From positions 1 through 64,000 of the forward strand of contig CANNEK010000001.1 in NCBI GenBank assembly GCA_947503625.1: a stretch of DNA of 64,000 nt. Reading direction: 5' to 3'. This DNA comes from an uncultured Kordiimonas sp. Lineage in GTDB: Bacteria > Pseudomonadota > Alphaproteobacteria > Sphingomonadales > Kordiimonadaceae. Below are positions 1-64,000 of the stretch, piece after piece. Each line of letters opens with the position of its first letter. Position 1 is the stretch's first letter. The translations under genes were made by a program, and so were the position numbers. Below the pieces are notes generated by a model. That model was given only the letters and a program-made list of their open reading frames with translations, searched no databases and was not told the DNA's origin.

Positions 1-75
1 GGCGATTAGCTCAGTTGGTAGAGCATCTCGTTTACACCGAGAGGGTCGGCAGTTCGAGCCTGTCATCGCCCACCA
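1..75 (+). tRNA. tRNA-Val (anticodon UAC), 5' base missing
   Basis: Cloverleaf with a 7-nt anticodon loop UUUACAC, giving anticodon UAC (valine), a T-arm GUUCGAG and an encoded 3' CCA at 73-75. The acceptor 3' strand (65-71) pairs with a 5' GGGCGAU strand, of which the first G lies just outside the window, so the gene is complete in the genome but clipped here by one base. It is identical to the copy at 127-202. Confidence 0.95.
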
Positions 76-126
76 TTCCCACGGTCCTTTTTGTCTGTAG
101 CTACTTCATGTAGCGTCTTGCAAATA

Positions 127-202
127 GGGCGATTAGCTCAGTTGGTAGAGCATCTCGTTTACACCGAGAGGGTCGGCAGTTCGAGCCTGTCATCGCCCAC
201 CA
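127..202 (+). tRNA. tRNA-Val (anticodon UAC)
   Basis: Complete 76-nt tRNA. Acceptor stem GGGCGAU (127-133) pairs with AUCGCCC (192-198), discriminator A199, encoded CCA 200-202, anticodon UAC in the loop UUUACAC. It is a tandem duplicate of the tRNA at the left edge, separated by 51 nt, so the two are probably processed from one transcript. Confidence 0.97.
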
Positions 203-330
203 TTGACAGACAATTTCAACTGACAGGTTGGTTTCAGTTTTACTCGTTAAACTGGTCTTGTTTAGATTTCGATATAACGTTATATTGTTTCGTTTCGGAA
301 TTGTTGATCGGGCTTGAAGGGGCTGGTGAT

Positions 331-1161
331 ATGAAAGAACTGTGCGGGTTTTTGGTAGTACTGCTTTGTGTTTCGGCCGAATCAGGTATTGCAGACGATA
401 CATCCACCGAATTTCTCCAAGGCTTGAACCATCCGCACTATTTCAAGCTCGAAGCCCCGCAGGCCGAGCGCAGCTACCATATATATGTACGATTGCCTGA
501 AGATTACGCAAACAAGGACAAAAGATACCCAGCAGTCTATTTGCTTGATGGCGGTCATACCTTTGGAATGCTCGCCAGCTATTACCGCTATCTGAACTTT
601 GCAGAAGAAGTCCCGGACATGATTGTGGTTGGTATTTCGTACGGAGCTGATGGTTTTCAGAACGGGAATTTCCGCGGTACAGACTATACGGCGCCAGCGC
701 AGAGCAGGGAGCATTATGGCGGGGCAACTTCCTTCCAGTTTTTTTTGAAAAACAACCTTATCCCCAGAATTGAGAAACAGTACCGGGCTGATTCGAAACG
801 CAGGATAATTTTTGGCCAGTCTCTGGGTGGGCAATTTGTGCTGTATACTGCACAAACCGATCCTTCCCTGTTTTGGGGACATATAGCCAGCAACCCAGCT
901 TTGCATCGTAACCTTGATGTTTTCCTGAACCAATTGTCTGAAACAGGCTTGCCCGCATCATATCTGTTTGTTGCGAACGGCAGCGATGATGATGAACGCT
1001 TTAGTATTCCGGGCAATGCATGGATCAATCACTGGAACAGCGTTGTAGAGAAGCCGTGGCATTTAAAAACAGTTGTATTACCGGGGCACGGTCACTTTTC
1101 GGCCGCACCGCAGTCCTTTCGACAGGGGTTGAGGTGGTTATTTTCCAGTAAACAAGATTGA
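331..1161 (+). CDS. Secreted alpha/beta hydrolase, esterase-D-like
   Basis: Predicted 276-residue exported serine hydrolase of the putative esterase family (PF00756 type, related to S-formylglutathione hydrolase and enterochelin esterase). The nucleophile elbow GQSLGG places the catalytic Ser at residue 164, and a late GHGH motif (252-255) offers the catalytic His. The N-terminus (about residues 1-21, ending SGIA) reads as a signal peptide. I chose ATG 331, preceded by a GAAGGGG Shine-Dalgarno, over a longer reading from 91 that would run through the second tRNA-Val. It stands alone between tRNA genes. The substrate cannot be read from sequence; acyl esters or siderophore esters are possible. 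Confidence 0.8.
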   Translation: MKELCGFLVVLLCVSAESGIADDTSTEFLQGLNHPHYFKLEAPQAERSYHIYVRLPEDYANKDKRYPAVYLLDGGHTFGMLASYYRYLNFAEEVPDMIVVGISYGADGFQNGNFRGTDYTAPAQSREHYGGATSFQFFLKNNLIPRIEKQYRADSKRRIIFGQSLGGQFVLYTAQTDPSLFWGHIASNPALHRNLDVFLNQLSETGLPASYLFVANGSDDDERFSIPGNAWINHWNSVVEKPWHLKTVVLPGHGHFSAAPQSFRQGLRWLFSSKQD

Positions 1162-1305
1162 ATTCATGTTCAGGTAGATGCTGGTGATCAGCATATAACC
1201 AGCAACGTATAAAAGTGGGTCGGTGCTCCGAAACCCGCGCGGCCAGCCTTGCCAACTTGTACAGCACTGGCACGCGAATTCGGACGGTTTTTCGTTAAGA
1301 GTCGC

Positions 1306-1464
1306 TTACTTTTTTACCAGCACCCATATCGCGTGGATTATTCCGGGGACGACTCCCAAAATCCATAAAAGAATGTTTAACCAGAAGTGCAATCCCAAAC
1401 CGACTTTCAGAAAAACAGCTAACGGTGGAATAAATATTGCGAGAATGATGCGAATTAAATCCAT
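1306..1464 (-). CDS. Pmp3/YqaE family small membrane protein (UPF0057)
   Basis: A 52-residue protein starting MDLIRIILAIFIPPLAVFL. It has two hydrophobic segments (about 4-20 and 27-48) separated by KVGLGLHFW, with the family's PP-L-A-V pair, an N-I-L-L-W stretch and a PGIIHAIWV end. These match the Pmp3/YqaE proteolipids of bacteria, yeast and plants, small two-helix plasma-membrane proteins linked to salt and envelope stress. An AGGAG Shine-Dalgarno lies 5 nt before the ATG (complement of 1470-1474). It is convergent with the upstream hydrolase and monocistronic. The exact role is unknown. Confidence 0.88.
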   Translation of the reverse strand: MDLIRIILAIFIPPLAVFLKVGLGLHFWLNILLWILGVVPGIIHAIWVLVKK

Positions 1465-1662
1465 AATGGCTCCTGTTGAACACCCCCAAGTCCGGAAGGA
1501 TAAAGGAATATTTTGCGACCTTCCAGCCTAAACAGCAAGCACGCCTAAGTCGCGGTTTTCTTCAGAATTTCGAAAGAACTCTCTATTGAGTGAAAAATTG
1601 TTAAAAAAGGTGATTGACACCACATTCATGAAAGCCTAAACACCCCCTCACGCAAGCGATGC

Positions 1663-1739
1663 GCGGGTGTAGCTCAGTTGGTTAGAGTGTCGGCCTGTCA
1701 CGCCGAAGGTCGCGGGTTCGAGCCCCGTCACTCGCGCCA
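1663..1739 (+). tRNA. tRNA-Asp (anticodon GUC)
   Basis: 77-nt cloverleaf. Acceptor GCGGGUG (1663-1669) pairs with CACUCGC (1729-1735), discriminator G1736, encoded CCA 1737-1739. The anticodon loop CUGUCAC gives GUC (aspartate), and G73 is the expected identity base for AspRS. A strong terminator follows 13 nt later. Confidence 0.97.
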
Positions 1740-1752
1740 CTTGCGTCAATAA

Positions 1753-1785
1753 AAGCGTCCCACTTAGTTGTGGGGCGCTTTTTTT
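1753..1785 (+). terminator. Intrinsic terminator after tRNA-Asp
   Basis: An 11-bp stem (1753-1763 with 1770-1780), a 6-nt loop and a run of seven T. Confidence 0.9.
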
Positions 1786-2047
1786 ATTGCGTGTCTTTGA
1801 TCGCTTTTTCCTATGTAGTCCAACCGCTGTTCACTTCATCTTAACTCTGGGTATTAATTATAAACCGTAGGCGATGTTTTTTTCGAGCTTGGGCTTGGTA
1901 AAAGCAGCGATCTGGCGGCTTTTCAACATGATCATCCGTCGCTATACTCGAGCATACACAAACTGTGACTAAATTCCTCTTTACCTTTCGGGGTTTGCTG
2001 GATAAAAGGGCGCAGTATTTAGGGCCAACTAATGCAAAGGGGCTCCC
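1786..2047 (+). other. Intergenic region upstream of the nuo operon
   Basis: About 260 bp without a convincing ORF, between the tRNA-Asp terminator and nuoA. It must carry the nuo promoter. The best -10-like hexamer is TATACT at 1943-1948, but no good -35 lies 16-18 bp before it, so I do not assign a promoter. AAGGGG at 2036-2041 is the nuoA ribosome binding site. Confidence 0.5.
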
Positions 2048-2413
2048 ATGGAGTCGTTACTCGTTCAGTACCTGCCAATCCTCATCTTCCTGGGGATAGC
2101 AACGGCGTTCGCAATCATCTTTGTTGGAGCCGCCATGTTGGTGGCAAATCAGCATCCCGATGATGAAAAACTTTCAGCCTATGAATGTGGCTTCGAAGCG
2201 TTTGAAGAATCACGGAATCAGTTTGACGTGCGCTTCTACCTGGTCGCCATCCTGTTCATTATTTTTGATCTCGAAGTGGCCTTTTTGTTCCCATGGGCGA
2301 TCTCGCTTGGTGACATCGGCGTATACGGTTTCTGGTCCATGATGATTTTCCTGGGCGTTCTGACCGTCGGCTTTGTTTACGAGTGGAATAAAGGAGCACT
2401 GGAATGGGAGTAG
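2048..2413 (+). CDS. nuoA: NADH-quinone oxidoreductase subunit A
   Basis: Membrane-arm subunit of respiratory complex I, located beside the quinone site. It has 121 residues and three predicted membrane helices (about 10-33, 65-85, 93-113), the usual size. The YECGFE motif (45-50) on the first loop and the [12 protein letters not shown] stretch on helix 2 are family hallmarks. It is first of 14 nuo genes, and its end overlaps nuoB by 10 bp, implying translational coupling. Shine-Dalgarno AAGGGG lies 6 nt before the ATG. Confidence 0.98.
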
Positions 2414-2955
2414 TAAGTCCAAACAGCCCGGCAGTTCGCGAGGACGGCAGTAATCCTGCAGAAAACGAGTTCTTTCAGGGCCTTAATGAAGAACTGACGG
2501 ACAAGGGCTTTGTTGTCACTTCAATGGAAGACCTTGTTAACTGGGCGCGTACGGGGTCGCTTTGGTGGATGACATTCGGCCTTGCGTGCTGCGCGGTAGA
2601 AATGATGCACACAAGCATGCCCAGATACGATGTCGAGCGCTTTGGCTTCGCGCCGCGCGGTTCACCCCGACAAAGTGACGTCATGATCGTTGCAGGGACC
2701 TTGACCAATAAAATGGCCCCGGCCATGCGCAAGGTTTACGACCAGATGTCGGAGCCACGTTACGTAATATCAATGGGAAGTTGCGCCAACGGTGGCGGCT
2801 ACTACCACTATTCATATTCCGTAGTGCGTGGATGTGATCGGATCGTCCCGGTTGATATTTATGTGCCGGGTTGCCCTCCAACCGCAGAGGCGCTTCTCTA
2901 CGGCATCCTTCAGCTGCAACGTAAAATTCGTCGCACTGGTACTTTTGACAGATAA
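2404..2955 (+). CDS. nuoB: NADH-quinone oxidoreductase subunit B
   Basis: Connecting-arm subunit holding the terminal [4Fe-4S] cluster N2, which passes electrons to quinone. It has 183 residues. The vicinal pair C62-C63 in [11 protein letters not shown]127 (GSCANGGG) and C157 (VPGCPP) are the expected N2 ligands, all present. The N-terminal 25 residues are a variable extension. Start ATG 2404 overlaps the end of nuoA. Confidence 0.98.
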
Positions 2956-2997
2956 GCAGTTAAAACACATCCGGCAGGAACGCTTCAGGAAAGTTCA

Positions 2998-3609
2998 ATG
3001 CAAGATATTGCAGACCATATCAGTCAGGCTCTCGAGAACGATGTTGTTTCAGCATCCGTGGCACATGGAGAACTGACAATTGTCGCTCGTGCAGACCATA
3101 TTCAGAAGGTTCTCAACTTTTTACGGGATGATCAGGCCTGTCTCTTTCGCCAACTGATTGACGTATGTGGTGTGGACTATCCCGAAAGGGCGCGCCGATT
3201 TGATGTTGTCTATCATCTGTTGTCAATTGAGTTGAACCAGCGTGTTCGGGTGAAAGTGGAGACTGACGAAGATACTCCTGTCCCCAGTGCTGTTGACGTG
3301 TTCCCGACCGCCGGTTGGTTCGAGCGGGAAGCATGGGATATGTACGGTATCTTTTTCGCAGGCCATCCGGACCTTAGGCGAATGCTTACGGACTATGGCT
3401 TCAAGGGTCACCCGCTTCGCAAGGACTTCCCTTTGACAGGTTTTGTTGAATGCCGGTATTCCGAAGAAGAAAAACGAGTGGTTTATGAACCTGTGGAACT
3501 GAAGCAGGAATTCCGTGATTTCGACTTCATGAGTCCTTGGGAAAGTGCTGAATACATATTGCCGGGTGACGAAAAGTCAGAGGACGATTCAAAAGGTGAG
3601 AGCAAATAA
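2998..3609 (+). CDS. nuoC: NADH-quinone oxidoreductase subunit C
   Basis: Peripheral-arm 30-kDa subunit of complex I, 203 residues, a separate protein and not the NuoCD fusion of enterobacteria. The family signature is seen near residues 133-152 ([15 protein letters not shown]), followed by a typical [10 protein letters not shown] end. The last 20 residues are an acidic, Ser-rich tail. The stop TAA and the nuoD start share one base (3609). A GGAAAG ribosome site precedes ATG 2998. Confidence 0.97.
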
Positions 3610-4787
3610 TGTCAGAAGTGGATATTAAAAACTATTGCTTGAACTTTGGCCCGCAACACCCTGCAGCTCATGGTGTTCTTCGTATGGTGATGGAGCTTGA
3701 TGGTGAAGTCATCGAGCGTGTGGACCCGCATATCGGTCTGTTGCACCGCGGTACGGAAAAACTGATAGAGCACAAGCAGTATCTCCAGGCGATGCCTTAT
3801 TTTGACAGACTGGACTATGTGGCTCCAATGAACCAGGAGCACGCGTTCGTTTTGGCGATTGAAAAGCTTCTGGATGCCGAAGTGCCGGAACGCGGCCAGT
3901 ATATCCGAGTATTGTACAGTGAAATCGGCCGCATTCTCAATCACTTGCTGAACTTGACAACACACGCTTTGGACGTTGGTGCTCTGACACCTATTCTTTG
4001 GGGCTTTGAAGAACGCGAAATCCTTATGGAGTTCTACGAGGCTGTGTGCGGTGCGCGTTTGCACGCGGCTTATTTCCGCCCTGGCGGTGTGCATCAGGAC
4101 CTGCCGAAAGGTTTGGCCGAACGCATTATGGCCTGGACCGAAACATTCCCTCAAACGCTCGAAGACATGGAAGCCCTGTTGATCGACAACCGCATCTTCA
4201 AACAGCGGAATGTGGACATCGGGCGGATAACAGTTGAAGACGCGCTGTCGTGGGGTTTTTCAGGCCCCATGCTCAGAAGTGTTGGTATTCCATGGGATTT
4301 GCGCAAATCGCAGCCTTATGAAGTATACGACCGGATGGACTTCCAGGTGGCCGTAGGAACGTCTGGTGACTGTTACGACAGATTTATGCTGCGGATCGCG
4401 GAAATTCGCGAAAGCCTCAAAATAATGCGTCAGTGCCTGAACGATATGCCGGAAGGTCCTGTTATGTCTCTTGACAACAAGATCGCGCCACCCAAACGGT
4501 CTGAAATGAAACGCTCAATGGAAGCCCTTATTCACCACTTCAAGCTTTACACCGAAGGGTTCAAAGTACCCGAGGGCGAAGTTTATGCCGCGGTTGAGGC
4601 ACCGAAAGGTGAATTTGGTGTGTATCTCGTATCAGATGGCTCTAACAGGCCATACCGCTGTAAGATCAGAGCGCCAGGATTTGCGCACCTGCAGGCAATG
4701 GAATTTATGTGCAAAGGGCACATGCTGGCAGATGCACCTGCCGTTTTGGGTGCAATGGACATCGTATTTGGTGAGGTGGACAGATGA
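3609..4787 (+). CDS. nuoD: NADH-quinone oxidoreductase subunit D
   Basis: The 49-kDa subunit, which forms the quinone-binding cavity with NuoB and descends from the large subunit of NiFe hydrogenases. It has 392 residues, full length. The [12 protein letters not shown] motif near the N-terminus and [11 protein letters not shown] (about 41-51) are conserved quinone-site segments. The cysteine ligands of hydrogenases are absent, as expected. It overlaps nuoC by 1 bp and nuoE by 4 bp. Confidence 0.98.
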
Positions 4788-5383
4788 CGGACACACCGGC
4801 ATTTGCCTGGACTGCAGAAAATGAAGCTGCAGCACAGAAACATATTGCAAAGTACCCTGAAGGCCGCCAGCAAAGCGCTGTTATGCCTTTGCTTGATATC
4901 GCACAGCGCCAGAATGGTGGCCATCTAACGATCGAGATAATGGAATATATTGCCGATTATCTCGATATGGCACCGATAAAGGTGCAGGAAGTCGCAACTT
5001 TTTACACCATGTACAACCACAAGCCGATGGGAAAGCATCACGTACAGGTTTGCGGGACGACACCTTGCTGGCTTCGAGGCTCCGACGACATTATCAGGGC
5101 TTGCAAATCCAAACTTGGTATCGGCATGGGGGAAACCACCGCTGACGGCAAGTTTACCTTGTCTGAAGTCGAATGTGCCGGCGCCTGTGTGAATGCGCCT
5201 GTCGTTGCCATAGACGACGACTATTATGAAGACCTGACCGCAGAGAGTATCACTCAAATTCTGGACGACCTTTCGAACGGAAAAGACGTGAAACCGGGCC
5301 CTCAGGTAAAAAGACAAACCAGCGCGCCCGTCGGTGGGGCAACAACGCTCAAAGATTTCATTTCTGACGGGGAGGGTGCCTGA
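4784..5383 (+). CDS. nuoE: NADH-quinone oxidoreductase subunit E
   Basis: The 24-kDa thioredoxin-fold subunit of the NADH-dehydrogenase module, carrying [2Fe-2S] cluster N1a. It has 199 residues. The ligands C90, C95 (VCGTTPC) and C131, C135 (ECAGAC) are all present. The C-terminal 50 residues form a Lys/Gly/Pro-containing tail typical of alphaproteobacterial and mitochondrial homologues. Start overlaps nuoD (ATGA); the stop shares one base with the nuoF start. Confidence 0.97.
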
Positions 5384-6663
5384 TGTTAGCCGACAAGGAT
5401 CGCATCTTTACCAACCTGTATGGCCATCAAAGCCCGGGTATCGACGCTGCCATGAAGCGCGGTGACTGGGATGGAACCAAAGAACTGATAGAAAAAGGGC
5501 GGGACTGGATCATTTCAGAAATGAAAGAGTCTGGCCTTCGGGGTCGTGGCGGCGCGGGTTTCCCAACCGGCCTCAAATGGTCATTTATGCCGAAAGAATC
5601 GGACGGCAGGCCTTCGTATCTGGTCGTAAATGCCGATGAAGGTGAGCCGGGAACCTGTAAAGACAGGGATCTTATGCGCCATGACCCGCACAAGCTGATC
5701 GAAGGATGCCTGGTGGCGGGCTTTGCGATGAATGCAGTCGCAGCTTACATCTATATTCGGGGCGAATTCTACCGAGAGGCCGAAGCTCTTGAAAGTGCGG
5801 TTGAAGAAGCGCGCGCCAAAGGGTTTCTGGGTGAGAATGCTTGTGGCACAGGCTATAGCTTCGATGTGCATGTCCATAAAGGCGCAGGCGCTTACATTTG
5901 CGGCGAGGAAACAGCTCTGATTGAAAGCCTTGAAGGCAAAAAGGGACAACCTCGACTTAAGCCACCATTTCCGGCAAATGTCGGTGTGTGGGGTTGTCCA
6001 ACAACGGTGAACAATGTTGAATCAATCGCAGTAGCACCAACAATTCTTCGACGCGGTGCTGCCTGGTTCTCGGGACTTGGTCGGCCGAACAACACAGGGA
6101 CCAAGGTATTTTGTATCTCCGGGCACGTAAACAACCCGTGTAACGTTGAAGAAGAGATGGGCATCCCGCTTAAAGAGCTTATCGAGAAGCATGCAGGCGG
6201 CGTCAGGGGAGGCTGGGATAATCTGCTGGCTGTGATCCCGGGCGGTTCTTCGGTTCCCGTGCTGCCGAAAAGTATTTGTGACGATGTCCTGATGGACTTT
6301 GACAGCTTGCGTGATGTCCAGTCTGGTCTTGGAACTGCGGCTGTCATCGTGATGGATAAGTCTACTGATATCGTTAAGGCAATCGCGCGCCTTTCCGAGT
6401 TTTATAAACACGAGAGCTGCGGCCAGTGTACGCCGTGTCGAGAAGGAACCGGCTGGATGTGGCGCGTGATGGAGCGCCTGGTGACAGGTGAAGCCGACAA
6501 GTCTGAAATTGATATGCTGCTTGAAGTGACCAAACAGGTCGAAGGTCATACGATTTGTGCGCTTGGTGATGCCGCTGCGTGGCCTATCCAGGGTCTGATG
6601 CGCCATTTCCGGCATGAGGTTGAGGCACGCATCGACGCCTATCATGCAAAGGCAGCAGAATGA
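5383..6663 (+). CDS. nuoF: NADH-quinone oxidoreductase subunit F
   Basis: The 51-kDa subunit, the NADH entry point, binding FMN and [4Fe-4S] cluster N3. It has 426 residues. The Gly-rich FMN/NADH segment [13 protein letters not shown] lies near 49-61. The N3 ligands C346, C349, C352 (SCGQCTPC) and C392 (TICALGD) are present. Translation is coupled to nuoE through a TGATG overlap. A 49-bp gap follows before nuoG. Confidence 0.98.
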
Positions 6664-6712
6664 TGGATGAGCGCGGAACGATTGCGTCTTTGAGTATGGT
6701 CAGGAGAGATCA

Positions 6713-8764
6713 ATGCCCACGCTAACGATTGATGGCACTGAAGTTACCGTCGAGCCGGGAACAACCGTTCTGCAGGCCTGTGAGGAAGTAGGCGTTGAAG
6801 TGCCGCGCTTCTGCTATCACGAGCGTCTGTCGATTGCAGGCAATTGCCGCATGTGTTTGGTTGATATGGAAAAATCACCCAAGCCAATCGCAAGTTGCGC
6901 GATGCCTGCCGGTGACGGAATGGTTATTCACACCAACACCGAACGGGTTAAAAAGGCTCGTGAAGGGGTGATGGAATTTTTGCTGATCAACCACCCGCTG
7001 GATTGTCCGATTTGCGATCAGGGTGGCGAGTGCGATTTGCAGGACCAGGCCATGGCGTTCGGCCGCGGACACAATCGATTTGACGAGAACAAGCGGGCGG
7101 TTGAAGACAAAGAGATGGGCCCGTTGATCTCTACCACGATGACGCGTTGCATCCATTGCATGCGTTGCGTCCGGTTTTCTGAAGAAGTTGCGGGCGTTCC
7201 CGATATGGGCGCGCTTTATCGCGGCGAGAACATGCAGATCACAACGTATCTGGAGAAAACGCTGGATAGTGAGATGTCTGGCAACGTGGTTGATCTTTGC
7301 CCTGTTGGTGCCCTTACAAGTAAACCATACGCCTTCACGGCACGCAGCTGGGAGCTGAAGCATACTGAAACGATTGATGTGATGGATGCTCTTGGATCAA
7401 ATATTCGCGTTGATACCCGCGGCGCTGCGGTGATGCGCATATTGCCGCGTCTGCATGAAGAAATTAACGAAGAGTGGATATCCGACAAGACGCGTTATGT
7501 TTTTGACGGACTGAAGTCACGGCGGCTTGATACGCCTTACGTTCGCAAGAGTAAAAAACTCAAGGATGCTTCCTGGGGAGAAGCTTTCAAGGCGATCAAA
7601 ACCAGGCTTAAAGGCGTCAAGGGCACCGAGATTGCCGCAATTGTCGGCGATCAGGCAGACATGGAATCCATGACTGCTCTGAAAGACTTGCTGGGTACTC
7701 TTGGTTCCAAGCGTATCGAGTGTCGGCAGGACGGTTCAGCTGTCGAGGCCGGTGTTCGAAGCGGCTATATCATGAACAATGGCATCATGGGCGTGGAAGA
7801 TGCAGACTATCTTCTGATGGTTGGCGTGAACCCGCGCCTTGAAGCGCCAAGCCTGAATGTCCGCATTCGTAAAGCTGTTCGCCACTCTGGCTTGAAAGTT
7901 GGAAATATCGGCAACGCCGAGGACCTGACATATAAAGTTGCAGAGTTTGGTGATGACGCAAGCCTGCTGAACGCTGTTCTTGATGGTAGTCATGAGGCGG
8001 CCGACGGCTTGAAGAAGGCTGAACGTCCGATGATCCTTGTTGGTCAGAGTGCTCTTGGCAGTGATGACGGATCAGCTGTTCTGAAGGCGACACGTGATAT
8101 TGCGGACAAATATTGCATGCGGGACGGTTGGAACGGCTTTAACATGCTCCATAATGCGGCGGCACGTGTTGGCGGACTTGATCTTGGTTTAACAACCGAT
8201 GCAGGCGTGGACGGTATTCTGGATGATGCTGAAGCCGGTAAGCTTAAGATTGTTTTCCTTCTTGGAGCTGACGAGGTCGATACTACGGCATTGAAAGACA
8301 CAACCGTGATCTATATCGGTACGCACGGCGACGAAGGCGTGAAAAACGCTGACGTTATTTTACCTGCCTCTGCCTACACCGAAAAATCTGGAACGTATGC
8401 CAATACCGAGGGTCGCTTCCAGCGAACCAGTAAAGCGGCATTTGCTCCGGGCGAAGCACGTGAAGACTGGACAATTTTCCGGGCCCTTTCAGATGTACTG
8501 GGTGACACTTTACCATATGACAATCTGGGTCAGCTTCGCGCCCGAATCGCCAAAGATGTCGCCAATTTTGATGACATTGATGTGTTGCATCCGGCAGAGT
8601 GGGGCGAATTTGGCGTCAAGGGCAAGATATCATCCGGCGGCATTGCTCCGGCAATAGACAATTTCTATCACACCAATCCAATTGCGCGTGCCAGCCAGAT
8701 CATGTCTGACTGTATTGACGCTCGCGGCGGCCTGGTAGAGGAGGCAACAGGAACCCATGGTTGA
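6713..8764 (+). CDS. nuoG: NADH-quinone oxidoreductase subunit G
   Basis: The 75-kDa iron-sulfur subunit, 683 residues. An N-terminal ferredoxin-like domain binds [2Fe-2S] N1b through C34, C45, C48 and C62. A following His/Cys segment ([16 protein letters not shown], about 99-114) and RCIHCMRC bind [4Fe-4S] clusters N5 and N4. The remainder is a molybdopterin-oxidoreductase-like domain without cofactor function. This is the shorter alphaproteobacterial and mitochondrial type. Preceded by AGGAGAG; its end overlaps nuoH by 8 bp. Confidence 0.98.
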
Positions 8765-9794
8765 AGCTCTTTTTAACCTGTTTGGCGGTGAGGGTGAATT
8801 CCTCTATTTCGTGGCTATGGTTGCTGCGGTTTTGGCCGTAGTACTGCCATTGTTGCTCGCTGTGGCTTTCTCGGTTTATTTTGACCGCAAAATATGGGCC
8901 GCCGTTCAGATGCGTCGCGGTCCCAACGTGGTTGGCCCTTTTGGCTTACTGCAATCATTTGCGGATGGACTTAAACTGTTTCTTAAAGAAACAATCATAC
9001 CCGCTGGTGCTAACAAGATAATTTTCCTTATGGCCCCGATGATCACGTTTGTATTGGCACTGATTTCCTGGGCGGTTATTCCATTTGATGCTGACATGGC
9101 GATTGCCGATCTTAACGTCGGTATTCTTTACATTCTGGCGATCTCGTCACTTGGCGTATATGGCATTATCATGTCAGGTTGGGCGTCAAACAGCCGGTAT
9201 GCCTTTTTGGGTGCGCTGCGCTCAGCGGCGCAGATGGTATCTTACGAGGTCTCAATCGGATTTGTGCTCGTTTGTGTCCTGATTGCCGTGGGTTCATTAA
9301 ATCTGAATGATATTGTTGAAGCCCAGGCGGGTAGCGTGCTGAATTGGCACATTTGGCCATTTTTACCGATCTATGTGATTTTCTTTATCTCTGCACTGGC
9401 AGAAACGAACCGCCCGCCATTTGATTTACCGGAAGCTGAAGCTGAATTGGTTGCCGGTTATCAGGTTGAGTACAGCTCAATGGCATTTGCACTGTTCTTC
9501 CTTGGCGAATACGCAAATATTCTCCTTATGTCCGCAGTGATGGCGATTTTGTTCCTGGGGGGATGGCATGCTCCATTACCGGTTCTGGAGTTTATCCCGG
9601 GCTGGATCTGGTTTCTTGGCAAGATAGGGTTTGGTTTTTTCCTGTTTGCCATGGTGAAAGCTTTCGTGCCTCGCTATCGCTACGATCAACTAATGCGTCT
9701 TGGTTGGAAGGTGTTCCTTCCTTTATCTCTATTCTTTGTTGTCTTCTACGCTGCCATCTTTGTGTATGGCGGCTTGTTGCCAACCAACGGTTAA
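8757..9794 (+). CDS. nuoH: NADH-quinone oxidoreductase subunit H
   Basis: Membrane subunit that links the quinone chamber to the proton-pumping arm. It has 345 residues with about eight predicted helices. Conserved acidic loops are visible: [20 protein letters not shown] facing the quinone tunnel and the early [14 protein letters not shown] segment. It overlaps nuoG and is followed 15 bp later by nuoI. Confidence 0.98.
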
Positions 9795-9809
9795 CGAAAG
9801 GCTAAACTC

Positions 9810-10298
9810 ATGACTGCAGTTATGCGAGCTTTCAATAGCCTGCTTCTTAGAGAATTCGTCGCCGCGTTTTGGCTATCGATGAAATATTTCTTCCGCCCAA
9901 AGGTGACGGTAAACTACCCTTACGAAAAGGGACCGTTAAGCCCGCGTTTCCGTGGAGAACACGCTCTTCGCCGGTATCCGAACGGCGAAGAACGTTGCAT
10001 TGCCTGTAAGTTGTGTGAAGCAATTTGCCCGGCACAAGCGATTACGATTGAAGCGGAGCCTCGCGAAGACGGTTCCCGCCGCACGACACGCTACGACATC
10101 GACATGGTTAAATGCATTTACTGTGGCTTTTGCCAGGAGGCTTGTCCGGTTGATGCTATTGTTGAAGGGCCGAACTTCGAGTTTGCCACCGAGACGCGTG
10201 AAGAACTTCTCTACAATAAAGACAAACTTCTCGAAAATGGTGAGCGGTGGGAGCGAGAGATTGCTGCCAACCTTGCCGCAGACGCACCGTATCGTTAA
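9810..10298 (+). CDS. nuoI: NADH-quinone oxidoreductase subunit I
   Basis: Connecting subunit with two [4Fe-4S] clusters (N6a and N6b) in a ferredoxin fold. It has 162 residues. The two CxxCxxCxxxC motifs are complete: C63, C66, C69, C73 and C102, C105, C108, C112. An amphipathic N-terminal helix (about 5-30) anchors it to the membrane side. ACGAAAGG precedes the ATG. Confidence 0.98.
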
Positions 10299-10312
10299 GG
10301 AATCGGCTTAAA

Positions 10313-10954
10313 ATGGATATCTCTATACCCGATATGGTTTTTTACCTGTTTGCCTCAATTACCGTGGCATCAGGCGTGTTGGTAATCTCGGCACGAAACC
10401 CTGTCCACAGTGTGCTTTGGTTGATCCTGGCATTTTTCTCGGCGGCTGGACTTTTTGTTCTTATGGGGGCCGAATTCCTCGCAATGTTGCTGGTCGTTGT
10501 TTATGTGGGCGCGGTTGCGGTCCTGTTCCTGTTCGTTGTGATGATGCTGGACATCAACTTTTCCGAATTGAGGCAGGGGATGCTGCAACACCTGCCTTTG
10601 GGCGGGCTCATCGGTTTTGTTTTGCTGGGTGAACTTATTGCTTTGTCTGTTGCCTGGACCTTTGGTGACGATGTCGCAAAAAATGCTGCGTCGCCAACGC
10701 CGACTGACCCGGCTGTGACCAATACGGAAGCGCTCGGGCAGCTATTGTACACTGATTATATTTTCATTTTCCAGACGGCAGGTCTGATCCTGTTGGTTGC
10801 CATGATTGGTGCGATTGTGCTGACGCTGCGTGACCGGCCGGGCGTACGCAAACAGAACATTGGGGCACAGGTTAACCGCCGCCCTGAAGAAGCGTTTGAT
10901 CTCGTAGATGTCGAAAGCGGCAAGGGTGTATCCCTGCCGTCCAAGAAAGGCTAG
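10313..10954 (+). CDS. nuoJ: NADH-quinone oxidoreductase subunit J
   Basis: Membrane-arm subunit next to NuoK, 213 residues with five predicted helices. The Gly-rich helix 3 (VVVYVGAVAVLFLFVVMML), where a pi-bulge is known in structures, is clear. I start at ATG 10313, with AAGGA upstream and MDISIPDMVFYLF as N-terminus. A longer frame opening at 10247 would overlap nuoI by about 50 bp and lacks family-like sequence. Confidence 0.95.
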   Translation: MDISIPDMVFYLFASITVASGVLVISARNPVHSVLWLILAFFSAAGLFVLMGAEFLAMLLVVVYVGAVAVLFLFVVMMLDINFSELRQGMLQHLPLGGLIGFVLLGELIALSVAWTFGDDVAKNAASPTPTDPAVTNTEALGQLLYTDYIFIFQTAGLILLVAMIGAIVLTLRDRPGVRKQNIGAQVNRRPEEAFDLVDVESGKGVSLPSKKG

Positions 10955-10957
10955 GCC

Positions 10958-11266
10958 ATGACAGTTGGACTAGGACACTATTTGACCGTTGCAGCCATAC
11001 TCTTTGTGTTTGGCGTGTTCGGTATTTTCCTGAACCGCAAGAACGTCATCATTATACTGATGTCAGTTGAGTTGATGCTTCTCGCCGTGAACATCAACCT
11101 TGTTGCGTTTTCTACATTCCAGGGGGATATGGCAGGCCAGGTTCTTGCGATGTTTGTCCTGACGGTCGCTGCCGCTGAGGCAGCGATTGGCCTGGCCATT
11201 CTTGTTGTTTATTTCCGCAGCCGCGGATCCATTGCGGTTGAAGATATCAACCAGATGAAAGGGTAG
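10958..11266 (+). CDS. nuoK: NADH-quinone oxidoreductase subunit K
   Basis: Small membrane subunit related to MrpC antiporters, 102 residues with three helices. Conserved Glu residues in helix 2 ([14 protein letters not shown]) and helix 3 ([11 protein letters not shown]) belong to the proton path. Only 3 bp separate it from nuoJ and 4 bp from nuoL. Confidence 0.98.
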
Positions 11267-11270
11267 AGAG

Positions 11271-13226
11271 ATGGAATTTCTGTCGAAACTCATTGTCTTT
11301 ATGCCTTTGGCTGGCTTCCTGATTGCAGGCATGTTTGGCCGTCAGATTGGCGACAGAGCCAGTATGCTTTTGACCTCTGGTCTTGTTTCTATTGGCGCTT
11401 TCTTGTCTTGGGTTGTGTTTACCGACGTTATCTCGGCAGGTAATGAATATTCAGTACATGTGTTGAACTGGGTGAACTCCGGAGACCTCTCGTTTAACTG
11501 GGCCTTCAAGATAGATACTCTTACGGCTGTAATGCTGGTCGTGGTAAACACGGTATCATCGCTCGTGCACTGGTATTCCATGGGCTATATGGAAGAAGAC
11601 CCGCATAAACCGCGGTTCTTTGCGTACCTGTCTCTTTTCACCTTCGCCATGCTCATGCTGGTGACATCAGATAACCTTGTCCAGATGTTTTTCGGCTGGG
11701 AAGGTGTTGGCCTTGCCTCTTATCTGTTGATTGGCTTCTGGTTCAAGAAACCGAGCGCGAACGCCGCTGCGATTAAGGCATTTGTCGTTAACCGGGTAGG
11801 GGATTTTGGCTTTGCGCTGGGTATTTACGCTGTATTCCTGCTGACAGGTTCCGTAGAAATCGACGTGATTTTCTCCAGTATCCAGAACTATGAACAGACC
11901 CAGATGTATTTCCTGGGAGGGGAATATCACGCGATAACTGTCATTGCTTTGCTTCTATTTGTCGGTGCAATGGGTAAATCGGCGCAACTTGGCCTTCATA
12001 CGTGGCTCCCTGATGCCATGGAAGGCCCGACACCTGTGTCGGCTCTTATTCATGCAGCGACAATGGTAACTGCAGGTGTGTTTCTTGTTGCACGGTTCAG
12101 CCCGGTGTTTGAATTGTCCCCGGTGGCCCTTACAGTGGTCACTTATGTGGGTGCAGCTACTGCGCTGTTTGCAGCGAGTGTGGGGCTGGTCCAAAACGAT
12201 ATCAAACGGGTGATCGCATACTCTACGTGCTCGCAGCTTGGCTACATGTTCGTTGCCTTGGGGGTTTCTGCATATGGTGCTGCCGTATTCCATCTGTTTA
12301 CACACGCGTTTTTTAAAGCGCTTTTGTTCCTTGGGGCTGGTTCGGTTATTCACGCGATGCATCATGAGCAGGACATGCGGAAGATGGGGGGCATTAAAAA
12401 CAAGATACCCCTGACCTACATTGTTATGGTGATTGGTACTTTGGCTATTACAGGGGTTCCGTTCCTGTCGGGGTATTACTCGAAAGACATGATTATTGAA
12501 GCGGCATACGCAGCTTCTCGCCCCGGTGCTGAATTCGCCTTTGTGATGACGGTAGCTGCGGCCCTGATGACAAGTTTCTATAGCTGGCGCCTGATTTTCC
12601 TGACTTTCCATGGCAACACGCGTGCCGACAATCATACGTTTGACCATGCGCATGAAGGTCCGTGGACAATCCGTTTCCCTCTCATTGTATTGGCGATCGG
12701 AGCGGTTTTTGCCGGTGCCTTCTATAAAAACCAGTTTATCGGGGAAGGGCGCTTCGCATTCTGGAACGGTTCTCTGGTGACATCTGCCGGTGATGTTATG
12801 GATAAGGCGCACGATGTTCCGGCTGCTGTGATCTGGTCTCCATTTGTTGCCATGCTCGTTGGGCTTTCGCTGGCGCTCTACTTTTATCGTCCTTTCGATT
12901 TTATGAAGAAATCGGATTTGCCGGCAAGAACTGCTCAGACATGGGATGGGCTCTATGCATTCCTTCTGAACAAATGGTACTTTGACGAGTTTTACAGCTT
13001 CCTGTTTGTTCGCCCTGCATTTTGGCTTGGGCGTGTATTCTGGAAACGCGGCGATGAGGATACCATTGATGGTTTTGGACCAAACGGGGTTTCTTCGTTG
13101 GTTGCAGGCGTCGCGGCACGGGTCCGCAAATTACAAACCGGTTACGTTTATCATTATGCCTTCGCTATGATTATCGGGCTCGCCATTGTGGTGACCTGGT
13201 TCATGGTAAATGGCGGCGGACATTAG
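11271..13226 (+). CDS. nuoL: NADH-quinone oxidoreductase subunit L
   Basis: The distal antiporter-like proton pump of complex I, 651 residues. It carries the core antiporter fold (about 14 helices), with [18 protein letters not shown] and the Lys/His segments of the channel ([33 protein letters not shown] region), plus a C-terminal lateral helix along the membrane arm. Full length for the family. AGAG lies just before the ATG. Confidence 0.98.
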
Positions 13227-13241
13227 GGCTGGGCATTAGAT

Positions 13242-14774
13242 ATGTTTTTTCTCGAAAATAACCTTCTTTCCCTGATGATGATCATGCCGGTGATTGGTGC
13301 AGCTATTTTGCTGATCATCCGCCACAAAGATCAGGAAATTGAAAAGCGCAATATTCGCCAGGTGTCATTGTTTATAACCTTTGTAACCTTCTTGATGAGC
13401 CTGGTGCTTTGGGCTGGTTTTGATAATGGAACGGCAGAATTCCAGTTTGTGGAACAGCACAGCTGGATCGGTGAAGACATCAGCTACTATATCGGTGTTG
13501 ATGGCATTTCGATGTTGTTTGTTGTTTTGACAGCGTTTTTGATGCCAATCGTGATCCTAGCCAGCTGGGACAGTGTTCAGGACCGTGTGCGTGAATACAT
13601 GATCGCATTCCTGATCCTCGAGACATTGATGATCGGCGTGTTTACGGCACTCGATATCTTCCTGTTTTATATCTTCTTTGAAGGCGGCCTGATACCGATG
13701 TATCTGCTGATCGGTGTCTGGGGAGGTATGAACCGCATATACGCCAGCTTTAAGTTCTTCCTGTATACCTTACTTGGTTCCGTGCTGATGCTGGTTGCGG
13801 TGCTTTATATGTACCTTCAGTCCGGCACCACCGAAATCCCGCTGTTGATGAACTATAACTTTGATGTTGACGTTCAGAACTGGCTGTGGCTTGCCTTCTT
13901 CGCTTCCTTCGCTGTCAAAATGCCAATGTGGCCTGTTCACACATGGCTCCCGGACGCGCACGTACAGGCACCAACTGGCGGCTCTGTTATCCTTGCCGGT
14001 GTTTTGCTGAAAATGGGGGGCTATGGCTTCCTGAGGTTCAGCTTGCCGATGTTGCCGGAAGCGACGATTGAATTTTCATGGCTTGTCTTTGCATTATCAA
14101 TCATTGCAATCATCTATACGTCGCTCGTGGCACTGGTGCAGGAGGATATCAAGAAACTGATCGCCTACTCGTCGGTTGCACACATGGGTTTCGTGACAAT
14201 CGGGATTTTTCTTCTGAATGAAAACGGTGTTGAAGGTGCGATTTTCACCATGCTGAGCCACGGTGTTGTTTCAGGTGCGCTGTTCCTGTGTGTCGGGGTT
14301 ATCTATGACCGCCTTCATACGCGGGAAATCGGCCGGTATGGAGGATTGGCCATCAACATGAAGATTTATGCCGTTCTGTTTGTTTTGTTCTCCATGGCGT
14401 CAGTTGGTTTGCCGGGTACGAGCGGTTTCGTGGGCGAGTTTCTGGTTCTCAACGGCAGTTTTGCCTACAATAGCTGGATAGCATTTCTGGCGGCGACAGG
14501 TGTTGTCCTTGGTGCTGCTTACATGTTGTACCTTGTTCGTCGCCTCATTTTCGGTGACCTTGACAAAGACGATGTCAAGGCGATGCCTGACCTTTCCTTA
14601 CGCGAGAAGCTGGTGTTTGCACCACTTGTGATCGTTGTATTGTGGATGGGTATATACCCCAACAGTTTCCTTGAGCCGATGCATGCCTCAGTGAATGCTT
14701 TGCTTGAAACTCATTTTTCGACTGATACCAGCCATGCAGCAGCGGACATAATTGTCTCGCCTGCCGGGCGTTAA
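13242..14774 (+). CDS. nuoM: NADH-quinone oxidoreductase subunit M
   Basis: Second antiporter-like subunit, 510 residues with about 14 helices. The channel motifs [18 protein letters not shown] (Glu in helix 5) and [18 protein letters not shown] (Lys in helix 7) are present. Starts 15 bp after nuoL. Confidence 0.98.
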
Positions 14775-14784
14775 GGAGCGACCG

Positions 14785-16236
14785 ATGAACGGTGAACTTC
14801 CAAATTTGTTGCCTGCTCTGCCTGAGCTGATTCTCGCGATCGGCGCCATGGTTTTGTTGATGTTTGGCGTGTTTCGCGGCAACTCGAGTTTTAAACAGGT
14901 GTCGAACCTGTCGATTTTATTGCTGCTGGTTTGCGCTGTCGTCATGATAATTGAAGTTGGCGGTGATCGGCAGGTTACATTCAATGGCATGTTTGTGACA
15001 GATGCATTTGCCGTCTTTGCAAAGACGCTTGTTTATCTGGGCAGTGCTGTTGCGATACTGTTATCCGGTCGCTTTTTAAGCGAGCACGGTATTGCCAAAT
15101 TTGAGTATCCCTTGCTGGTTCTGTTCGCAACACTTGGCATGTTGATCATGGTGTCAGCCAACAACCTGATGAGCCTCTACGTCGGGTTGGAGCTGCAAAG
15201 CCTTTCGCTGTATGTGCTTGCGGCCATGAACCGGGATCGACTGCGGTCAACTGAAGCTGGTCTCAAGTACTTTGTTTTGGGCGCATTAAGCTCAGGCATG
15301 TTGCTTTATGGTATTTCACTTATCTACGGCTTCTCCGGCGCTATGGAATTTGACGTGCTTGCGACTAGCCTGGCGGGTGATGAAGGCCCGGCTATCGGTG
15401 TCGTTGTCGGTCTAGTGTTCCTTTTGTCCGGTCTGGCATTCAAAGTCTCGGCTGTACCGTTTCACATGTGGACACCTGATGTTTATGAAGGGTCGCCAAC
15501 ACCTGTAACTGCTTTTTTTGCAGCGGCACCAAAAGTAGCCGCCATGGCACTTCTTGTGCGTGCGTTGATTAATGGATTCCCCGGAATGCTGGCCGAGTGG
15601 CAGCAGATCATCATCTTTATTTCGATTGCGTCGATGCTTGTGGGCGCATTTGTGGCCTTGGTGCAGACAAATATCAAAAGGCTTATGGCATATAGCTCCA
15701 TTGGCCATATTGGTTATGCTTTGGTTGGTCTCGCCGCCGGAACCCAGGCCGGTATTGAAGCTCTGCTGATATATTTGGCCATATACCTGACCATGACGCT
15801 TGGTGCTTTCGCGGCCATTCTGTCCATGCGTCGCAGTGATGGTATGGTTGAAAACATCGAGGACCTGGCTGGTCTCTCGACGACAAATCTGCCTATGGCC
15901 GTTGCCATTGCCATTTTCATGTTCTCTCTGGCGGGTATTCCGCTTCTTGCGGGTTTCTTTGGCAAATGGTTTATCTTTCTGGCGGCGGTCGAAGCCGGTC
16001 TTGTTCCTCTTGCGGTAATTGGTTTCCTTTCCAGTGTGGTTGCCTGCTATTATTACTTGCGGATCATAAAAGTTATGTTCTTTGACGAGTCATCTGGCGC
16101 GTTTGAAGGTGGACACGGTCAGGCGGTTTCATTTGTTGTGGGAACCGCGGCTGTCTTGAACTCGCCAATCAGCTTTTTGCTGATTTCGCCGCTGGTCGGT
16201 GCCGCCGCATGGGCTGCCGGTTCGCTTCTTTTCTAG
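14785..16236 (+). CDS. nuoN: NADH-quinone oxidoreductase subunit N
   Basis: Third antiporter-like proton-pumping subunit, 483 residues. It has the Glu-containing helix (LYVGLELQSLSLYVL) and the FKVSAVPFHMWTPDVYEG segment of the family. ATG 14785 has an AAGGAG site 6 nt upstream; a TTG at 14752 in the same frame, inside nuoM, is less likely. It closes the nuo set. The TAG stop shares its G with the GTG start of the next gene. Confidence 0.97.
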   Translation: MNGELPNLLPALPELILAIGAMVLLMFGVFRGNSSFKQVSNLSILLLLVCAVVMIIEVGGDRQVTFNGMFVTDAFAVFAKTLVYLGSAVAILLSGRFLSEHGIAKFEYPLLVLFATLGMLIMVSANNLMSLYVGLELQSLSLYVLAAMNRDRLRSTEAGLKYFVLGALSSGMLLYGISLIYGFSGAMEFDVLATSLAGDEGPAIGVVVGLVFLLSGLAFKVSAVPFHMWTPDVYEGSPTPVTAFFAAAPKVAAMALLVRALINGFPGMLAEWQQIIIFISIASMLVGAFVALVQTNIKRLMAYSSIGHIGYALVGLAAGTQAGIEALLIYLAIYLTMTLGAFAAILSMRRSDGMVENIEDLAGLSTTNLPMAVAIAIFMFSLAGIPLLAGFFGKWFIFLAAVEAGLVPLAVIGFLSSVVACYYYLRIIKVMFFDESSGAFEGGHGQAVSFVVGTAAVLNSPISFLLISPLVGAAAWAAGSLLF

Positions 16237-17021
16237 TGATATCTGCTGCTGAAAACGAATGGCAATCACTGGCACCGGATGGCACCAAGGTGCAGTATTT
16301 CGACCAATGTGGAAGCACCAATTCACTGGCAACAGAAGCCGGGGCAAAAGGTCTGCCCGGAAACACCTGGTTCGTTGCCGGGAAACAGTCCGCCGGTAAG
16401 GGGAGGCGTGGTAACGCTTGGTTATCTGAAACTGGTAATCTCTACAGTTCATATTTGGCGCGGCCGGCTGTGCTGATCTCCGAGCTTGCAACACTTCCGT
16501 ATCTGGTATCTCTCGCAGTGCGGGACACTTTCATTGCTCTGGGTTGCAAGTCCGAAAGCGTACAATGTAAGTGGCCTAACGATGTCCTGATCAACGAAAA
16601 AAAAGCCAGCGGCATTCTAATTGAAAGCAACGCCGGAAGTGGCATGAAATGCGACTTTATCGTCATCGGCATTGGTTTGAACCTCAAAAACTTTCCCCCG
16701 GACGCCAGGTTTCCCGCGACGTCCGTGTTGGATGAGACGAGCTCATTGGTGAAAGTGACTGCTGCGTTCAGGGTTTTGTCTCGTGCGCTGCAGCAACGAA
16801 TTGATAGCTGGCGGCCGAACGATGTTGGCAGTATGATCGAAGAATGGCGTGCTTGTGGCTGGGGCATTGGAATGCGCCGCGAGATAAGAACGAACAACGA
16901 GAGCTTCTTTGCGACGTTAGAAGGCGTGGATGACACCGGTGGTTTGTCATTGCGTCTTGATGATGGCACCATGCGGTGTTTGTATGCGGGTGAAGTGTTT
17001 GGCCCGCCCATCAATCATTAG
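16236..17021 (+). CDS. birA: Biotin--[acetyl-CoA-carboxylase] ligase, lacking the DNA-binding domain
   Basis: Attaches biotin to the lysine of biotin carboxyl carrier domains through biotinyl-AMP. About 261 residues, holding only the catalytic BPL/LplA-like domain and the small C-terminal domain. GSTNSLATE, the adenylate-binding loop GKGRRGNAW (54-62) and KWPNDVLI are all present. No N-terminal helix-turn-helix is found, so it should be a pure enzyme, not the repressor type of E. coli. The start is uncertain: GTG 16236 overlaps the nuoN stop (TAGTG), while ATG 16209 would add nine residues inside nuoN. Confidence 0.93.
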   Translation: MISAAENEWQSLAPDGTKVQYFDQCGSTNSLATEAGAKGLPGNTWFVAGKQSAGKGRRGNAWLSETGNLYSSYLARPAVLISELATLPYLVSLAVRDTFIALGCKSESVQCKWPNDVLINEKKASGILIESNAGSGMKCDFIVIGIGLNLKNFPPDARFPATSVLDETSSLVKVTAAFRVLSRALQQRIDSWRPNDVGSMIEEWRACGWGIGMRREIRTNNESFFATLEGVDDTGGLSLRLDDGTMRCLYAGEVFGPPINH

Positions 17022-17059
17022 CTCCGCACAATTCAGAAACACCAACAAGAAGAAACACC

Positions 17060-17833
17060 ATGTTACTCACCATCGACGCTGGCAACACCAACACCGTTTT
17101 TGCCTTGATAGAAGATGCCAGGATTGTTCAGCAATGGCGACTTTCGACTGATGATCAACGCACGATCGATGAATATCTGGTCTGGATCAGTCAACTTATG
17201 CAGATTCACGGCCTGACGGCTGGTGCGGTGACGGGAGCAATTATAGCAAGTGTGGTGCCGCAGGTTGTCTGGCCCCTCTCGAAGCTATGTACCACTTATT
17301 TCGAATGCTCGCCGATGATTGTTGGTGATCCCAAGGTAAAGCTGGGTGTTGATGTTAAAGTAAACAACCCTCAGGAAGTCGGAGCAGACCGCTTGGTAAA
17401 CGCAGTTGCAGCTGACCATCTTTATGGTGGGCCGCTCGCTGTCGTTGATTTTGGAACGGCTACAACCTTCGATGTTGTTGGAGAGGACGGTTCCTATTTG
17501 GGTGGTTTGATTTGCCCGGGAATAAACCTGTCATTGTCCGCCCTTCATCAGGCGGCGGCAAAGTTGCCGAGGATTGCTGTTACAGCACCGACTGCGAAAT
17601 ATATCACCGGTAAAACAACGCAAGAAGCCATGCAGTTTGGTGTATTCTGGGGTTACGTAAGCATGATTGAAGGCCTCGTTGCACGCCTTAAAAAAGAGCA
17701 CAGTCCTGATATGAAAATACTGGCAACAGGTGGTCTCGCCGCGATTTTTGCAAACAGGACCGATGCGATTGACGAAGTGGCGGGCGAACTAACTCTGGAG
17801 GGCCTGCGCCTTATCTATGAGCGGAATACGTAG
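17060..17833 (+). CDS. coaX: Type III pantothenate kinase
   Basis: Catalyses the first step of coenzyme A synthesis, phosphorylating pantothenate. It has 257 residues and an ASKHA fold. The phosphate-binding DAGNTNT (6-12), the GADRLVNAVAA pantothenate motif and DFGTATTFDVV are intact. An AGAAGAAA stretch precedes ATG 17060. It shares reading frame with the next gene, from which it is separated only by its TAG stop. Confidence 0.95.
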   Translation: MLLTIDAGNTNTVFALIEDARIVQQWRLSTDDQRTIDEYLVWISQLMQIHGLTAGAVTGAIIASVVPQVVWPLSKLCTTYFECSPMIVGDPKVKLGVDVKVNNPQEVGADRLVNAVAADHLYGGPLAVVDFGTATTFDVVGEDGSYLGGLICPGINLSLSALHQAAAKLPRIAVTAPTAKYITGKTTQEAMQFGVFWGYVSMIEGLVARLKKEHSPDMKILATGGLAAIFANRTDAIDEVAGELTLEGLRLIYERNT

Positions 17834-19510
17834 TTGGCGTTTCTCAATAAAAGCGATGATCGCCTGTTTTTCCTGCCCTTGGGAGGATCCGGTGAGATAG
17901 GGATGAACCTCAACCTCTATGGCTATAAAGGCCAATGGTTGATGGTCGACTGCGGCATGTCTTTCGCAGACACGCACTTTCCCGGCGTAGACCTGATGTT
18001 CCCTGACCCTGCCTTTATTGCACGGGAAAAGGGCAGTTTAGCTGGCTTGGTGGTTACTCATGGCCACGAGGACCATATCGGAGCGATTCCTCATATCTGG
18101 AAGCAATTTGAATGCCCGATATATGCGACAGCCTTCACGGCTGAGCTTATCAAGGACAAATTGAAAGAAGCTGGCCTGCTGGACACTGTGCCTCTTCATC
18201 TGGTGGAGGAAGACGTCGCGTTTGATCTGGGTTGTTTCAACATTACATATGTTGCACTGGCCCATTCGACCGCGGAAGGCCACGGGCTGGCTATCAAAAC
18301 CGACAAAGGTATTGTTTTCCATACAGGTGATTGGAAGCTGGATGCGAACCCCTTGATTGGCCCAATCTGTCCGTCTGACAAGTTGAAAAGCCTGGGCGAT
18401 CAGGGTGTGCTTGCCCTTGTTGGGGATTCGACCAATGTATTCAATCCCGATAATGCCGGATCTGAACTGGCGGTGCGTGAAAGTCTCATAGACATATGCA
18501 AGGAACAATCCGAACGTATTGTCATAACCACCTTTGCATCAAATGTAGCGCGGCTTGATACGATAGGCGAAGTTGCAAAAGCGACTGGGCGCCATCTGGT
18601 ATTGCTGGGTCGGTCCATGCAACGCATTAGCAAGGCAGCGAAAGCGACAGGTTATTTGCAAAACTTTCCACCGGTGCTGGATGAAGAAGATGCCAGTCAT
18701 ATACCGCGGGAGAAATTGCTGATTTGCTGTACGGGATGTCAGGGCGAGAGCAGAGCTGCTCTGGCAAGAATCGCGCGTGACGAGCATAAGCATCTGACGC
18801 TTGGCAAAAACGATACAGTTATCTTTTCGTCCAAGATCATTCCGGGTAACGAACTGGTCTTGGGCCAGTTGTTCAATATGCTCGCTACCAGCGGCATAAA
18901 TGTCATTACCGAAAAGGACGAATTTGTGCATGTTTCCGGTCACCCCGGTCAGGCAGACCTCAAAGACATGTACGACTGGATACGCCCGAAGGTGGCCATT
19001 CCGGTTCACGGCGAAGCTCGTCACCTGATGGCCCATGCCAAACTTGCCATGCAGTGGGGCGTTGAACACACAAGGGTGCCAACAAATGGAACGCTGCTGG
19101 AAGTATCTGAAAATGGGGCGTTTGCAGTCGATGAAGTGCCCTTTGGCCGCCTGCTGTTGGATGGTTCAAAGGTTATCGCGGCGGAAGACCGTGCCCTGGG
19201 TGACAGGCGTCGCGCAAGTCAGCAGGGATTTGTTACGGCCAGTGTGGTCTTGGAGGATGATAGCGCCTTGGCAGCAGAGCCGAAACTGGCACTCCTAGGT
19301 ATACCTTCGAATGAGCCCGAGATATTCTACGACCGGCTTGTTGATGTTGTCGAGCTTGCCTTGGACCGTATGTCGGCACCAAAGCGTGGCAGTGATGATG
19401 CGGTTGAAGAGACTACGCGTGTGGCAATACGACGCCTGTGTCGAAATGAAGTTGGAAAGAACCCCGGTGTCGCTGTATTGATAACCCGGCTGGAACCTAT
19501 TGAGCACTGA
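17834..19510 (+). CDS. rnj: Ribonuclease J
   Basis: RNase J family metallo-beta-lactamase/beta-CASP nuclease, 558 residues, with 5'-3' exo- and endonuclease activity on RNA. LPLGGSGEIGMN (14-25) and the zinc motif HGHEDH (76-81) are intact. Later motifs include GHPGQADLKDMYDWIRP and PVHGEARHL. The only start compatible with family length is TTG 17834, directly after the coaX stop and in the same frame. Many alphaproteobacteria carry RNase J at this position after coaX. Confidence 0.95.
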   Translation: MAFLNKSDDRLFFLPLGGSGEIGMNLNLYGYKGQWLMVDCGMSFADTHFPGVDLMFPDPAFIAREKGSLAGLVVTHGHEDHIGAIPHIWKQFECPIYATAFTAELIKDKLKEAGLLDTVPLHLVEEDVAFDLGCFNITYVALAHSTAEGHGLAIKTDKGIVFHTGDWKLDANPLIGPICPSDKLKSLGDQGVLALVGDSTNVFNPDNAGSELAVRESLIDICKEQSERIVITTFASNVARLDTIGEVAKATGRHLVLLGRSMQRISKAAKATGYLQNFPPVLDEEDASHIPREKLLICCTGCQGESRAALARIARDEHKHLTLGKNDTVIFSSKIIPGNELVLGQLFNMLATSGINVITEKDEFVHVSGHPGQADLKDMYDWIRPKVAIPVHGEARHLMAHAKLAMQWGVEHTRVPTNGTLLEVSENGAFAVDEVPFGRLLLDGSKVIAAEDRALGDRRRASQQGFVTASVVLEDDSALAAEPKLALLGIPSNEPEIFYDRLVDVVELALDRMSAPKRGSDDAVEETTRVAIRRLCRNEVGKNPGVAVLITRLEPIEH

Positions 19511-19525
19511 AAAAAGAGAATTGAT

Positions 19526-19930
19526 ATGATTGGCAAGTTAAACCACGTTGCAATCGTTGTTCCGGACCTCGCTGCGGCAAGCGCCATTTACCGGGACACG
19601 TTGGGGGCTAATGTTTCGGAGCCCGTAGACCTGCCGGATCATGGCGTCACAACAGTTTTTGTCAACTTGCCCAACACAAAGATCGAACTTCTTCATCCAT
19701 TTGGAGAAAACTCTCCTGTCGCGAAGTTTCTGGCAAACAACAGCAGTGGCGGCATGCACCATATTTGCTATGAAGTAGAAGATATATACGCAGCGCGTGA
19801 CAAACTGATTGCTGAAGGTGCTTGTATTCTGGGCAGTCCGGAACCTAAAGACGGCGCACACGGGAAGCCGGTGCTATTTTTACACCCTAAAGATTTCTGC
19901 GGAACCCTTGTTGAGATAGAGCAGGTTTGA
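19526..19930 (+). CDS. mce: Methylmalonyl-CoA epimerase
   Basis: Interconverts (R)- and (S)-methylmalonyl-CoA in propionate and branched-chain catabolism, feeding methylmalonyl-CoA mutase. It has 134 residues made of two vicinal-oxygen-chelate (glyoxalase) repeats. Probable metal ligands are H7, H79 (GGMHHICYEV) and E130 (TLVEIEQ), at family spacing. AAAAAGAG precedes ATG 19526. The mutase genes are not in this window. Confidence 0.93.
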   Translation: MIGKLNHVAIVVPDLAAASAIYRDTLGANVSEPVDLPDHGVTTVFVNLPNTKIELLHPFGENSPVAKFLANNSSGGMHHICYEVEDIYAARDKLIAEGACILGSPEPKDGAHGKPVLFLHPKDFCGTLVEIEQV

Positions 19931-19934
19931 CGTC

Positions 19935-20183
19935 ATGGGGTTTGTGACAATCATTCTGGTATTTGTTGTGATCTGGTGGCTGGTATTCTTTGCAGTACTT
20001 CCTGTTGGGGTGCGTGGCCAGCACGAGGCCGATATTGCTGACCTTGAAGGCACAGACCCCGGAGCGCCCACAAATCCCAATCTGAAGAAGAAGGTTATCC
20101 TGACTACGGCGATCGCGGTGGCGCTGACTGTTTGCTACTATTTTCTCGCCACATCAGGTCTGGTAGACTTTCGGCCTCAGTAA
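19935..20183 (+). CDS. DUF1467 family membrane protein
   Basis: An 82-residue protein with two hydrophobic helices (about 4-24 and 54-76) and a hydrophilic centre containing PVGVRGQHEAD, characteristic of the DUF1467 family. The family is common in alphaproteobacteria at this location, between the epimerase and proS. Function unknown. It begins 4 bp after the epimerase stop and is the last gene before a terminator. Confidence 0.85.
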   Translation: MGFVTIILVFVVIWWLVFFAVLPVGVRGQHEADIADLEGTDPGAPTNPNLKKKVILTTAIAVALTVCYYFLATSGLVDFRPQ

Positions 20184-20199
20184 AAGAGCTCGCCAACAA

Positions 20200-20228
20200 A
20201 AAAAGCAGGGTATAAAACCCTGCTTTTT
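20200..20228 (+). terminator. Intrinsic terminator of the birA-DUF1467 (and nuo) transcription unit
   Basis: An 11-bp perfect stem (20200-20210 with 20218-20228), loop of 7, with the descending arm ending in five T. It is the first clear terminator after nuoA, so the whole 18-kb set may be one transcription unit. Confidence 0.9.
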
Positions 20229-20580
20229 AATAATCTACAAACGGCGGCTTGTTTTTGCGTAAATCGCAACCTGCCAAATGAAGAACACGGCCTCCCTGAG
20301 CGTGGACCACGTGCCGCGTTGCCGCGACTTCTCGAAAATTATGGAACTGGGAGCCTGTTGTCATGCAGAATTCTGGGAAACAAGGCACCTTGCGAAGACT
20401 TCTTTGCCGGTAATGTGGCGGTTATGCAACAAATCATGACATCAACCAATGCCAAGGGCCTTGTCTGGGTCAATCGTCATCCACTATCGGGAAAATAGCC
20501 ATTGCCTTATCTACTCATTGCCGTCAAAAGGGTTCCAATCCTAACAATAGTGCCTTGGCGCCCCAATATTTGAGTTCGTT
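20229..20580. other. Intergenic region before proS, no convincing gene
   Basis: About 350 bp without a supported gene, unusually long for this window. A 53-codon frame (20278-20439) has no ribosome binding site and no recognisable product. A GTGGACCAC palindrome lies around 20305. A weak promoter-like pair TTGCCG (20518-20523) and TAACAA 18 bp downstream could serve proS. Confidence 0.4.
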
Positions 20581-21894
20581 ATGCGATTAAGTCGATATTT
20601 TTTACCAACGCTGAAAGAAACGCCGTCAGAGGCACAGATTGCATCGCACAGACTGATGTTGCGTGCCGGGATGGTTCGACAGGGTGCGGCCGGCATATAC
20701 AGCTGGTTGCCGCTTGGGCTTAAAGTGCTGAAGAACATCGAATCCATCGTTCGGGAAGAACAGGACCGTGCAGGGGCCATTGAATTGCTTATGCCGACTA
20801 TTCAATCTGCGGACCTTTGGATCGAAAGTGGTCGTTATGATGATTATGGTAAAGAGATGCTGCGCATTGAAGATAGGCATGACCGCAAGATGCTGTTCGG
20901 TCCAACCAATGAAGAGTTGGTAACTGACATCTTCCGCCGTGAAATCAAGTCATACAAAGACCTGCCCAAAAACCTCTATCATATCCAATGGAAATTCAGA
21001 GATGAGATCAGACCCAGATTCGGGGTAATGCGCGGGCGAGAATTTCTGATGAAAGACGCCTATAGTTTCGATCTGGATGCCGAAAATGCCGTAAAGTCAT
21101 ATAACGCAATGTTCGTAGCTTATCTTCGTACTTTTGCACGGTTGGGTGTGAAGGCTATTCCGATGAGGGCAGACACCGGCCCTATCGGTGGTGATTTAAG
21201 TCATGAATTTATCGTTGTTGCAGATACCGGTGAAAGTGAGGTCTTTTTTGACAAAGGCTTCGAGGATTTTGATCCACTTTCAGTTGACTCTGGATTGGGA
21301 GATGACCTTCAACCCGTTGTGGATCAGTGGACCAGTTTATACGCTGCGACAGAAGAAATGCATGATCCGGATGCACCGGAGGCCGGTGGTGCAGATATTG
21401 TAAAGGGTAGAGGCATTGAGGTTGGTCACATCTTCTTCTTCGGAGAAAAATACTCCAAGCCGATGAAAGCAGAAGTTCAGGGGCCGGATGGCAAACCTGT
21501 GCCGGTGCAAATGGGGTCCTATGGTATTGGCGTATCGCGGTTGGTGGGGGCCATCATTGAGGCCAGCCATGACGAACACGGCATCATTTGGCCAGAAGCA
21601 ATTGCCCCTTATAAGGTCGGGTTGATGAACCTGGCGACAAAAGACGCCGATTGCACCGCAGCATGTGATAAAATATATGCTGATCTGCGCTCGCAGGGCG
21701 TCGAGGTCCTCTATGATGACCGCAATACGGGCGCTGGAGCCAAGTTTTCCGATATGGATCTTATTGGTTTGCCGTGGCAAGTCGCCCTTGGAAACCGCGG
21801 ATTCAAAAATGGCGTCGTTGAACTCAAGAACCGCGCCACTGGCGACCGCGAAGAGGTTGCCATTGCAGACATTGCTGCTAGATTTGCTGGATAA
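20581..21894 (+). CDS. proS: Prolyl-tRNA synthetase, short alphaproteobacterial form
   Basis: Class II aminoacyl-tRNA synthetase charging tRNA-Pro. It has 437 residues against about 570 in E. coli; the catalytic core ([32 protein letters not shown], then [13 protein letters not shown]) joins the anticodon-binding domain, and the large editing insertion domain is reduced. That reduced form is typical of alphaproteobacteria. No clear Shine-Dalgarno precedes ATG 20581. It is followed closely by lolC and lolD. Confidence 0.96.
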
Positions 21895-21930
21895 GCAAAA
21901 CGCCGTCGACAGTCGAAGAGGAACCATAAT

Positions 21931-23178
21931 GTGCTAGCACGCGGGTTTGAAACCGCAGTCGCCAAAAGGTATTTACTGCGCCCTCCTGCAGACGGGTTTA
22001 TCTCGTTGAATGCCGTTTTGTCTGCGATTGCTATCGCTATTGGCGTTTGGGCGCTGATATTTGTGATGTCCATTATGAATGGTTACCGCGTTAATTTGCT
22101 CGACAAGATATTGGGCTATCACGGTCATGTTCTTGTTCAGGGCTACGGTGGAGAAATTTCTGACTATCGAACTCTTGCCGACGAATTGGCCAAAGTGGAT
22201 GGTGTTGTCTCGGTACTTCCTTTTACCGAAGCGCAAGTAATGTTGACAAACCGCGGGCGTGCCTGGGGCGGGCTTGTGCGGGGTTTGCCTGTTGAGCAAT
22301 TCAATAGCGAAATATTAAATATAAACAGGGTTGTAGCAGGTAGTGTTGAGTCAGCGCCTGAGCTTGGTGGGGTTCTTTTGGGAGCCGAGTTGGCGCGCAA
22401 TCTCGGCGTTACAGCCGGTGATGAAGTAACGATTGTCAGTCCACGAACAGTTTCCACACCTTTTGGATCAACACTGCGATACCTGGCCTATCCAGTCGCC
22501 GCAGTTGTGGAAATTGGCGTCTTTCAGTTTGATGAAAGTTTTGTCGGCATGCCGCTGCCCGAAGCACAGCGTTTCTTTAGGCTGGGAGACACCGTCACAA
22601 ACATCGAGTTCTTCCTGGAAGACGCCGACATGATCGACACAGTCGGACCGCAGATGCAGGAAATCGCGGGAAACCGGGCTTTTGTCAGGAGCTGGCGCAG
22701 TTTTAACTCGGCTTTATTTGGGATACTTCAGTCTGAACGCGTGATGATGTTCATCGTTCTCTCACTGATTGTTCTTGTCGCCGTGTTCAACATCGGCTCA
22801 AGTCTGTTCATGTTGGTGAAAGACAAACGCGCAGATATAGCCATTTTACGGACAATGGGCGCGACCAGCGGATCAGTTAGGCGCATTTTCATAACTGTCG
22901 GCCTGGTTATTGGTTCGGCTGGCATCCTTCTTGGTATCTTGCTTTCAGCTCTGTCGATCTATTTTCTTGATGAACTCAAATACGCAATCGAGACTATCCT
23001 CGGGATTAACGTCTGGGACCCATCTGTAAGGTTCCTCAGCGAAATGGAAGCCATTGTAGACTGGAGCGAAACATCAATCACGATCTTGCTTGCGATCGTG
23101 CTGACGTTTGTTGCAACGATGTTGCCTGCTGGTCGTGCGGCCAGGCTCGATCCGGTAGAAGTGCTACGATATGAGTAG
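21931..23178 (+). CDS. lolC: Lipoprotein-releasing ABC transporter permease LolC/LolE
   Basis: Inner-membrane permease that extracts outer-membrane lipoproteins and passes them to LolA. It has 415 residues: helix 1 (about 28-50), a large periplasmic MacB-like domain, then three C-terminal helices (about 270-295, 320-345, 375-400) of the FtsX type. Start is GTG 21931, preceded by AGAGGA at the right distance; an overlapping ATG is out of frame. Only one permease gene is present with lolD, so it probably acts as a homodimer (LolF-like). Confidence 0.94.
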   Translation: MLARGFETAVAKRYLLRPPADGFISLNAVLSAIAIAIGVWALIFVMSIMNGYRVNLLDKILGYHGHVLVQGYGGEISDYRTLADELAKVDGVVSVLPFTEAQVMLTNRGRAWGGLVRGLPVEQFNSEILNINRVVAGSVESAPELGGVLLGAELARNLGVTAGDEVTIVSPRTVSTPFGSTLRYLAYPVAAVVEIGVFQFDESFVGMPLPEAQRFFRLGDTVTNIEFFLEDADMIDTVGPQMQEIAGNRAFVRSWRSFNSALFGILQSERVMMFIVLSLIVLVAVFNIGSSLFMLVKDKRADIAILRTMGATSGSVRRIFITVGLVIGSAGILLGILLSALSIYFLDELKYAIETILGINVWDPSVRFLSEMEAIVDWSETSITILLAIVLTFVATMLPAGRAARLDPVEVLRYE

Positions 23179-23186
23179 GGCTTGCG

Positions 23187-23864
23187 ATGACTAGCATTCT
23201 GGATATTCAAAACCTGACACGTTCGTTTCGACAGGGTCATAAAACGCTCGAAATTCTTCGCGGTATAGACCTTGAAGTCCAGCCCGGTGAACTTGTTGGG
23301 CTGGTTGGGGCATCTGGGTCGGGCAAATCAACGCTGTTGCAGATCGTAGGGTTGCTGGATCGGCCCACCGAAGGGCAACTCGTCATTGATGGTGTTGAAA
23401 CATCAAGTATGCCGGACGACGGAAGAACAGCCATCCGCCGCGAAAAGCTCGGGTTTATATATCAGTTTCATCATCTTCTTCCCGATTTCAATGCCCTGGA
23501 AAACGTGGCTTTGGCCTGTCGCATCATTGGCGCAAGTGCCAATGATGCGGAATTGCAGGCGGAGGATTTGCTTACGTATCTGGGTCTGGCAGAGCGTCTG
23601 GAGCACGTACCTGCAAAGCTATCGGGGGGCGAACAGCAACGGGTTGCCATCGCGCGTGCGCTGGCGGCAAGCCCTCAGCTTGTTCTTGCGGATGAACCGA
23701 CAGGAAACCTTGATGAGGCAACGGCAGCCCGCGTTTTCGATATGTTTGTAGATGCCGTTAAGCATCATGAAGTTGCGGCGGTTATCGCCACACACGACCG
23801 CGCACTCGCGGCTAAAATGGACCGCCAGTTTGTTCTGAAAGACGGTGTACTCACCGCTATCTAG
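23187..23864 (+). CDS. lolD: Lipoprotein-releasing ABC transporter ATPase
   Basis: ATPase partner of LolC, 225 residues. Walker A GASGSGKST (41-49), the ABC signature LSGGEQQRVAIARAL, Walker B LVLADEPTGNLD and the H-loop (ATHDRAL) are intact. Starts 8 bp after the lolC stop and is surely co-transcribed with it. Confidence 0.97.
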   Translation: MTSILDIQNLTRSFRQGHKTLEILRGIDLEVQPGELVGLVGASGSGKSTLLQIVGLLDRPTEGQLVIDGVETSSMPDDGRTAIRREKLGFIYQFHHLLPDFNALENVALACRIIGASANDAELQAEDLLTYLGLAERLEHVPAKLSGGEQQRVAIARALAASPQLVLADEPTGNLDEATAARVFDMFVDAVKHHEVAAVIATHDRALAAKMDRQFVLKDGVLTAI

Positions 23865-23933
23865 TTCTTCGTGCTTGAGCGAGTTTCTATCTCGTATTAC
23901 CCTTGTTTTTTTAAAGGATAATAGGGGGATATT

Positions 23934-24353
23934 ATGGACGCCTTTGGCAGTGTCAATTTTATGGCAGTAGCGTTATGTGGTGTGATCAGCATGGTGGTAG
24001 GCGCACTTTGGTACGGGCCAATTGCCGGCAAGGCTTGGCTGGAAGAAGTGGGTCTGACCAAGGAGGAAATTGAAGCGCGGGGCGCGCCAATCGCGGCAAT
24101 GGTCAAGAGCTTCATTGCAAGCCTGGTTCTGGGCTATGGCTTGTCGGTCATCATTGCGTGGTCAGGTGTGCCGGCGGGTGATTGGGCTGGTGGCGCTTTT
24201 GTCGGGGCGGTAACCGCAGCATTGGTCATTGGCGGTGGTGTGTTTCCGAACTATGCTTTTGAGGACAAAACACTGCGCCATTTCATTATCCACATCGCAA
24301 ACATCATCGTCGTTATGGCTCTGATGGGGGCAATGATCGCTACGCTACAGTAA
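23934..24353 (+). CDS. DUF1761 family membrane protein
   Basis: A 139-residue integral membrane protein with four predicted helices (about 8-28, 57-77, 85-103, 118-137). NFMAVALCGVISMVVGALWYGP at the N-terminus is the DUF1761 signature. Function unknown. It has its own ribosome site (GGGGG before the ATG) and lies between lolD and dnaE on the same strand. Confidence 0.75.
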   Translation: MDAFGSVNFMAVALCGVISMVVGALWYGPIAGKAWLEEVGLTKEEIEARGAPIAAMVKSFIASLVLGYGLSVIIAWSGVPAGDWAGGAFVGAVTAALVIGGGVFPNYAFEDKTLRHFIIHIANIIVVMALMGAMIATLQ

Positions 24354-24373
24354 CCTGTTTGGAGTACCCGTCC

Positions 24374-27300
24374 ATGTCCCATGCCGAGTTTGTTCATCTG
24401 CGTGTTCATACTGCCTATTCTTTGTCAGAAGGTGCCATACACGTTAAGGATTTGATCAAACAGTGCGTGGGGCATCACATGCCCGCTGTTGCTGTTACAG
24501 ATACGAATAACATGTTCGGTGGCCTGGAGTTCTCCAAATACGCTTCAGAATCGGGTATTCAGCCTATTGCAGGTGTTACACTATCAGTAAGCTACGAAGC
24601 TGGTACCGAAGATATTGCGACAAAAGCCAGGAAGAACGAGCCCGCACCTGCTCAGATCGTTCTCTTGGCGCAAACACGGGAGGGCTACGGCAATCTGATG
24701 AAGATTGTTTCACGCGCCCACTTGTCCAGTGACCCACAACACGGTGTCAAGTTTGACCTTAATGATCTGAAGGGACTTACGGAGAAGGTTTTATGTTTGA
24801 CCGGCGGTGCCGGAGGCCCTGTGGGGCGACTTCTGCTTGCAGGGAAAAAAGAAGAGGCTGAAAACTGCCTTTTGTTTCTCAAGCACCTGTTCGTCGATAG
24901 GCTGTATGTCGAGTTGACACGGCACGGAGAAGACGCAGAGGCGCAGACAGAAGAAGCCTTTCTTGATTTCGCTTACGAGCACGACTTGCCAATCGTTGCG
25001 ACCAACCAGCCATATTTTGTCAGCCCTGATATGTATGAGCCGCATGACGCTCTCCTATGTATGGCTGAAAGCAGTTATGTCGCGGCAACAGACCGGCGCA
25101 AATTGAACCCGGAGTACCGGTTTAAATCCGCTGAAGAAATGAAAGCCCTGTTTTCTGACTTACCTGAGGCAGTTGAAAACACATTGAATATTGCCCAGAG
25201 GTGTCATTTCAGAGTGCTTGAAATTGCACCGCTTTTACCAAATTTCACCTCCGGCCTTGATGTATCTGAAGAAGACATGCTGCGGGAAGAATCGATCAAC
25301 GGCCTTCGTGAACGCCTTGATACAAAAGCATCGAATGAAGACCTCGACGCAGGCCAGGAAGAAGAATGGGAACAAGAGTATTGGAAACGCCTTGATTTTG
25401 AACTTGGTGTTATCAATCAGATGGGTTTTCCAGGTTATTTTTTGATCGTTGCTGATTTTATTCAATGGGCGAAGGATCATGAGGTGCCAGTCGGGCCGGG
25501 CAGGGGGTCTGGTGCCGGTTCAGTGGTGGCATGGGCCTTGAAGATTACGGATCTCGACCCATTGAAGTTCTCGCTGCTATTCGAACGTTTTCTCAATCCC
25601 GAGCGTGTGTCGATGCCCGACTTTGATATCGATTTCTGCCAGGATAAACGAGAACTGGTGATCAAATATGTGCAAGATAAATACGGCTACGACCGTGTTG
25701 CACAGATCATTACATTCGGAAAGCTTCAGGCGCGTGCGGTTGTGAAAGCCTGCGGTCGGGTTCTCCAGCAACCACACGGCGTAACAGACCGATTGTCTAA
25801 GATGATCCCGAACGATCCCGGCAATGCGATGACATTGCGCGAGGCGATAGACAGTGAACCTCGGTTGCGCAGCGAGATCGACAGTGACGAGTTGACCCGC
25901 AGTGTGATGGAACGAGCTCTCAAACTTGAGGGTTTCTACGCGCACTCGTCAACGCACGCCGCGGGTGTTGTTATTGGCGATCGGCCTCTGGATGAGCTGG
26001 TGCCTCTTTACCGTGACCCAAAATCCGACATGCCGGTTACGCAGTTTAACATGAAGTGGGTTGAACAGGCAGGTTTGGTTAAATTCGATTTTCTCGGCCT
26101 GAAAACACTGACGGTACTGGATCGCGCGGTTAACTATGTACGCGAACGCGGGATCGATATTGATATCAATAACCTGCCACTTGATGATAAACCATCGTAT
26201 GAAATGTTGCAGCGCGGTGATGCGGCGGGTGTTTTTCAACTAGAGAGTACCGGCATGCGTTCAGTCCTCAAGGGACTAAAGCCGGATACCTTCGAGGATA
26301 TCATCGCGATTGTGGCGCTCTATCGTCCGGGTCCAATGGATAATATTCCGACTTATATTGACCGCAAACACGGGAAGGAAAAAGTGGAATATCCTCACCC
26401 GATTCTCGAGGAAATTCTTGGCGAAACATACGGCGTGATCATCTACCAGGAACAGGTGATGCAGATCGCGCAGGTCATGTCGGGCTATAGCCTCGGAGAA
26501 GCGGATATCTTGCGTCGCGCCATGGGCAAGAAAATCCAGGAAGAAATGGATAAGCAGCGAGGTCGTTTTTGTGACGGTGCGGTTGAAAATGGGATCGACG
26601 CGGAAAAAGCAAGTTACATTTTTGATCTGGTGACCAAATTCGCATCCTATGGCTTTAACAAGTCGCATGCTGCTGCTTACGCGCTTGTGGCATATCAAAC
26701 TGCTTACATGAAAGCCAATTACCCTGTGGAATTCATGGCGGCAATCATGACCCTTGATATGGGAAACACAGACAAGCTGTCGATTTTCAAACAGGAACTC
26801 CAACGCGCGGAAATTCCACTTCTTTTGCCTGATATCAACAAATCCGGTGTTGCCTTTATCGTCGAACAAACCGAACCATATTGCGAAACTGACAATGATC
26901 CACGGGCAAACCGCGCCGTCAGGTACGCTCTCGGGGCCATCAAGGGTGTAGGCGAAAAAGCCATGGAAGCGATCGTGGAGGAACGCAAGACAGGGGGCGA
27001 ATTCAAAGACGTCTTTGATTTTGCTGACCGTATTGACCCACGGCTGGTCAATAAACGTCAAATTGAACGGCTTGCAACAGCCGGTGCTTTCGACCAAATG
27101 ATTCCGGAAAGAGCGCAGGCATTTGCGGCTGCCGAAATCATCCAGCGAACTGCCCAGATGCAGGCACAGGAGCGTGAAAGCAATCAGGCAAGCCTGTTTG
27201 CAGGCGGCGATGCAACCGTCGTGGATCGCCCGACACTTCCGATAGTGAAAGACTGGACTGCAACGGAGCAACTGGAGCAGGAAAAGAAGGCCTTGGGTTT

Positions 27301-27892
27301 TTATCTTTCCGCTCATCCTCTTGACGCTTATGCCACCTTGCTGGAGCGCGAGCGGATAATCCCTGCAAAAGAAGTCATGACGGATGTTGGTCTTATTGGA
27401 CAAACCGTGCGGATGGCGGGCGCGATAGCAGGCTATCGTGAAGGGACCAGTCGGCGCGGGAATAAATTTGGTCGCTTGACCCTGTCAGATCAAACAGATG
27501 CGTTTGAGTTGATGTACTTTGGGGATGATATCGACAGCCTGCGAAGACTGGTGGACGAGGGTGCGCCTGTTGTTGTTTCAGCGTCGATTAGAAAACGTGA
27601 TGATGATGACAGTATCGGGCTCTCATGCCGCGCCATCGATTCATTGGAATCTGTCGCTGCGCATTCTACCAAAGGGTTGTTTATAGAGGTGGAGGAAGCC
27701 AAGGCGTTTTCTGCCATTGGTGCTGTTTTAGCGCGCAAGTCGGGCGGAAAGGGCAAGGTCACCGTCAAGGTTCCCGTTGCCGAGGACACGCGGTTCGCGG
27801 AATTTAGACTGCCGGGAAGTTACAAGGTTTCTCCAGAACTTCGGCAGGCTATCGCTGCTGAGCTCGGTGTTTCGTCGGTCGAAGAGATTTAG
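24374..27892 (+). CDS. dnaE: DNA polymerase III subunit alpha
   Basis: Replicative DNA polymerase, 1172 residues. Domains in order: PHP domain (about 1-280, opening HLRVHTAYSLSEGA), palm and finger polymerase core with the GPGRGSGAGSVV motif and catalytic Asp residues in MPDFDIDFCQD (about 411-421), the beta-clamp-binding region, a helix-hairpin-helix segment (GAIKGVGEKAM), and a C-terminal OB fold. ATG 24374 has GGAG 9 nt upstream; the TTG at 24359 is less likely. This is DnaE1, not the error-prone DnaE2 type. Confidence 0.97.
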   Translation: MSHAEFVHLRVHTAYSLSEGAIHVKDLIKQCVGHHMPAVAVTDTNNMFGGLEFSKYASESGIQPIAGVTLSVSYEAGTEDIATKARKNEPAPAQIVLLAQTREGYGNLMKIVSRAHLSSDPQHGVKFDLNDLKGLTEKVLCLTGGAGGPVGRLLLAGKKEEAENCLLFLKHLFVDRLYVELTRHGEDAEAQTEEAFLDFAYEHDLPIVATNQPYFVSPDMYEPHDALLCMAESSYVAATDRRKLNPEYRFKSAEEMKALFSDLPEAVENTLNIAQRCHFRVLEIAPLLPNFTSGLDVSEEDMLREESINGLRERLDTKASNEDLDAGQEEEWEQEYWKRLDFELGVINQMGFPGYFLIVADFIQWAKDHEVPVGPGRGSGAGSVVAWALKITDLDPLKFSLLFERFLNPERVSMPDFDIDFCQDKRELVIKYVQDKYGYDRVAQIITFGKLQARAVVKACGRVLQQPHGVTDRLSKMIPNDPGNAMTLREAIDSEPRLRSEIDSDELTRSVMERALKLEGFYAHSSTHAAGVVIGDRPLDELVPLYRDPKSDMPVTQFNMKWVEQAGLVKFDFLGLKTLTVLDRAVNYVRERGIDIDINNLPLDDKPSYEMLQRGDAAGVFQLESTGMRSVLKGLKPDTFEDIIAIVALYRPGPMDNIPTYIDRKHGKEKVEYPHPILEEILGETYGVIIYQEQVMQIAQVMSGYSLGEADILRRAMGKKIQEEMDKQRGRFCDGAVENGIDAEKASYIFDLVTKFASYGFNKSHAAAYALVAYQTAYMKANYPVEFMAAIMTLDMGNTDKLSIFKQELQRAEIPLLLPDINKSGVAFIVEQTEPYCETDNDPRANRAVRYALGAIKGVGEKAMEAIVEERKTGGEFKDVFDFADRIDPRLVNKRQIERLATAGAFDQMIPERAQAFAAAEIIQRTAQMQAQERESNQASLFAGGDATVVDRPTLPIVKDWTATEQLEQEKKALGFYLSAHPLDAYATLLERERIIPAKEVMTDVGLIGQTVRMAGAIAGYREGTSRRGNKFGRLTLSDQTDAFELMYFGDDIDSLRRLVDEGAPVVVSASIRKRDDDDSIGLSCRAIDSLESVAAHSTKGLFIEVEEAKAFSAIGAVLARKSGGKGKVTVKVPVAEDTRFAEFRLPGSYKVSPELRQAIAAELGVSSVEEI

Positions 27893-27895
27893 CCT

Positions 27896-28663
27896 GTGAA
27901 GAAAGCGTTCCCAGAAACTGTTGCTCCGGCATTGCCGTCTTCATCCATCCTTCTGATACGAGATGGATTAGGAGGGCTCGAAGTCTTGATGATTGAGCGG
28001 GCAAAAACCATGCGTTTCGCACCTGGTGCGCTTGTATTTCCTGGTGGAAAGGTCGACGAGCCTGATTTTGATTCATGGCGATGGCACCGTTTTATCAAGC
28101 ACAATCGGCGGACCATGCGCGATGCCGCGTTTCGTATTGCGGCGGTTCGGGAACTTTATGAAGAAACAAATGTTCTTCTGGGTGATCGGAGGGGTGATGC
28201 AGTTTTGCCGCGTGGAATGCGCTTTGAAAAGCTACTTCAGAAAGAACAGGTAAAACTGGATATCACTAACATGCAGCCGTTTGCACATTGGGTAACGCCT
28301 GAAACCATGCCGCGGCGGTTCGATACATATTTCTTTTTAGCGGCGGATGACGATCACCTGGAACAACATGACGGTGAAGAGGCTGTCTCTGCGCACTGGC
28401 TAAAGCCTCGGGAAGTTCTCGCAGACTGGAAAGCAGACCGGGTACCTCTGATGTTTCCAACCCGGCTGAATCTTATGAAGCTTGCCCGTTCATCAACGGT
28501 TGAAGCGGCCCTGCAGGCTGCTAAACAGGAACCCGTTGTTCGAATTCTGCCCAAGCTGGAAATGAAACAGGGCGGCGTTGATTTAACCATCCAGAAAACA
28601 CCGGGGTACGGTGTTACAAAGGCAACTTTGAAGGAACTTTCCGTCGAATCCGGAAAAACCTGA
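27896..28663 (+). CDS. Nudix hydrolase, NUDT19-like
   Basis: A 255-residue Nudix-fold hydrolase. The box is split: the GGKVDE part sits near 45-50 and the helix AAVRELYEETNVLL near 80-93, with some 30 residues between and Asn replacing the usual Gly after EET. This layout resembles NUDT7/NUDT19-type proteins that act on CoA or related substrates, but the substrate is not proved. Start is GTG 27896, 3 bp after dnaE, so it is probably co-transcribed. Confidence 0.8.
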   Translation: MKKAFPETVAPALPSSSILLIRDGLGGLEVLMIERAKTMRFAPGALVFPGGKVDEPDFDSWRWHRFIKHNRRTMRDAAFRIAAVRELYEETNVLLGDRRGDAVLPRGMRFEKLLQKEQVKLDITNMQPFAHWVTPETMPRRFDTYFFLAADDDHLEQHDGEEAVSAHWLKPREVLADWKADRVPLMFPTRLNLMKLARSSTVEAALQAAKQEPVVRILPKLEMKQGGVDLTIQKTPGYGVTKATLKELSVESGKT

Positions 28664-28682
28664 CATTTTTTAAAGAAAACGC

Positions 28683-28711
28683 TTGATTCCCGCCAGTCAC
28701 AAGCCTATACG
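28683..28711 (+). promoter_or_regulatory. Promoter of rpsB-tsf
   Basis: TTGATT (28683-28688) and TATACG (28706-28711) are separated by 17 bp. The contexts CTTGA and CTATAC fit the housekeeping sigma consensus in alphaproteobacteria. Transcription would start near 28718. Confidence 0.7.
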
Positions 28712-28717
28712 AGCGGC

Positions 28718-28833
28718 GACTTCACACGCAGGGGTCGGCTACTCATCGAGTTGGTGGGGCGCCATCCGGTGTCGGTTCAAAGGTTTGAAACGGCGCAACC
28801 CTGCGGAGGCTAAACCGGAAAAGGAGTAGTAAT
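28718..28833 (+). promoter_or_regulatory. Structured 5' leader of rpsB, candidate S2 autoregulatory RNA
   Basis: About 116 nt of leader can fold into nested helices: CGCAGGG (28727-28733) with CCCTGCG (28799-28805); inside it GCGCC (28759-28763) with GGCGC (28792-28796); and inside that a hairpin 28776-28780/28785-28789. The strong AAGGAG ribosome site follows. Leaders bound by S2 control rpsB-tsf in other bacteria; the equivalent role here is inference. Confidence 0.6.
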
Positions 28834-29868
28834 ATGGCTATGCCCGTAGTTGATATGCGTGCCTTGCTCGAAGCAGGCGTGCACTTTGGTCACCAAAAAC
28901 ACCGTTGGAACCCTAAAATGGCGCCGTTTATTTTCGGCGATCGTAACGGGATTCACATCATTGATCTGTCTCAGACAGTGCCTTATTTCAGTCGTGCTTT
29001 GCAGGTTGTCCGCGACGTTGTTGCAGGCGGCGGTCGCGTGCTCTTCGTTGGCACCAAGCGCCAGGCATCACCTATCATTGCTGAAGCAGCCCAGCGTTGT
29101 GGACAGTACTATGTGAACCACCGTTGGCTCGGTGGAATGATGACCAACTGGCAGACAATTTCTCAATCAATCAAGCGCCTGAAACAACTGAACGAGAAAC
29201 TTGGTCAGGAACATACAGGCCTGACCAAAAAAGAAACTCTTCAAATGACTCGCCAACGCGACAAGCTTGAGCTTTCACTTGGCGGTATTCAGGACATGGG
29301 CGGTTTGCCTGATCTGGTGTTCGTGGTTGATGTGAACCGTGACGATATTGCAATCGCAGAAGCAAACCGTCTGGGTATACCGGTAATTGGTGTTATCGAC
29401 ACCAACTCCAAGCCAGAGGGTGTTGATTATCCAGTGCCGGGGAACGACGACGCGACGCGCGCGATCCGTCTTTACTGTGATTTGGTGGCTGGCGCCGTTC
29501 TCGACGGTATTCAGGCAGACCTTGCTTCCAAGGGCGTAGACTTGGGTGCCGTAGAAGAAGCGCCTGCAGAAGCTGTTGTTGAAGAAGCAGTTGCGGAAGA
29601 AGCTCCTGTCGAAACAGTTGTAGAGGCGGCTGTAGAAAACGTTGTGGAAGCGGCAGCTGAAGAAGCTGTTGCGGAAGAGCCCAAGGCAGAAGAGGAAAAG
29701 CCTGCCAAGGCGCCTGCGAAGAAAGCAGCGGCAAAGAAGCCGGCGGCAAAAAAAGCAGCAGATGAAGAAGCACCTGCTAAAAAAGCCGCGGCCAAAAAAC
29801 CAGCAGCGAAAAAAGCACCAGCTAAAAAGCCTGCGGCGAAAAAAGCAGATAAAAAAGACACTGAATAG
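28834..29868 (+). CDS. rpsB: 30S ribosomal protein S2 with long charged C-terminal tail
   Basis: Small-subunit protein at the head-platform junction that helps bind S1. It has 344 residues against about 240-260 normally. Residues 1-238 are a standard S2 ([50 protein letters not shown]). From about 240 an appended tail begins: first Glu/Val/Ala-rich to about 287, then Lys/Ala/Pro repeats (AKKPAAKKA-like) to the end, resembling histone H1 tails. AAAGGAG precedes the ATG. Transcribed with tsf. Confidence 0.97.
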
Positions 29869-29880
29869 GCAGACTGTAAC

Positions 29881-29908
29881 AAACCCGGGCATAATCTGCC
29901 CGGGGTTT
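29881..29908 (+). terminator. GC-rich hairpin between rpsB and tsf
   Basis: Stem 29881-29891 with 29897-29908 and one bulge, loop of 5, followed by only a short T run (TTTCTT). It may be a partial terminator setting the rpsB:tsf ratio. Confidence 0.6.
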
Positions 29909-29952
29909 CTTAAACTGAAATTTCATGGTCGCGAGACCTAAGGAGATCACCG

Positions 29953-30879
29953 ATGGCACAAATTACTGCCGCTCTCGTGAAAGAACTGCGGGAAAAATCC
30001 GGCGCAGGCATGATGGATTGCAAAAAAGCTCTGGCTGAAAACGACGGTAACCTTGAAGCCGCTGTTGACTGGCTGCGTGCAAAAGGTTTGGCTTCTGCAG
30101 GCAAGAAGCAGTCGCGTGTTGCTGCCGAGGGTTTGGTAGCAGCTAAGTCGTCAACACTTAAAGGCACTCTTGCCGAGGTTAACTCCGAGACTGACTTTGT
30201 TGCCCGTAACGAGCAATTTCAGAAGTTTGTTGCGGACATTGCAGCCGTCGCTTTTGAGACTGGTGATGACGTGGAAAAGATCGCCGCTGCAACATACCCT
30301 GGAAGTAGTAAAACAGTTTCAGAGACTCTCACCGACAACATCGCAACGATTGGCGAGAACATGAACATCCGTCGCGCTTCAACTGTGGAAGTTGAAAGCG
30401 GGTTGGTTGCTTCTTATGTTCACGGCGCTGTTGCAGATGGTATGGGTAAAATTGCTGTTCTGGTCGGCCTTAAATCTGACGCTGGTGAAGACGTTCTTGC
30501 GCCGCTTGGCAAGCAACTTGCCATGCACATTGCAGCTGCAAACCCGGCGTCTCTCTCGGAAGATGACCTTGATCCTGAAATGATTGAGCGTGAGAAGCAG
30601 GTTCAGATGGATAAAGCCCGTGAATCCGGCAAGCCGGAAGCGATCATCGAAAAAATGATAGTTGGCCGCATGCGCAAGTATCTTGAAGAAGTCGTACTTC
30701 TTCACCAGACATTCGTTATTGACGGTGAAACCAAAATCTCAAAAGTCATTGAAAACGCTGCCAAAGATGCTGGCGCAGCAATCGAACTTGTGAAATTTGT
30801 TCGGATGGAAGTTGGCGAAGGCATCGAGAAAAAAGAAGAAGACTTTGCCGCTGAAGTTGCTGCAGTAGCCGGTTCCTAA
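29953..30879 (+). CDS. tsf: Translation elongation factor Ts
   Basis: Guanine nucleotide exchange factor for EF-Tu. It has 308 residues. The N-terminal UBA-like domain (about 1-53, with [15 protein letters not shown]), the core with [13 protein letters not shown] (about 75-87) and the dimerisation module are all visible. TAAGGAG precedes the ATG. Ends before a strong terminator. Confidence 0.98.
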
Positions 30880-30897
30880 TCGGCAAAACTATTGTTG

Positions 30898-30931
30898 AAA
30901 AGCCCGGGTTTCCTGCTCGGGCTTTTTTTTT
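30898..30931 (+). terminator. Intrinsic terminator of rpsB-tsf
   Basis: Stem AAAAGCCCG (30898-30906) with CGGGCTTTT (from 30918), followed by nine T. The T run overlaps a TTGACA that may be the -35 of the next unit. Confidence 0.9.
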
Positions 30932-30959
30932 GACAGCAATTATGGCTAATGTTCAATAA
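30930..30959 (+). promoter_or_regulatory. Candidate promoter of the pyrH-fabZ operon
   Basis: A perfect TTGACA (30930-30935) is followed 18 bp later by CAATAA (30954-30959), a weak -10. The -35 sits inside the T tract of the tsf terminator. Tentative because the -10 is poor. Confidence 0.35.
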
Positions 30960-31074
30960 TTGTTGGCAATTTTTAAATCACATATGGCCAACAACCGTTG
31001 AAGCAGATAAGCTGCGCCAATCGCAGTCTATAGGCCTGTGGTTGGGGGTGGAATATAGGGGAGCACCGTTGCCA

Positions 31075-31800
31075 ATGTCTGCAGCGCCGAGATATAAACG
31101 CATCTTGTTAAAACTTTCAGGCGAAGCGCTGATGGGGCGCGGTTCCTATGGCATTGACCCTGAGACTGCAGCGCGTGTTTCAACTGAAATCAAACAAGCT
31201 CGTGAAATTGGCACAGAAGTGTGCGTTGTTGTTGGTGGCGGCAATATATTTCGTGGTATAAAAGGTGCGGCCGAGGGTTTGGATCGTTCGACAGCGGACC
31301 ATATGGGTATGCTCGCAACGGTAATGAATGCGTTAGCACTTCAGAATGCCCTTGAGCAGGTTGGTGTTGATACTCGGGTACTGTCGGCGATACCGATGGC
31401 GAGTGTAAGTGAGCCATATATCCGGCGGCGCGCTATCCGGCACCTTGAAAAGGGCCGGGTTGTGATATTTGCTGCGGGAACCGGCAATCCCTTCTTCACA
31501 ACGGATACGGCAGCAGCTTTGCGAGCGGCCGAAATGAATTGTAATGCCCTTCTGAAGGGAACGCAGGTTGACGGTGTTTATAACGCCGATCCCAAGCAGG
31601 ACCCTTCAGCCGTGAGGTATGACAGTCTTAGTTATATGGATGTGTTGCGCCAGGACCTGAAAGTAATGGATGCGTCAGCAATCTCTCTCAGTAGAGAAAA
31701 CAACATTCCCATCGTGGTCTTTTCGATTCACACGGAAAACGAACTGGTGAATGTTCTGCAAGGTGGTGGAACATGTACCGTTGTCGGAGAGGAGAACTAA
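31075..31800 (+). CDS. pyrH: UMP kinase
   Basis: Phosphorylates UMP to UDP; hexameric amino-acid-kinase family enzyme. It has 241 residues. [14 protein letters not shown] at the N-terminus, GGGNIFRG and [15 protein letters not shown] are diagnostic. Start is ATG 31075 with AGGGGAG upstream; a reading from 30949 would add 42 residues foreign to the family. It opens an operon running to fabZ. Confidence 0.97.
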
Positions 31801-31802
31801 CA

Positions 31803-32366
31803 ATGAGTAACGATGACATTGATCTCGATGACATTGAACGTCGCATGAACGGCGCTGTTGACGCTTTGAAGACAGAATTTTCGGGATTGCGCACGGGCAG
31901 GGCATCAACCAGTCTTTTGGATCCTATTACCGTAGATGTATATGGCGCATCTATGCCGCTCAATCAGATTGGTACGGTAACCGTGCCCGAACCTCGTATG
32001 CTCTCGGTTCAGGTATGGGACAAAGCGAATGCACCGGCTGTTGAAAAGGCAATCCGAAATTCAGGTCTTGGTCTTAATCCAATGCTTGATGGGCAACTTG
32101 TGCGCATACCTATTCCGGAACTTAATGAGGAACGTCGCGCTGAACTGGCCAAAGTTGCGGCAAAATATGCGGAACAAGGCCGGATTGCGGTAAGAAATGT
32201 TCGCCGTGATGGTATGGATACACTGAAACGCCTCGAAAAAGACAAAACCATCGGCGAAGATGATCACAAGATGTACGCAGATGAAGTTCAGGAACTAACC
32301 AACAAGTTTGTTGGCATGATTGATGAAACTTTGCAGACCAAAGAAGCGGAGATCATGCAGGTTTAG
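31803..32366 (+). CDS. frr: Ribosome recycling factor
   Basis: Splits post-termination ribosomes together with EF-G. It has 187 residues, full length, with the helical hairpin of the family ([20 protein letters not shown] near 29-48; the C-terminal helix has [14 protein letters not shown]). ATG 31803 sits 2 bp after the pyrH stop, with GAGAGGAG inside pyrH. Confidence 0.98.
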
Positions 32367-32369
32367 CTT

Positions 32370-33110
32370 ATGGGTGCCGAAGCGTTTGCAACTGTTGAGA
32401 GCGGCTCGTCAAAAGTGCCGGATCATGTCGCCATTATAATGGACGGCAATGGTAGATGGGCGGCTGCCAACGGCGTGTCCCGCAGCAAAGGCCACCGAAA
32501 GGGCGCCGATGCGGTTCGGGAGGCCGTGGAAGGGGCGATTAGCTGTGGTGTTCGCTATCTCACGCTTTACGCGTTTTCTTCCGAGAACTGGAACCGCCCC
32601 CCGGAGGAAGTAACAGACCTTATGGGCCTGCTTCGCATGTATCTGAAAAAAGAAGTGCGAACGTTTGCCAAAGAAGGCGTTCGCCTAAGGGTCATTGGCC
32701 GTCGTGACACGCTCGCGCCGGACATTCGCGGCCTGATCGAGGATGCGGAGAGCAAAACCAGGCATAATAGTCGGATCAATCTTGTTATCGCACTGAGTTA
32801 TGGCTCAAGAGAAGAGATTGTTATGGCGGCGCGTTCGATAGCTGAGGCTGTGGCGAGCGGCGCGGAAACCGCTGACCAGATTGACGAAAGCCGCATTGGC
32901 CGGGCCTTATACACTGAAGGCTTGCCTGACCCTGATCTGATCATACGGACAAGCGGTGAACAACGTCTGTCCAATTTCCTTTTATGGCAAGCGGCCTATG
33001 CAGAGTTCCTGTTTTCACCGGTACTGTGGCCGGATTTTACCCGAGAGACATTTACTAGGGCCGTTGCGGAGTTTCAGTCCAGAGACCGGCGTTTTGGTGC
33101 GCGTCCATAG
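32370..33110 (+). CDS. uppS: Undecaprenyl diphosphate synthase
   Basis: cis-Prenyltransferase making the C55 lipid carrier for peptidoglycan and surface glycans. It has 246 residues. The catalytic Asp D25 lies in IIMDGNGRWA, followed by SENWNRP and the C-terminal LIIRTSGEQRLSNFLLWQ. Starts 3 bp after frr. Confidence 0.97.
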   Translation: MGAEAFATVESGSSKVPDHVAIIMDGNGRWAAANGVSRSKGHRKGADAVREAVEGAISCGVRYLTLYAFSSENWNRPPEEVTDLMGLLRMYLKKEVRTFAKEGVRLRVIGRRDTLAPDIRGLIEDAESKTRHNSRINLVIALSYGSREEIVMAARSIAEAVASGAETADQIDESRIGRALYTEGLPDPDLIIRTSGEQRLSNFLLWQAAYAEFLFSPVLWPDFTRETFTRAVAEFQSRDRRFGARP

Positions 33111-33131
33111 TCGACTGTAGGATTCTGAACA

Positions 33132-33974
33132 ATGGCTTTTGGCCTATCTGAAAATCTATTCAAACGTGTTGTTTCTGCCGTGGCTTTGCTGCCTGTGGTG
33201 CTTGGGCTCGTGTATATGGGCGGTTGGTGGTTTTTCGTCCTGTTGGCCATTGGTGGCGCGCTGATGATTGCCGAATGGTGTGACCTGACTGGTGTGACAT
33301 CTAAAAAGAGCCGCTATATCGCGACTGCGCTGGTGCTCGCGCTTACAGGTATGATGACATTTCTGGGCCCGGAAAAGTCCAGCGCCACAACAGTTGCGAT
33401 TATGTTGTTCGTTTTGTCTGCACCGATGTTTTCTCAGTCTCCGGCCAAACTCGCCAAAAGGGCGGCAGCTGAAACTGCCTCTGCAAACGCGCAGGTAGGT
33501 GCGGCATATGTTGGGTTGGCATTGCTTTCTCTCACATGGTTGCGAGCACAAGATGACAATGGATTGATTGTTGTCTGGACGTTCTTTGCTGTTTGGGCCA
33601 TGGACGTTGGAGGTTATTTTGCCGGCAAGGGAATAGGTGGCCCTAAACTGGCGCCGAAGCTGAGCCCAAGGAAAACCTGGGCAGGCCTGATCGGCGGCAT
33701 GGTTTTGGCTGCTGTGGTTTCACTGGCAATTTCTTTGTGGTTTGGCTTAGGTGATCCATTGTTGATGCCTTTTGCGGGCGCAATGGTTGCAGTCGTTGCG
33801 CAACTTGGCGACCTTTATGAAAGTGCCGTAAAACGGGCAATGAACAAGAAGGACAGTGGTAACCTTATTCCAGGGCACGGCGGGATACTTGATCGTGTTG
33901 ACGGCCTGATTTTTGCCGCTCCTGTCATTGCGTTTGCTATTGCGGTTCCAGAGCTGGGTATGACCAATGGTTGA
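33132..33974 (+). CDS. cdsA: Phosphatidate cytidylyltransferase
   Basis: Makes CDP-diacylglycerol, the precursor of all phospholipids, in the inner membrane. It has 280 residues with about seven helices. The signature NKKDSGNLIPGHGGILDRVD (about 239-258) is intact. Its end overlaps dxr by 8 bp. Confidence 0.97.
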   Translation: MAFGLSENLFKRVVSAVALLPVVLGLVYMGGWWFFVLLAIGGALMIAEWCDLTGVTSKKSRYIATALVLALTGMMTFLGPEKSSATTVAIMLFVLSAPMFSQSPAKLAKRAAAETASANAQVGAAYVGLALLSLTWLRAQDDNGLIVVWTFFAVWAMDVGGYFAGKGIGGPKLAPKLSPRKTWAGLIGGMVLAAVVSLAISLWFGLGDPLLMPFAGAMVAVVAQLGDLYESAVKRAMNKKDSGNLIPGHGGILDRVDGLIFAAPVIAFAIAVPELGMTNG

Positions 33975-35148
33975 AGCGGCTCTGGGGCACAGGAAAACAA
34001 TATCAATTCTTGGGGCGACAGGCTCTGTCGGTCTAAGCACGCTGGACCTGATTCGCCGTAACCGGGACAGCTTCGACGTAGTTGCAGTTACCGCCAACAC
34101 GAATGTTGATGAACTGGCGAAACTGGCCATTGAGTTTGACGCGGAACTGGCTGTTGTGGCGGACGAATTACAATTCACAGCCTTGAAACAGGCCCTTGCG
34201 GGCAGCCATATAAAATGCGCCAGTGGTGAGGATGGCTTGTTGGCTGCGGCTCAAGCAAATGCAGAACTTGTTATGGCTGCGATTGTGGGCTCTGCCGGTT
34301 TGTCTCCTACGCTGGCTGCGGTAAATCGGGGCGCAACGATCGCGCTTGCAAACAAGGAGTGTCTCGTTTGTGCAGGTGACCTGTTTATGGAGCAAGCTTC
34401 AAAAAGCGGTGCCAGGATTCTTCCGGTCGACTCCGAACACAATGCAATCTTTCAGGTGTTTGACTTCAATGCCGAGAGGTCGGTCGAAAAAATCATTCTT
34501 ACAGCTTCTGGCGGTCCGTTTTGGGACAGGCGCAGAGACTGCCTCAAGGACGTAACACCGGCTCAGGCTGTAAAGCATCCGAACTGGACCATGGGGCAAA
34601 AAATTTCTGTTGATTCTGCGACCTTGATGAACAAGGGCCTTGAAGTGATTGAGGCATATCATCTGTTTCCGGTCAGAGTTGATCAGATAGAAGTTGTTGT
34701 TCACCCACAGTCAGTCATTCATTCGCTGGTGCAATATGTGGATGGCAGTGTTTTGGCGCAACTCGGCAGCCCTGATATGCGTACGCCTATTGCATACGCC
34801 TTGTCGTGGCCTGAGCGCATGTCTGCACCGGTTGACCGCTTATCCCTTGCAGCGATTGGAAACCTGACCTTCGCTGAACCGGATTTGGTGTCGTTTCCAT
34901 GCCTCCGACTTGCAAAAGAGGCGTTGGCAGAAGGTGGTGCGGCACCTCTCGTATTGAATGCAGCAAACGAGATAGCCGTTGAGGCCTTTCTTCAGGGTAA
35001 ATTGGGTTTTATGGATATTTCATCACTGGTTAAGGCCACACTGGATAAGGTCGACATGAAAGCGCCACAATCGCTTTCAATGGTGTGCGAATACGATCAG
35101 GAAGCTAGAAGCCTTGCATCGCAGCTTTTGGCCAAATTTGAGCGTTAG
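33967..35148 (+). CDS. dxr: 1-deoxy-D-xylulose 5-phosphate reductoisomerase
   Basis: Second enzyme of the MEP isoprenoid pathway, NADPH-dependent, making 2-C-methyl-D-erythritol 4-phosphate. It has 393 residues. ILGATGSVGLSTLDLI (NADPH fold), the metal-binding PVDSEHNAIFQ and HPQSVIHSLVQYVDGS are present. It provides the isoprenoid precursors used by UppS upstream. Confidence 0.98.
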   Translation: MVEAALGHRKTISILGATGSVGLSTLDLIRRNRDSFDVVAVTANTNVDELAKLAIEFDAELAVVADELQFTALKQALAGSHIKCASGEDGLLAAAQANAELVMAAIVGSAGLSPTLAAVNRGATIALANKECLVCAGDLFMEQASKSGARILPVDSEHNAIFQVFDFNAERSVEKIILTASGGPFWDRRRDCLKDVTPAQAVKHPNWTMGQKISVDSATLMNKGLEVIEAYHLFPVRVDQIEVVVHPQSVIHSLVQYVDGSVLAQLGSPDMRTPIAYALSWPERMSAPVDRLSLAAIGNLTFAEPDLVSFPCLRLAKEALAEGGAAPLVLNAANEIAVEAFLQGKLGFMDISSLVKATLDKVDMKAPQSLSMVCEYDQEARSLASQLLAKFER

Positions 35149-35171
35149 TAATTTAGGGACTTGGAATCGAC

Positions 35172-36281
35172 ATGGAAACTGAAGGACCAGGTATTCTGTT
35201 CACGATTGTTGCCTTCATTGGCGGCTTTTCGGTATTGGTGTTTATCCATGAGTGGGGGCACTTCATCGTTGCCCGTATGTTTGGCGTTAAAGTGGACACT
35301 TTTTCTATAGGAATGGGAAAAGAGGTATTTGGCCGTACTGACAAGAACGGCACACGTTGGAAATTCAGCGTACTTCCTCTCGGTGGTTACGTTAAGTTTT
35401 TTGGCGACGCATCGGCGGCCAGCAATCCGGGCGATATCCCTGATCACCTAACACCTGAAGAGAAAAAAGGGTGCTTTCACTTCAAGCCGCTCTGGCAACG
35501 TTCTCTGATTGTTTTTGCTGGTCCGGCGATAAACCTTCTGGCGGCAGCACTTGTTTTTGCCGGGTTTCTTTACCAAAGCGGAATCGCGATTTCCGAGCCG
35601 GTTATTGCTGAAGTTGTTGCCGGATCTTCCGCCGAACAAGCCGGTTTGCAGGCTGATGATCGTATTATCTCGGTGAATGGTGAAGAAGTGGCCCGTTTCA
35701 GGGATATTGGCAGCATCGTGCGTTTGTATCCTGCGGCGAAGTTACCGATCGTTATTGAACGCAGCGGCGAACGCCAGGCCTTGATGGTTGAACTTGGCGT
35801 TGCCTACATGGAAGACAGATTCGGCAATCGATATCCTTTCGGACAACTGGGTGTTCGGTCATCGCAGCCGACTGTTCATGAACTGGGGCCGGTTGATGCG
35901 CTCGGCGAAGGAGTGCGCCAGACCGTTAGCATGGCTGACACCATGTTCACCACACTGGGCCAAATCGTTCTCGGTATTCGATCCGTGAAAGAGTTGGGAG
36001 GGCCTGTAAGAATAGCCAACATGGTCGGCGAGGCTGCAAACATCAGTTTTGCCAGTTTCATTTTCTTTCTGGCGGTTCTGTCTCTAAACCTCGGAATTGT
36101 AAATTTACTACCGATTCCCGTACTGGATGGTGGGCACCTGATGTTCTATGGAATGGAGGCTTTGAAGGGCTCTCCGCTAAGTAAAAAGGCTCAGGAAGCC
36201 AGTTTTGTGGCCGGAATGGCCTTGATGTTGATTTTTATGGTGTTTGTGACCTTGAATGACTTGCAATCCATGGCGCTCTAG
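35172..36281 (+). CDS. rseP: RIP metalloprotease RseP/MmpA (site-2 protease)
   Basis: Intramembrane zinc protease that cleaves anti-sigma factors and other membrane proteins. It has 369 residues. HEWGH (26-30) in helix 1, a PDZ domain (about 130-205; AEQAGLQADDRIISVNGEEV), and the second catalytic motif NLLPIPVLDGGHL near the C-terminus are all present. Its place between dxr and bamA is conserved across Proteobacteria. Confidence 0.97.
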   Translation: METEGPGILFTIVAFIGGFSVLVFIHEWGHFIVARMFGVKVDTFSIGMGKEVFGRTDKNGTRWKFSVLPLGGYVKFFGDASAASNPGDIPDHLTPEEKKGCFHFKPLWQRSLIVFAGPAINLLAAALVFAGFLYQSGIAISEPVIAEVVAGSSAEQAGLQADDRIISVNGEEVARFRDIGSIVRLYPAAKLPIVIERSGERQALMVELGVAYMEDRFGNRYPFGQLGVRSSQPTVHELGPVDALGEGVRQTVSMADTMFTTLGQIVLGIRSVKELGGPVRIANMVGEAANISFASFIFFLAVLSLNLGIVNLLPIPVLDGGHLMFYGMEALKGSPLSKKAQEASFVAGMALMLIFMVFVTLNDLQSMAL

Positions 36282-36331
36282 GCCAATTTCACCGCCATTG
36301 CGCACAAGACTATTTTAGATTGGGCTGAGAC

Positions 36332-38935
36332 TTGAGTTTATTACCGACGCGTATGATTAAACCCATTATTTTTCTATTGGGTTTCTGGGGTTCTGTTTTG
36401 TACGCTGTGCCAGCAAGTGCACAACAGGATGCTGCGCCCCAGCAGGCCGAACTGCCAATTATTCGGCAGGTATCTGTTTCCGGAAACGAACGGGTAGAAC
36501 CTGAGACGATTGCGTCATACCTGACGGTTCGTCCCGGTGATCCATTCGATCCGGCCCTTCTGGATTCCAGTTTGAAAAACCTGTTTGCTACAGGACTTTT
36601 CTCGGATGTGGAATTGACCGAGAATGCTGGCGTTTTGATCGTCCGGGTGGTCGAAAACCCGATCATCAACCGTATTATCTTTGAGGGAAACAAGAAGCTC
36701 GATAACGATGAGCTTATTGAAGAGGTCCGCTTGCGGCCGCGGCAGGTATTCACACGTGCCAGGGTCCGCGCCGACGTTCAGCGTATGCTGGTACTTTATC
36801 AGCGTTCTGGCCGGTTTGCTGCCATTATCGAGCCCAAGGTAGTTCAGCAGGAACAGAACCGTGTAGACCTTGTTTTCGAAATTCAGGAAGGCCCGAAGAC
36901 AAAAGTCAGCAAAATCAACTTTCTGGGCAACAAGATTTTCGGTGATGGCGATCTTCGTGATGTGTTGGCAACAAAAGAAGCGCGCTGGTGGAAGTTTTTT
37001 ACCTCCAACGACACTTTTGATCCCGACAGGCTGGCCTATGATCAACAGGTTTTGCGGCAACATTATTTGAATGAAGGATATGCTGATTTTCGCGTTGTAT
37101 CCGCAGTGTCTGAGCTGACACCGGACCGGGAAGACTTCTTCATTACGTTTACAGTGGAAGAGGGCGAGATATACACCTTCGGTGACATTGAAATCGAAAG
37201 TGAAATCAGAGACGTTAACGAGCTGCTGTTCCGTGCTTTCCTGTTAATGCGGAAAGGTCAGAATTATAACGCGGAATCGATAGAACAAACTATTGAGGCA
37301 CTTTCTAACGCAGCAGGTTTGCTTGGTTACGCCTTCGTGGATGTTCGCCCGCAGATTAATCGGGACCGCGAAAACCGCCTGATGAATATCACTTTCCGCA
37401 TTCTAGATGCCCCTCGGGTTTATGTAGAACGGATCAACATTCGGGGTAACGTGGTTACGCTTGATCGGGTTGTGCGGCGCGAGTTCCGCTTGCAGGAAGG
37501 TGATGCGTTCAACTCCGCACTTGTCGCGCGGTCCGAGAATCGTTTGCGGCAGCTTGATTTCTTCAGGGAAGTCGGAATTGAACAGCTTCAGGGCTCACAG
37601 CCTGATCGTATGGTTCTCGACGTTGCCGTTGAGGAACAGGCTACAGGCGAGTTGAATCTGGGGGCTGGTTTCTCCAGCCTTGAAAACTTCATCTTTGATT
37701 TTTCCATACGTCAACGAAACTTTCAGGGCCGCGGTCAGGACTTGCGTCTTGGGCTAAGACTTTCCGGAATCAGGCAGGAAATCGATCTTGGTTTCACCGA
37801 GCCATACTTCGCCGGTAGGCGTGTTGCCGCAGGCTTTGATATTTTTGCCCGGCGCATTGACAGTAGAAGTTTCGGTGGTCAGTTTGATCAGGATTCGCTT
37901 GGTTTCTCGCTGCGGGCAGGCATGGCGCTGAACGAGTATTGGACACTGTCGACCCGCTATACGCTGCGACAGGACAACACAACTATTCCCATCAGTGAGC
38001 TAACGAGCCGTTTCAACAGCTTTGTCACGCTGCTTGCAGGCCAATTGACGGGTGACCCGGTTGAGGATGCCGAACTACTGGACCAGTTTGATAGAAACGG
38101 TGATGGCGAAATTACTGATATCGACTTTGATACTGATGGCGACGGTCAGTTACAGGATCGGGAGCTTGCTGTTCCTTTTGGTCAGGCGTTTGTCGAGTCT
38201 ATTGGTCGGCGTTTCCAGTCTATTTTTGGGTATACGCTGCAAACCAACACCTTGAACAGTTTCATCAGACCCACTAGGGGGCGCTTGTTCTCGTTCAGCC
38301 AGGATTATGCAGGCCTTTTCGGCGATGTAACCTATCTTCGCACTCGGGTAAATTCTGATAATTACTGGACACCTTGGCCGGGCTGGACATTCCGCGCGAG
38401 CGCAGAGGGTGGCTTTATCACCGGGCTTGGGCAAAATGTTTTGCTGGCTGACAAATTCTATATTGGTGGCCCGCGGATACGAGGGTTTGACGTTGCAGGC
38501 ATCGGGCCGCGTAACTTCTCTGGCGGAACCGGAGGAAATCGAAATTCTCTGGGGGGCACGGCGTTTTACATCGGTCGTGCAGAGCTTTTCTTCCCGCTCG
38601 GCGAAGCAGCGCTCGAATCCGGTATCAATGCTTCGGTATTTATTGATGCAGGCTCCTTGTTCCGCGGTCGAATTGATGATATTCCCAATTGCGAATTTTC
38701 CTTGAGGGAGTTTGAAGACTTTGAAGCTGCGTCAGCTGAAGACCCTGACCTGGTGTTCCCGTTTTCAACCAATTGTGTTGCGGGCGACAGTATTTCACCC
38801 AGGGTAGCGGTTGGAATTGGCTTCTCGTGGCAGTCGCCGTTCGGGCCTTTCCGGATTGATCTGACAAGGACATTGAAGAAACAACTTGGCGACAGAACTC
38901 AAAGCCTACAGTTTAACGTGGGAACAGCATTTTAA
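36332..38935 (+). CDS. bamA: Outer membrane protein assembly factor BamA, with EF-hand-like insertion
   Basis: Central component of the machine that inserts beta-barrels into the outer membrane. It has 867 residues from TTG 36332, or 860 from ATG 36353. Signal peptide ends near PASA-Q; five POTRA domains span about 40-430; a 16-strand barrel follows, with the lid motif RIRGF and an aromatic C-terminal end (VGTAF). Odd: residues 587-611 contain two consecutive EF-hand-type loops (DRNGDGEITDID and DTDGDGQLQDRE) within an enlarged loop of the barrel that should face outside. The start is uncertain between TTG and ATG. Confidence 0.97.
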   Translation: MSLLPTRMIKPIIFLLGFWGSVLYAVPASAQQDAAPQQAELPIIRQVSVSGNERVEPETIASYLTVRPGDPFDPALLDSSLKNLFATGLFSDVELTENAGVLIVRVVENPIINRIIFEGNKKLDNDELIEEVRLRPRQVFTRARVRADVQRMLVLYQRSGRFAAIIEPKVVQQEQNRVDLVFEIQEGPKTKVSKINFLGNKIFGDGDLRDVLATKEARWWKFFTSNDTFDPDRLAYDQQVLRQHYLNEGYADFRVVSAVSELTPDREDFFITFTVEEGEIYTFGDIEIESEIRDVNELLFRAFLLMRKGQNYNAESIEQTIEALSNAAGLLGYAFVDVRPQINRDRENRLMNITFRILDAPRVYVERINIRGNVVTLDRVVRREFRLQEGDAFNSALVARSENRLRQLDFFREVGIEQLQGSQPDRMVLDVAVEEQATGELNLGAGFSSLENFIFDFSIRQRNFQGRGQDLRLGLRLSGIRQEIDLGFTEPYFAGRRVAAGFDIFARRIDSRSFGGQFDQDSLGFSLRAGMALNEYWTLSTRYTLRQDNTTIPISELTSRFNSFVTLLAGQLTGDPVEDAELLDQFDRNGDGEITDIDFDTDGDGQLQDRELAVPFGQAFVESIGRRFQSIFGYTLQTNTLNSFIRPTRGRLFSFSQDYAGLFGDVTYLRTRVNSDNYWTPWPGWTFRASAEGGFITGLGQNVLLADKFYIGGPRIRGFDVAGIGPRNFSGGTGGNRNSLGGTAFYIGRAELFFPLGEAALESGINASVFIDAGSLFRGRIDDIPNCEFSLREFEDFEAASAEDPDLVFPFSTNCVAGDSISPRVAVGIGFSWQSPFGPFRIDLTRTLKKQLGDRTQSLQFNVGTAF

Positions 38936-38954
38936 GAGTACATGGGGTACAGAC

Positions 38955-39617
38955 ATGCGAAATTTCGCAAAGACAATAAAAGTGGCCGCAACAGGCCTTG
39001 TGATGGCGGCCAGCGTATCATTTGCGGCGGTAGCTGATATATTGATCATTGATGACGAGCGCGTTGAGCGCGAAGCGGCAGCATACAAAGATTTTAATCT
39101 GCAGACCAATCAGATTCGTGAGGCCATCGTGTCTCTACGTAATCGTTTGGCGCGCGGTGGTACGTTTGAACAGGCTTTGGCTGATTTTGACGCACGGCAG
39201 AAAGCCGCAAAAGCGGATCTTGATCAACGTAAATCGATCATTGGTAACGACGCTTATCAGGCTGAGCTTACAGCCAAGGAAACAGAGTTTCAGCAGGAAG
39301 GGCAGCAGTTGAACCTGTCTTACCAGACTGAAACGGAGCAGTTGTCCCGTTTGGAGCTTGTATTTGATCGCTTGCGTCAGGAAGCCCAAACCCAGGTCGA
39401 GCGTGCTCGCCAGCCTGTGTTGCGGAACATTCTCGGGGAGCGCGGTGCCAAAATTATCATGCGTAAACGTTTGGTAATGGGTTCTGCCGCAGGCCTCGAT
39501 GTCACCACAGAGTTTATTGAGCAGCTTGATGCAGCGTTGCCAACCGTAACATTGCAGTTGCTTCAGCAACAGCAGACGGACAGTGCTGCACAGCCAGCGG
39601 AAGAGGGCGGTCAGTAA
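38955..39617 (+). CDS. skp: OmpH/Skp family periplasmic chaperone
   Basis: Holds unfolded outer-membrane proteins in the periplasm for BamA. It has 220 residues. Signal peptide about 1-27 (MRNFAKTIKVAATGLVMA...FAAVA), then a long charged coiled-coil region (about 45-150) forming the tentacle, with a Gln-rich end. Sequence is diverged from E. coli Skp, but position directly after bamA and architecture agree. I chose ATG 38955 because the upstream frame overlaps bamA and would mask the signal peptide. Confidence 0.88.
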   Translation: MRNFAKTIKVAATGLVMAASVSFAAVADILIIDDERVEREAAAYKDFNLQTNQIREAIVSLRNRLARGGTFEQALADFDARQKAAKADLDQRKSIIGNDAYQAELTAKETEFQQEGQQLNLSYQTETEQLSRLELVFDRLRQEAQTQVERARQPVLRNILGERGAKIIMRKRLVMGSAAGLDVTTEFIEQLDAALPTVTLQLLQQQQTDSAAQPAEEGGQ

Positions 39618-39677
39618 CTGGTCGGCTCCGTAAGCCTCGCTGTATCTTAAGTGTCCGAAGTCATTTCCGGGGACAAA

Positions 39678-40115
39678 ATGGAACTTTCTATTGCAGAGAT
39701 AACGGAATCGATACCGCATCGGTATCCTTTCCTTCTCGTCGACAAGCTGATCGATATCGTGCCGGGTGAAAGTGCCACCGGTGTTAAGAACGTGACGATA
39801 AATGAACCGTTCTTTCCCGGGCATTTTCCCCAAAAACCAGTGATGCCGGGTGTGCTTATACTTGAAGCAATGGCGCAAACTGCCGGTGTGCTGGCGGTTC
39901 AGTTTCTTGGTGAAGATGCCAAGGGCAAGGTCATGTACTTTATGGGTATTGATGGTGCCAAGTTCCGGCGCCCCGTTGTCCCGGGGGATGTTTTACACAT
40001 GAAGGTCATCAAGACCCGTGGTGGCGGTGCAGTTTGGAAGTTTGACGCCGAGGCTTATGTTGACGACGAACTCGTTACACAAGCCAAGCTAACGGCAATG
40101 CTTGCCGCCGAATAA
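39678..40115 (+). CDS. fabZ: (3R)-hydroxyacyl-ACP dehydratase FabZ
   Basis: Dehydrates beta-hydroxyacyl-ACP in fatty acid elongation; hot-dog fold. It has 145 residues from ATG 39678, which has a GGGGAC site 7 nt before it; GTG 39651 would add nine. IPHRYPFLLVDK and the active-site FFPGHFP (His) with LILEAMAQ (Glu) are intact. lpxD, which usually precedes it, and lpxA, which usually follows, are missing here. A terminator follows at 40152. Confidence 0.96.
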   Translation: MELSIAEITESIPHRYPFLLVDKLIDIVPGESATGVKNVTINEPFFPGHFPQKPVMPGVLILEAMAQTAGVLAVQFLGEDAKGKVMYFMGIDGAKFRRPVVPGDVLHMKVIKTRGGGAVWKFDAEAYVDDELVTQAKLTAMLAAE

Positions 40116-40151
40116 GTCACCGCAGCAGATACATCATTAGAATATTGAAGA

Positions 40152-40178
40152 AGTCGCTTCGTTAGGCGGCTTTTTTTT
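40152..40178 (+). terminator. Intrinsic terminator after fabZ
   Basis: Six-base-pair stem AGTCGC/GCGGCT with an 8-nt loop and eight T. Ends the pyrH-fabZ operon. Confidence 0.85.
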
Positions 40179-40269
40179 GTGATTTTCGTCTTTTCGGGAA
40201 TGTGGCGGCGTAGGTGAGGATTGTGTTTGTCGATATGAAATACAATCAAAAGTAATAGTTTTGTAAAAT

Positions 40270-40292
40270 AAATACTCGTTTATATAGTATTT
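40270..40292. promoter_or_regulatory. AT-rich inverted repeat upstream of the RTX gene
   Basis: Perfect 7-bp arms AAATACT (40270-40276) and AGTATTT (40286-40292) around a 9-bp centre containing TATAT, 53 bp before the RTX gene. It may be an operator or part of the promoter; no regulator is identifiable. Confidence 0.4.
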
Positions 40293-40345
40293 ACTCCTCC
40301 TTTCGGTATGTTTGTGATGCTATTTCATGCTCGAAAGGAAAAAAT

Positions 40346-40855
40346 ATGTCTACGATACCTGGAACAAATGGCGATGATACAATCAATGGAACGTCCGGTG
40401 ATGACATGATCTGGGCGAAGAATGGAGACGACCTCGTTAATGCCGGGGCAGGAAATGACACCATTGGTGGCGCTCTTGGTCGGGATACCCTAAATGGGGA
40501 TAACGGTAATGACGTTATCTTTGGTGCTCGCGGTCAAGACAGGATAAACGGTGGAAACGGCGACGATACCATTTGGGGCGGGAACAACGATGACACGCTA
40601 AATGGTGGCTTTGGTGCCGATAAGTTCTTCTTTTCCAATGACGACGATGCCGATCTAATAATTGGTTTTCTACCCAGCGAAGGAGATGAAATTCACTTGG
40701 ATTCCAACGTCGGCAGCTATTCAATCACTGCCTTCTTCTTCCCAACCGGTCTTGTCTCAAACTATGTAATCAATATGGGTGGAGGTGACACCATCAGCGT
40801 TACGAATACAGGCTTCACACAAACAGAGCTGGAAGATGCCATCGTGGTTTTTTAG
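40346..40855 (+). CDS. RTX (hemolysin-type) calcium-binding repeat protein
   Basis: A 169-residue acidic protein. Residues 6-95 are ten uninterrupted nonapeptide repeats of the form GGxGxDxUx (for example GGNGDDTIW), which fold as a calcium-bound parallel beta roll. Residues 96-169 form a non-repeat C-terminal domain ending DAIVVF, similar in character to uncleaved C-terminal signals for type I secretion. No signal peptide, catalytic domain or type I secretion genes are nearby. AAAGGA precedes ATG 40346. Monocistronic, flanked by terminators. Function unknown. Confidence 0.88.
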   Translation: MSTIPGTNGDDTINGTSGDDMIWAKNGDDLVNAGAGNDTIGGALGRDTLNGDNGNDVIFGARGQDRINGGNGDDTIWGGNNDDTLNGGFGADKFFFSNDDDADLIIGFLPSEGDEIHLDSNVGSYSITAFFFPTGLVSNYVINMGGGDTISVTNTGFTQTELEDAIVVF

Positions 40856-40881
40856 ACTGGTTCACTTCTAATCTAAACATT

Positions 40882-40908
40882 AAAGCCGCCCCTGAAGGGC
40901 GGCTTTTT
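40882..40908. terminator. Bidirectional terminator between the RTX gene and gltA
   Basis: Perfect stem AAAGCCGCCC/GGGCGGCTTT with a 4-nt loop; A run on the left and T run on the right serve both convergent genes. Confidence 0.92.
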
Positions 40909-40924
40909 CAATTGAAAGCATTGT

Positions 40925-42211
40925 TTACCGGTCGGCAAGGTCTATGAAGTCCCGCTTCGGTGTGCCTGTGAACAACTGACGGGGACGGCCGATTTTCTGG
41001 GTCGGATCTTCAATCATTTCGTTCCACTGAGCAATCCAGCCACTTGTCCGCGCAAGCGCAAACAGCACGGTGAACATCTCGGTGGGGAAGCCCATGGCTT
41101 TCAGAATGATGCCTGAATAGAAATCAACGTTCGGGTACAGCTTCTTCTCGATAAAGTACGGGTCTTCGAGCGCGATCTTTTCCAGTTCCATTGCGACATC
41201 GAACAGCGGATCATCAACACCCAGTTCTTTCAGAACATTATGGGCCGTGTCGCGCATCACTGTAGCACGTGGGTCAAAGTTTTTGTACACGCGATGACCA
41301 AAGCCCATTAGGCGGAACGGGTCATTCTTGTCTTTTGCTCGAGCAACAAACTCCGGAATACGGTCAACAGTTCCGATTTCAGCCAGCATGTTGAGGCAAG
41401 CTTCGTTTGCACCGCCATGCGCCGGTCCCCAAAGACAGGCGATCCCGGCAGCAATACACGCAAACGGGTTTGCGCCGGACGAACCAGCGAGACGAACCGT
41501 TGAAGTCGACGCATTCTGCTCGTGGTCTGCGTGAAGGATGAAGATCAGGTCCATGGCTTTTTCAAGCACCGGATTAACTTTGTAATCCTCTGCCGGCACG
41601 GAGAACATCATGTTCAGGAAGTTGCCTGCATAGGAAAGGTCGTTTTGAGGATATACAAATGGCTGGCCAACAGAGTATTTGTAAGCCATTGCAGCAATTG
41701 TCGGAATTTTTGCGATCATACGATAGCTCGCAACCATGCGCTGGTGCGGATCGTTAATATCGGTACTATCGTGGTAGAAAGCTGCCAGGGCACCAACAAC
41801 ACCAACCATGATCGCCATTGGGTGCGCGTCACGGCGGAAGCCGCTAAAGAAGCGGTGCAGCTGTTCATGCAGCATGGTGTGGTGCGTGATATCCCAAACA
41901 AATTTGTCTTTTTCGGCTTTGGTTGGCAGTTCACCGAACAGCAGCAGGTAGCAAACTTCCATAAAGTCGCTTTGGTTGGCCAACTGCTCGATTGGATATC
42001 CGCGGTACTGCAACTCGCCTTTTTCACCGTCGATGTAGGTAATTTTAGACTCGCAGCTCGCAGTTGAAGTGAAGCCCGGGTCAAACGTGAACATGTCCGT
42101 CTGAGCATAAAGCTTCCGAATATCAATGACTTTTGGACCCACAGAGCCTTCCATCACGGGGAGATCGACTTCAAGACCGTTACCGGTCAATTTCAGGGGA
42201 TCGTTAGACAT
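40925..42211 (-). CDS. gltA: Citrate synthase
   Basis: Condenses acetyl-CoA and oxaloacetate into citrate, entry to the TCA cycle. It has 428 residues, the type-I hexameric form. Catalytic His residues lie in [10 protein letters not shown] and [14 protein letters not shown], and the Asp region and RTSGWIAQW stretch follow. Start ATG 42211 has AGGAG 8 nt upstream, so the reading nine codons longer is rejected. Lies 49 bp after gltX and is probably co-transcribed. Confidence 0.98.
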
Positions 42212-42260
42212 GGTCCGTACTCCTTTTAAAATTATCAAACGGTGTTTCCACCGAATGGTG

Positions 42261-43661
42261 TCAGGCTGCGGCCTGGTCCGATAAACGTCCCAGCACTTCC
42301 TCCTGGCCTAAAATCTCCAGAAGGTCGACCAGATCACCTGAGGGGGCTCCACCAGTTACGGCGGCTCTGATCGGTTGCATCACCTTGCCCAATTTCAAAT
42401 CCCTCGCCTCTGCAAAGGACATAATGGCCGCTTTTATCATTTCTGCTGTCCAGTTAGTAACTGCGGCCAGTTCGTTTGCAACGCCACCAATCATAGCCTC
42501 CTGGCCGGATAGTGTGTTCGCTGCTTTTTCTGTTAGCGATAATGGTCTTATATTACAAAAAAGAGATGCTCCCTCGACAATATCAGGCAATCGCTTCGCA
42601 CGTTCAGCCACTGTTGGCATCGCGCGCAATATTCGCTTTTGTTCTATATCCGAGAGCGCTTGTCCCACACTCTTTTCTAGTTCGTTTTTAACCAGCGGCA
42701 AGATTTCTTCTGAATTCATCTTGCGCAGGTAGTGCGCATTGAGATTATCGAGTTTGTCAAAATCGAACCGGGCCGGACCACGGCCAATATTTTCAAGGTT
42801 GAACCACTCGATTGCCTGTTCTGTCGGAATGATTTCGTCGTCCCCGTGGCTCCAGCCCAAGCGCAATAGATAGTTCCGCATCGCTTCTGGAAGAAAACCC
42901 ATTTCAGCGTAGGCATCAACGCCCAGTGCACCATGTCTTTTCGATAGTTTTTTCCCATCGGGCCCGTGAATAAGGGGAATGTGGGCATATGCAGGAATAT
43001 CCCAACCCATAGCTGATAGAACCTGATATTGCCGAAAAGCATTATTCAGGTGGTCATCGCCGCGGATAACATGCGTAACGTCCATGTCATGGTCGTCCAC
43101 GACAACAGCAAGCATGTATGTGGGCGTGCCATCGGATCGCAGCAGGATCATGTCATCCAGCTCAGTATTCTCGACGGTAACAGTGCCCTGTACGAGGTCG
43201 TCAATGGTTGTTGAGCCCTCACGCGGCATTTTCAGGCGTATAGCATAGGGGCGAGCTGCTGTTTCTGCGTCCGGCGTTTTATCGCGCCACATGTCACCCC
43301 TAAACGCTGTACCGTCCTCGCGGGCCTTGGCACGAACGGCCGCAGTTTCTTCTGCTGTTGCATAGCACTTATAAGCGGCACCCTTTTCAAGAAGGGATTC
43401 TGCGACTTCACGGTGGCGAGAGCTGCGCTCAAACTGACTTACAGCATCACCAGACCAGTTCAGGCCTAACCATTCCATTCCGCTTGAAATGGCGCTAATT
43501 GCAGCCTCGGTAGAGCGTGCGCGATCAGTATCTTCGATACGCAGCAAAAAGTCTCCGCCGTGTCGCTTGGCAAAAAGCCAGTTGTACAGCGCAGTACGAG
43601 CTCCACCGATATGAAGAAAACCGGTTGGAGAAGGGGCAAACCGTGTGATTACTTTGGGCAT
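42261..43661 (-). CDS. gltX: Glutamyl-tRNA synthetase
   Basis: Class I synthetase, 466 residues. [20 protein letters not shown] contains the HIGH-type motif and KKLSKRHG the KMSKS-type loop; the C-terminal anticodon domain is complete. I chose ATG 43661 (MPKVITRF); GTG 43673 adds four residues. Divergent from comEC across 190 bp. Confidence 0.97.
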
Positions 43662-43851
43662 GTTTGATTGCACGCTCAGCTCATAAATTCTTTTAGTTTC
43701 TAAATAAATTCAGCGGATTTCAGGCAGAAAAACACTGGATCTGAAGCTTGGTCAGGCTTTTATCATATGTTTTTCAGGAACACAAATTTGCTTTGACAGT
43801 GACGGCGCAAAAATGACTGACTGTTGAAGAAGACATGAGCGACGGGGCCAA

Positions 43852-45951
43852 ATGCATACTTCAGCTAACAAAATTCACAGCTTGATAGCGAAATCGGTAC
43901 CTCAGCACGAGGATTGGCGCCTGATTACCGCAGTTTTGGCCATGGCTGCTGGCTGTATCGTGGTTTTTGGGGTGAACGCATCGCTACCGGATAGTGAATT
44001 CCTCATTGCGCTGTCGGCAGCGAGTATGCTCGGAATGTTTTTTGTGCCGCGTGACAAACGAACCGCGCTAGTTCCGGTTGGGATGTTCATCGTCGGTCTC
44101 ACTGTTTCACAGCTAAGGCTGGAGCAGCTGTCACCTGAAAGAATAGACAGAGAAGTATTTGTATCTCTGACCGGGGTTGTTGAGCGATTGGAATACCGGA
44201 CGGATCGACCTGTCCGTTTGACGCTTGAGGTTCAAGCTGCAGACAAGGAACAGTGGCTTGTAGATAAAAATGTCCGGCTGATTGTCCGAACAGGATATCC
44301 TCCCGGCTTGATGGCGGGTGCGTTCGTTCGCATGAATGCGATACTTACCAGATCACCCGGTGCGATCGTACCGGATGGCTTTGATTTTGCCGACTACAGC
44401 AGGTTTCAGGGTGTGGTTGCTCAAGGGTTTGCCACCTCTGCAATTGAAATAGACACGTCCGAAACTTCGGACTTTAGCCTTGTTCACTTTCTGGAAAACC
44501 GGCGTACAGGCATGGCAAACCGTATCCTGAGTACCCTGGAACAGCCAATTGCCGGAGTTGCCATCGCTCTGACAACAGGTCAGCGCCAATATATGGACAG
44601 CAAAACATCTGCAACGCTGCGGGATGCCGGGCTTGCGCACCTGTTGGCAATTTCCGGTTTGCACATGGGGTTGATAACGGGCGCCGCGTTTTTTCTGTTT
44701 GAATTGATTTTTGCTGCTGTACCCGTAATAGCCCTCAAGGTCACACCGCGAAAATCGGCCGCAATAGCGGCTTGGGGCTTTGGGTTGTTTTATCTGGGTA
44801 TGTCAGGCGCAAGCGTTAGCACTATTCGTGCCTTTGTCATGGTTTCCATTGGCATTGTCGCTGTGCTGACAGATCGTCGGGTTATTTCTCTCAGAAGTAT
44901 TGCCATAGCGGCATTCATTATTCTTTTCCTCAGTCCGGAGGCCATTCTGGCGAGCGGGTTTCAGATGTCGTTTGCCGCCACCATCGGTATAGTCGTCGCG
45001 TATGAATATGTTTCCTCCATCCGGAGCCGAAAGGCCAGTCAGGGACAAGGCGCGGCAAACTCAAGGCACGTAAAGAAGATAGCAAAGTACTTTGCCGGCG
45101 CCGCAGGGACCAGCCTGATTGCACAGTTGGCGGTAGCACCAATTGCGCTTTATCATTTCCAGGCGATATCTCTTGTTGGAATTGTCACGAATGCTGCGGC
45201 CATTCCTCTGATGGCCTTCGTCGTTATGCCTGCAGCATTTCTAAGCATGACTTTCGCGGCAATCGGACTGGAAGCACCGTTCTTGCTGGTGATGGAGCAA
45301 GGACTAGTGGTTGTTATCTCTGTTGCGCAAATTTTTACCTCGTGGGACTTCAGTGTTTTTCGCGGCGGCCCCTATGCGCCCGTACTTTTGATTGCAGCAG
45401 GTCTGGCATTAACTCTGGTTATGCTGTGGCGCCACAAAACAACGCTTGCCCTCGCAACCGCCGTTTTATTTGTAGCGTATCCAGTTTCCAGAATTACACC
45501 AGCAGATGTGTTGGTTTCAAACGAAGGCCGAGTCATAGGCGTGCATGCCGACGGTCAGGTGTTTTTTATTGGTGGCAGAAGAGGCGGGTTTCGTGATCAG
45601 GCATGGATGCGATACTGGAGCGAACCGAATGTATCGGAGGCAGGAACATTGAAACGGCAGTGCGACAGCAGAGGATGCATCACCCATCTGACTGAATCCC
45701 GCGGAGATATGATCAACTCAAATGCGATTGCAACCAGCAAGTCCGTTGAAACGACCCGCTACGCCTGTAGCAAGGGAATGATCGTTTTTGCAAGCTATAC
45801 ACATCGGCGACATTGCAGAGGTGCAACTCTCTTTTTGGCGACAGAGGATATTGAGAGATATGGCCCGGTTGGTCTCTGGTACTCTGACAATCGTCAAACT
45901 ATAAGGTACCGCTGGTCAAACCCTCCTGTGGTGGCAAGTACCGGGAACTAG
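43852..45951 (+). CDS. comEC: ComEC/Rec2 family competence membrane protein
   Basis: Polytopic inner-membrane protein of the ComEC family, the DNA-uptake channel in competent bacteria. It has 699 residues: a DUF4131-type N-terminus (about 30-180), the Competence domain with many helices (about 230-525, including DAGLAHLLAISGLHMG), and a short C-terminal soluble part. The metallo-beta-lactamase domain of Gram-positive ComEC is not recognisable, as is common in alphaproteobacteria. Other competence genes are not present here. Convergent with lexA. Confidence 0.92.
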   Translation: MHTSANKIHSLIAKSVPQHEDWRLITAVLAMAAGCIVVFGVNASLPDSEFLIALSAASMLGMFFVPRDKRTALVPVGMFIVGLTVSQLRLEQLSPERIDREVFVSLTGVVERLEYRTDRPVRLTLEVQAADKEQWLVDKNVRLIVRTGYPPGLMAGAFVRMNAILTRSPGAIVPDGFDFADYSRFQGVVAQGFATSAIEIDTSETSDFSLVHFLENRRTGMANRILSTLEQPIAGVAIALTTGQRQYMDSKTSATLRDAGLAHLLAISGLHMGLITGAAFFLFELIFAAVPVIALKVTPRKSAAIAAWGFGLFYLGMSGASVSTIRAFVMVSIGIVAVLTDRRVISLRSIAIAAFIILFLSPEAILASGFQMSFAATIGIVVAYEYVSSIRSRKASQGQGAANSRHVKKIAKYFAGAAGTSLIAQLAVAPIALYHFQAISLVGIVTNAAAIPLMAFVVMPAAFLSMTFAAIGLEAPFLLVMEQGLVVVISVAQIFTSWDFSVFRGGPYAPVLLIAAGLALTLVMLWRHKTTLALATAVLFVAYPVSRITPADVLVSNEGRVIGVHADGQVFFIGGRRGGFRDQAWMRYWSEPNVSEAGTLKRQCDSRGCITHLTESRGDMINSNAIATSKSVETTRYACSKGMIVFASYTHRRHCRGATLFLATEDIERYGPVGLWYSDNRQTIRYRWSNPPVVASTGN

Positions 45952-45977
45952 GGCCGGATGAGGCCCTGGAAACCATA

Positions 45978-46664
45978 CTAGTGATACTTCCGAAACAATC
46001 CTACTAGTCGGCCCTGAACCTGAACCTGTTCAGCAGGGTATGTCTGCGTCACATGTTCGCTATTGGCCGGAACAAGCGACACATTAGCCCCATCGCGCTG
46101 CAATGTTTTCAAAGTCGCCTCTTCGCGATTGACAAGTGCCACAACAACTTCGCCATTCCTTGCGGTCTGGCCACTCTCGATAATTACGGTATCGCCATCC
46201 ATGATGCCAAGCTCAATCATTGATTCACCAGATATTTCTAGTGCGTAGCAGTCACCGCGCCCGACCATCGATGATGGCACCGGTACAAAACTGTCAGCAT
46301 TTTCAATTGCCTCGATCGGCGTACCGGCTGCGATCTTTCCATGCATTGGTATGTCCAGCATATCACTGTTACGGCTTTCCTCGCCAAAAGAGCCTTTAAT
46401 CACGTTAGAGGTAGTGGACGCTTCTGATGCCATTTCTTCGGGTGACAATCCTTCCGGCAATTTCAAAACCTCAAGTGCGCGAGCCCGGTTTGCCATACGC
46501 TTGATAAACCCGCGTTCTTCCAATGCGCTGATCAACCGATGCACACCGGATTTGGACTTCAGGCCAAGGGCGTCTTTCATTTCGTCAAACGAGGGCGATA
46601 CGCCGCCGCTGTTCAAGCGTTTATCAATAAACAAAAGAAGCTGTTGCTGTTTTGCCGTCAACAT
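45978..46664 (-). CDS. lexA: SOS repressor LexA
   Basis: Represses DNA-damage genes and self-cleaves when RecA filaments form. It has 228 residues. N-terminal winged helix-turn-helix (about 1-65), cleavage site A113-G114 (KIAAGTP), catalytic Ser 148 (SGESMI) and Lys 186 are intact. A perfect alphaproteobacterial SOS box lies in its own promoter, so autoregulation is expected. GGGAG precedes the ATG. Confidence 0.97.
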   Translation of the reverse strand: MLTAKQQQLLLFIDKRLNSGGVSPSFDEMKDALGLKSKSGVHRLISALEERGFIKRMANRARALEVLKLPEGLSPEEMASEASTTSNVIKGSFGEESRNSDMLDIPMHGKIAAGTPIEAIENADSFVPVPSSMVGRGDCYALEISGESMIELGIMDGDTVIIESGQTARNGEVVVALVNREEATLKTLQRDGANVSLVPANSEHVTQTYPAEQVQVQGRLVGLFRKYH

Positions 46665-46695
46665 TTGGTATCTCCCAAAGGTGTGTTTACCTTAT

Positions 46696-46710
46696 GTTCT
46701 CTTTTAGTTC
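46696..46710 (-). promoter_or_regulatory. SOS box (LexA operator) of lexA
   Basis: GTTC-N7-GTTC (46696-46699 and 46707-46710), read as GAAC-N7-GAAC on the lexA strand. It exactly matches the direct-repeat LexA site of Alphaproteobacteria and overlaps the -10. Confidence 0.9.
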
Positions 46711-46730
46711 ACGATTTGATTGACTGTCAA
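46701..46730 (-). promoter_or_regulatory. Promoter of lexA
   Basis: On the minus strand TTGACA (46730-46725) and TAAAAG (46706-46701), spacer 18 bp. The LexA box covers the -10, so LexA binding would block polymerase. Confidence 0.75.
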
Positions 46731-46768
46731 GGACATAGATGATTTCCATGTCGATTTCCCTGCCTGAA

Positions 46769-47959
46769 CTAGAATGGCAGGAAGAGAACCGGCGTACCTG
46801 CCTCGATAGCGGGAGCGTCAATTGGCCGCACGATCAGGCCGTCGCACTGAGCGAGAACCGTGGAAAGGCTGCTGTCCTGGCTGGTTGCGGCGTCGACCAT
46901 ACGTGATCCCGGGTTTCCTATCAGCCGGGCACGCAAATAGTGTTGTCGTGGGCCGTTCTCCGGTAAACTGGTTGCAGCCGGTAAAGGAACACCACCTGGA
47001 AAAGGCGCAGGCCGCCCCATAAGTCTATCGATCAGTGGTCGCAAGAACAGCAGCGCACACACAAATGCAGACGCCGGATTACCGGGCAACCCCAGCACAT
47101 GCTGGTTATCACGCCGGCCATATATTAAAGGCTTGCCCGGCCTCATCGCCACCTTCCAGAAGTCAAGCGACATGCCTTCCTTCTTGAGGGCCTCCTGGAC
47201 AAAGTCCTTGTCACCAACTGATGCGCCGCCGATGGTTACCAGAATATCAGCATCCGCATTTTGTGCGATAGCACCTGAAATCGCATCCAGTGTATCGCCT
47301 GCGTGGCCGCTGAACGATACGGTTCCGCCAACTTCTTCAATCATCGCCTGTAACTGCGGGCGTACACTATCTACGGTGTCATATTGAGAGAAGGTTGTTT
47401 TCCCCGCAGCAGCAAGTTCGTCGCCTGTTGATAAAACCGCTATTTTCGGTGCGCGATGTACCATCAGATGGGATTGACCCGCACTCGCCGCCAATCCTAT
47501 TGATTTGGCACTCATGAATGTGCCGGATTCTAGAACGGTCTGTTTTTCAATGAAGTCTGTTCCTTTTATGCGGATATTCCTGCCGGGGTTGGCGGGGTCA
47601 GCCGTACGCACAATATCCCCATCGCGGTCGACATTCTCCTGAATAACGACCTGATCGGCCCCTTCAGGAACCGCCGCTCCCGTGAATATTCTGACGGTTT
47701 GTCCCGCAAGCAGTTTTCCCGAGAACGGATGACCTGCAGCTGACTCGCCAATAAGATTTAATTCCGGGTTGTCACCCAGATCTTCGCTGCGCACGGCATA
47801 GCCGTCCATTGCCGAAAGATCGCAGCCCGGTTGAGAGCGCCGGGCCGCAACGGGACCCGCGATAACGCGGCCCGAAGACCTTGCTACATCAATCTTTTCC
47901 GTGGGCAGAGGTGCCGCCGAGCCCATAATGCGCTCAAATGCCTGTTCTACAGTGATCAT
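46769..47959 (-). CDS. moeA: Molybdopterin molybdenumtransferase MoeA
   Basis: Inserts molybdate into adenylylated molybdopterin in molybdenum cofactor synthesis. It has 396 residues. Conserved stretches include the substrate loop [42 protein letters not shown] and [11 protein letters not shown]. Its start overlaps the moaC stop by 4 bp, placing it in the trpGDC-moaC-moeA operon. Followed by lexA, which has its own promoter. Confidence 0.97.
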
Positions 47960-48450
47960 TTCGACATGTCCTTGCTCGGGGCGCGCTCGTATCGTCCGGA
48001 CTTTCCACCATCTTTCATCAAGAGCCTGACGTCGCCAATTACCATATCCTTATCAACGGCTTTTGCCATGTCATACACGGTTAAAGACGCTATGGATGCA
48101 GCCGTCAGCGCTTCCATCTCCACACCAGTTTGTCCCTTGACGCGGACTTTCGCGGTAACAATCAGTTTTTCATCACCCTGCCAGGAAAAATCGATCTTTA
48201 CACTCGTTATTGGTAGCGGATGACACATGGGAATAAGGTCAGATGTTCTTTTGGCAGCCATTATGCCAGCGATACGCGCGGTGGAAAGCACGTCACCTTT
48301 TTCAAGACCGTTATCCTTGATGAGATTCGCTGTGCCTTCCTTCATGGTGACTGTTGCTTCCGCGACAGCTGTTCGGCTTGTTACTGTTTTGTCACCCACA
48401 TCCACCATTCGGGCCGCGCCAGTTTCATCAATGTGACTGAGTTTGCTCAT
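47956..48450 (-). CDS. moaC: Cyclic pyranopterin monophosphate synthase MoaC
   Basis: Acts with MoaA to convert GTP into cyclic pyranopterin monophosphate, the first molybdenum cofactor intermediate. It has 164 residues. [16 protein letters not shown], the active-site PMCHPLPI and [10 protein letters not shown] motifs are intact. Overlaps trpC and moeA by 4 bp on each side, so tightly coupled. moaA is not in the window. Confidence 0.97.
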
Positions 48451-49256
48451 GTCGGTTCTTTCTGAAGGGCGCGTACTGCGGCGGCAACATCATCCTGACG
48501 CATGAAGGTTTCGCCAATAAGAAAACAGTTGGCGCCTGCTGCAGCGCATTCAGCCAGGTCTTCGGCTGTACGCAGGCCAGACTCTGCAACCGCAGTACGA
48601 TCCCGAGGCATCTTTGGCACAAGTGATAGTGTATTTTCGAGTGATACATCCATGGTTTTCAGGTTGCGGTTGTTCACGCCTACCAAAGGACTGTTGAGTT
48701 TGAGTGCTCGCTCCAGTTCCGGTTCGTCATGCACTTCTATCAGAACATCCATACCAAGATCATGCGCTATTTGCTCCAGCTCAAGCGCCAGCTCATCAGT
48801 CAGTGCCGCCATAATAAGCAGGATACAATCAGCGCCAAGTGATCGGGCCTCAAAAACCTGATAGGGATCTATCATAAAGTCTTTTCGCAGTACTGGCAGG
48901 CTGCAAGCCTCTCGCGCCATCGACAGATAACTGTCATGGCCCTGAAAGTATGGCTCGTCTGTCAGGACCGACAGGCACGCAGCGCCGCCATCCTGATATA
49001 ATTTTGCAAGTGATTTCGGGTCAAAGTCCTCCCGGATCAAACCTTTGGAGGGACTCGCTTTTTTGATTTCACAGATGAAACCATATTGATTAACGGCAAG
49101 TTTTGATTTGAGTGCGCCTATGAACCCGCGCGGCGGTGTCACATTTGGAAGGTTTGCCTGTAGGGCTTCGACAGATGTTTGTGCTTTTTTTACCGAAACA
49201 TGAACCTCTTTTCGGGCGCAAATTTCGGCGAGAATATCATTCTGGTTGCTTTGCAT
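48447..49256 (-). CDS. trpC: Indole-3-glycerol phosphate synthase
   Basis: Fourth step of tryptophan synthesis, a TIM barrel, monofunctional. It has 269 residues. [41 protein letters not shown] and AESGL are the family's catalytic and phosphate-binding segments. ATG 49256 follows the trpD stop by 2 bp; GTG 49265 in the same frame would overlap it. Confidence 0.97.
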
Positions 49257-49258
49257 TA

Positions 49259-50281
49259 TCAACACTCGACACTTTGGGTGAAGGCTATCCAGCTGGCAAA
49301 GAGATCTTTAGCCGCACCGTTATCGATTGCCTCCGTGGCTGCAATGACACCTGCAAGAAGCGTTGGCACCTTTCCACCAACAACAAGTGCAGCGGCAGCA
49401 TTCAGTATAGTGATGTCGCGGTAGCTTGAAACCTCTCCATCAAGAAGTGATGTCAGAGCCGCTGCATTGTCATTTGCATCACCACCCTTAAGACTATCAA
49501 TAGAAGAAATCTTCAGCCCAACCTCGGAAGGAGACAGAACAAACTCGCGGATCACGCCATCTTTCAGCTCGGCGACGCTGGTTTTGCCCGTCACCGTCAA
49601 CTCGTCAAGGCCGTCTTCACCATGAACAACCCAGACGTGTTTGCTTCCCAGAGCGCGAAGTACTTCCGCCATGGGGACCAGCCAGTGGCGGTCAAAAACG
49701 CCCAAAACCTGCCTTTTGGCCTGTGCAGGATTTGCCAGTGGCCCCAAAAGGTTAAATATGGTCCTGAGTTTCAAGGACGCCCTGACAGGAGCAACATGGC
49801 GCATGGCCTGATGATGCGCAGGCGCAAACATAAAGCAAAAGCCAAATTTTCTAAGGCTTTCTTCGTTCTGTTCGAGAGTGATATCCAGCTTCGCACCAAG
49901 TGACATCAAGACGTCGGCGGACCCTGATTTGGATGAAACGGATCTGTTGCCGTGTTTTGCAATCGGACAACCCGCGGCCGCGGCGACAATTGCTGCAGCA
50001 GTAGAGATGTTGTAGGTGCCAATGCCGTCACCACCGGTGCCGCACGTGTCGACAACGTCACCTGAGTTGCTCAAAAGAGCTGCTTTCCCGCGCAGTGCCT
50101 CTGCTCCGCCGACAATTTCGTCAACAGTTTCACCGCGTACCCTGAGAGCCATTAGAAACGCAGAAATCTGGATCGGGTCGGACTTGCCAGACATAATATG
50201 CTCAAAGGCTTCGGAAGCCTGCCTGACAGACAGTGTTTCGCCGTCTGCGAGCCGGGCGAGGGGGCTTAATAAATCACGCAT
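49259..50281 (-). CDS. trpD: Anthranilate phosphoribosyltransferase
   Basis: Adds phosphoribose to anthranilate, the second step of tryptophan synthesis. It has 340 residues. The PRPP-binding [10 protein letters not shown], the [18 protein letters not shown] segment and [15 protein letters not shown] are intact. It overlaps the end of trpG by 8 bp, implying coupled translation. Confidence 0.98.
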
Positions 50282-50864
50282 GAACCCGCTCTTTTTCTTC
50301 GCAAATGGTCAGGAAATTTTTCATGAGAGCATGCCCATGCTCCGATGCAATGCTTTCAGGGTGGAACTGTACACCGTGCAAATCGTAACTCTTGTGCATC
50401 AAGCCCATGATGATTCCGTCTTTTGTTGTGGCTGTAACCGTTAGACAGTCCGGCATGCTCTCCGGAGCAACGGTGAGTGAGTGATACCGTGTCGCAACAA
50501 ATGGTGACGGCAATTCCCTGAAAACACTTTCGCCGGTATGCTCAATTTCGCTTGTTTTGCCATGCATAACGTAGGGTGCACGAACAACCTCTCCGCCAAA
50601 CACCTGTGCGATAGACTGGTGGCCAAGGCACACCCCAAGAACAGGTATTGTTTGTTTCACTTTTTCAATAAGGTCGAGGCAAATCCCCGCTTCATTCGGG
50701 GTACATGGACCGGGGCTGATGATTATCCCGACAGGTCTCAACGCAATTATTTCATCAACCGAGACCTGATCATTACGATGCACTGCCACATCGACGCCCA
50801 ATTCTACAAGATAATGGTACAAATTGTAGGTAAAACTGTCGTAGTTATCGATAAGAATATACAT
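50274..50864 (-). CDS. trpG: Anthranilate synthase glutaminase component
   Basis: Supplies ammonia from glutamine to TrpE, and probably also to PabB. It has 196 residues, class I amidotransferase. Triad segments are [10 protein letters not shown] (Cys) and [13 protein letters not shown] (His, Glu). I start at ATG 50864 ([14 protein letters not shown]); a longer frame adds 11 residues not typical of the family. First gene of trpG-trpD-trpC-moaC-moeA, with a candidate promoter at 50947-50977. Confidence 0.97.
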
Positions 50865-50946
50865 CTGGATTTCTTCGATTGACCAAACTAAACACACGCG
50901 GACGCAAAGGCTTTCTATTTCTTCGCGGGCATTCTAGGGCCGACGT

Positions 50947-50977
50947 TTATCACAAGCAAGCGTACTTGTGCTGTCAA
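50947..50977 (-). promoter_or_regulatory. Candidate trpG promoter containing an inverted repeat
   Basis: On the minus strand TTGACA (50977-50972) and TGATAA (50952-50947), with a long spacer of 19 bp. Inside and over it lies the inverted repeat CACAAG (50951-50956) / CTTGTG (50965-50970), a layout expected for a repressor operator. No regulator is identified. Confidence 0.5.
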
Positions 50978-51016
50978 TGTATTTAACTGAAACAGGGGCC
51001 CCGAAACCGGATAAAC

Positions 51017-52021
51017 ATGACAAATAACACGACAAAAAAATGGAATAGATCCAAACTTGTTGTCAGTCTCTATACAGGCACTGTCACCATTATATTTGTC
51101 GCCTTGATGGTTTCGCTTTTTAAAAACCGTGAGGAAACATCCCCGTCGTCATTTCAGATTGATGACCAGGAGATTCTCGCTGTGATCGAGGAGTATCGGG
51201 AAGACAGCTCTTCCAGCGTCTCGATTGCTGTTGAGGACATCGAAAAAATACTACCGAAACCGCAAGAGCCGGCCTGGAAAGTGAACGCGGCTTTGCAAGA
51301 GGTGAAAGTGACTGCCGGGCATCGTTTTCAAGTTGTTGTTATTATTGACGATCTCGGGCTTTCCGAGGAGGCAACAACTCAGTTGGCGAATATGCCCGGG
51401 CCCTATACGCTTGCCTATCTTCCATATGCTGACAACCTCGAAACCCAGACGGCTACAATAAGGCAGGCTGGGCATGAATTGATGGTTCACCTGCCCATGC
51501 AGTCACACAGGGAAACGGCAGACCCCGGCGATAATGCGTTACTGACAGGACTTGACTTCAATGAGTTCGCGAGGCGCGTTGAATGGAATCTTAGCCGATT
51601 TGATGGTTTTGTTGGAATCAACAATCATATGGGTAGCAAAATAACCGAAGACCCGACCTTGATGGTTCGGGTAATGGCTCGCCTCAGGCAGGGTGGATAT
51701 CTGTTTGTTGATAGCCTGACGACCCCGAACAGCGTTGGGCGCAGGGCTGCAAATGCGCTTGGTGTACCGTTTGTTGCACGTGATGTGTTTCTGGATAACG
51801 AACAGGATCTGTCGTACATCAATCGTCAGCTGGCGACTTTGGAGCGTATTGCCAGGTTGAGGGGCTACGCAATCGCTATCGGACACCCTTACGAGGAAAC
51901 TCTATCAGCCCTGGCAACTTGGCGGCAAACCCTCGACTTTAAGGGCATTGAGCTTGTACCGGTTAGCCGGGTCATGACAGACCTTGTTCTGAAAGAGGCG
52001 GGAGCGGCACAGTCTCGCTAG
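51017..52021 (+). CDS. Divergent polysaccharide deacetylase family protein (YibQ-like)
   Basis: A 334-residue membrane-anchored protein. N-terminal signal anchor (about 14-36), a linker rich in acidic residues and Ser, then a divergent polysaccharide deacetylase (NodB-like, DUF610) domain from about 100 (VVVIIDDLGLSEE, LPMQSHRETADPG, NNHMGSK, AIGHPYEETL). Such proteins often sit near murein hydrolase genes; true substrates are uncertain. It lies on the plus strand between the two parts of the tryptophan locus, divergent from trpG and convergent with trpE 6 bp away. Confidence 0.88.
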   Translation: MTNNTTKKWNRSKLVVSLYTGTVTIIFVALMVSLFKNREETSPSSFQIDDQEILAVIEEYREDSSSSVSIAVEDIEKILPKPQEPAWKVNAALQEVKVTAGHRFQVVVIIDDLGLSEEATTQLANMPGPYTLAYLPYADNLETQTATIRQAGHELMVHLPMQSHRETADPGDNALLTGLDFNEFARRVEWNLSRFDGFVGINNHMGSKITEDPTLMVRVMARLRQGGYLFVDSLTTPNSVGRRAANALGVPFVARDVFLDNEQDLSYINRQLATLERIARLRGYAIAIGHPYEETLSALATWRQTLDFKGIELVPVSRVMTDLVLKEAGAAQSR

Positions 52022-52027
52022 CCGACT

Positions 52028-53536
52028 TTAGCCACGGTTTGAAGAGGCAAAGCGTAGCGCTTCCTTTGCCGCCACAACAAGAGCCCGAGCCTTGTTAACA
52101 CATTCCTGATGTTCGGATGACGGCACGCTATCCGCCACAACACCTGCGCCCGCCTGCACATGCATTTTGCCGTCTTTGACAATGGCTGTGCGAAGTACAA
52201 TGGCTGTATCCATCGAACCGTTGGCGCTAAAATAACCAACACTGCCAGCGTAGACGCCGCGCGCATCGACTTCCAGTTCGTCTATGATCTCCATGGCGCG
52301 GATTTTGGGTGCGCCTGAAACAGTGCCAGCCGGAAAACCCGCGGATAGTGCGTCAATCGCATCATATTTGGGGTCGAGCTTGCCAATCACATTTGAGACT
52401 ATGTGCATTACATGTGAATAGTATTCGACAGTGTTTCTGGCTGTTACTTCCACAGTATCCGGTTTCGAAACCCGTCCCACATCATTCCGGCCAAGGTCAA
52501 GCAGCATCAGGTGTTCTGCCAACTCCTTCTCATCGCAAAGCAGGTCTTCCGTCAATTGATTGTCTTCCGCCTGATCAGCACCCCGCCAGCGCGTTCCGGC
52601 GATTGGCCTGATGGTTACTTCATCGTCTCTCAGGCGAACCAGTATTTCAGGGCTGGAGCCGACAATGGCGAAATCGTCAAATGCCAGATGATACATGAAT
52701 GGTGAGGGGTTCGTGCGGCGTAAAGCGCGATAGAGAGCAAAGGGCGGTAATTCGAACGGCATCGTAAAGCGCTGGCTCAAGACGACCTGGAAGATGTCAC
52801 CCGCCAGTATATATTCCTGCGCTTTTCGCACCATATTCTCGAATTGGGATTTGTCGGTATTCGAAGATGCATCGCTGATTTCGGGCACGGCTATTGACGG
52901 TATAAGAGGTAACGGCGCATCGAGCCGGTCCACCATCTGGTCGATCAGTTCTTGCGCGGTGTCATAAGCTTTTCGTGCGTCAACATCCGCGCGTGGCCTC
53001 ACCGGCGTTACGACCGTTATAAGGTTCGTCACACTGTCAAATATAGCCATTACCGTTGGTCTGATGAATATGGATGTCGCCAGGCCAAGCGGGTCAGACC
53101 GTGATGGCCCGATGTTTTCCATTTGGCGCACCATGTCGTACGCCATGTATCCAACCAATCCTGCAGCCATCGGTGGTAACGGATGCGGCAAGTCAATCAG
53201 GCTTTCGTTCAGTAACGCGCGCAAGCAATCCAGCGGCTCGCCGGACATCGTTTCAAATACAAGTTCGCCAAACTTATCGTAGTCACGGCAAATGAGGGTT
53301 TTGTTTACGTCATTCTGCCAGATCAGGTCGGGACGCAGACCAATGATTGAATAACGACCGCGCGTTTCACCGCCTTCAACAGATTCCAGCAGGCAACTGT
53401 ATTTCTCGCCGCGTGTTACTTTCATGTATGCGGACACAGGGGTATCCAGGTCCGCTATAAGGGACCTGTACAATACCTGGGGTTTACCCGCTGAATACCG
53501 GCTGGCGAAATCGGGAAAGTCTACCTCAGAGATCAC
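52028..53536 (-). CDS. trpE: Anthranilate synthase component I
   Basis: Makes anthranilate from chorismate. It has 502 residues. The N-terminal LLES motif (CLLESVEGG) indicates a tryptophan feedback site; the catalytic core has AGDIFQVVLSQR, IAGTRWRG, LMLLDLGRNDVGRVS and GFPAGTVSGAPKIRAMEII. Its start overlaps the upstream chaperone gene by 4 bp, so it is expressed from the chaperone's promoter and not with trpGDC. Confidence 0.97.
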   Translation of the reverse strand: MISEVDFPDFASRYSAGKPQVLYRSLIADLDTPVSAYMKVTRGEKYSCLLESVEGGETRGRYSIIGLRPDLIWQNDVNKTLICRDYDKFGELVFETMSGEPLDCLRALLNESLIDLPHPLPPMAAGLVGYMAYDMVRQMENIGPSRSDPLGLATSIFIRPTVMAIFDSVTNLITVVTPVRPRADVDARKAYDTAQELIDQMVDRLDAPLPLIPSIAVPEISDASSNTDKSQFENMVRKAQEYILAGDIFQVVLSQRFTMPFELPPFALYRALRRTNPSPFMYHLAFDDFAIVGSSPEILVRLRDDEVTIRPIAGTRWRGADQAEDNQLTEDLLCDEKELAEHLMLLDLGRNDVGRVSKPDTVEVTARNTVEYYSHVMHIVSNVIGKLDPKYDAIDALSAGFPAGTVSGAPKIRAMEIIDELEVDARGVYAGSVGYFSANGSMDTAIVLRTAIVKDGKMHVQAGAGVVADSVPSSEHQECVNKARALVVAAKEALRFASSNRG

Positions 53537-55464
53537 TGTTGAAAGTTTTCCGGACTAAACAGTTGCTGTATCAGGACATTGTTGACATCAGCAGGGTATA
53601 ACTCGGTCAGGTAAGACTGATACTGAACAAACAGTTCTTCCTGAAAATCTGCGTTCAATTGATCAAGCAATGTGTCGACTGCAGCACCAGAGGTTTCAGG
53701 GTTACCGGCTTCGGAACCAAGAACCTGAACAACAACATAACCATTGCCGTCTGCTGCGGCTGCACTGTCAATTGACCCGACATCCAGATCAAAGATCAGT
53801 CGGCGTATGTTCGCTGCGAGGTTCGAGGTGTTATCGCCGGTACGGGCAACATTGTTTGCCTGAAACGACGTTCCACCGAGCTCTTCTGCGACAACTTCAG
53901 GTGCTTCACCGGCTCTCAGTCTGGCTGATGCCTGATCGGAAATCTCACCGGCTTTTTCCTGTTGTTTTTCACGGGTCCAATCCGCTGTTACCTGATTGCG
54001 AATTGCTTCCAGTTCCTGTTCTGCAGGTTCGGAGACGTCTTTCAATTCAAACAGGTACATTCCTGCAGTCGCATCCTGAGGATTAAGGTCAGTGATCGTT
54101 GGTTCTGCGCCAAGTTCTTCACGGAATACCGCAGACTGAACGATATACTCGTTTTGCTGCGTAACGACTTGATTGCCGTCGGCACCGCGTCCCTGCGCGT
54201 CCACGCCAGTCACAGTTGCCAGTGCCAGACCTACTGTCTGGGCAATTTGTGTCAGATCAGACGTTGTTTCCATCGCGATATCGATTTCATTCTGAAAATC
54301 GAACATGATATCAATTGCAGCTTCCAGACGGTATTCCTGTTCCAGTTCTGCCCGAACGTCCTCAAAGGAACGACCGTCAATATTCGTGACATTTGGAACC
54401 ATGAAAACGCTCCAGCCGCCAATATCTTCAATCGGCGCTGAGGGCTGGTTTTGTACCAGTCCAAAAACGAGTTCTGCTGCCTCAGGGCCAAACTCGGTTT
54501 CGATGTCCGAACGAGTGTTGTCACCAAGATCAATTTCATTTGCGGCAAAATCAGTACTGGCAACAGCCGTTTCAGTGAAGTCAGCGCCGCCATTAACTGT
54601 TGCAGCAAATTCGAGGGCTTCCTGCTCGCTGTCAAAACTAACCTGAAAAACGGTTCGCAGTTCAGAAGCTGCATATTGATCAGCCTGGGCCTCGTAGATA
54701 CCTTCGATCGTGCCTTCCGGCACTTCAACCTGGGCAGCAAAATACTCTGGTGTCAGCAGTAGATAGTCGTAAGTGCGCCTTTCAGGCGTCATGTAGCCTG
54801 ACTTGCTTGCCTCATAGTATTCAGCAAGTTCTTCTTCGGTGGGTGCGGGAAGGTCAGCAAAAGCGTCTGCCGGAAAGTTTATCATTGCCGCACTGCGACG
54901 TTCTGCCTGCCAGATATGAAGCTGTTCGGCAAGGCCGCGCGGGATCATGTCTTCCACAATGAAGCTTTCGATAAGCTGTGTGCGGGTAACACTGCTGCGC
55001 AGGTCATCAAGCAATTCACTTTGTGTGATATTGTTTCGAACCAGCGCTTGCTGCATCAGTTCCGGGCTAAAGCCAGCACCAGGAATTGAAAAAGCTTCAA
55101 TCGAACGAAGTTCGGTTGCCAATTGGTCATCTGTCGCGCGCAGCCCCAATGAAGAGATGTGCTCTTTAACAGCCGCATCCACAAGCATCTGCCCGAGGAC
55201 CTGACGATCAAGCTGCATCATCTGTACGAGTTGCGGTGTACTGAATTCGCCACCAAACTGAACCTGAAGGGCCTGTGCGCGTTGCTGCACCAAATTGAAG
55301 AAACGATTGGTTGAAACTTCGGTGTCGCCAACAGTTGCTACAGATTGGTTTGAGCTGCTGAGCATGCCCGGACCAATTCCCCAAACAGCAAACGCTGCGA
55401 TCAGAAGTCCCAGCAAAACGGTTACAAAAAAGGAGTCTAAGCCCCCACGCAATTTAAGCAACAT
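53533..55464 (-). CDS. SurA/PpiD-like membrane-anchored peptidyl-prolyl isomerase
   Basis: A 643-residue periplasmic folding factor anchored by an N-terminal helix (about 12-33). It has a SurA_N-like chaperone region (about 40-200), a rotamase (PpiC type) domain in the middle (about 245-370), and a C-terminal helical region. This architecture matches PpiD, which assists proteins leaving the Sec channel. Its position upstream of trpE, divergent from tpiA and secG, is common in alphaproteobacteria. Rotamase activity may be weak. Confidence 0.88.
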   Translation of the reverse strand: MLLKLRGGLDSFFVTVLLGLLIAAFAVWGIGPGMLSSSNQSVATVGDTEVSTNRFFNLVQQRAQALQVQFGGEFSTPQLVQMMQLDRQVLGQMLVDAAVKEHISSLGLRATDDQLATELRSIEAFSIPGAGFSPELMQQALVRNNITQSELLDDLRSSVTRTQLIESFIVEDMIPRGLAEQLHIWQAERRSAAMINFPADAFADLPAPTEEELAEYYEASKSGYMTPERRTYDYLLLTPEYFAAQVEVPEGTIEGIYEAQADQYAASELRTVFQVSFDSEQEALEFAATVNGGADFTETAVASTDFAANEIDLGDNTRSDIETEFGPEAAELVFGLVQNQPSAPIEDIGGWSVFMVPNVTNIDGRSFEDVRAELEQEYRLEAAIDIMFDFQNEIDIAMETTSDLTQIAQTVGLALATVTGVDAQGRGADGNQVVTQQNEYIVQSAVFREELGAEPTITDLNPQDATAGMYLFELKDVSEPAEQELEAIRNQVTADWTREKQQEKAGEISDQASARLRAGEAPEVVAEELGGTSFQANNVARTGDNTSNLAANIRRLIFDLDVGSIDSAAAADGNGYVVVQVLGSEAGNPETSGAAVDTLLDQLNADFQEELFVQYQSYLTELYPADVNNVLIQQLFSPENFQQ

Positions 55465-55591
55465 GCGTCGATTTTCCTTTGGTCAAACTCAAGCGGTATA
55501 GTTCAATCCGCACTAAAGACGTGCCCGCCAATTAATAAGTGTGCATGCTTAGCGCCGTGCGCCGGGAAACACAAGCCCAGCAACGCATCAC

Positions 55592-55604
55592 ATGTATGAT
55601 ACAT
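55592..55604. promoter_or_regulatory. 13-bp palindrome between ppiD-like gene and tpiA
   Basis: ATGTATGATACAT, perfect around a central G, in the 278-bp divergent region. The composition suits a transcription factor site; no regulator assigned. A weak promoter for tpiA may be TTGAAG (55640-55645) with TAATTT 16 bp later. Confidence 0.35.
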
Positions 55605-55742
55605 TCAAATATACAAAACCTGACGGGTAAATATACAGATTGAAGCTGGAAAGCAGTTGGGTAATTTGCTACCGACACCATCAAAGGTTCCGCGCAGTTT
55701 GATGGCGGAGCGTATAACCCAATCAACTGGAGGGGCAAAGCC

Positions 55743-56498
55743 ATGGCGACACCAACGGCTATTGTTGCTGGAAACTGGAAGATGAACGGCGTTCAGGCGA
55801 GTATTGAAGAACTGAAGTCTCTACAAAAACTGCTGGAAATCAAGCCAAAGGCATGCTGCGACATTTTGATTTGTCCACCTTTCACGCTGCTGACGGGTTT
55901 TGCAGCTGTTTCGGGCGAGATGATCGCCATTGGTGCTCAAGATTGTCACACAGCGACGTCCGGTGCACACACGGGAGATATATCTGCTGGTATGATAGCA
56001 GACGCGGGTGCGGGTTATGTTATTGTTGGCCATTCAGAACGGCGTTCGAACCACGGCGAAACCAGCGACCTTGTTGCCAGCAAAGCCACGGCCGCGCAAT
56101 CCGCGGACCTGAAAGCAATTATCTGTGTTGGCGAATCTGAAGCTGAACGGGATGCTGGAAAAACCCTGAGTGTTGTCCTCGACCAGTTGACAAACTCAAT
56201 TCCCGAAACAGCGACAGCCCAGAACACTGTGATTGCCTATGAACCTGTTTGGGCGATTGGCACCGGGCGCACACCAACACCTCAGGATGTTGCAGATGTC
56301 CATGCCGCTATCCGGGCTTCCCTGCAGGACCGCTTTGGAAAAGATGGTGCCGGGGTTCCTATCCTCTATGGTGGATCAGTGAAGCCATCCAATGCTTTGG
56401 AGTTAATGGCGGTTGAAAATGTTGACGGCGCGCTGGTGGGCGGCGCGAGCCTGAAAGCCACAGATTTTGACGGAATCATCGACGCCTACCGGAAATAG
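55743..56498 (+). CDS. tpiA: Triose-phosphate isomerase
   Basis: Interconverts dihydroxyacetone phosphate and glyceraldehyde 3-phosphate. It has 251 residues. GNWKMNG (Lys), VGHSERR (His) and [11 protein letters not shown] (Glu) carry the active site; [12 protein letters not shown] binds phosphate. A strong GGAGGGG site precedes ATG 55743. Confidence 0.98.
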
Positions 56499-56592
56499 TC
56501 ATTTTACCCTTGGCAACCTAGGGGCATTTGATATAGAAACCGCGCTTTGATATGGGTTAATTATATAAACCCGATGTGTATGGATTCGACCG

Positions 56593-56919
56593 ATGGAAAC
56601 TATTCTACTGACCATTCACCTGATTGTTGCGATTGCGATGGTTACCACTATTTTGCTTCAGCGCTCTGAAGGCGGTGCTCTGGGCATTGGCGGCGGAGCA
56701 GGGGGCATGATGACAGCGCGCGGCGCTGGCGATGCACTTTCCAAGGCAACAAAATGGCTGGCTATTATATTCCTCGCAAACTCTCTGCTGCTTGGTTGGT
56801 ATGCGGCACAAGACGACGAGGGAGCTACCGTTATTGATCAGGCGCTCGAGCAAGAGCAGGAACAAACGGATAACATACTACCGGATGTGCCGACTGTCCC
56901 GCAGGACAGCGAAGGTTAA
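56593..56919 (+). CDS. secG: Preprotein translocase subunit SecG
   Basis: Accessory subunit of the SecYEG channel. It has 108 residues with two helices (about 2-21 and 54-72) joined by a Gly-rich loop ([21 protein letters not shown]), and an acidic C-terminal tail. Located between tpiA and pyrG as in many alphaproteobacteria; followed by a terminator. Confidence 0.95.
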
Positions 56920-56929
56920 GAGACTTCAG

Positions 56930-56960
56930 AGCGGGGGCCAAGAGCCCCCGCTTCTCTTTT
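56930..56960 (+). terminator. Intrinsic terminator after secG
   Basis: Perfect stem AGCGGGGGC/GCCCCCGCT, 5-nt loop, then a T-rich tract. Confidence 0.88.
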
Positions 56961-57038
56961 ATAGAGAGTGTATTTACAGGAATACGTCAGGTGACTGGCG
57001 GTTTGTGTTTGATCAATTACGAAGGGCAAAGAGGCACT

Positions 57039-58670
57039 ATGACGCGCTATATATTCATCACAGGTGGTGTGGTTAGTTCACTGGGTAAAGGATTGCTGTC
57101 AGCGTCCCTGGGAGCGCTTTTACAGGCACGCGGGTATTCCGTTCGCCTGCGTAAGCTGGACCCGTATCTGAACGTGGACCCGGGTACGATGAGCCCGTAC
57201 CAGCATGGTGAAGTATATGTAACCGATGACGGCGCTGAAACAGACCTTGATCTTGGGCACTATGAAAGGTTCACCGGCGTTTCCTCGCGTCAGAGCGACA
57301 ACATCACCTCGGGCCGTATTTATCAGAAAATCATCTCCAAGGAGCGCCGCGGCGACTATTTGGGCGGCACTGTGCAGGTGATTCCCCATGTCACAGATGC
57401 GATCAAAGAGTTTGCCCTGGCCGAACAGGACGGCATCGATTTCATGCTATGCGAAATCGGTGGGACCGCGGGCGATATTGAAGCTGCTCCGTTTATGGAA
57501 GCGATTCGTCAGTTGTCGATTGATCTTGGCAAAGGGCGTTCCATTTTTGTGCACCTGACTTTGGTGCCGTATCTGGCAGCGGCCGGCGAGCTGAAAACCA
57601 AACCAACCCAACACAGTGTTCGCGACCTGCGTTCGATCGGTATTCAGCCGGATATTCTTGTATGCCGTTCGGAACATCCCATTCCTGACTCCGAGCGCCG
57701 GAAAATGTCGCTCTATTGCAATGTCTCGGAAACTGCGGTTATCCCGGCCCTAGATTCTTCATCGATATACTCAGTTCCTGTCAGCTATCACAAAGAGGGC
57801 CTTGATGTAGAAGTTCTCAAGGCATTTGGCCTGGCTCACTCTCAGGCGCCAAACCTCTCTCGCTGGGAAGATATCATGGACCGGATTGAAAACCCGGAAG
57901 GTGAAGTCACCATTGCGGTTGTTGGTAAATACACCGGTCTCAGAGACGCATACAAATCGCTCAACGAAGCGATTGTCCATGGCGGTATCGCCAACAAGGT
58001 TAAAGTGAACGTTGAATGGATCGAATCCGAAGTATTCGAAAAAGAAGACGCGATAGCACAGCTTGACAGCGTTAACGCGATCCTTGTTCCCGGAGGCTTC
58101 GGCAAGCGCGGCACTGAAGGTAAAATTGCTGCTGCCCGTTTTGCGCGTGAGCGCAACATCCCGTACTTTGGCATCTGCCTGGGTATGCAAATGGCAACCG
58201 TTGAAGCAGCTCGCCATATGGCCGGGTACAACGATGCCGGTTCAACCGAGTTTGAAGCACACAACAATCCTGTTGTTGGCTTGATCACGGAGTGGGTGCG
58301 CGAAGACGGAAGCGTGGAAAAAAGAACATCGGAAACAGATCTCGGCGGAACCATGAGATTGGGTGCATATGATGCTGTTCTTAAAGAAGGCTCAAAGGTT
58401 GCCGAAATCTACGGCAAAACCCAAATTTCAGAACGCCATCGGCACCGCTATGAGGTGAACGTTGGTTACGTGGAAAAACTTGAGAAAGCTGGAGTTTTGT
58501 TTTCAGGCATGTCGCCTGATGGTAAATTGCCAGAGATCATCGAATTACCGGATCACCCATGGTTCATTGGCGTGCAATTTCACCCGGAGCTGAAATCCAA
58601 GCCCTTTGAACCCCATCCCTTGTTTGCCAGTTTTGTTGAAGCCGCGGTTGCTCAAAGCCGCCTGGTTTAA
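57039..58670 (+). CDS. pyrG: CTP synthase
   Basis: Aminates UTP to CTP using glutamine. It has 543 residues. N-terminal synthetase domain ([29 protein letters not shown]) and C-terminal class I glutaminase ([10 protein letters not shown] with Cys, [13 protein letters not shown] with His/Glu). ATG 57039 has AGAGG upstream; a longer GTG-initiated frame from 56991 is rejected. Ends before a terminator. Confidence 0.98.
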
Positions 58671-58694
58671 CAATATAAGCTGACGTCGAACCGC

Positions 58695-58719
58695 AAGGGG
58701 GCTTTTCGGCCCCCTTTTT
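58695..58719 (+). terminator. Intrinsic terminator after pyrG
   Basis: AAGGGGGC/GCCCCCTT stem, 6-nt loop, T tract. Confidence 0.9.
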
Positions 58720-58804
58720 GCATTTAACCAATTCGTTAGCATTCAGGCTGCAAAATGTGCCTGAAGTGTGGAGCTGTGTTAGCTGCAACAGAGATGAGAC
58801 AAAC

Positions 58805-59592
58805 ATGCGTAAACTCTTTTTAACGATAATGATGTCTGCGACAATTGTTTTTGGGTCCGGTGCTCATGCGGACAGGCAAGAAAGAGCGACAGCAGCTTAC
58901 GAGCATGCGAAAGCCATCATTGGCCAGTATATATCTGTCAATGACAATCAGATTCTCTTCGACGCTGACAGGACGATTGAGCTGGCTTGGCGGGAACTTA
59001 CTCATTATTACGGCCTTGATAACGAACTGGCACGCGACCTCGCTCTCATCCGCGCAAAATCGGCTTCGAGCCGCAATGATAAAGGGCGCGTCACCAGGGC
59101 CTGGAAAACCGCTCTTAATCTGCAGCCAGACAATCTAACAGCTGGCCAGCGGCTGTCGCTTAATATTCAGGCAGCGAATGCGACAGCAAAGGCCGGCGAT
59201 GTAATTTCATCAAAGCAATATTTTGCGTCGGCACGCACCTATGCCTTTCTGAAGGACCGCTCTGCCAAACAACTGCAGTTGCACCTGAGGCTTCAGGAAC
59301 TGCGTGCCCTTGGCGCGCAGATGGAATGGCGGCGCCTGCGTGACAACCTGATGGATATGCGTACCTTTTCGGAAGGATTTTCGCTTTGGACCATTCCACG
59401 GCTCGAAGCCCTTGTCAGCGAGGCCGAGATACGCTTGATGTATGAGCCTGAAACCCAAGACAAACGTCTCACTCTGGCTGATCTGAAGTCAAAGATCGAA
59501 CTGGTGATGAAAGGTGTGGGGCAAGTGCTGTCACCAACCTATGTCAATCGCGTGCGTGACTTCTACTATACACTTGAAGATAACTACGATCT

Positions 59593-59596
<4 letters not shown>
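58805..59596 (+). CDS. Exported protein of unknown function
   Basis: A 263-residue protein I do not recognise. Residues 1-23 (MRKLFLTIMMSATIVFGSG..HAD) read as a signal peptide. The remainder is almost all amphipathic helix, with Ala-rich pairs of helices at about 70-175 (RAWKTALNLQPDNLTAGQRL, then IQAANATAKAGD) that look like degenerate tetratricopeptide repeats. No catalytic motif is seen. ATG 58805 was chosen for the signal peptide; an upstream frame from 58718 overlaps the pyrG terminator. Its stop codon overlaps that of the convergent peptidase gene. Confidence 0.75.
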
Positions 59597-62555
<2,959 letters not shown>

Positions 62556-62661
62556 GGGTCACAAGCACCTTGCTTCTGCTGCAGCGGTAAAGCGCTGAAA
62601 AACCTGCAAAAAAACACAGGATTACTGCATTTAGTGCTTGCAATCGCGACTCGGGTTTGAG

Positions 62662-62985
62662 ATGATTCGAATCATGGATCGATTCGGACATATCATGCAC
62701 GGAATGGGGCGCAACTGGGCGGCAGGGTTTTGGCTGTTTCTCGTAGCCTATTTTGCCTATCATGCGTTCCATGGCGATAACAGCATTCATGCTCTTCGCA
62801 ATCTTCAGGTTCAGGAAATCGAGTTAACTATGCTGGCAGCTGATGTGCGGCAGGAGCGTGTGTTTATGGAAACACAAACACGCTCTTTGGCGTTTCAGTC
62901 GGTGGACCCGGACATGCTTGAAGAACAGGTTCGTGCACGGCTTGGTTTTACCCACCCGGATGAAGTCGTTATTCTTCTGAATTAG
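62662..62985 (+). CDS. ftsB: Septum formation initiator, FtsB/DivIC family
   Basis: A 107-residue bitopic protein with one membrane helix (about 19-38) followed by a coiled coil (about 45-80; ALRNLQVQEIELTMLAADV) and a short C-terminal domain ending VRARLGF.HPDEVVIL. This is the usual layout of FtsB, which links FtsQ and FtsL at the division site. Position between eno and pdhA is conserved in alphaproteobacteria. Start uncertain: ATG 62662, TTG 62638 or ATG 62674. Confidence 0.88.
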   Translation: MIRIMDRFGHIMHGMGRNWAAGFWLFLVAYFAYHAFHGDNSIHALRNLQVQEIELTMLAADVRQERVFMETQTRSLAFQSVDPDMLEEQVRARLGFTHPDEVVILLN

Positions 62986-62992
62986 TTTTCCG

Positions 62993-63015
62993 GATTAACC
63001 TTTTGATGGTTAATC
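62993..63015 (+). terminator. Hairpin after ftsB, weak terminator
   Basis: Perfect 8-bp stem GATTAACC/GGTTAATC with a 7-nt loop; a TTTTT tract begins 4 nt after the stem. AT-rich, so termination is likely partial. Confidence 0.45.
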
Positions 63016-63137
63016 GAGGTTTTTCATTTATTTTCAATAGTTTATATCGTGTTGCAAATGACGCGATTCCAAGGTATCCATAGGCCAGTTCTATAGTAGT
63101 CCGGGCGACGCCTCGCGACCTTTTCTGGAAGGCCGAC

Positions 63138-64000
63138 ATGACCACAAAAAAAACAACCAAAAAGGCGACAGCGTCGCCGCGAAAGCGCACGGCCAAGCCT
63201 GCGCTTTACAAAGCATCCAATGATGAGCTGATAGAGTTTTACCGCCAAATGCTGTTGATACGGCGTTTTGAGGAAAAAGCCGGCCAGATGTATGGCATGG
63301 GGCTTATCGGCGGTTTTTGCCATTTATATATTGGACAGGAAGCCGTTGCGGTTGGTGTTCAGTCGGCTTTGAAGGAAGGCGACAAGGTTATTTCTGGATA
63401 CCGCGAGCACGGCCAGATGGTAGCGCTTGGCAGTGATCCACGCGCAATCATGGCAGAACTTACCGGTCGGTCAGGCGGTGTGTCACAGGGCAAGGGCGGT
63501 TCAATGCATATGTTTGATCCCGCCAATGGTTTTTACGGCGGGCACGGCATTGTTGGTGCGCAGGTTTCCCTCGGGACCGGCCTTGCGTTCGCGAATAAAT
63601 ACCGGAAGACAGACAATGTCTCGGTTTCCTATTTTGGCGACGGTGCCGCCAATCAGGGCCAGGTTTACGAAAGCTTTAATATGGCCGAGATATGGAATCT
63701 GCCGGCCATTTATATCATCGAAAACAACCAGTATGCCATGGGCACATCCGTTAGTAGGGCGAGTTCACAACCGCAACTGTATCGTCGCGGTGAAAGTTTC
63801 AATATCCCCGGGCGTCACGTTGACGGCATGAATGTACTTGCTGTTCGCGCCGCGATGGAAGATGCGCTTGACCATTGTCGGTCTGGCAAAGGCCCGATGA
63901 TTCTGGAGATGGAAACATATCGTTACAGAGGTCACTCCATGTCCGACCCTGCCAAATACAGGTCAAAGGAAGAAGTGCAAAAGATGCGGGCAGACCATGA
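63138..64000 (+). CDS. pdhA: Pyruvate dehydrogenase E1 component subunit alpha (partial, runs off window)
   Basis: Thiamine-diphosphate-dependent decarboxylase subunit of the PDH complex. 287 residues are visible, truncated by the window edge. The Lys/Thr/Ala-rich N-terminus (about 1-25) is variable; then FYRQMLLIRRFEEKAGQMYG, the substrate segment QGKGGSMHMFD, and the ThDP motif GDGAANQGQ...IENN. The phosphorylation-type loop RGHSMSDPAKYR is seen near the end. GGAAGG precedes ATG 63138. Beta and E2 subunits are expected downstream. Confidence 0.97.
   Translation, partial: MTTKKTTKKATASPRKRTAKPALYKASNDELIEFYRQMLLIRRFEEKAGQMYGMGLIGGFCHLYIGQEAVAVGVQSALKEGDKVISGYREHGQMVALGSDPRAIMAELTGRSGGVSQGKGGSMHMFDPANGFYGGHGIVGAQVSLGTGLAFANKYRKTDNVSVSYFGDGAANQGQVYESFNMAEIWNLPAIYIIENNQYAMGTSVSRASSQPQLYRRGESFNIPGRHVDGMNVLAVRAAMEDALDHCRSGKGPMILEMETYRYRGHSMSDPAKYRSKEEVQKMRADH

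Follow-up and report, generated by a model that had tools for sequence, protein, structure and literature searches.

The BamA protein encoded in the 64,000-nucleotide stretch of Kordiimonas DNA analysed here (the window) carries, in extracellular loop 4, an insert with two adjoining EF-hand-type loops, and alignments across the Kordiimonas family indicate that their ligand positions are kept by purifying selection. The insert is probably a structural clip, in which Ca2+ (or Ca2+/Mg2+) stiffens the loop at the mouth of the barrel; the binding of metal by the loops, the identity of the metal and its structural role are what we infer.

EF-hand-type loops in loop 4 of BamA

The bamA gene stands downstream of dxr and rseP on the forward strand of the window (Table 1). 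Its product scored 706.2 bits against the BamA equivalog model TIGR03303 (cut-off 297.15) and has the five POTRA domains and Omp85 barrel of the BamA fold, as judged from Pfam POTRA and Omp85 matches and from the barrel fold. It is 80% identical to the BamA of Kordiimonas aquimaris. The ORF directly after bamA (38931-39617), in the usual place of skp, gave no Pfam match at E <= 1e-4; judged from its position, it is likely to encode a diverged Skp-like chaperone. A second calcium-type protein, 169 residues long and made up of RTX calcium-binding repeats (PF00353, E 1.9e-19), is encoded nearby (40346-40855); its gene is flanked by fabZ and by an ORF whose product looks, on visual inspection, like citrate synthase.

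Table 1. Coordinates of bamA and of the features in and around its loop 4 insert
Feature	Window position	Strand	Basis or remark
bamA, outer membrane protein assembly factor	36332..38935	+	867 aa counted from TTG start; ATG at 36353
Barrel strand 7, residues 537-551	37940..37984	+	AlphaFold2 model
Helical insert in extracellular loop 4, residues 554-624	37991..38203	+	Alignment with insert-less relatives and E. coli BamA
Predicted E-helix-like helix into site 1, residues 576-586	38057..38089	+	Both models; the segment's Pfam EF-hand_5 match begins inside the helix
EF-hand-type loop 1, DRNGDGEITDID, residues 587-598	38090..38125	+	Sequence, conservation
Predicted one-turn helix, residues 596-599, closes site 1 and leads to site 2	38117..38128	+	Both models
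EF-hand-type loop 2, DTDGDGQLQDRE, residues 600-611	38129..38164	+	Sequence, conservation
Predicted one-turn helix, residues 609-612, closes site 2	38156..38167	+	Both models
Barrel strand 8, residues 625-639	38204..38248	+	AlphaFold2 model

The two loops are real and lie exactly where the preliminary description had placed them, and their assignment to extracellular loop 4 was confirmed by alignment with E. coli BamA and with relatives. Each loop has the features of an EF-hand loop as found in EF-hand_5 (PF13202) and in calmodulin-type hands: 12 residues, ligands at positions 1, 3, 5 and 12, Gly at 6 and an aliphatic residue at 8. In a standard EF-hand pair the loops start roughly 36 residues apart. 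In BamA, by contrast, the starts are 13 residues apart, which leaves space for one helical turn, and a canonical pair, with two helix-loop-helix units side by side, was therefore rejected; the earlier description as EF-hand-like holds for the loops themselves and not for an ordinary EF-hand pair. Comparison of the insert with known structures found no significant similarity. We take the closely spaced successive motifs to recall thrombospondin type 3 repeats.

To obtain models of the insert, AlphaFold2 was run metal-free with 7 sequences, both on the barrel and on the insert alone. Both models predict the same helices in a helix-loop-turn-loop arrangement with fair local confidence (block pLDDT over the loops of 76-84 for the barrel and 72-86 for the insert alone), the barrel model being weak overall (mean pLDDT 55.7). 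A predicted helix leads into loop 1, as in a calmodulin-type EF-hand, and short helical turns would follow both loops, so that the modelled exits are single turns. Elsewhere in the barrel, Cys 787 and Cys 815 (window 38690-38776) are invariant in the 7 aligned sequences; they sit between model strands 13 and 14, where the model is poor, and may form a disulfide in loop 7.

Searches with family profiles gave matches to EF-hands that depended on the context searched. EF-hand_5 (cut-off 25.9) scored 21.4 bits on the whole of BamA, below the cut-off, 27.5 bits on the segment alone, above it, and 28.7 bits on bamA in a genome search with neighbours included. In the family of relatives considered below, 15 of the 27 segments matched EF-hand_5 at E <= 0.01 and 6 matched Dockerin_1. 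A profile of the whole segment found calmodulin-type chains at E 1e-4 at best. From the 20 segments in which both sites are intact we also built a core profile of 16, setting aside two near-duplicates and two segments with an internal insertion. It matched calmodulin at E 2e-12, a value summed over four hands (best single hand 0.042), and the match spans loop 1 and its helix only.

The loops are also rare in their surroundings. Back-translated, the loop pattern matched the window at the two loops only, with 0.08 matches expected, and none of the other reading frames of at least 80 residues in the window holds such a loop. Across the whole genome EF-hand_5 gave four matches at E <= 0.1, apparently in three open frames including bamA. 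It is argued that the DxDxDG motif arose repeatedly by convergence, with Asp-rich stretches helping (PMC3123361), and the pair here might be suspected to have arisen by chance, or to be a relic, in an acidic linker. This is scarcely credible: when the 71-residue insert was shuffled, at least one loop appeared in 699 of 200,000 shuffles but two loops in 0 of 200,000, and 25 of the 27 family members have an intact site 1.

Conservation and selection in the Kordiimonas family

BamA was recovered from 27 of the 29 genomes of group f1, here called the Kordiimonas family; the two that gave none are draft assemblies in 250 and 410 contigs. Loop 4 is long in all 27 (segment of 81-105 residues). The preliminary description had set beforehand that free variation or absence of the motifs in close relatives would tell against them. 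We looked for both and found instead that ligands 1, 3, 5 and 12 are intact at site 1 in 25 of the 27, at site 2 in 21 and at both sites in 20. Site 2 is lost in 6 BamAs, site 1 in 2, and both in 1 (L037), i.e. one or both sites are lost in 7/27. Since some members of the family lack them, the sites are not essential to BamA. The only two BamAs without site 1, L036 and L037, form one clade, and L037 has kept the long loop without either site; these two would serve as natural controls.

Variation within the insert avoids the putative ligands. The ten lowest-entropy positions of the 71 (587, 598, 611, 602, 605, 591, 600, 589, 594 and 592) are all EF key positions. Mean entropy is 1.00 bit at the eight ligands compared with 2.26 for the insert, and of 100,000 sets of eight positions drawn at random, 0 gave a value as low. 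Two key positions of loop 2 fall below the others: position 5 (residue 604) ranks 18th in conservation and position 8 is variable. Every one of the 25 intact copies of site 1 has Asp at position 12; at site 2 this residue is mostly Glu. Most substitutions preserve a metal ligand (D/N at position 3, D/S/N at 5 and D/E at 12), and third codon bases and synonymous codons vary while the key residues stay.

Substitution rates give a similar picture. Among 8 close relatives, pN/pS was 0.040 at the key positions, 0.41 in the rest of the insert and 0.22 in the flanking strands. Across all 27 the corresponding values were 0.23, 0.71 and 0.28, so that at this depth the constraint on the key positions is only about equal to that on the flanking strands. 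Overall, the pattern is the one expected of a metal site within a fast-evolving loop.

These rates bear on two other explanations of the insert. If loop 4 were a variable surface decoy, diversifying against phages or bacteriocins with the acidic motif incidental, its differences in length and sequence between families would be expected. We regard this as very improbable, because the positions that are fixed are those of the metal ligands and are under purifying selection. Alternatively, the insert could be a docking platform for a surface lipoprotein or another part of BAM, the loops forming an interface that is either acidic or bridged by calcium. Flavobacterium offers a parallel: there the calcium-binding lipoprotein BamM docks on a 76-residue insert in loop 5 of BamA (PMC12611786). 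Because the insert changes rapidly outside its ligand positions (pN/pS 0.41 to 0.71), unlike a conserved protein interface, docking appears quite improbable.

Distribution, origin and a probably LPS-free membrane

To follow the insert outside the family, segment lengths were compared across 22 BamAs from five other families of the order, the one BamA of family f3 and 49 BamAs from other orders. The alignment left out L039-L044 (duplicates of rows already included), L045-L046 (Chlorobium type) and paralogue loci. The segment has 25-32 residues in the five sister families, 60 in the f3 protein and 26-83 (median 28) in the other orders. Conservation of the pair in BamAs of related groups, which had been left as a check, thus holds within the Kordiimonas family and stops there: the motif is absent from the 22 BamAs of the five sister families and from the 49 of other orders. 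In the six families of the order other than f1 and f5, the motif is missing from all of the BamAs aligned (23/23).

A segment profile searched against 398 genomes of the phylum gave full-length matches only in the 3 of them that belong to the family, and partial matches in 17 genomes of group f5 and in 2 of other families; the matches G810 and G812 were left out of the follow-on comparison. Group f5, which we infer to be the Sphingomonadaceae, has a shorter loop 4 insert (e.g. in L104, L109, L110 and L113). The motif Dx[DN]x[DN]G is present in 10 of 20 of these BamAs and at least two cysteines in all 20, and the f5 insert is perhaps a second, disulfide-braced calcium site.

In a quick tree built without loop 4, using 76 of 119 rows, the Kordiimonas family is one clade (SH-aLRT 100), and the neighbouring family f6 has no insert. 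The simplest history is therefore a single gain at the base of the family, followed by decay of sites in some lineages. In the tree, motif-less families come between f5 and f1, so the f5 motif is likely, though not proven, to have arisen separately.

LpxC was over the cut-off in 0/29 genomes of the family, with one weak match below it, and LpxB and LpxD were each over the cut-off in 0/29; the positive controls, E. coli and Caulobacter among them, were detected each time. With none of the three enzymes over the cut-off in 29 genomes, the BAM of the Kordiimonas family probably works in a membrane without LPS or lipid A. Outside the family, LpxC was over the cut-off in 0/29 f5 genomes and in 0/23 genomes of the other six families of the order, compared with 26/33 genomes of other orders. 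No genome sampled from the GTDB order thus has LpxC over the cut-off, and lipid A synthesis seems to have been lost.

Both motif-bearing families (f1 and f5) fall within the LpxC-less group, as do the six motif-less families, and a tie between loss of LPS and the loop 4 motif is a lead, not a result. One form of it would be that, without LPS, BAM took over part of the dependence on divalent cations that LPS otherwise brings to the surface. The DxDxDG-type motifs in loop 4 of two LpxC-less families, double EF-type loops in f1 and a single motif plus a cysteine pair in f5, would then make BAM conformation calcium-dependent. We consider this unlikely.

A probable structural clip at the barrel mouth

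In the structural clip that we favour, each of the two adjoining loops would hold one Ca2+ at seawater-like concentrations, Kordiimonas being marine. An Asp at EF-hand position 12 weakens the preference for Ca2+ over Mg2+, so site 1, which ends in Asp, perhaps takes either ion and may be a mixed Ca2+/Mg2+ site in seawater. The ions would fold the acidic insert, floppy without them, into a rigid cap next to the mouth of the barrel; this cap would protect the mouth and fix where loop 4 sits over the pore. The bound ion would probably be a constant structural part, not a switch.

A switch would require that Ca2+ on loop 4 alters the lateral gate or the barrel lid, with BAM activity tracking the calcium outside. 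Seawater calcium is nearly constant and leaves little to sense, and one or both sites are lost in 7 of the 27 relatives. The sites are nonetheless conserved, and in E. coli BamA is open to control through loop 4: the antibody MAB1 binds there and inhibits the protein (PMC6287456, PMC10180388). On balance, we find a calcium switch rather improbable.

Several known systems parallel the loops and the proposed clip. The BamA loops are closer to the free DxDxDG calcium motif than to a calmodulin pair (Rigden et al., PMC3123361). This motif, Dx[DN]xDG, is mostly extracellular and is found in unrelated folds (Rigden et al. 2011, PMC3123361). The host here is the BamA barrel; in that paper the words 'outer membrane' and 'barrel' each occur 0 times. 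In BtuB, extracellular loop L2 is restrained by a pair of Ca2+ ions that sit in an Asp cage (PMC7360065), a precedent for calcium ordering a surface loop in an outer membrane barrel. However, BtuB is a transporter, and its Asp cage lies near the substrate site and, in the excerpts of that paper drawn on, is not described as EF-hand loops (PMC7360065). The Flavobacterium johnsoniae BAM likewise combines calcium with a long BamA loop insert on the extracellular side, but its seven ions are bound by the lipoprotein BamM, and the insert, in loop 5, forms a beta-sheet domain (PMC12611786).

The statement in the preliminary description that calcium binding is not known for BamA agrees with the literature searched: there was no report of a calcium or EF-hand site in BamA among the matches listed from open-licence papers. 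Orientia BamA is named in an illustration of proteins computer-predicted to bind metals, with no metal or site given in the part of the paper concerned (PMC6769048). In the relevant part of a paper that names both BamA and EF-hand, the EF-hand concerns S100 proteins (PMC7857515).

BamA, an essential protein, is under study as a target for drugs that act from outside the cell, with loop 4 a known attack point in E. coli. The putative double calcium-type site, conserved on the BamA surface in the Kordiimonas family, is directly testable. If true, a conserved metal site in loop 4 would be a simple handle on whether surface loops steer barrel insertion, and on how BAM adapts to LPS-free membranes; the DxDxDG calcium motif would also have arisen in one more setting, the insertase.
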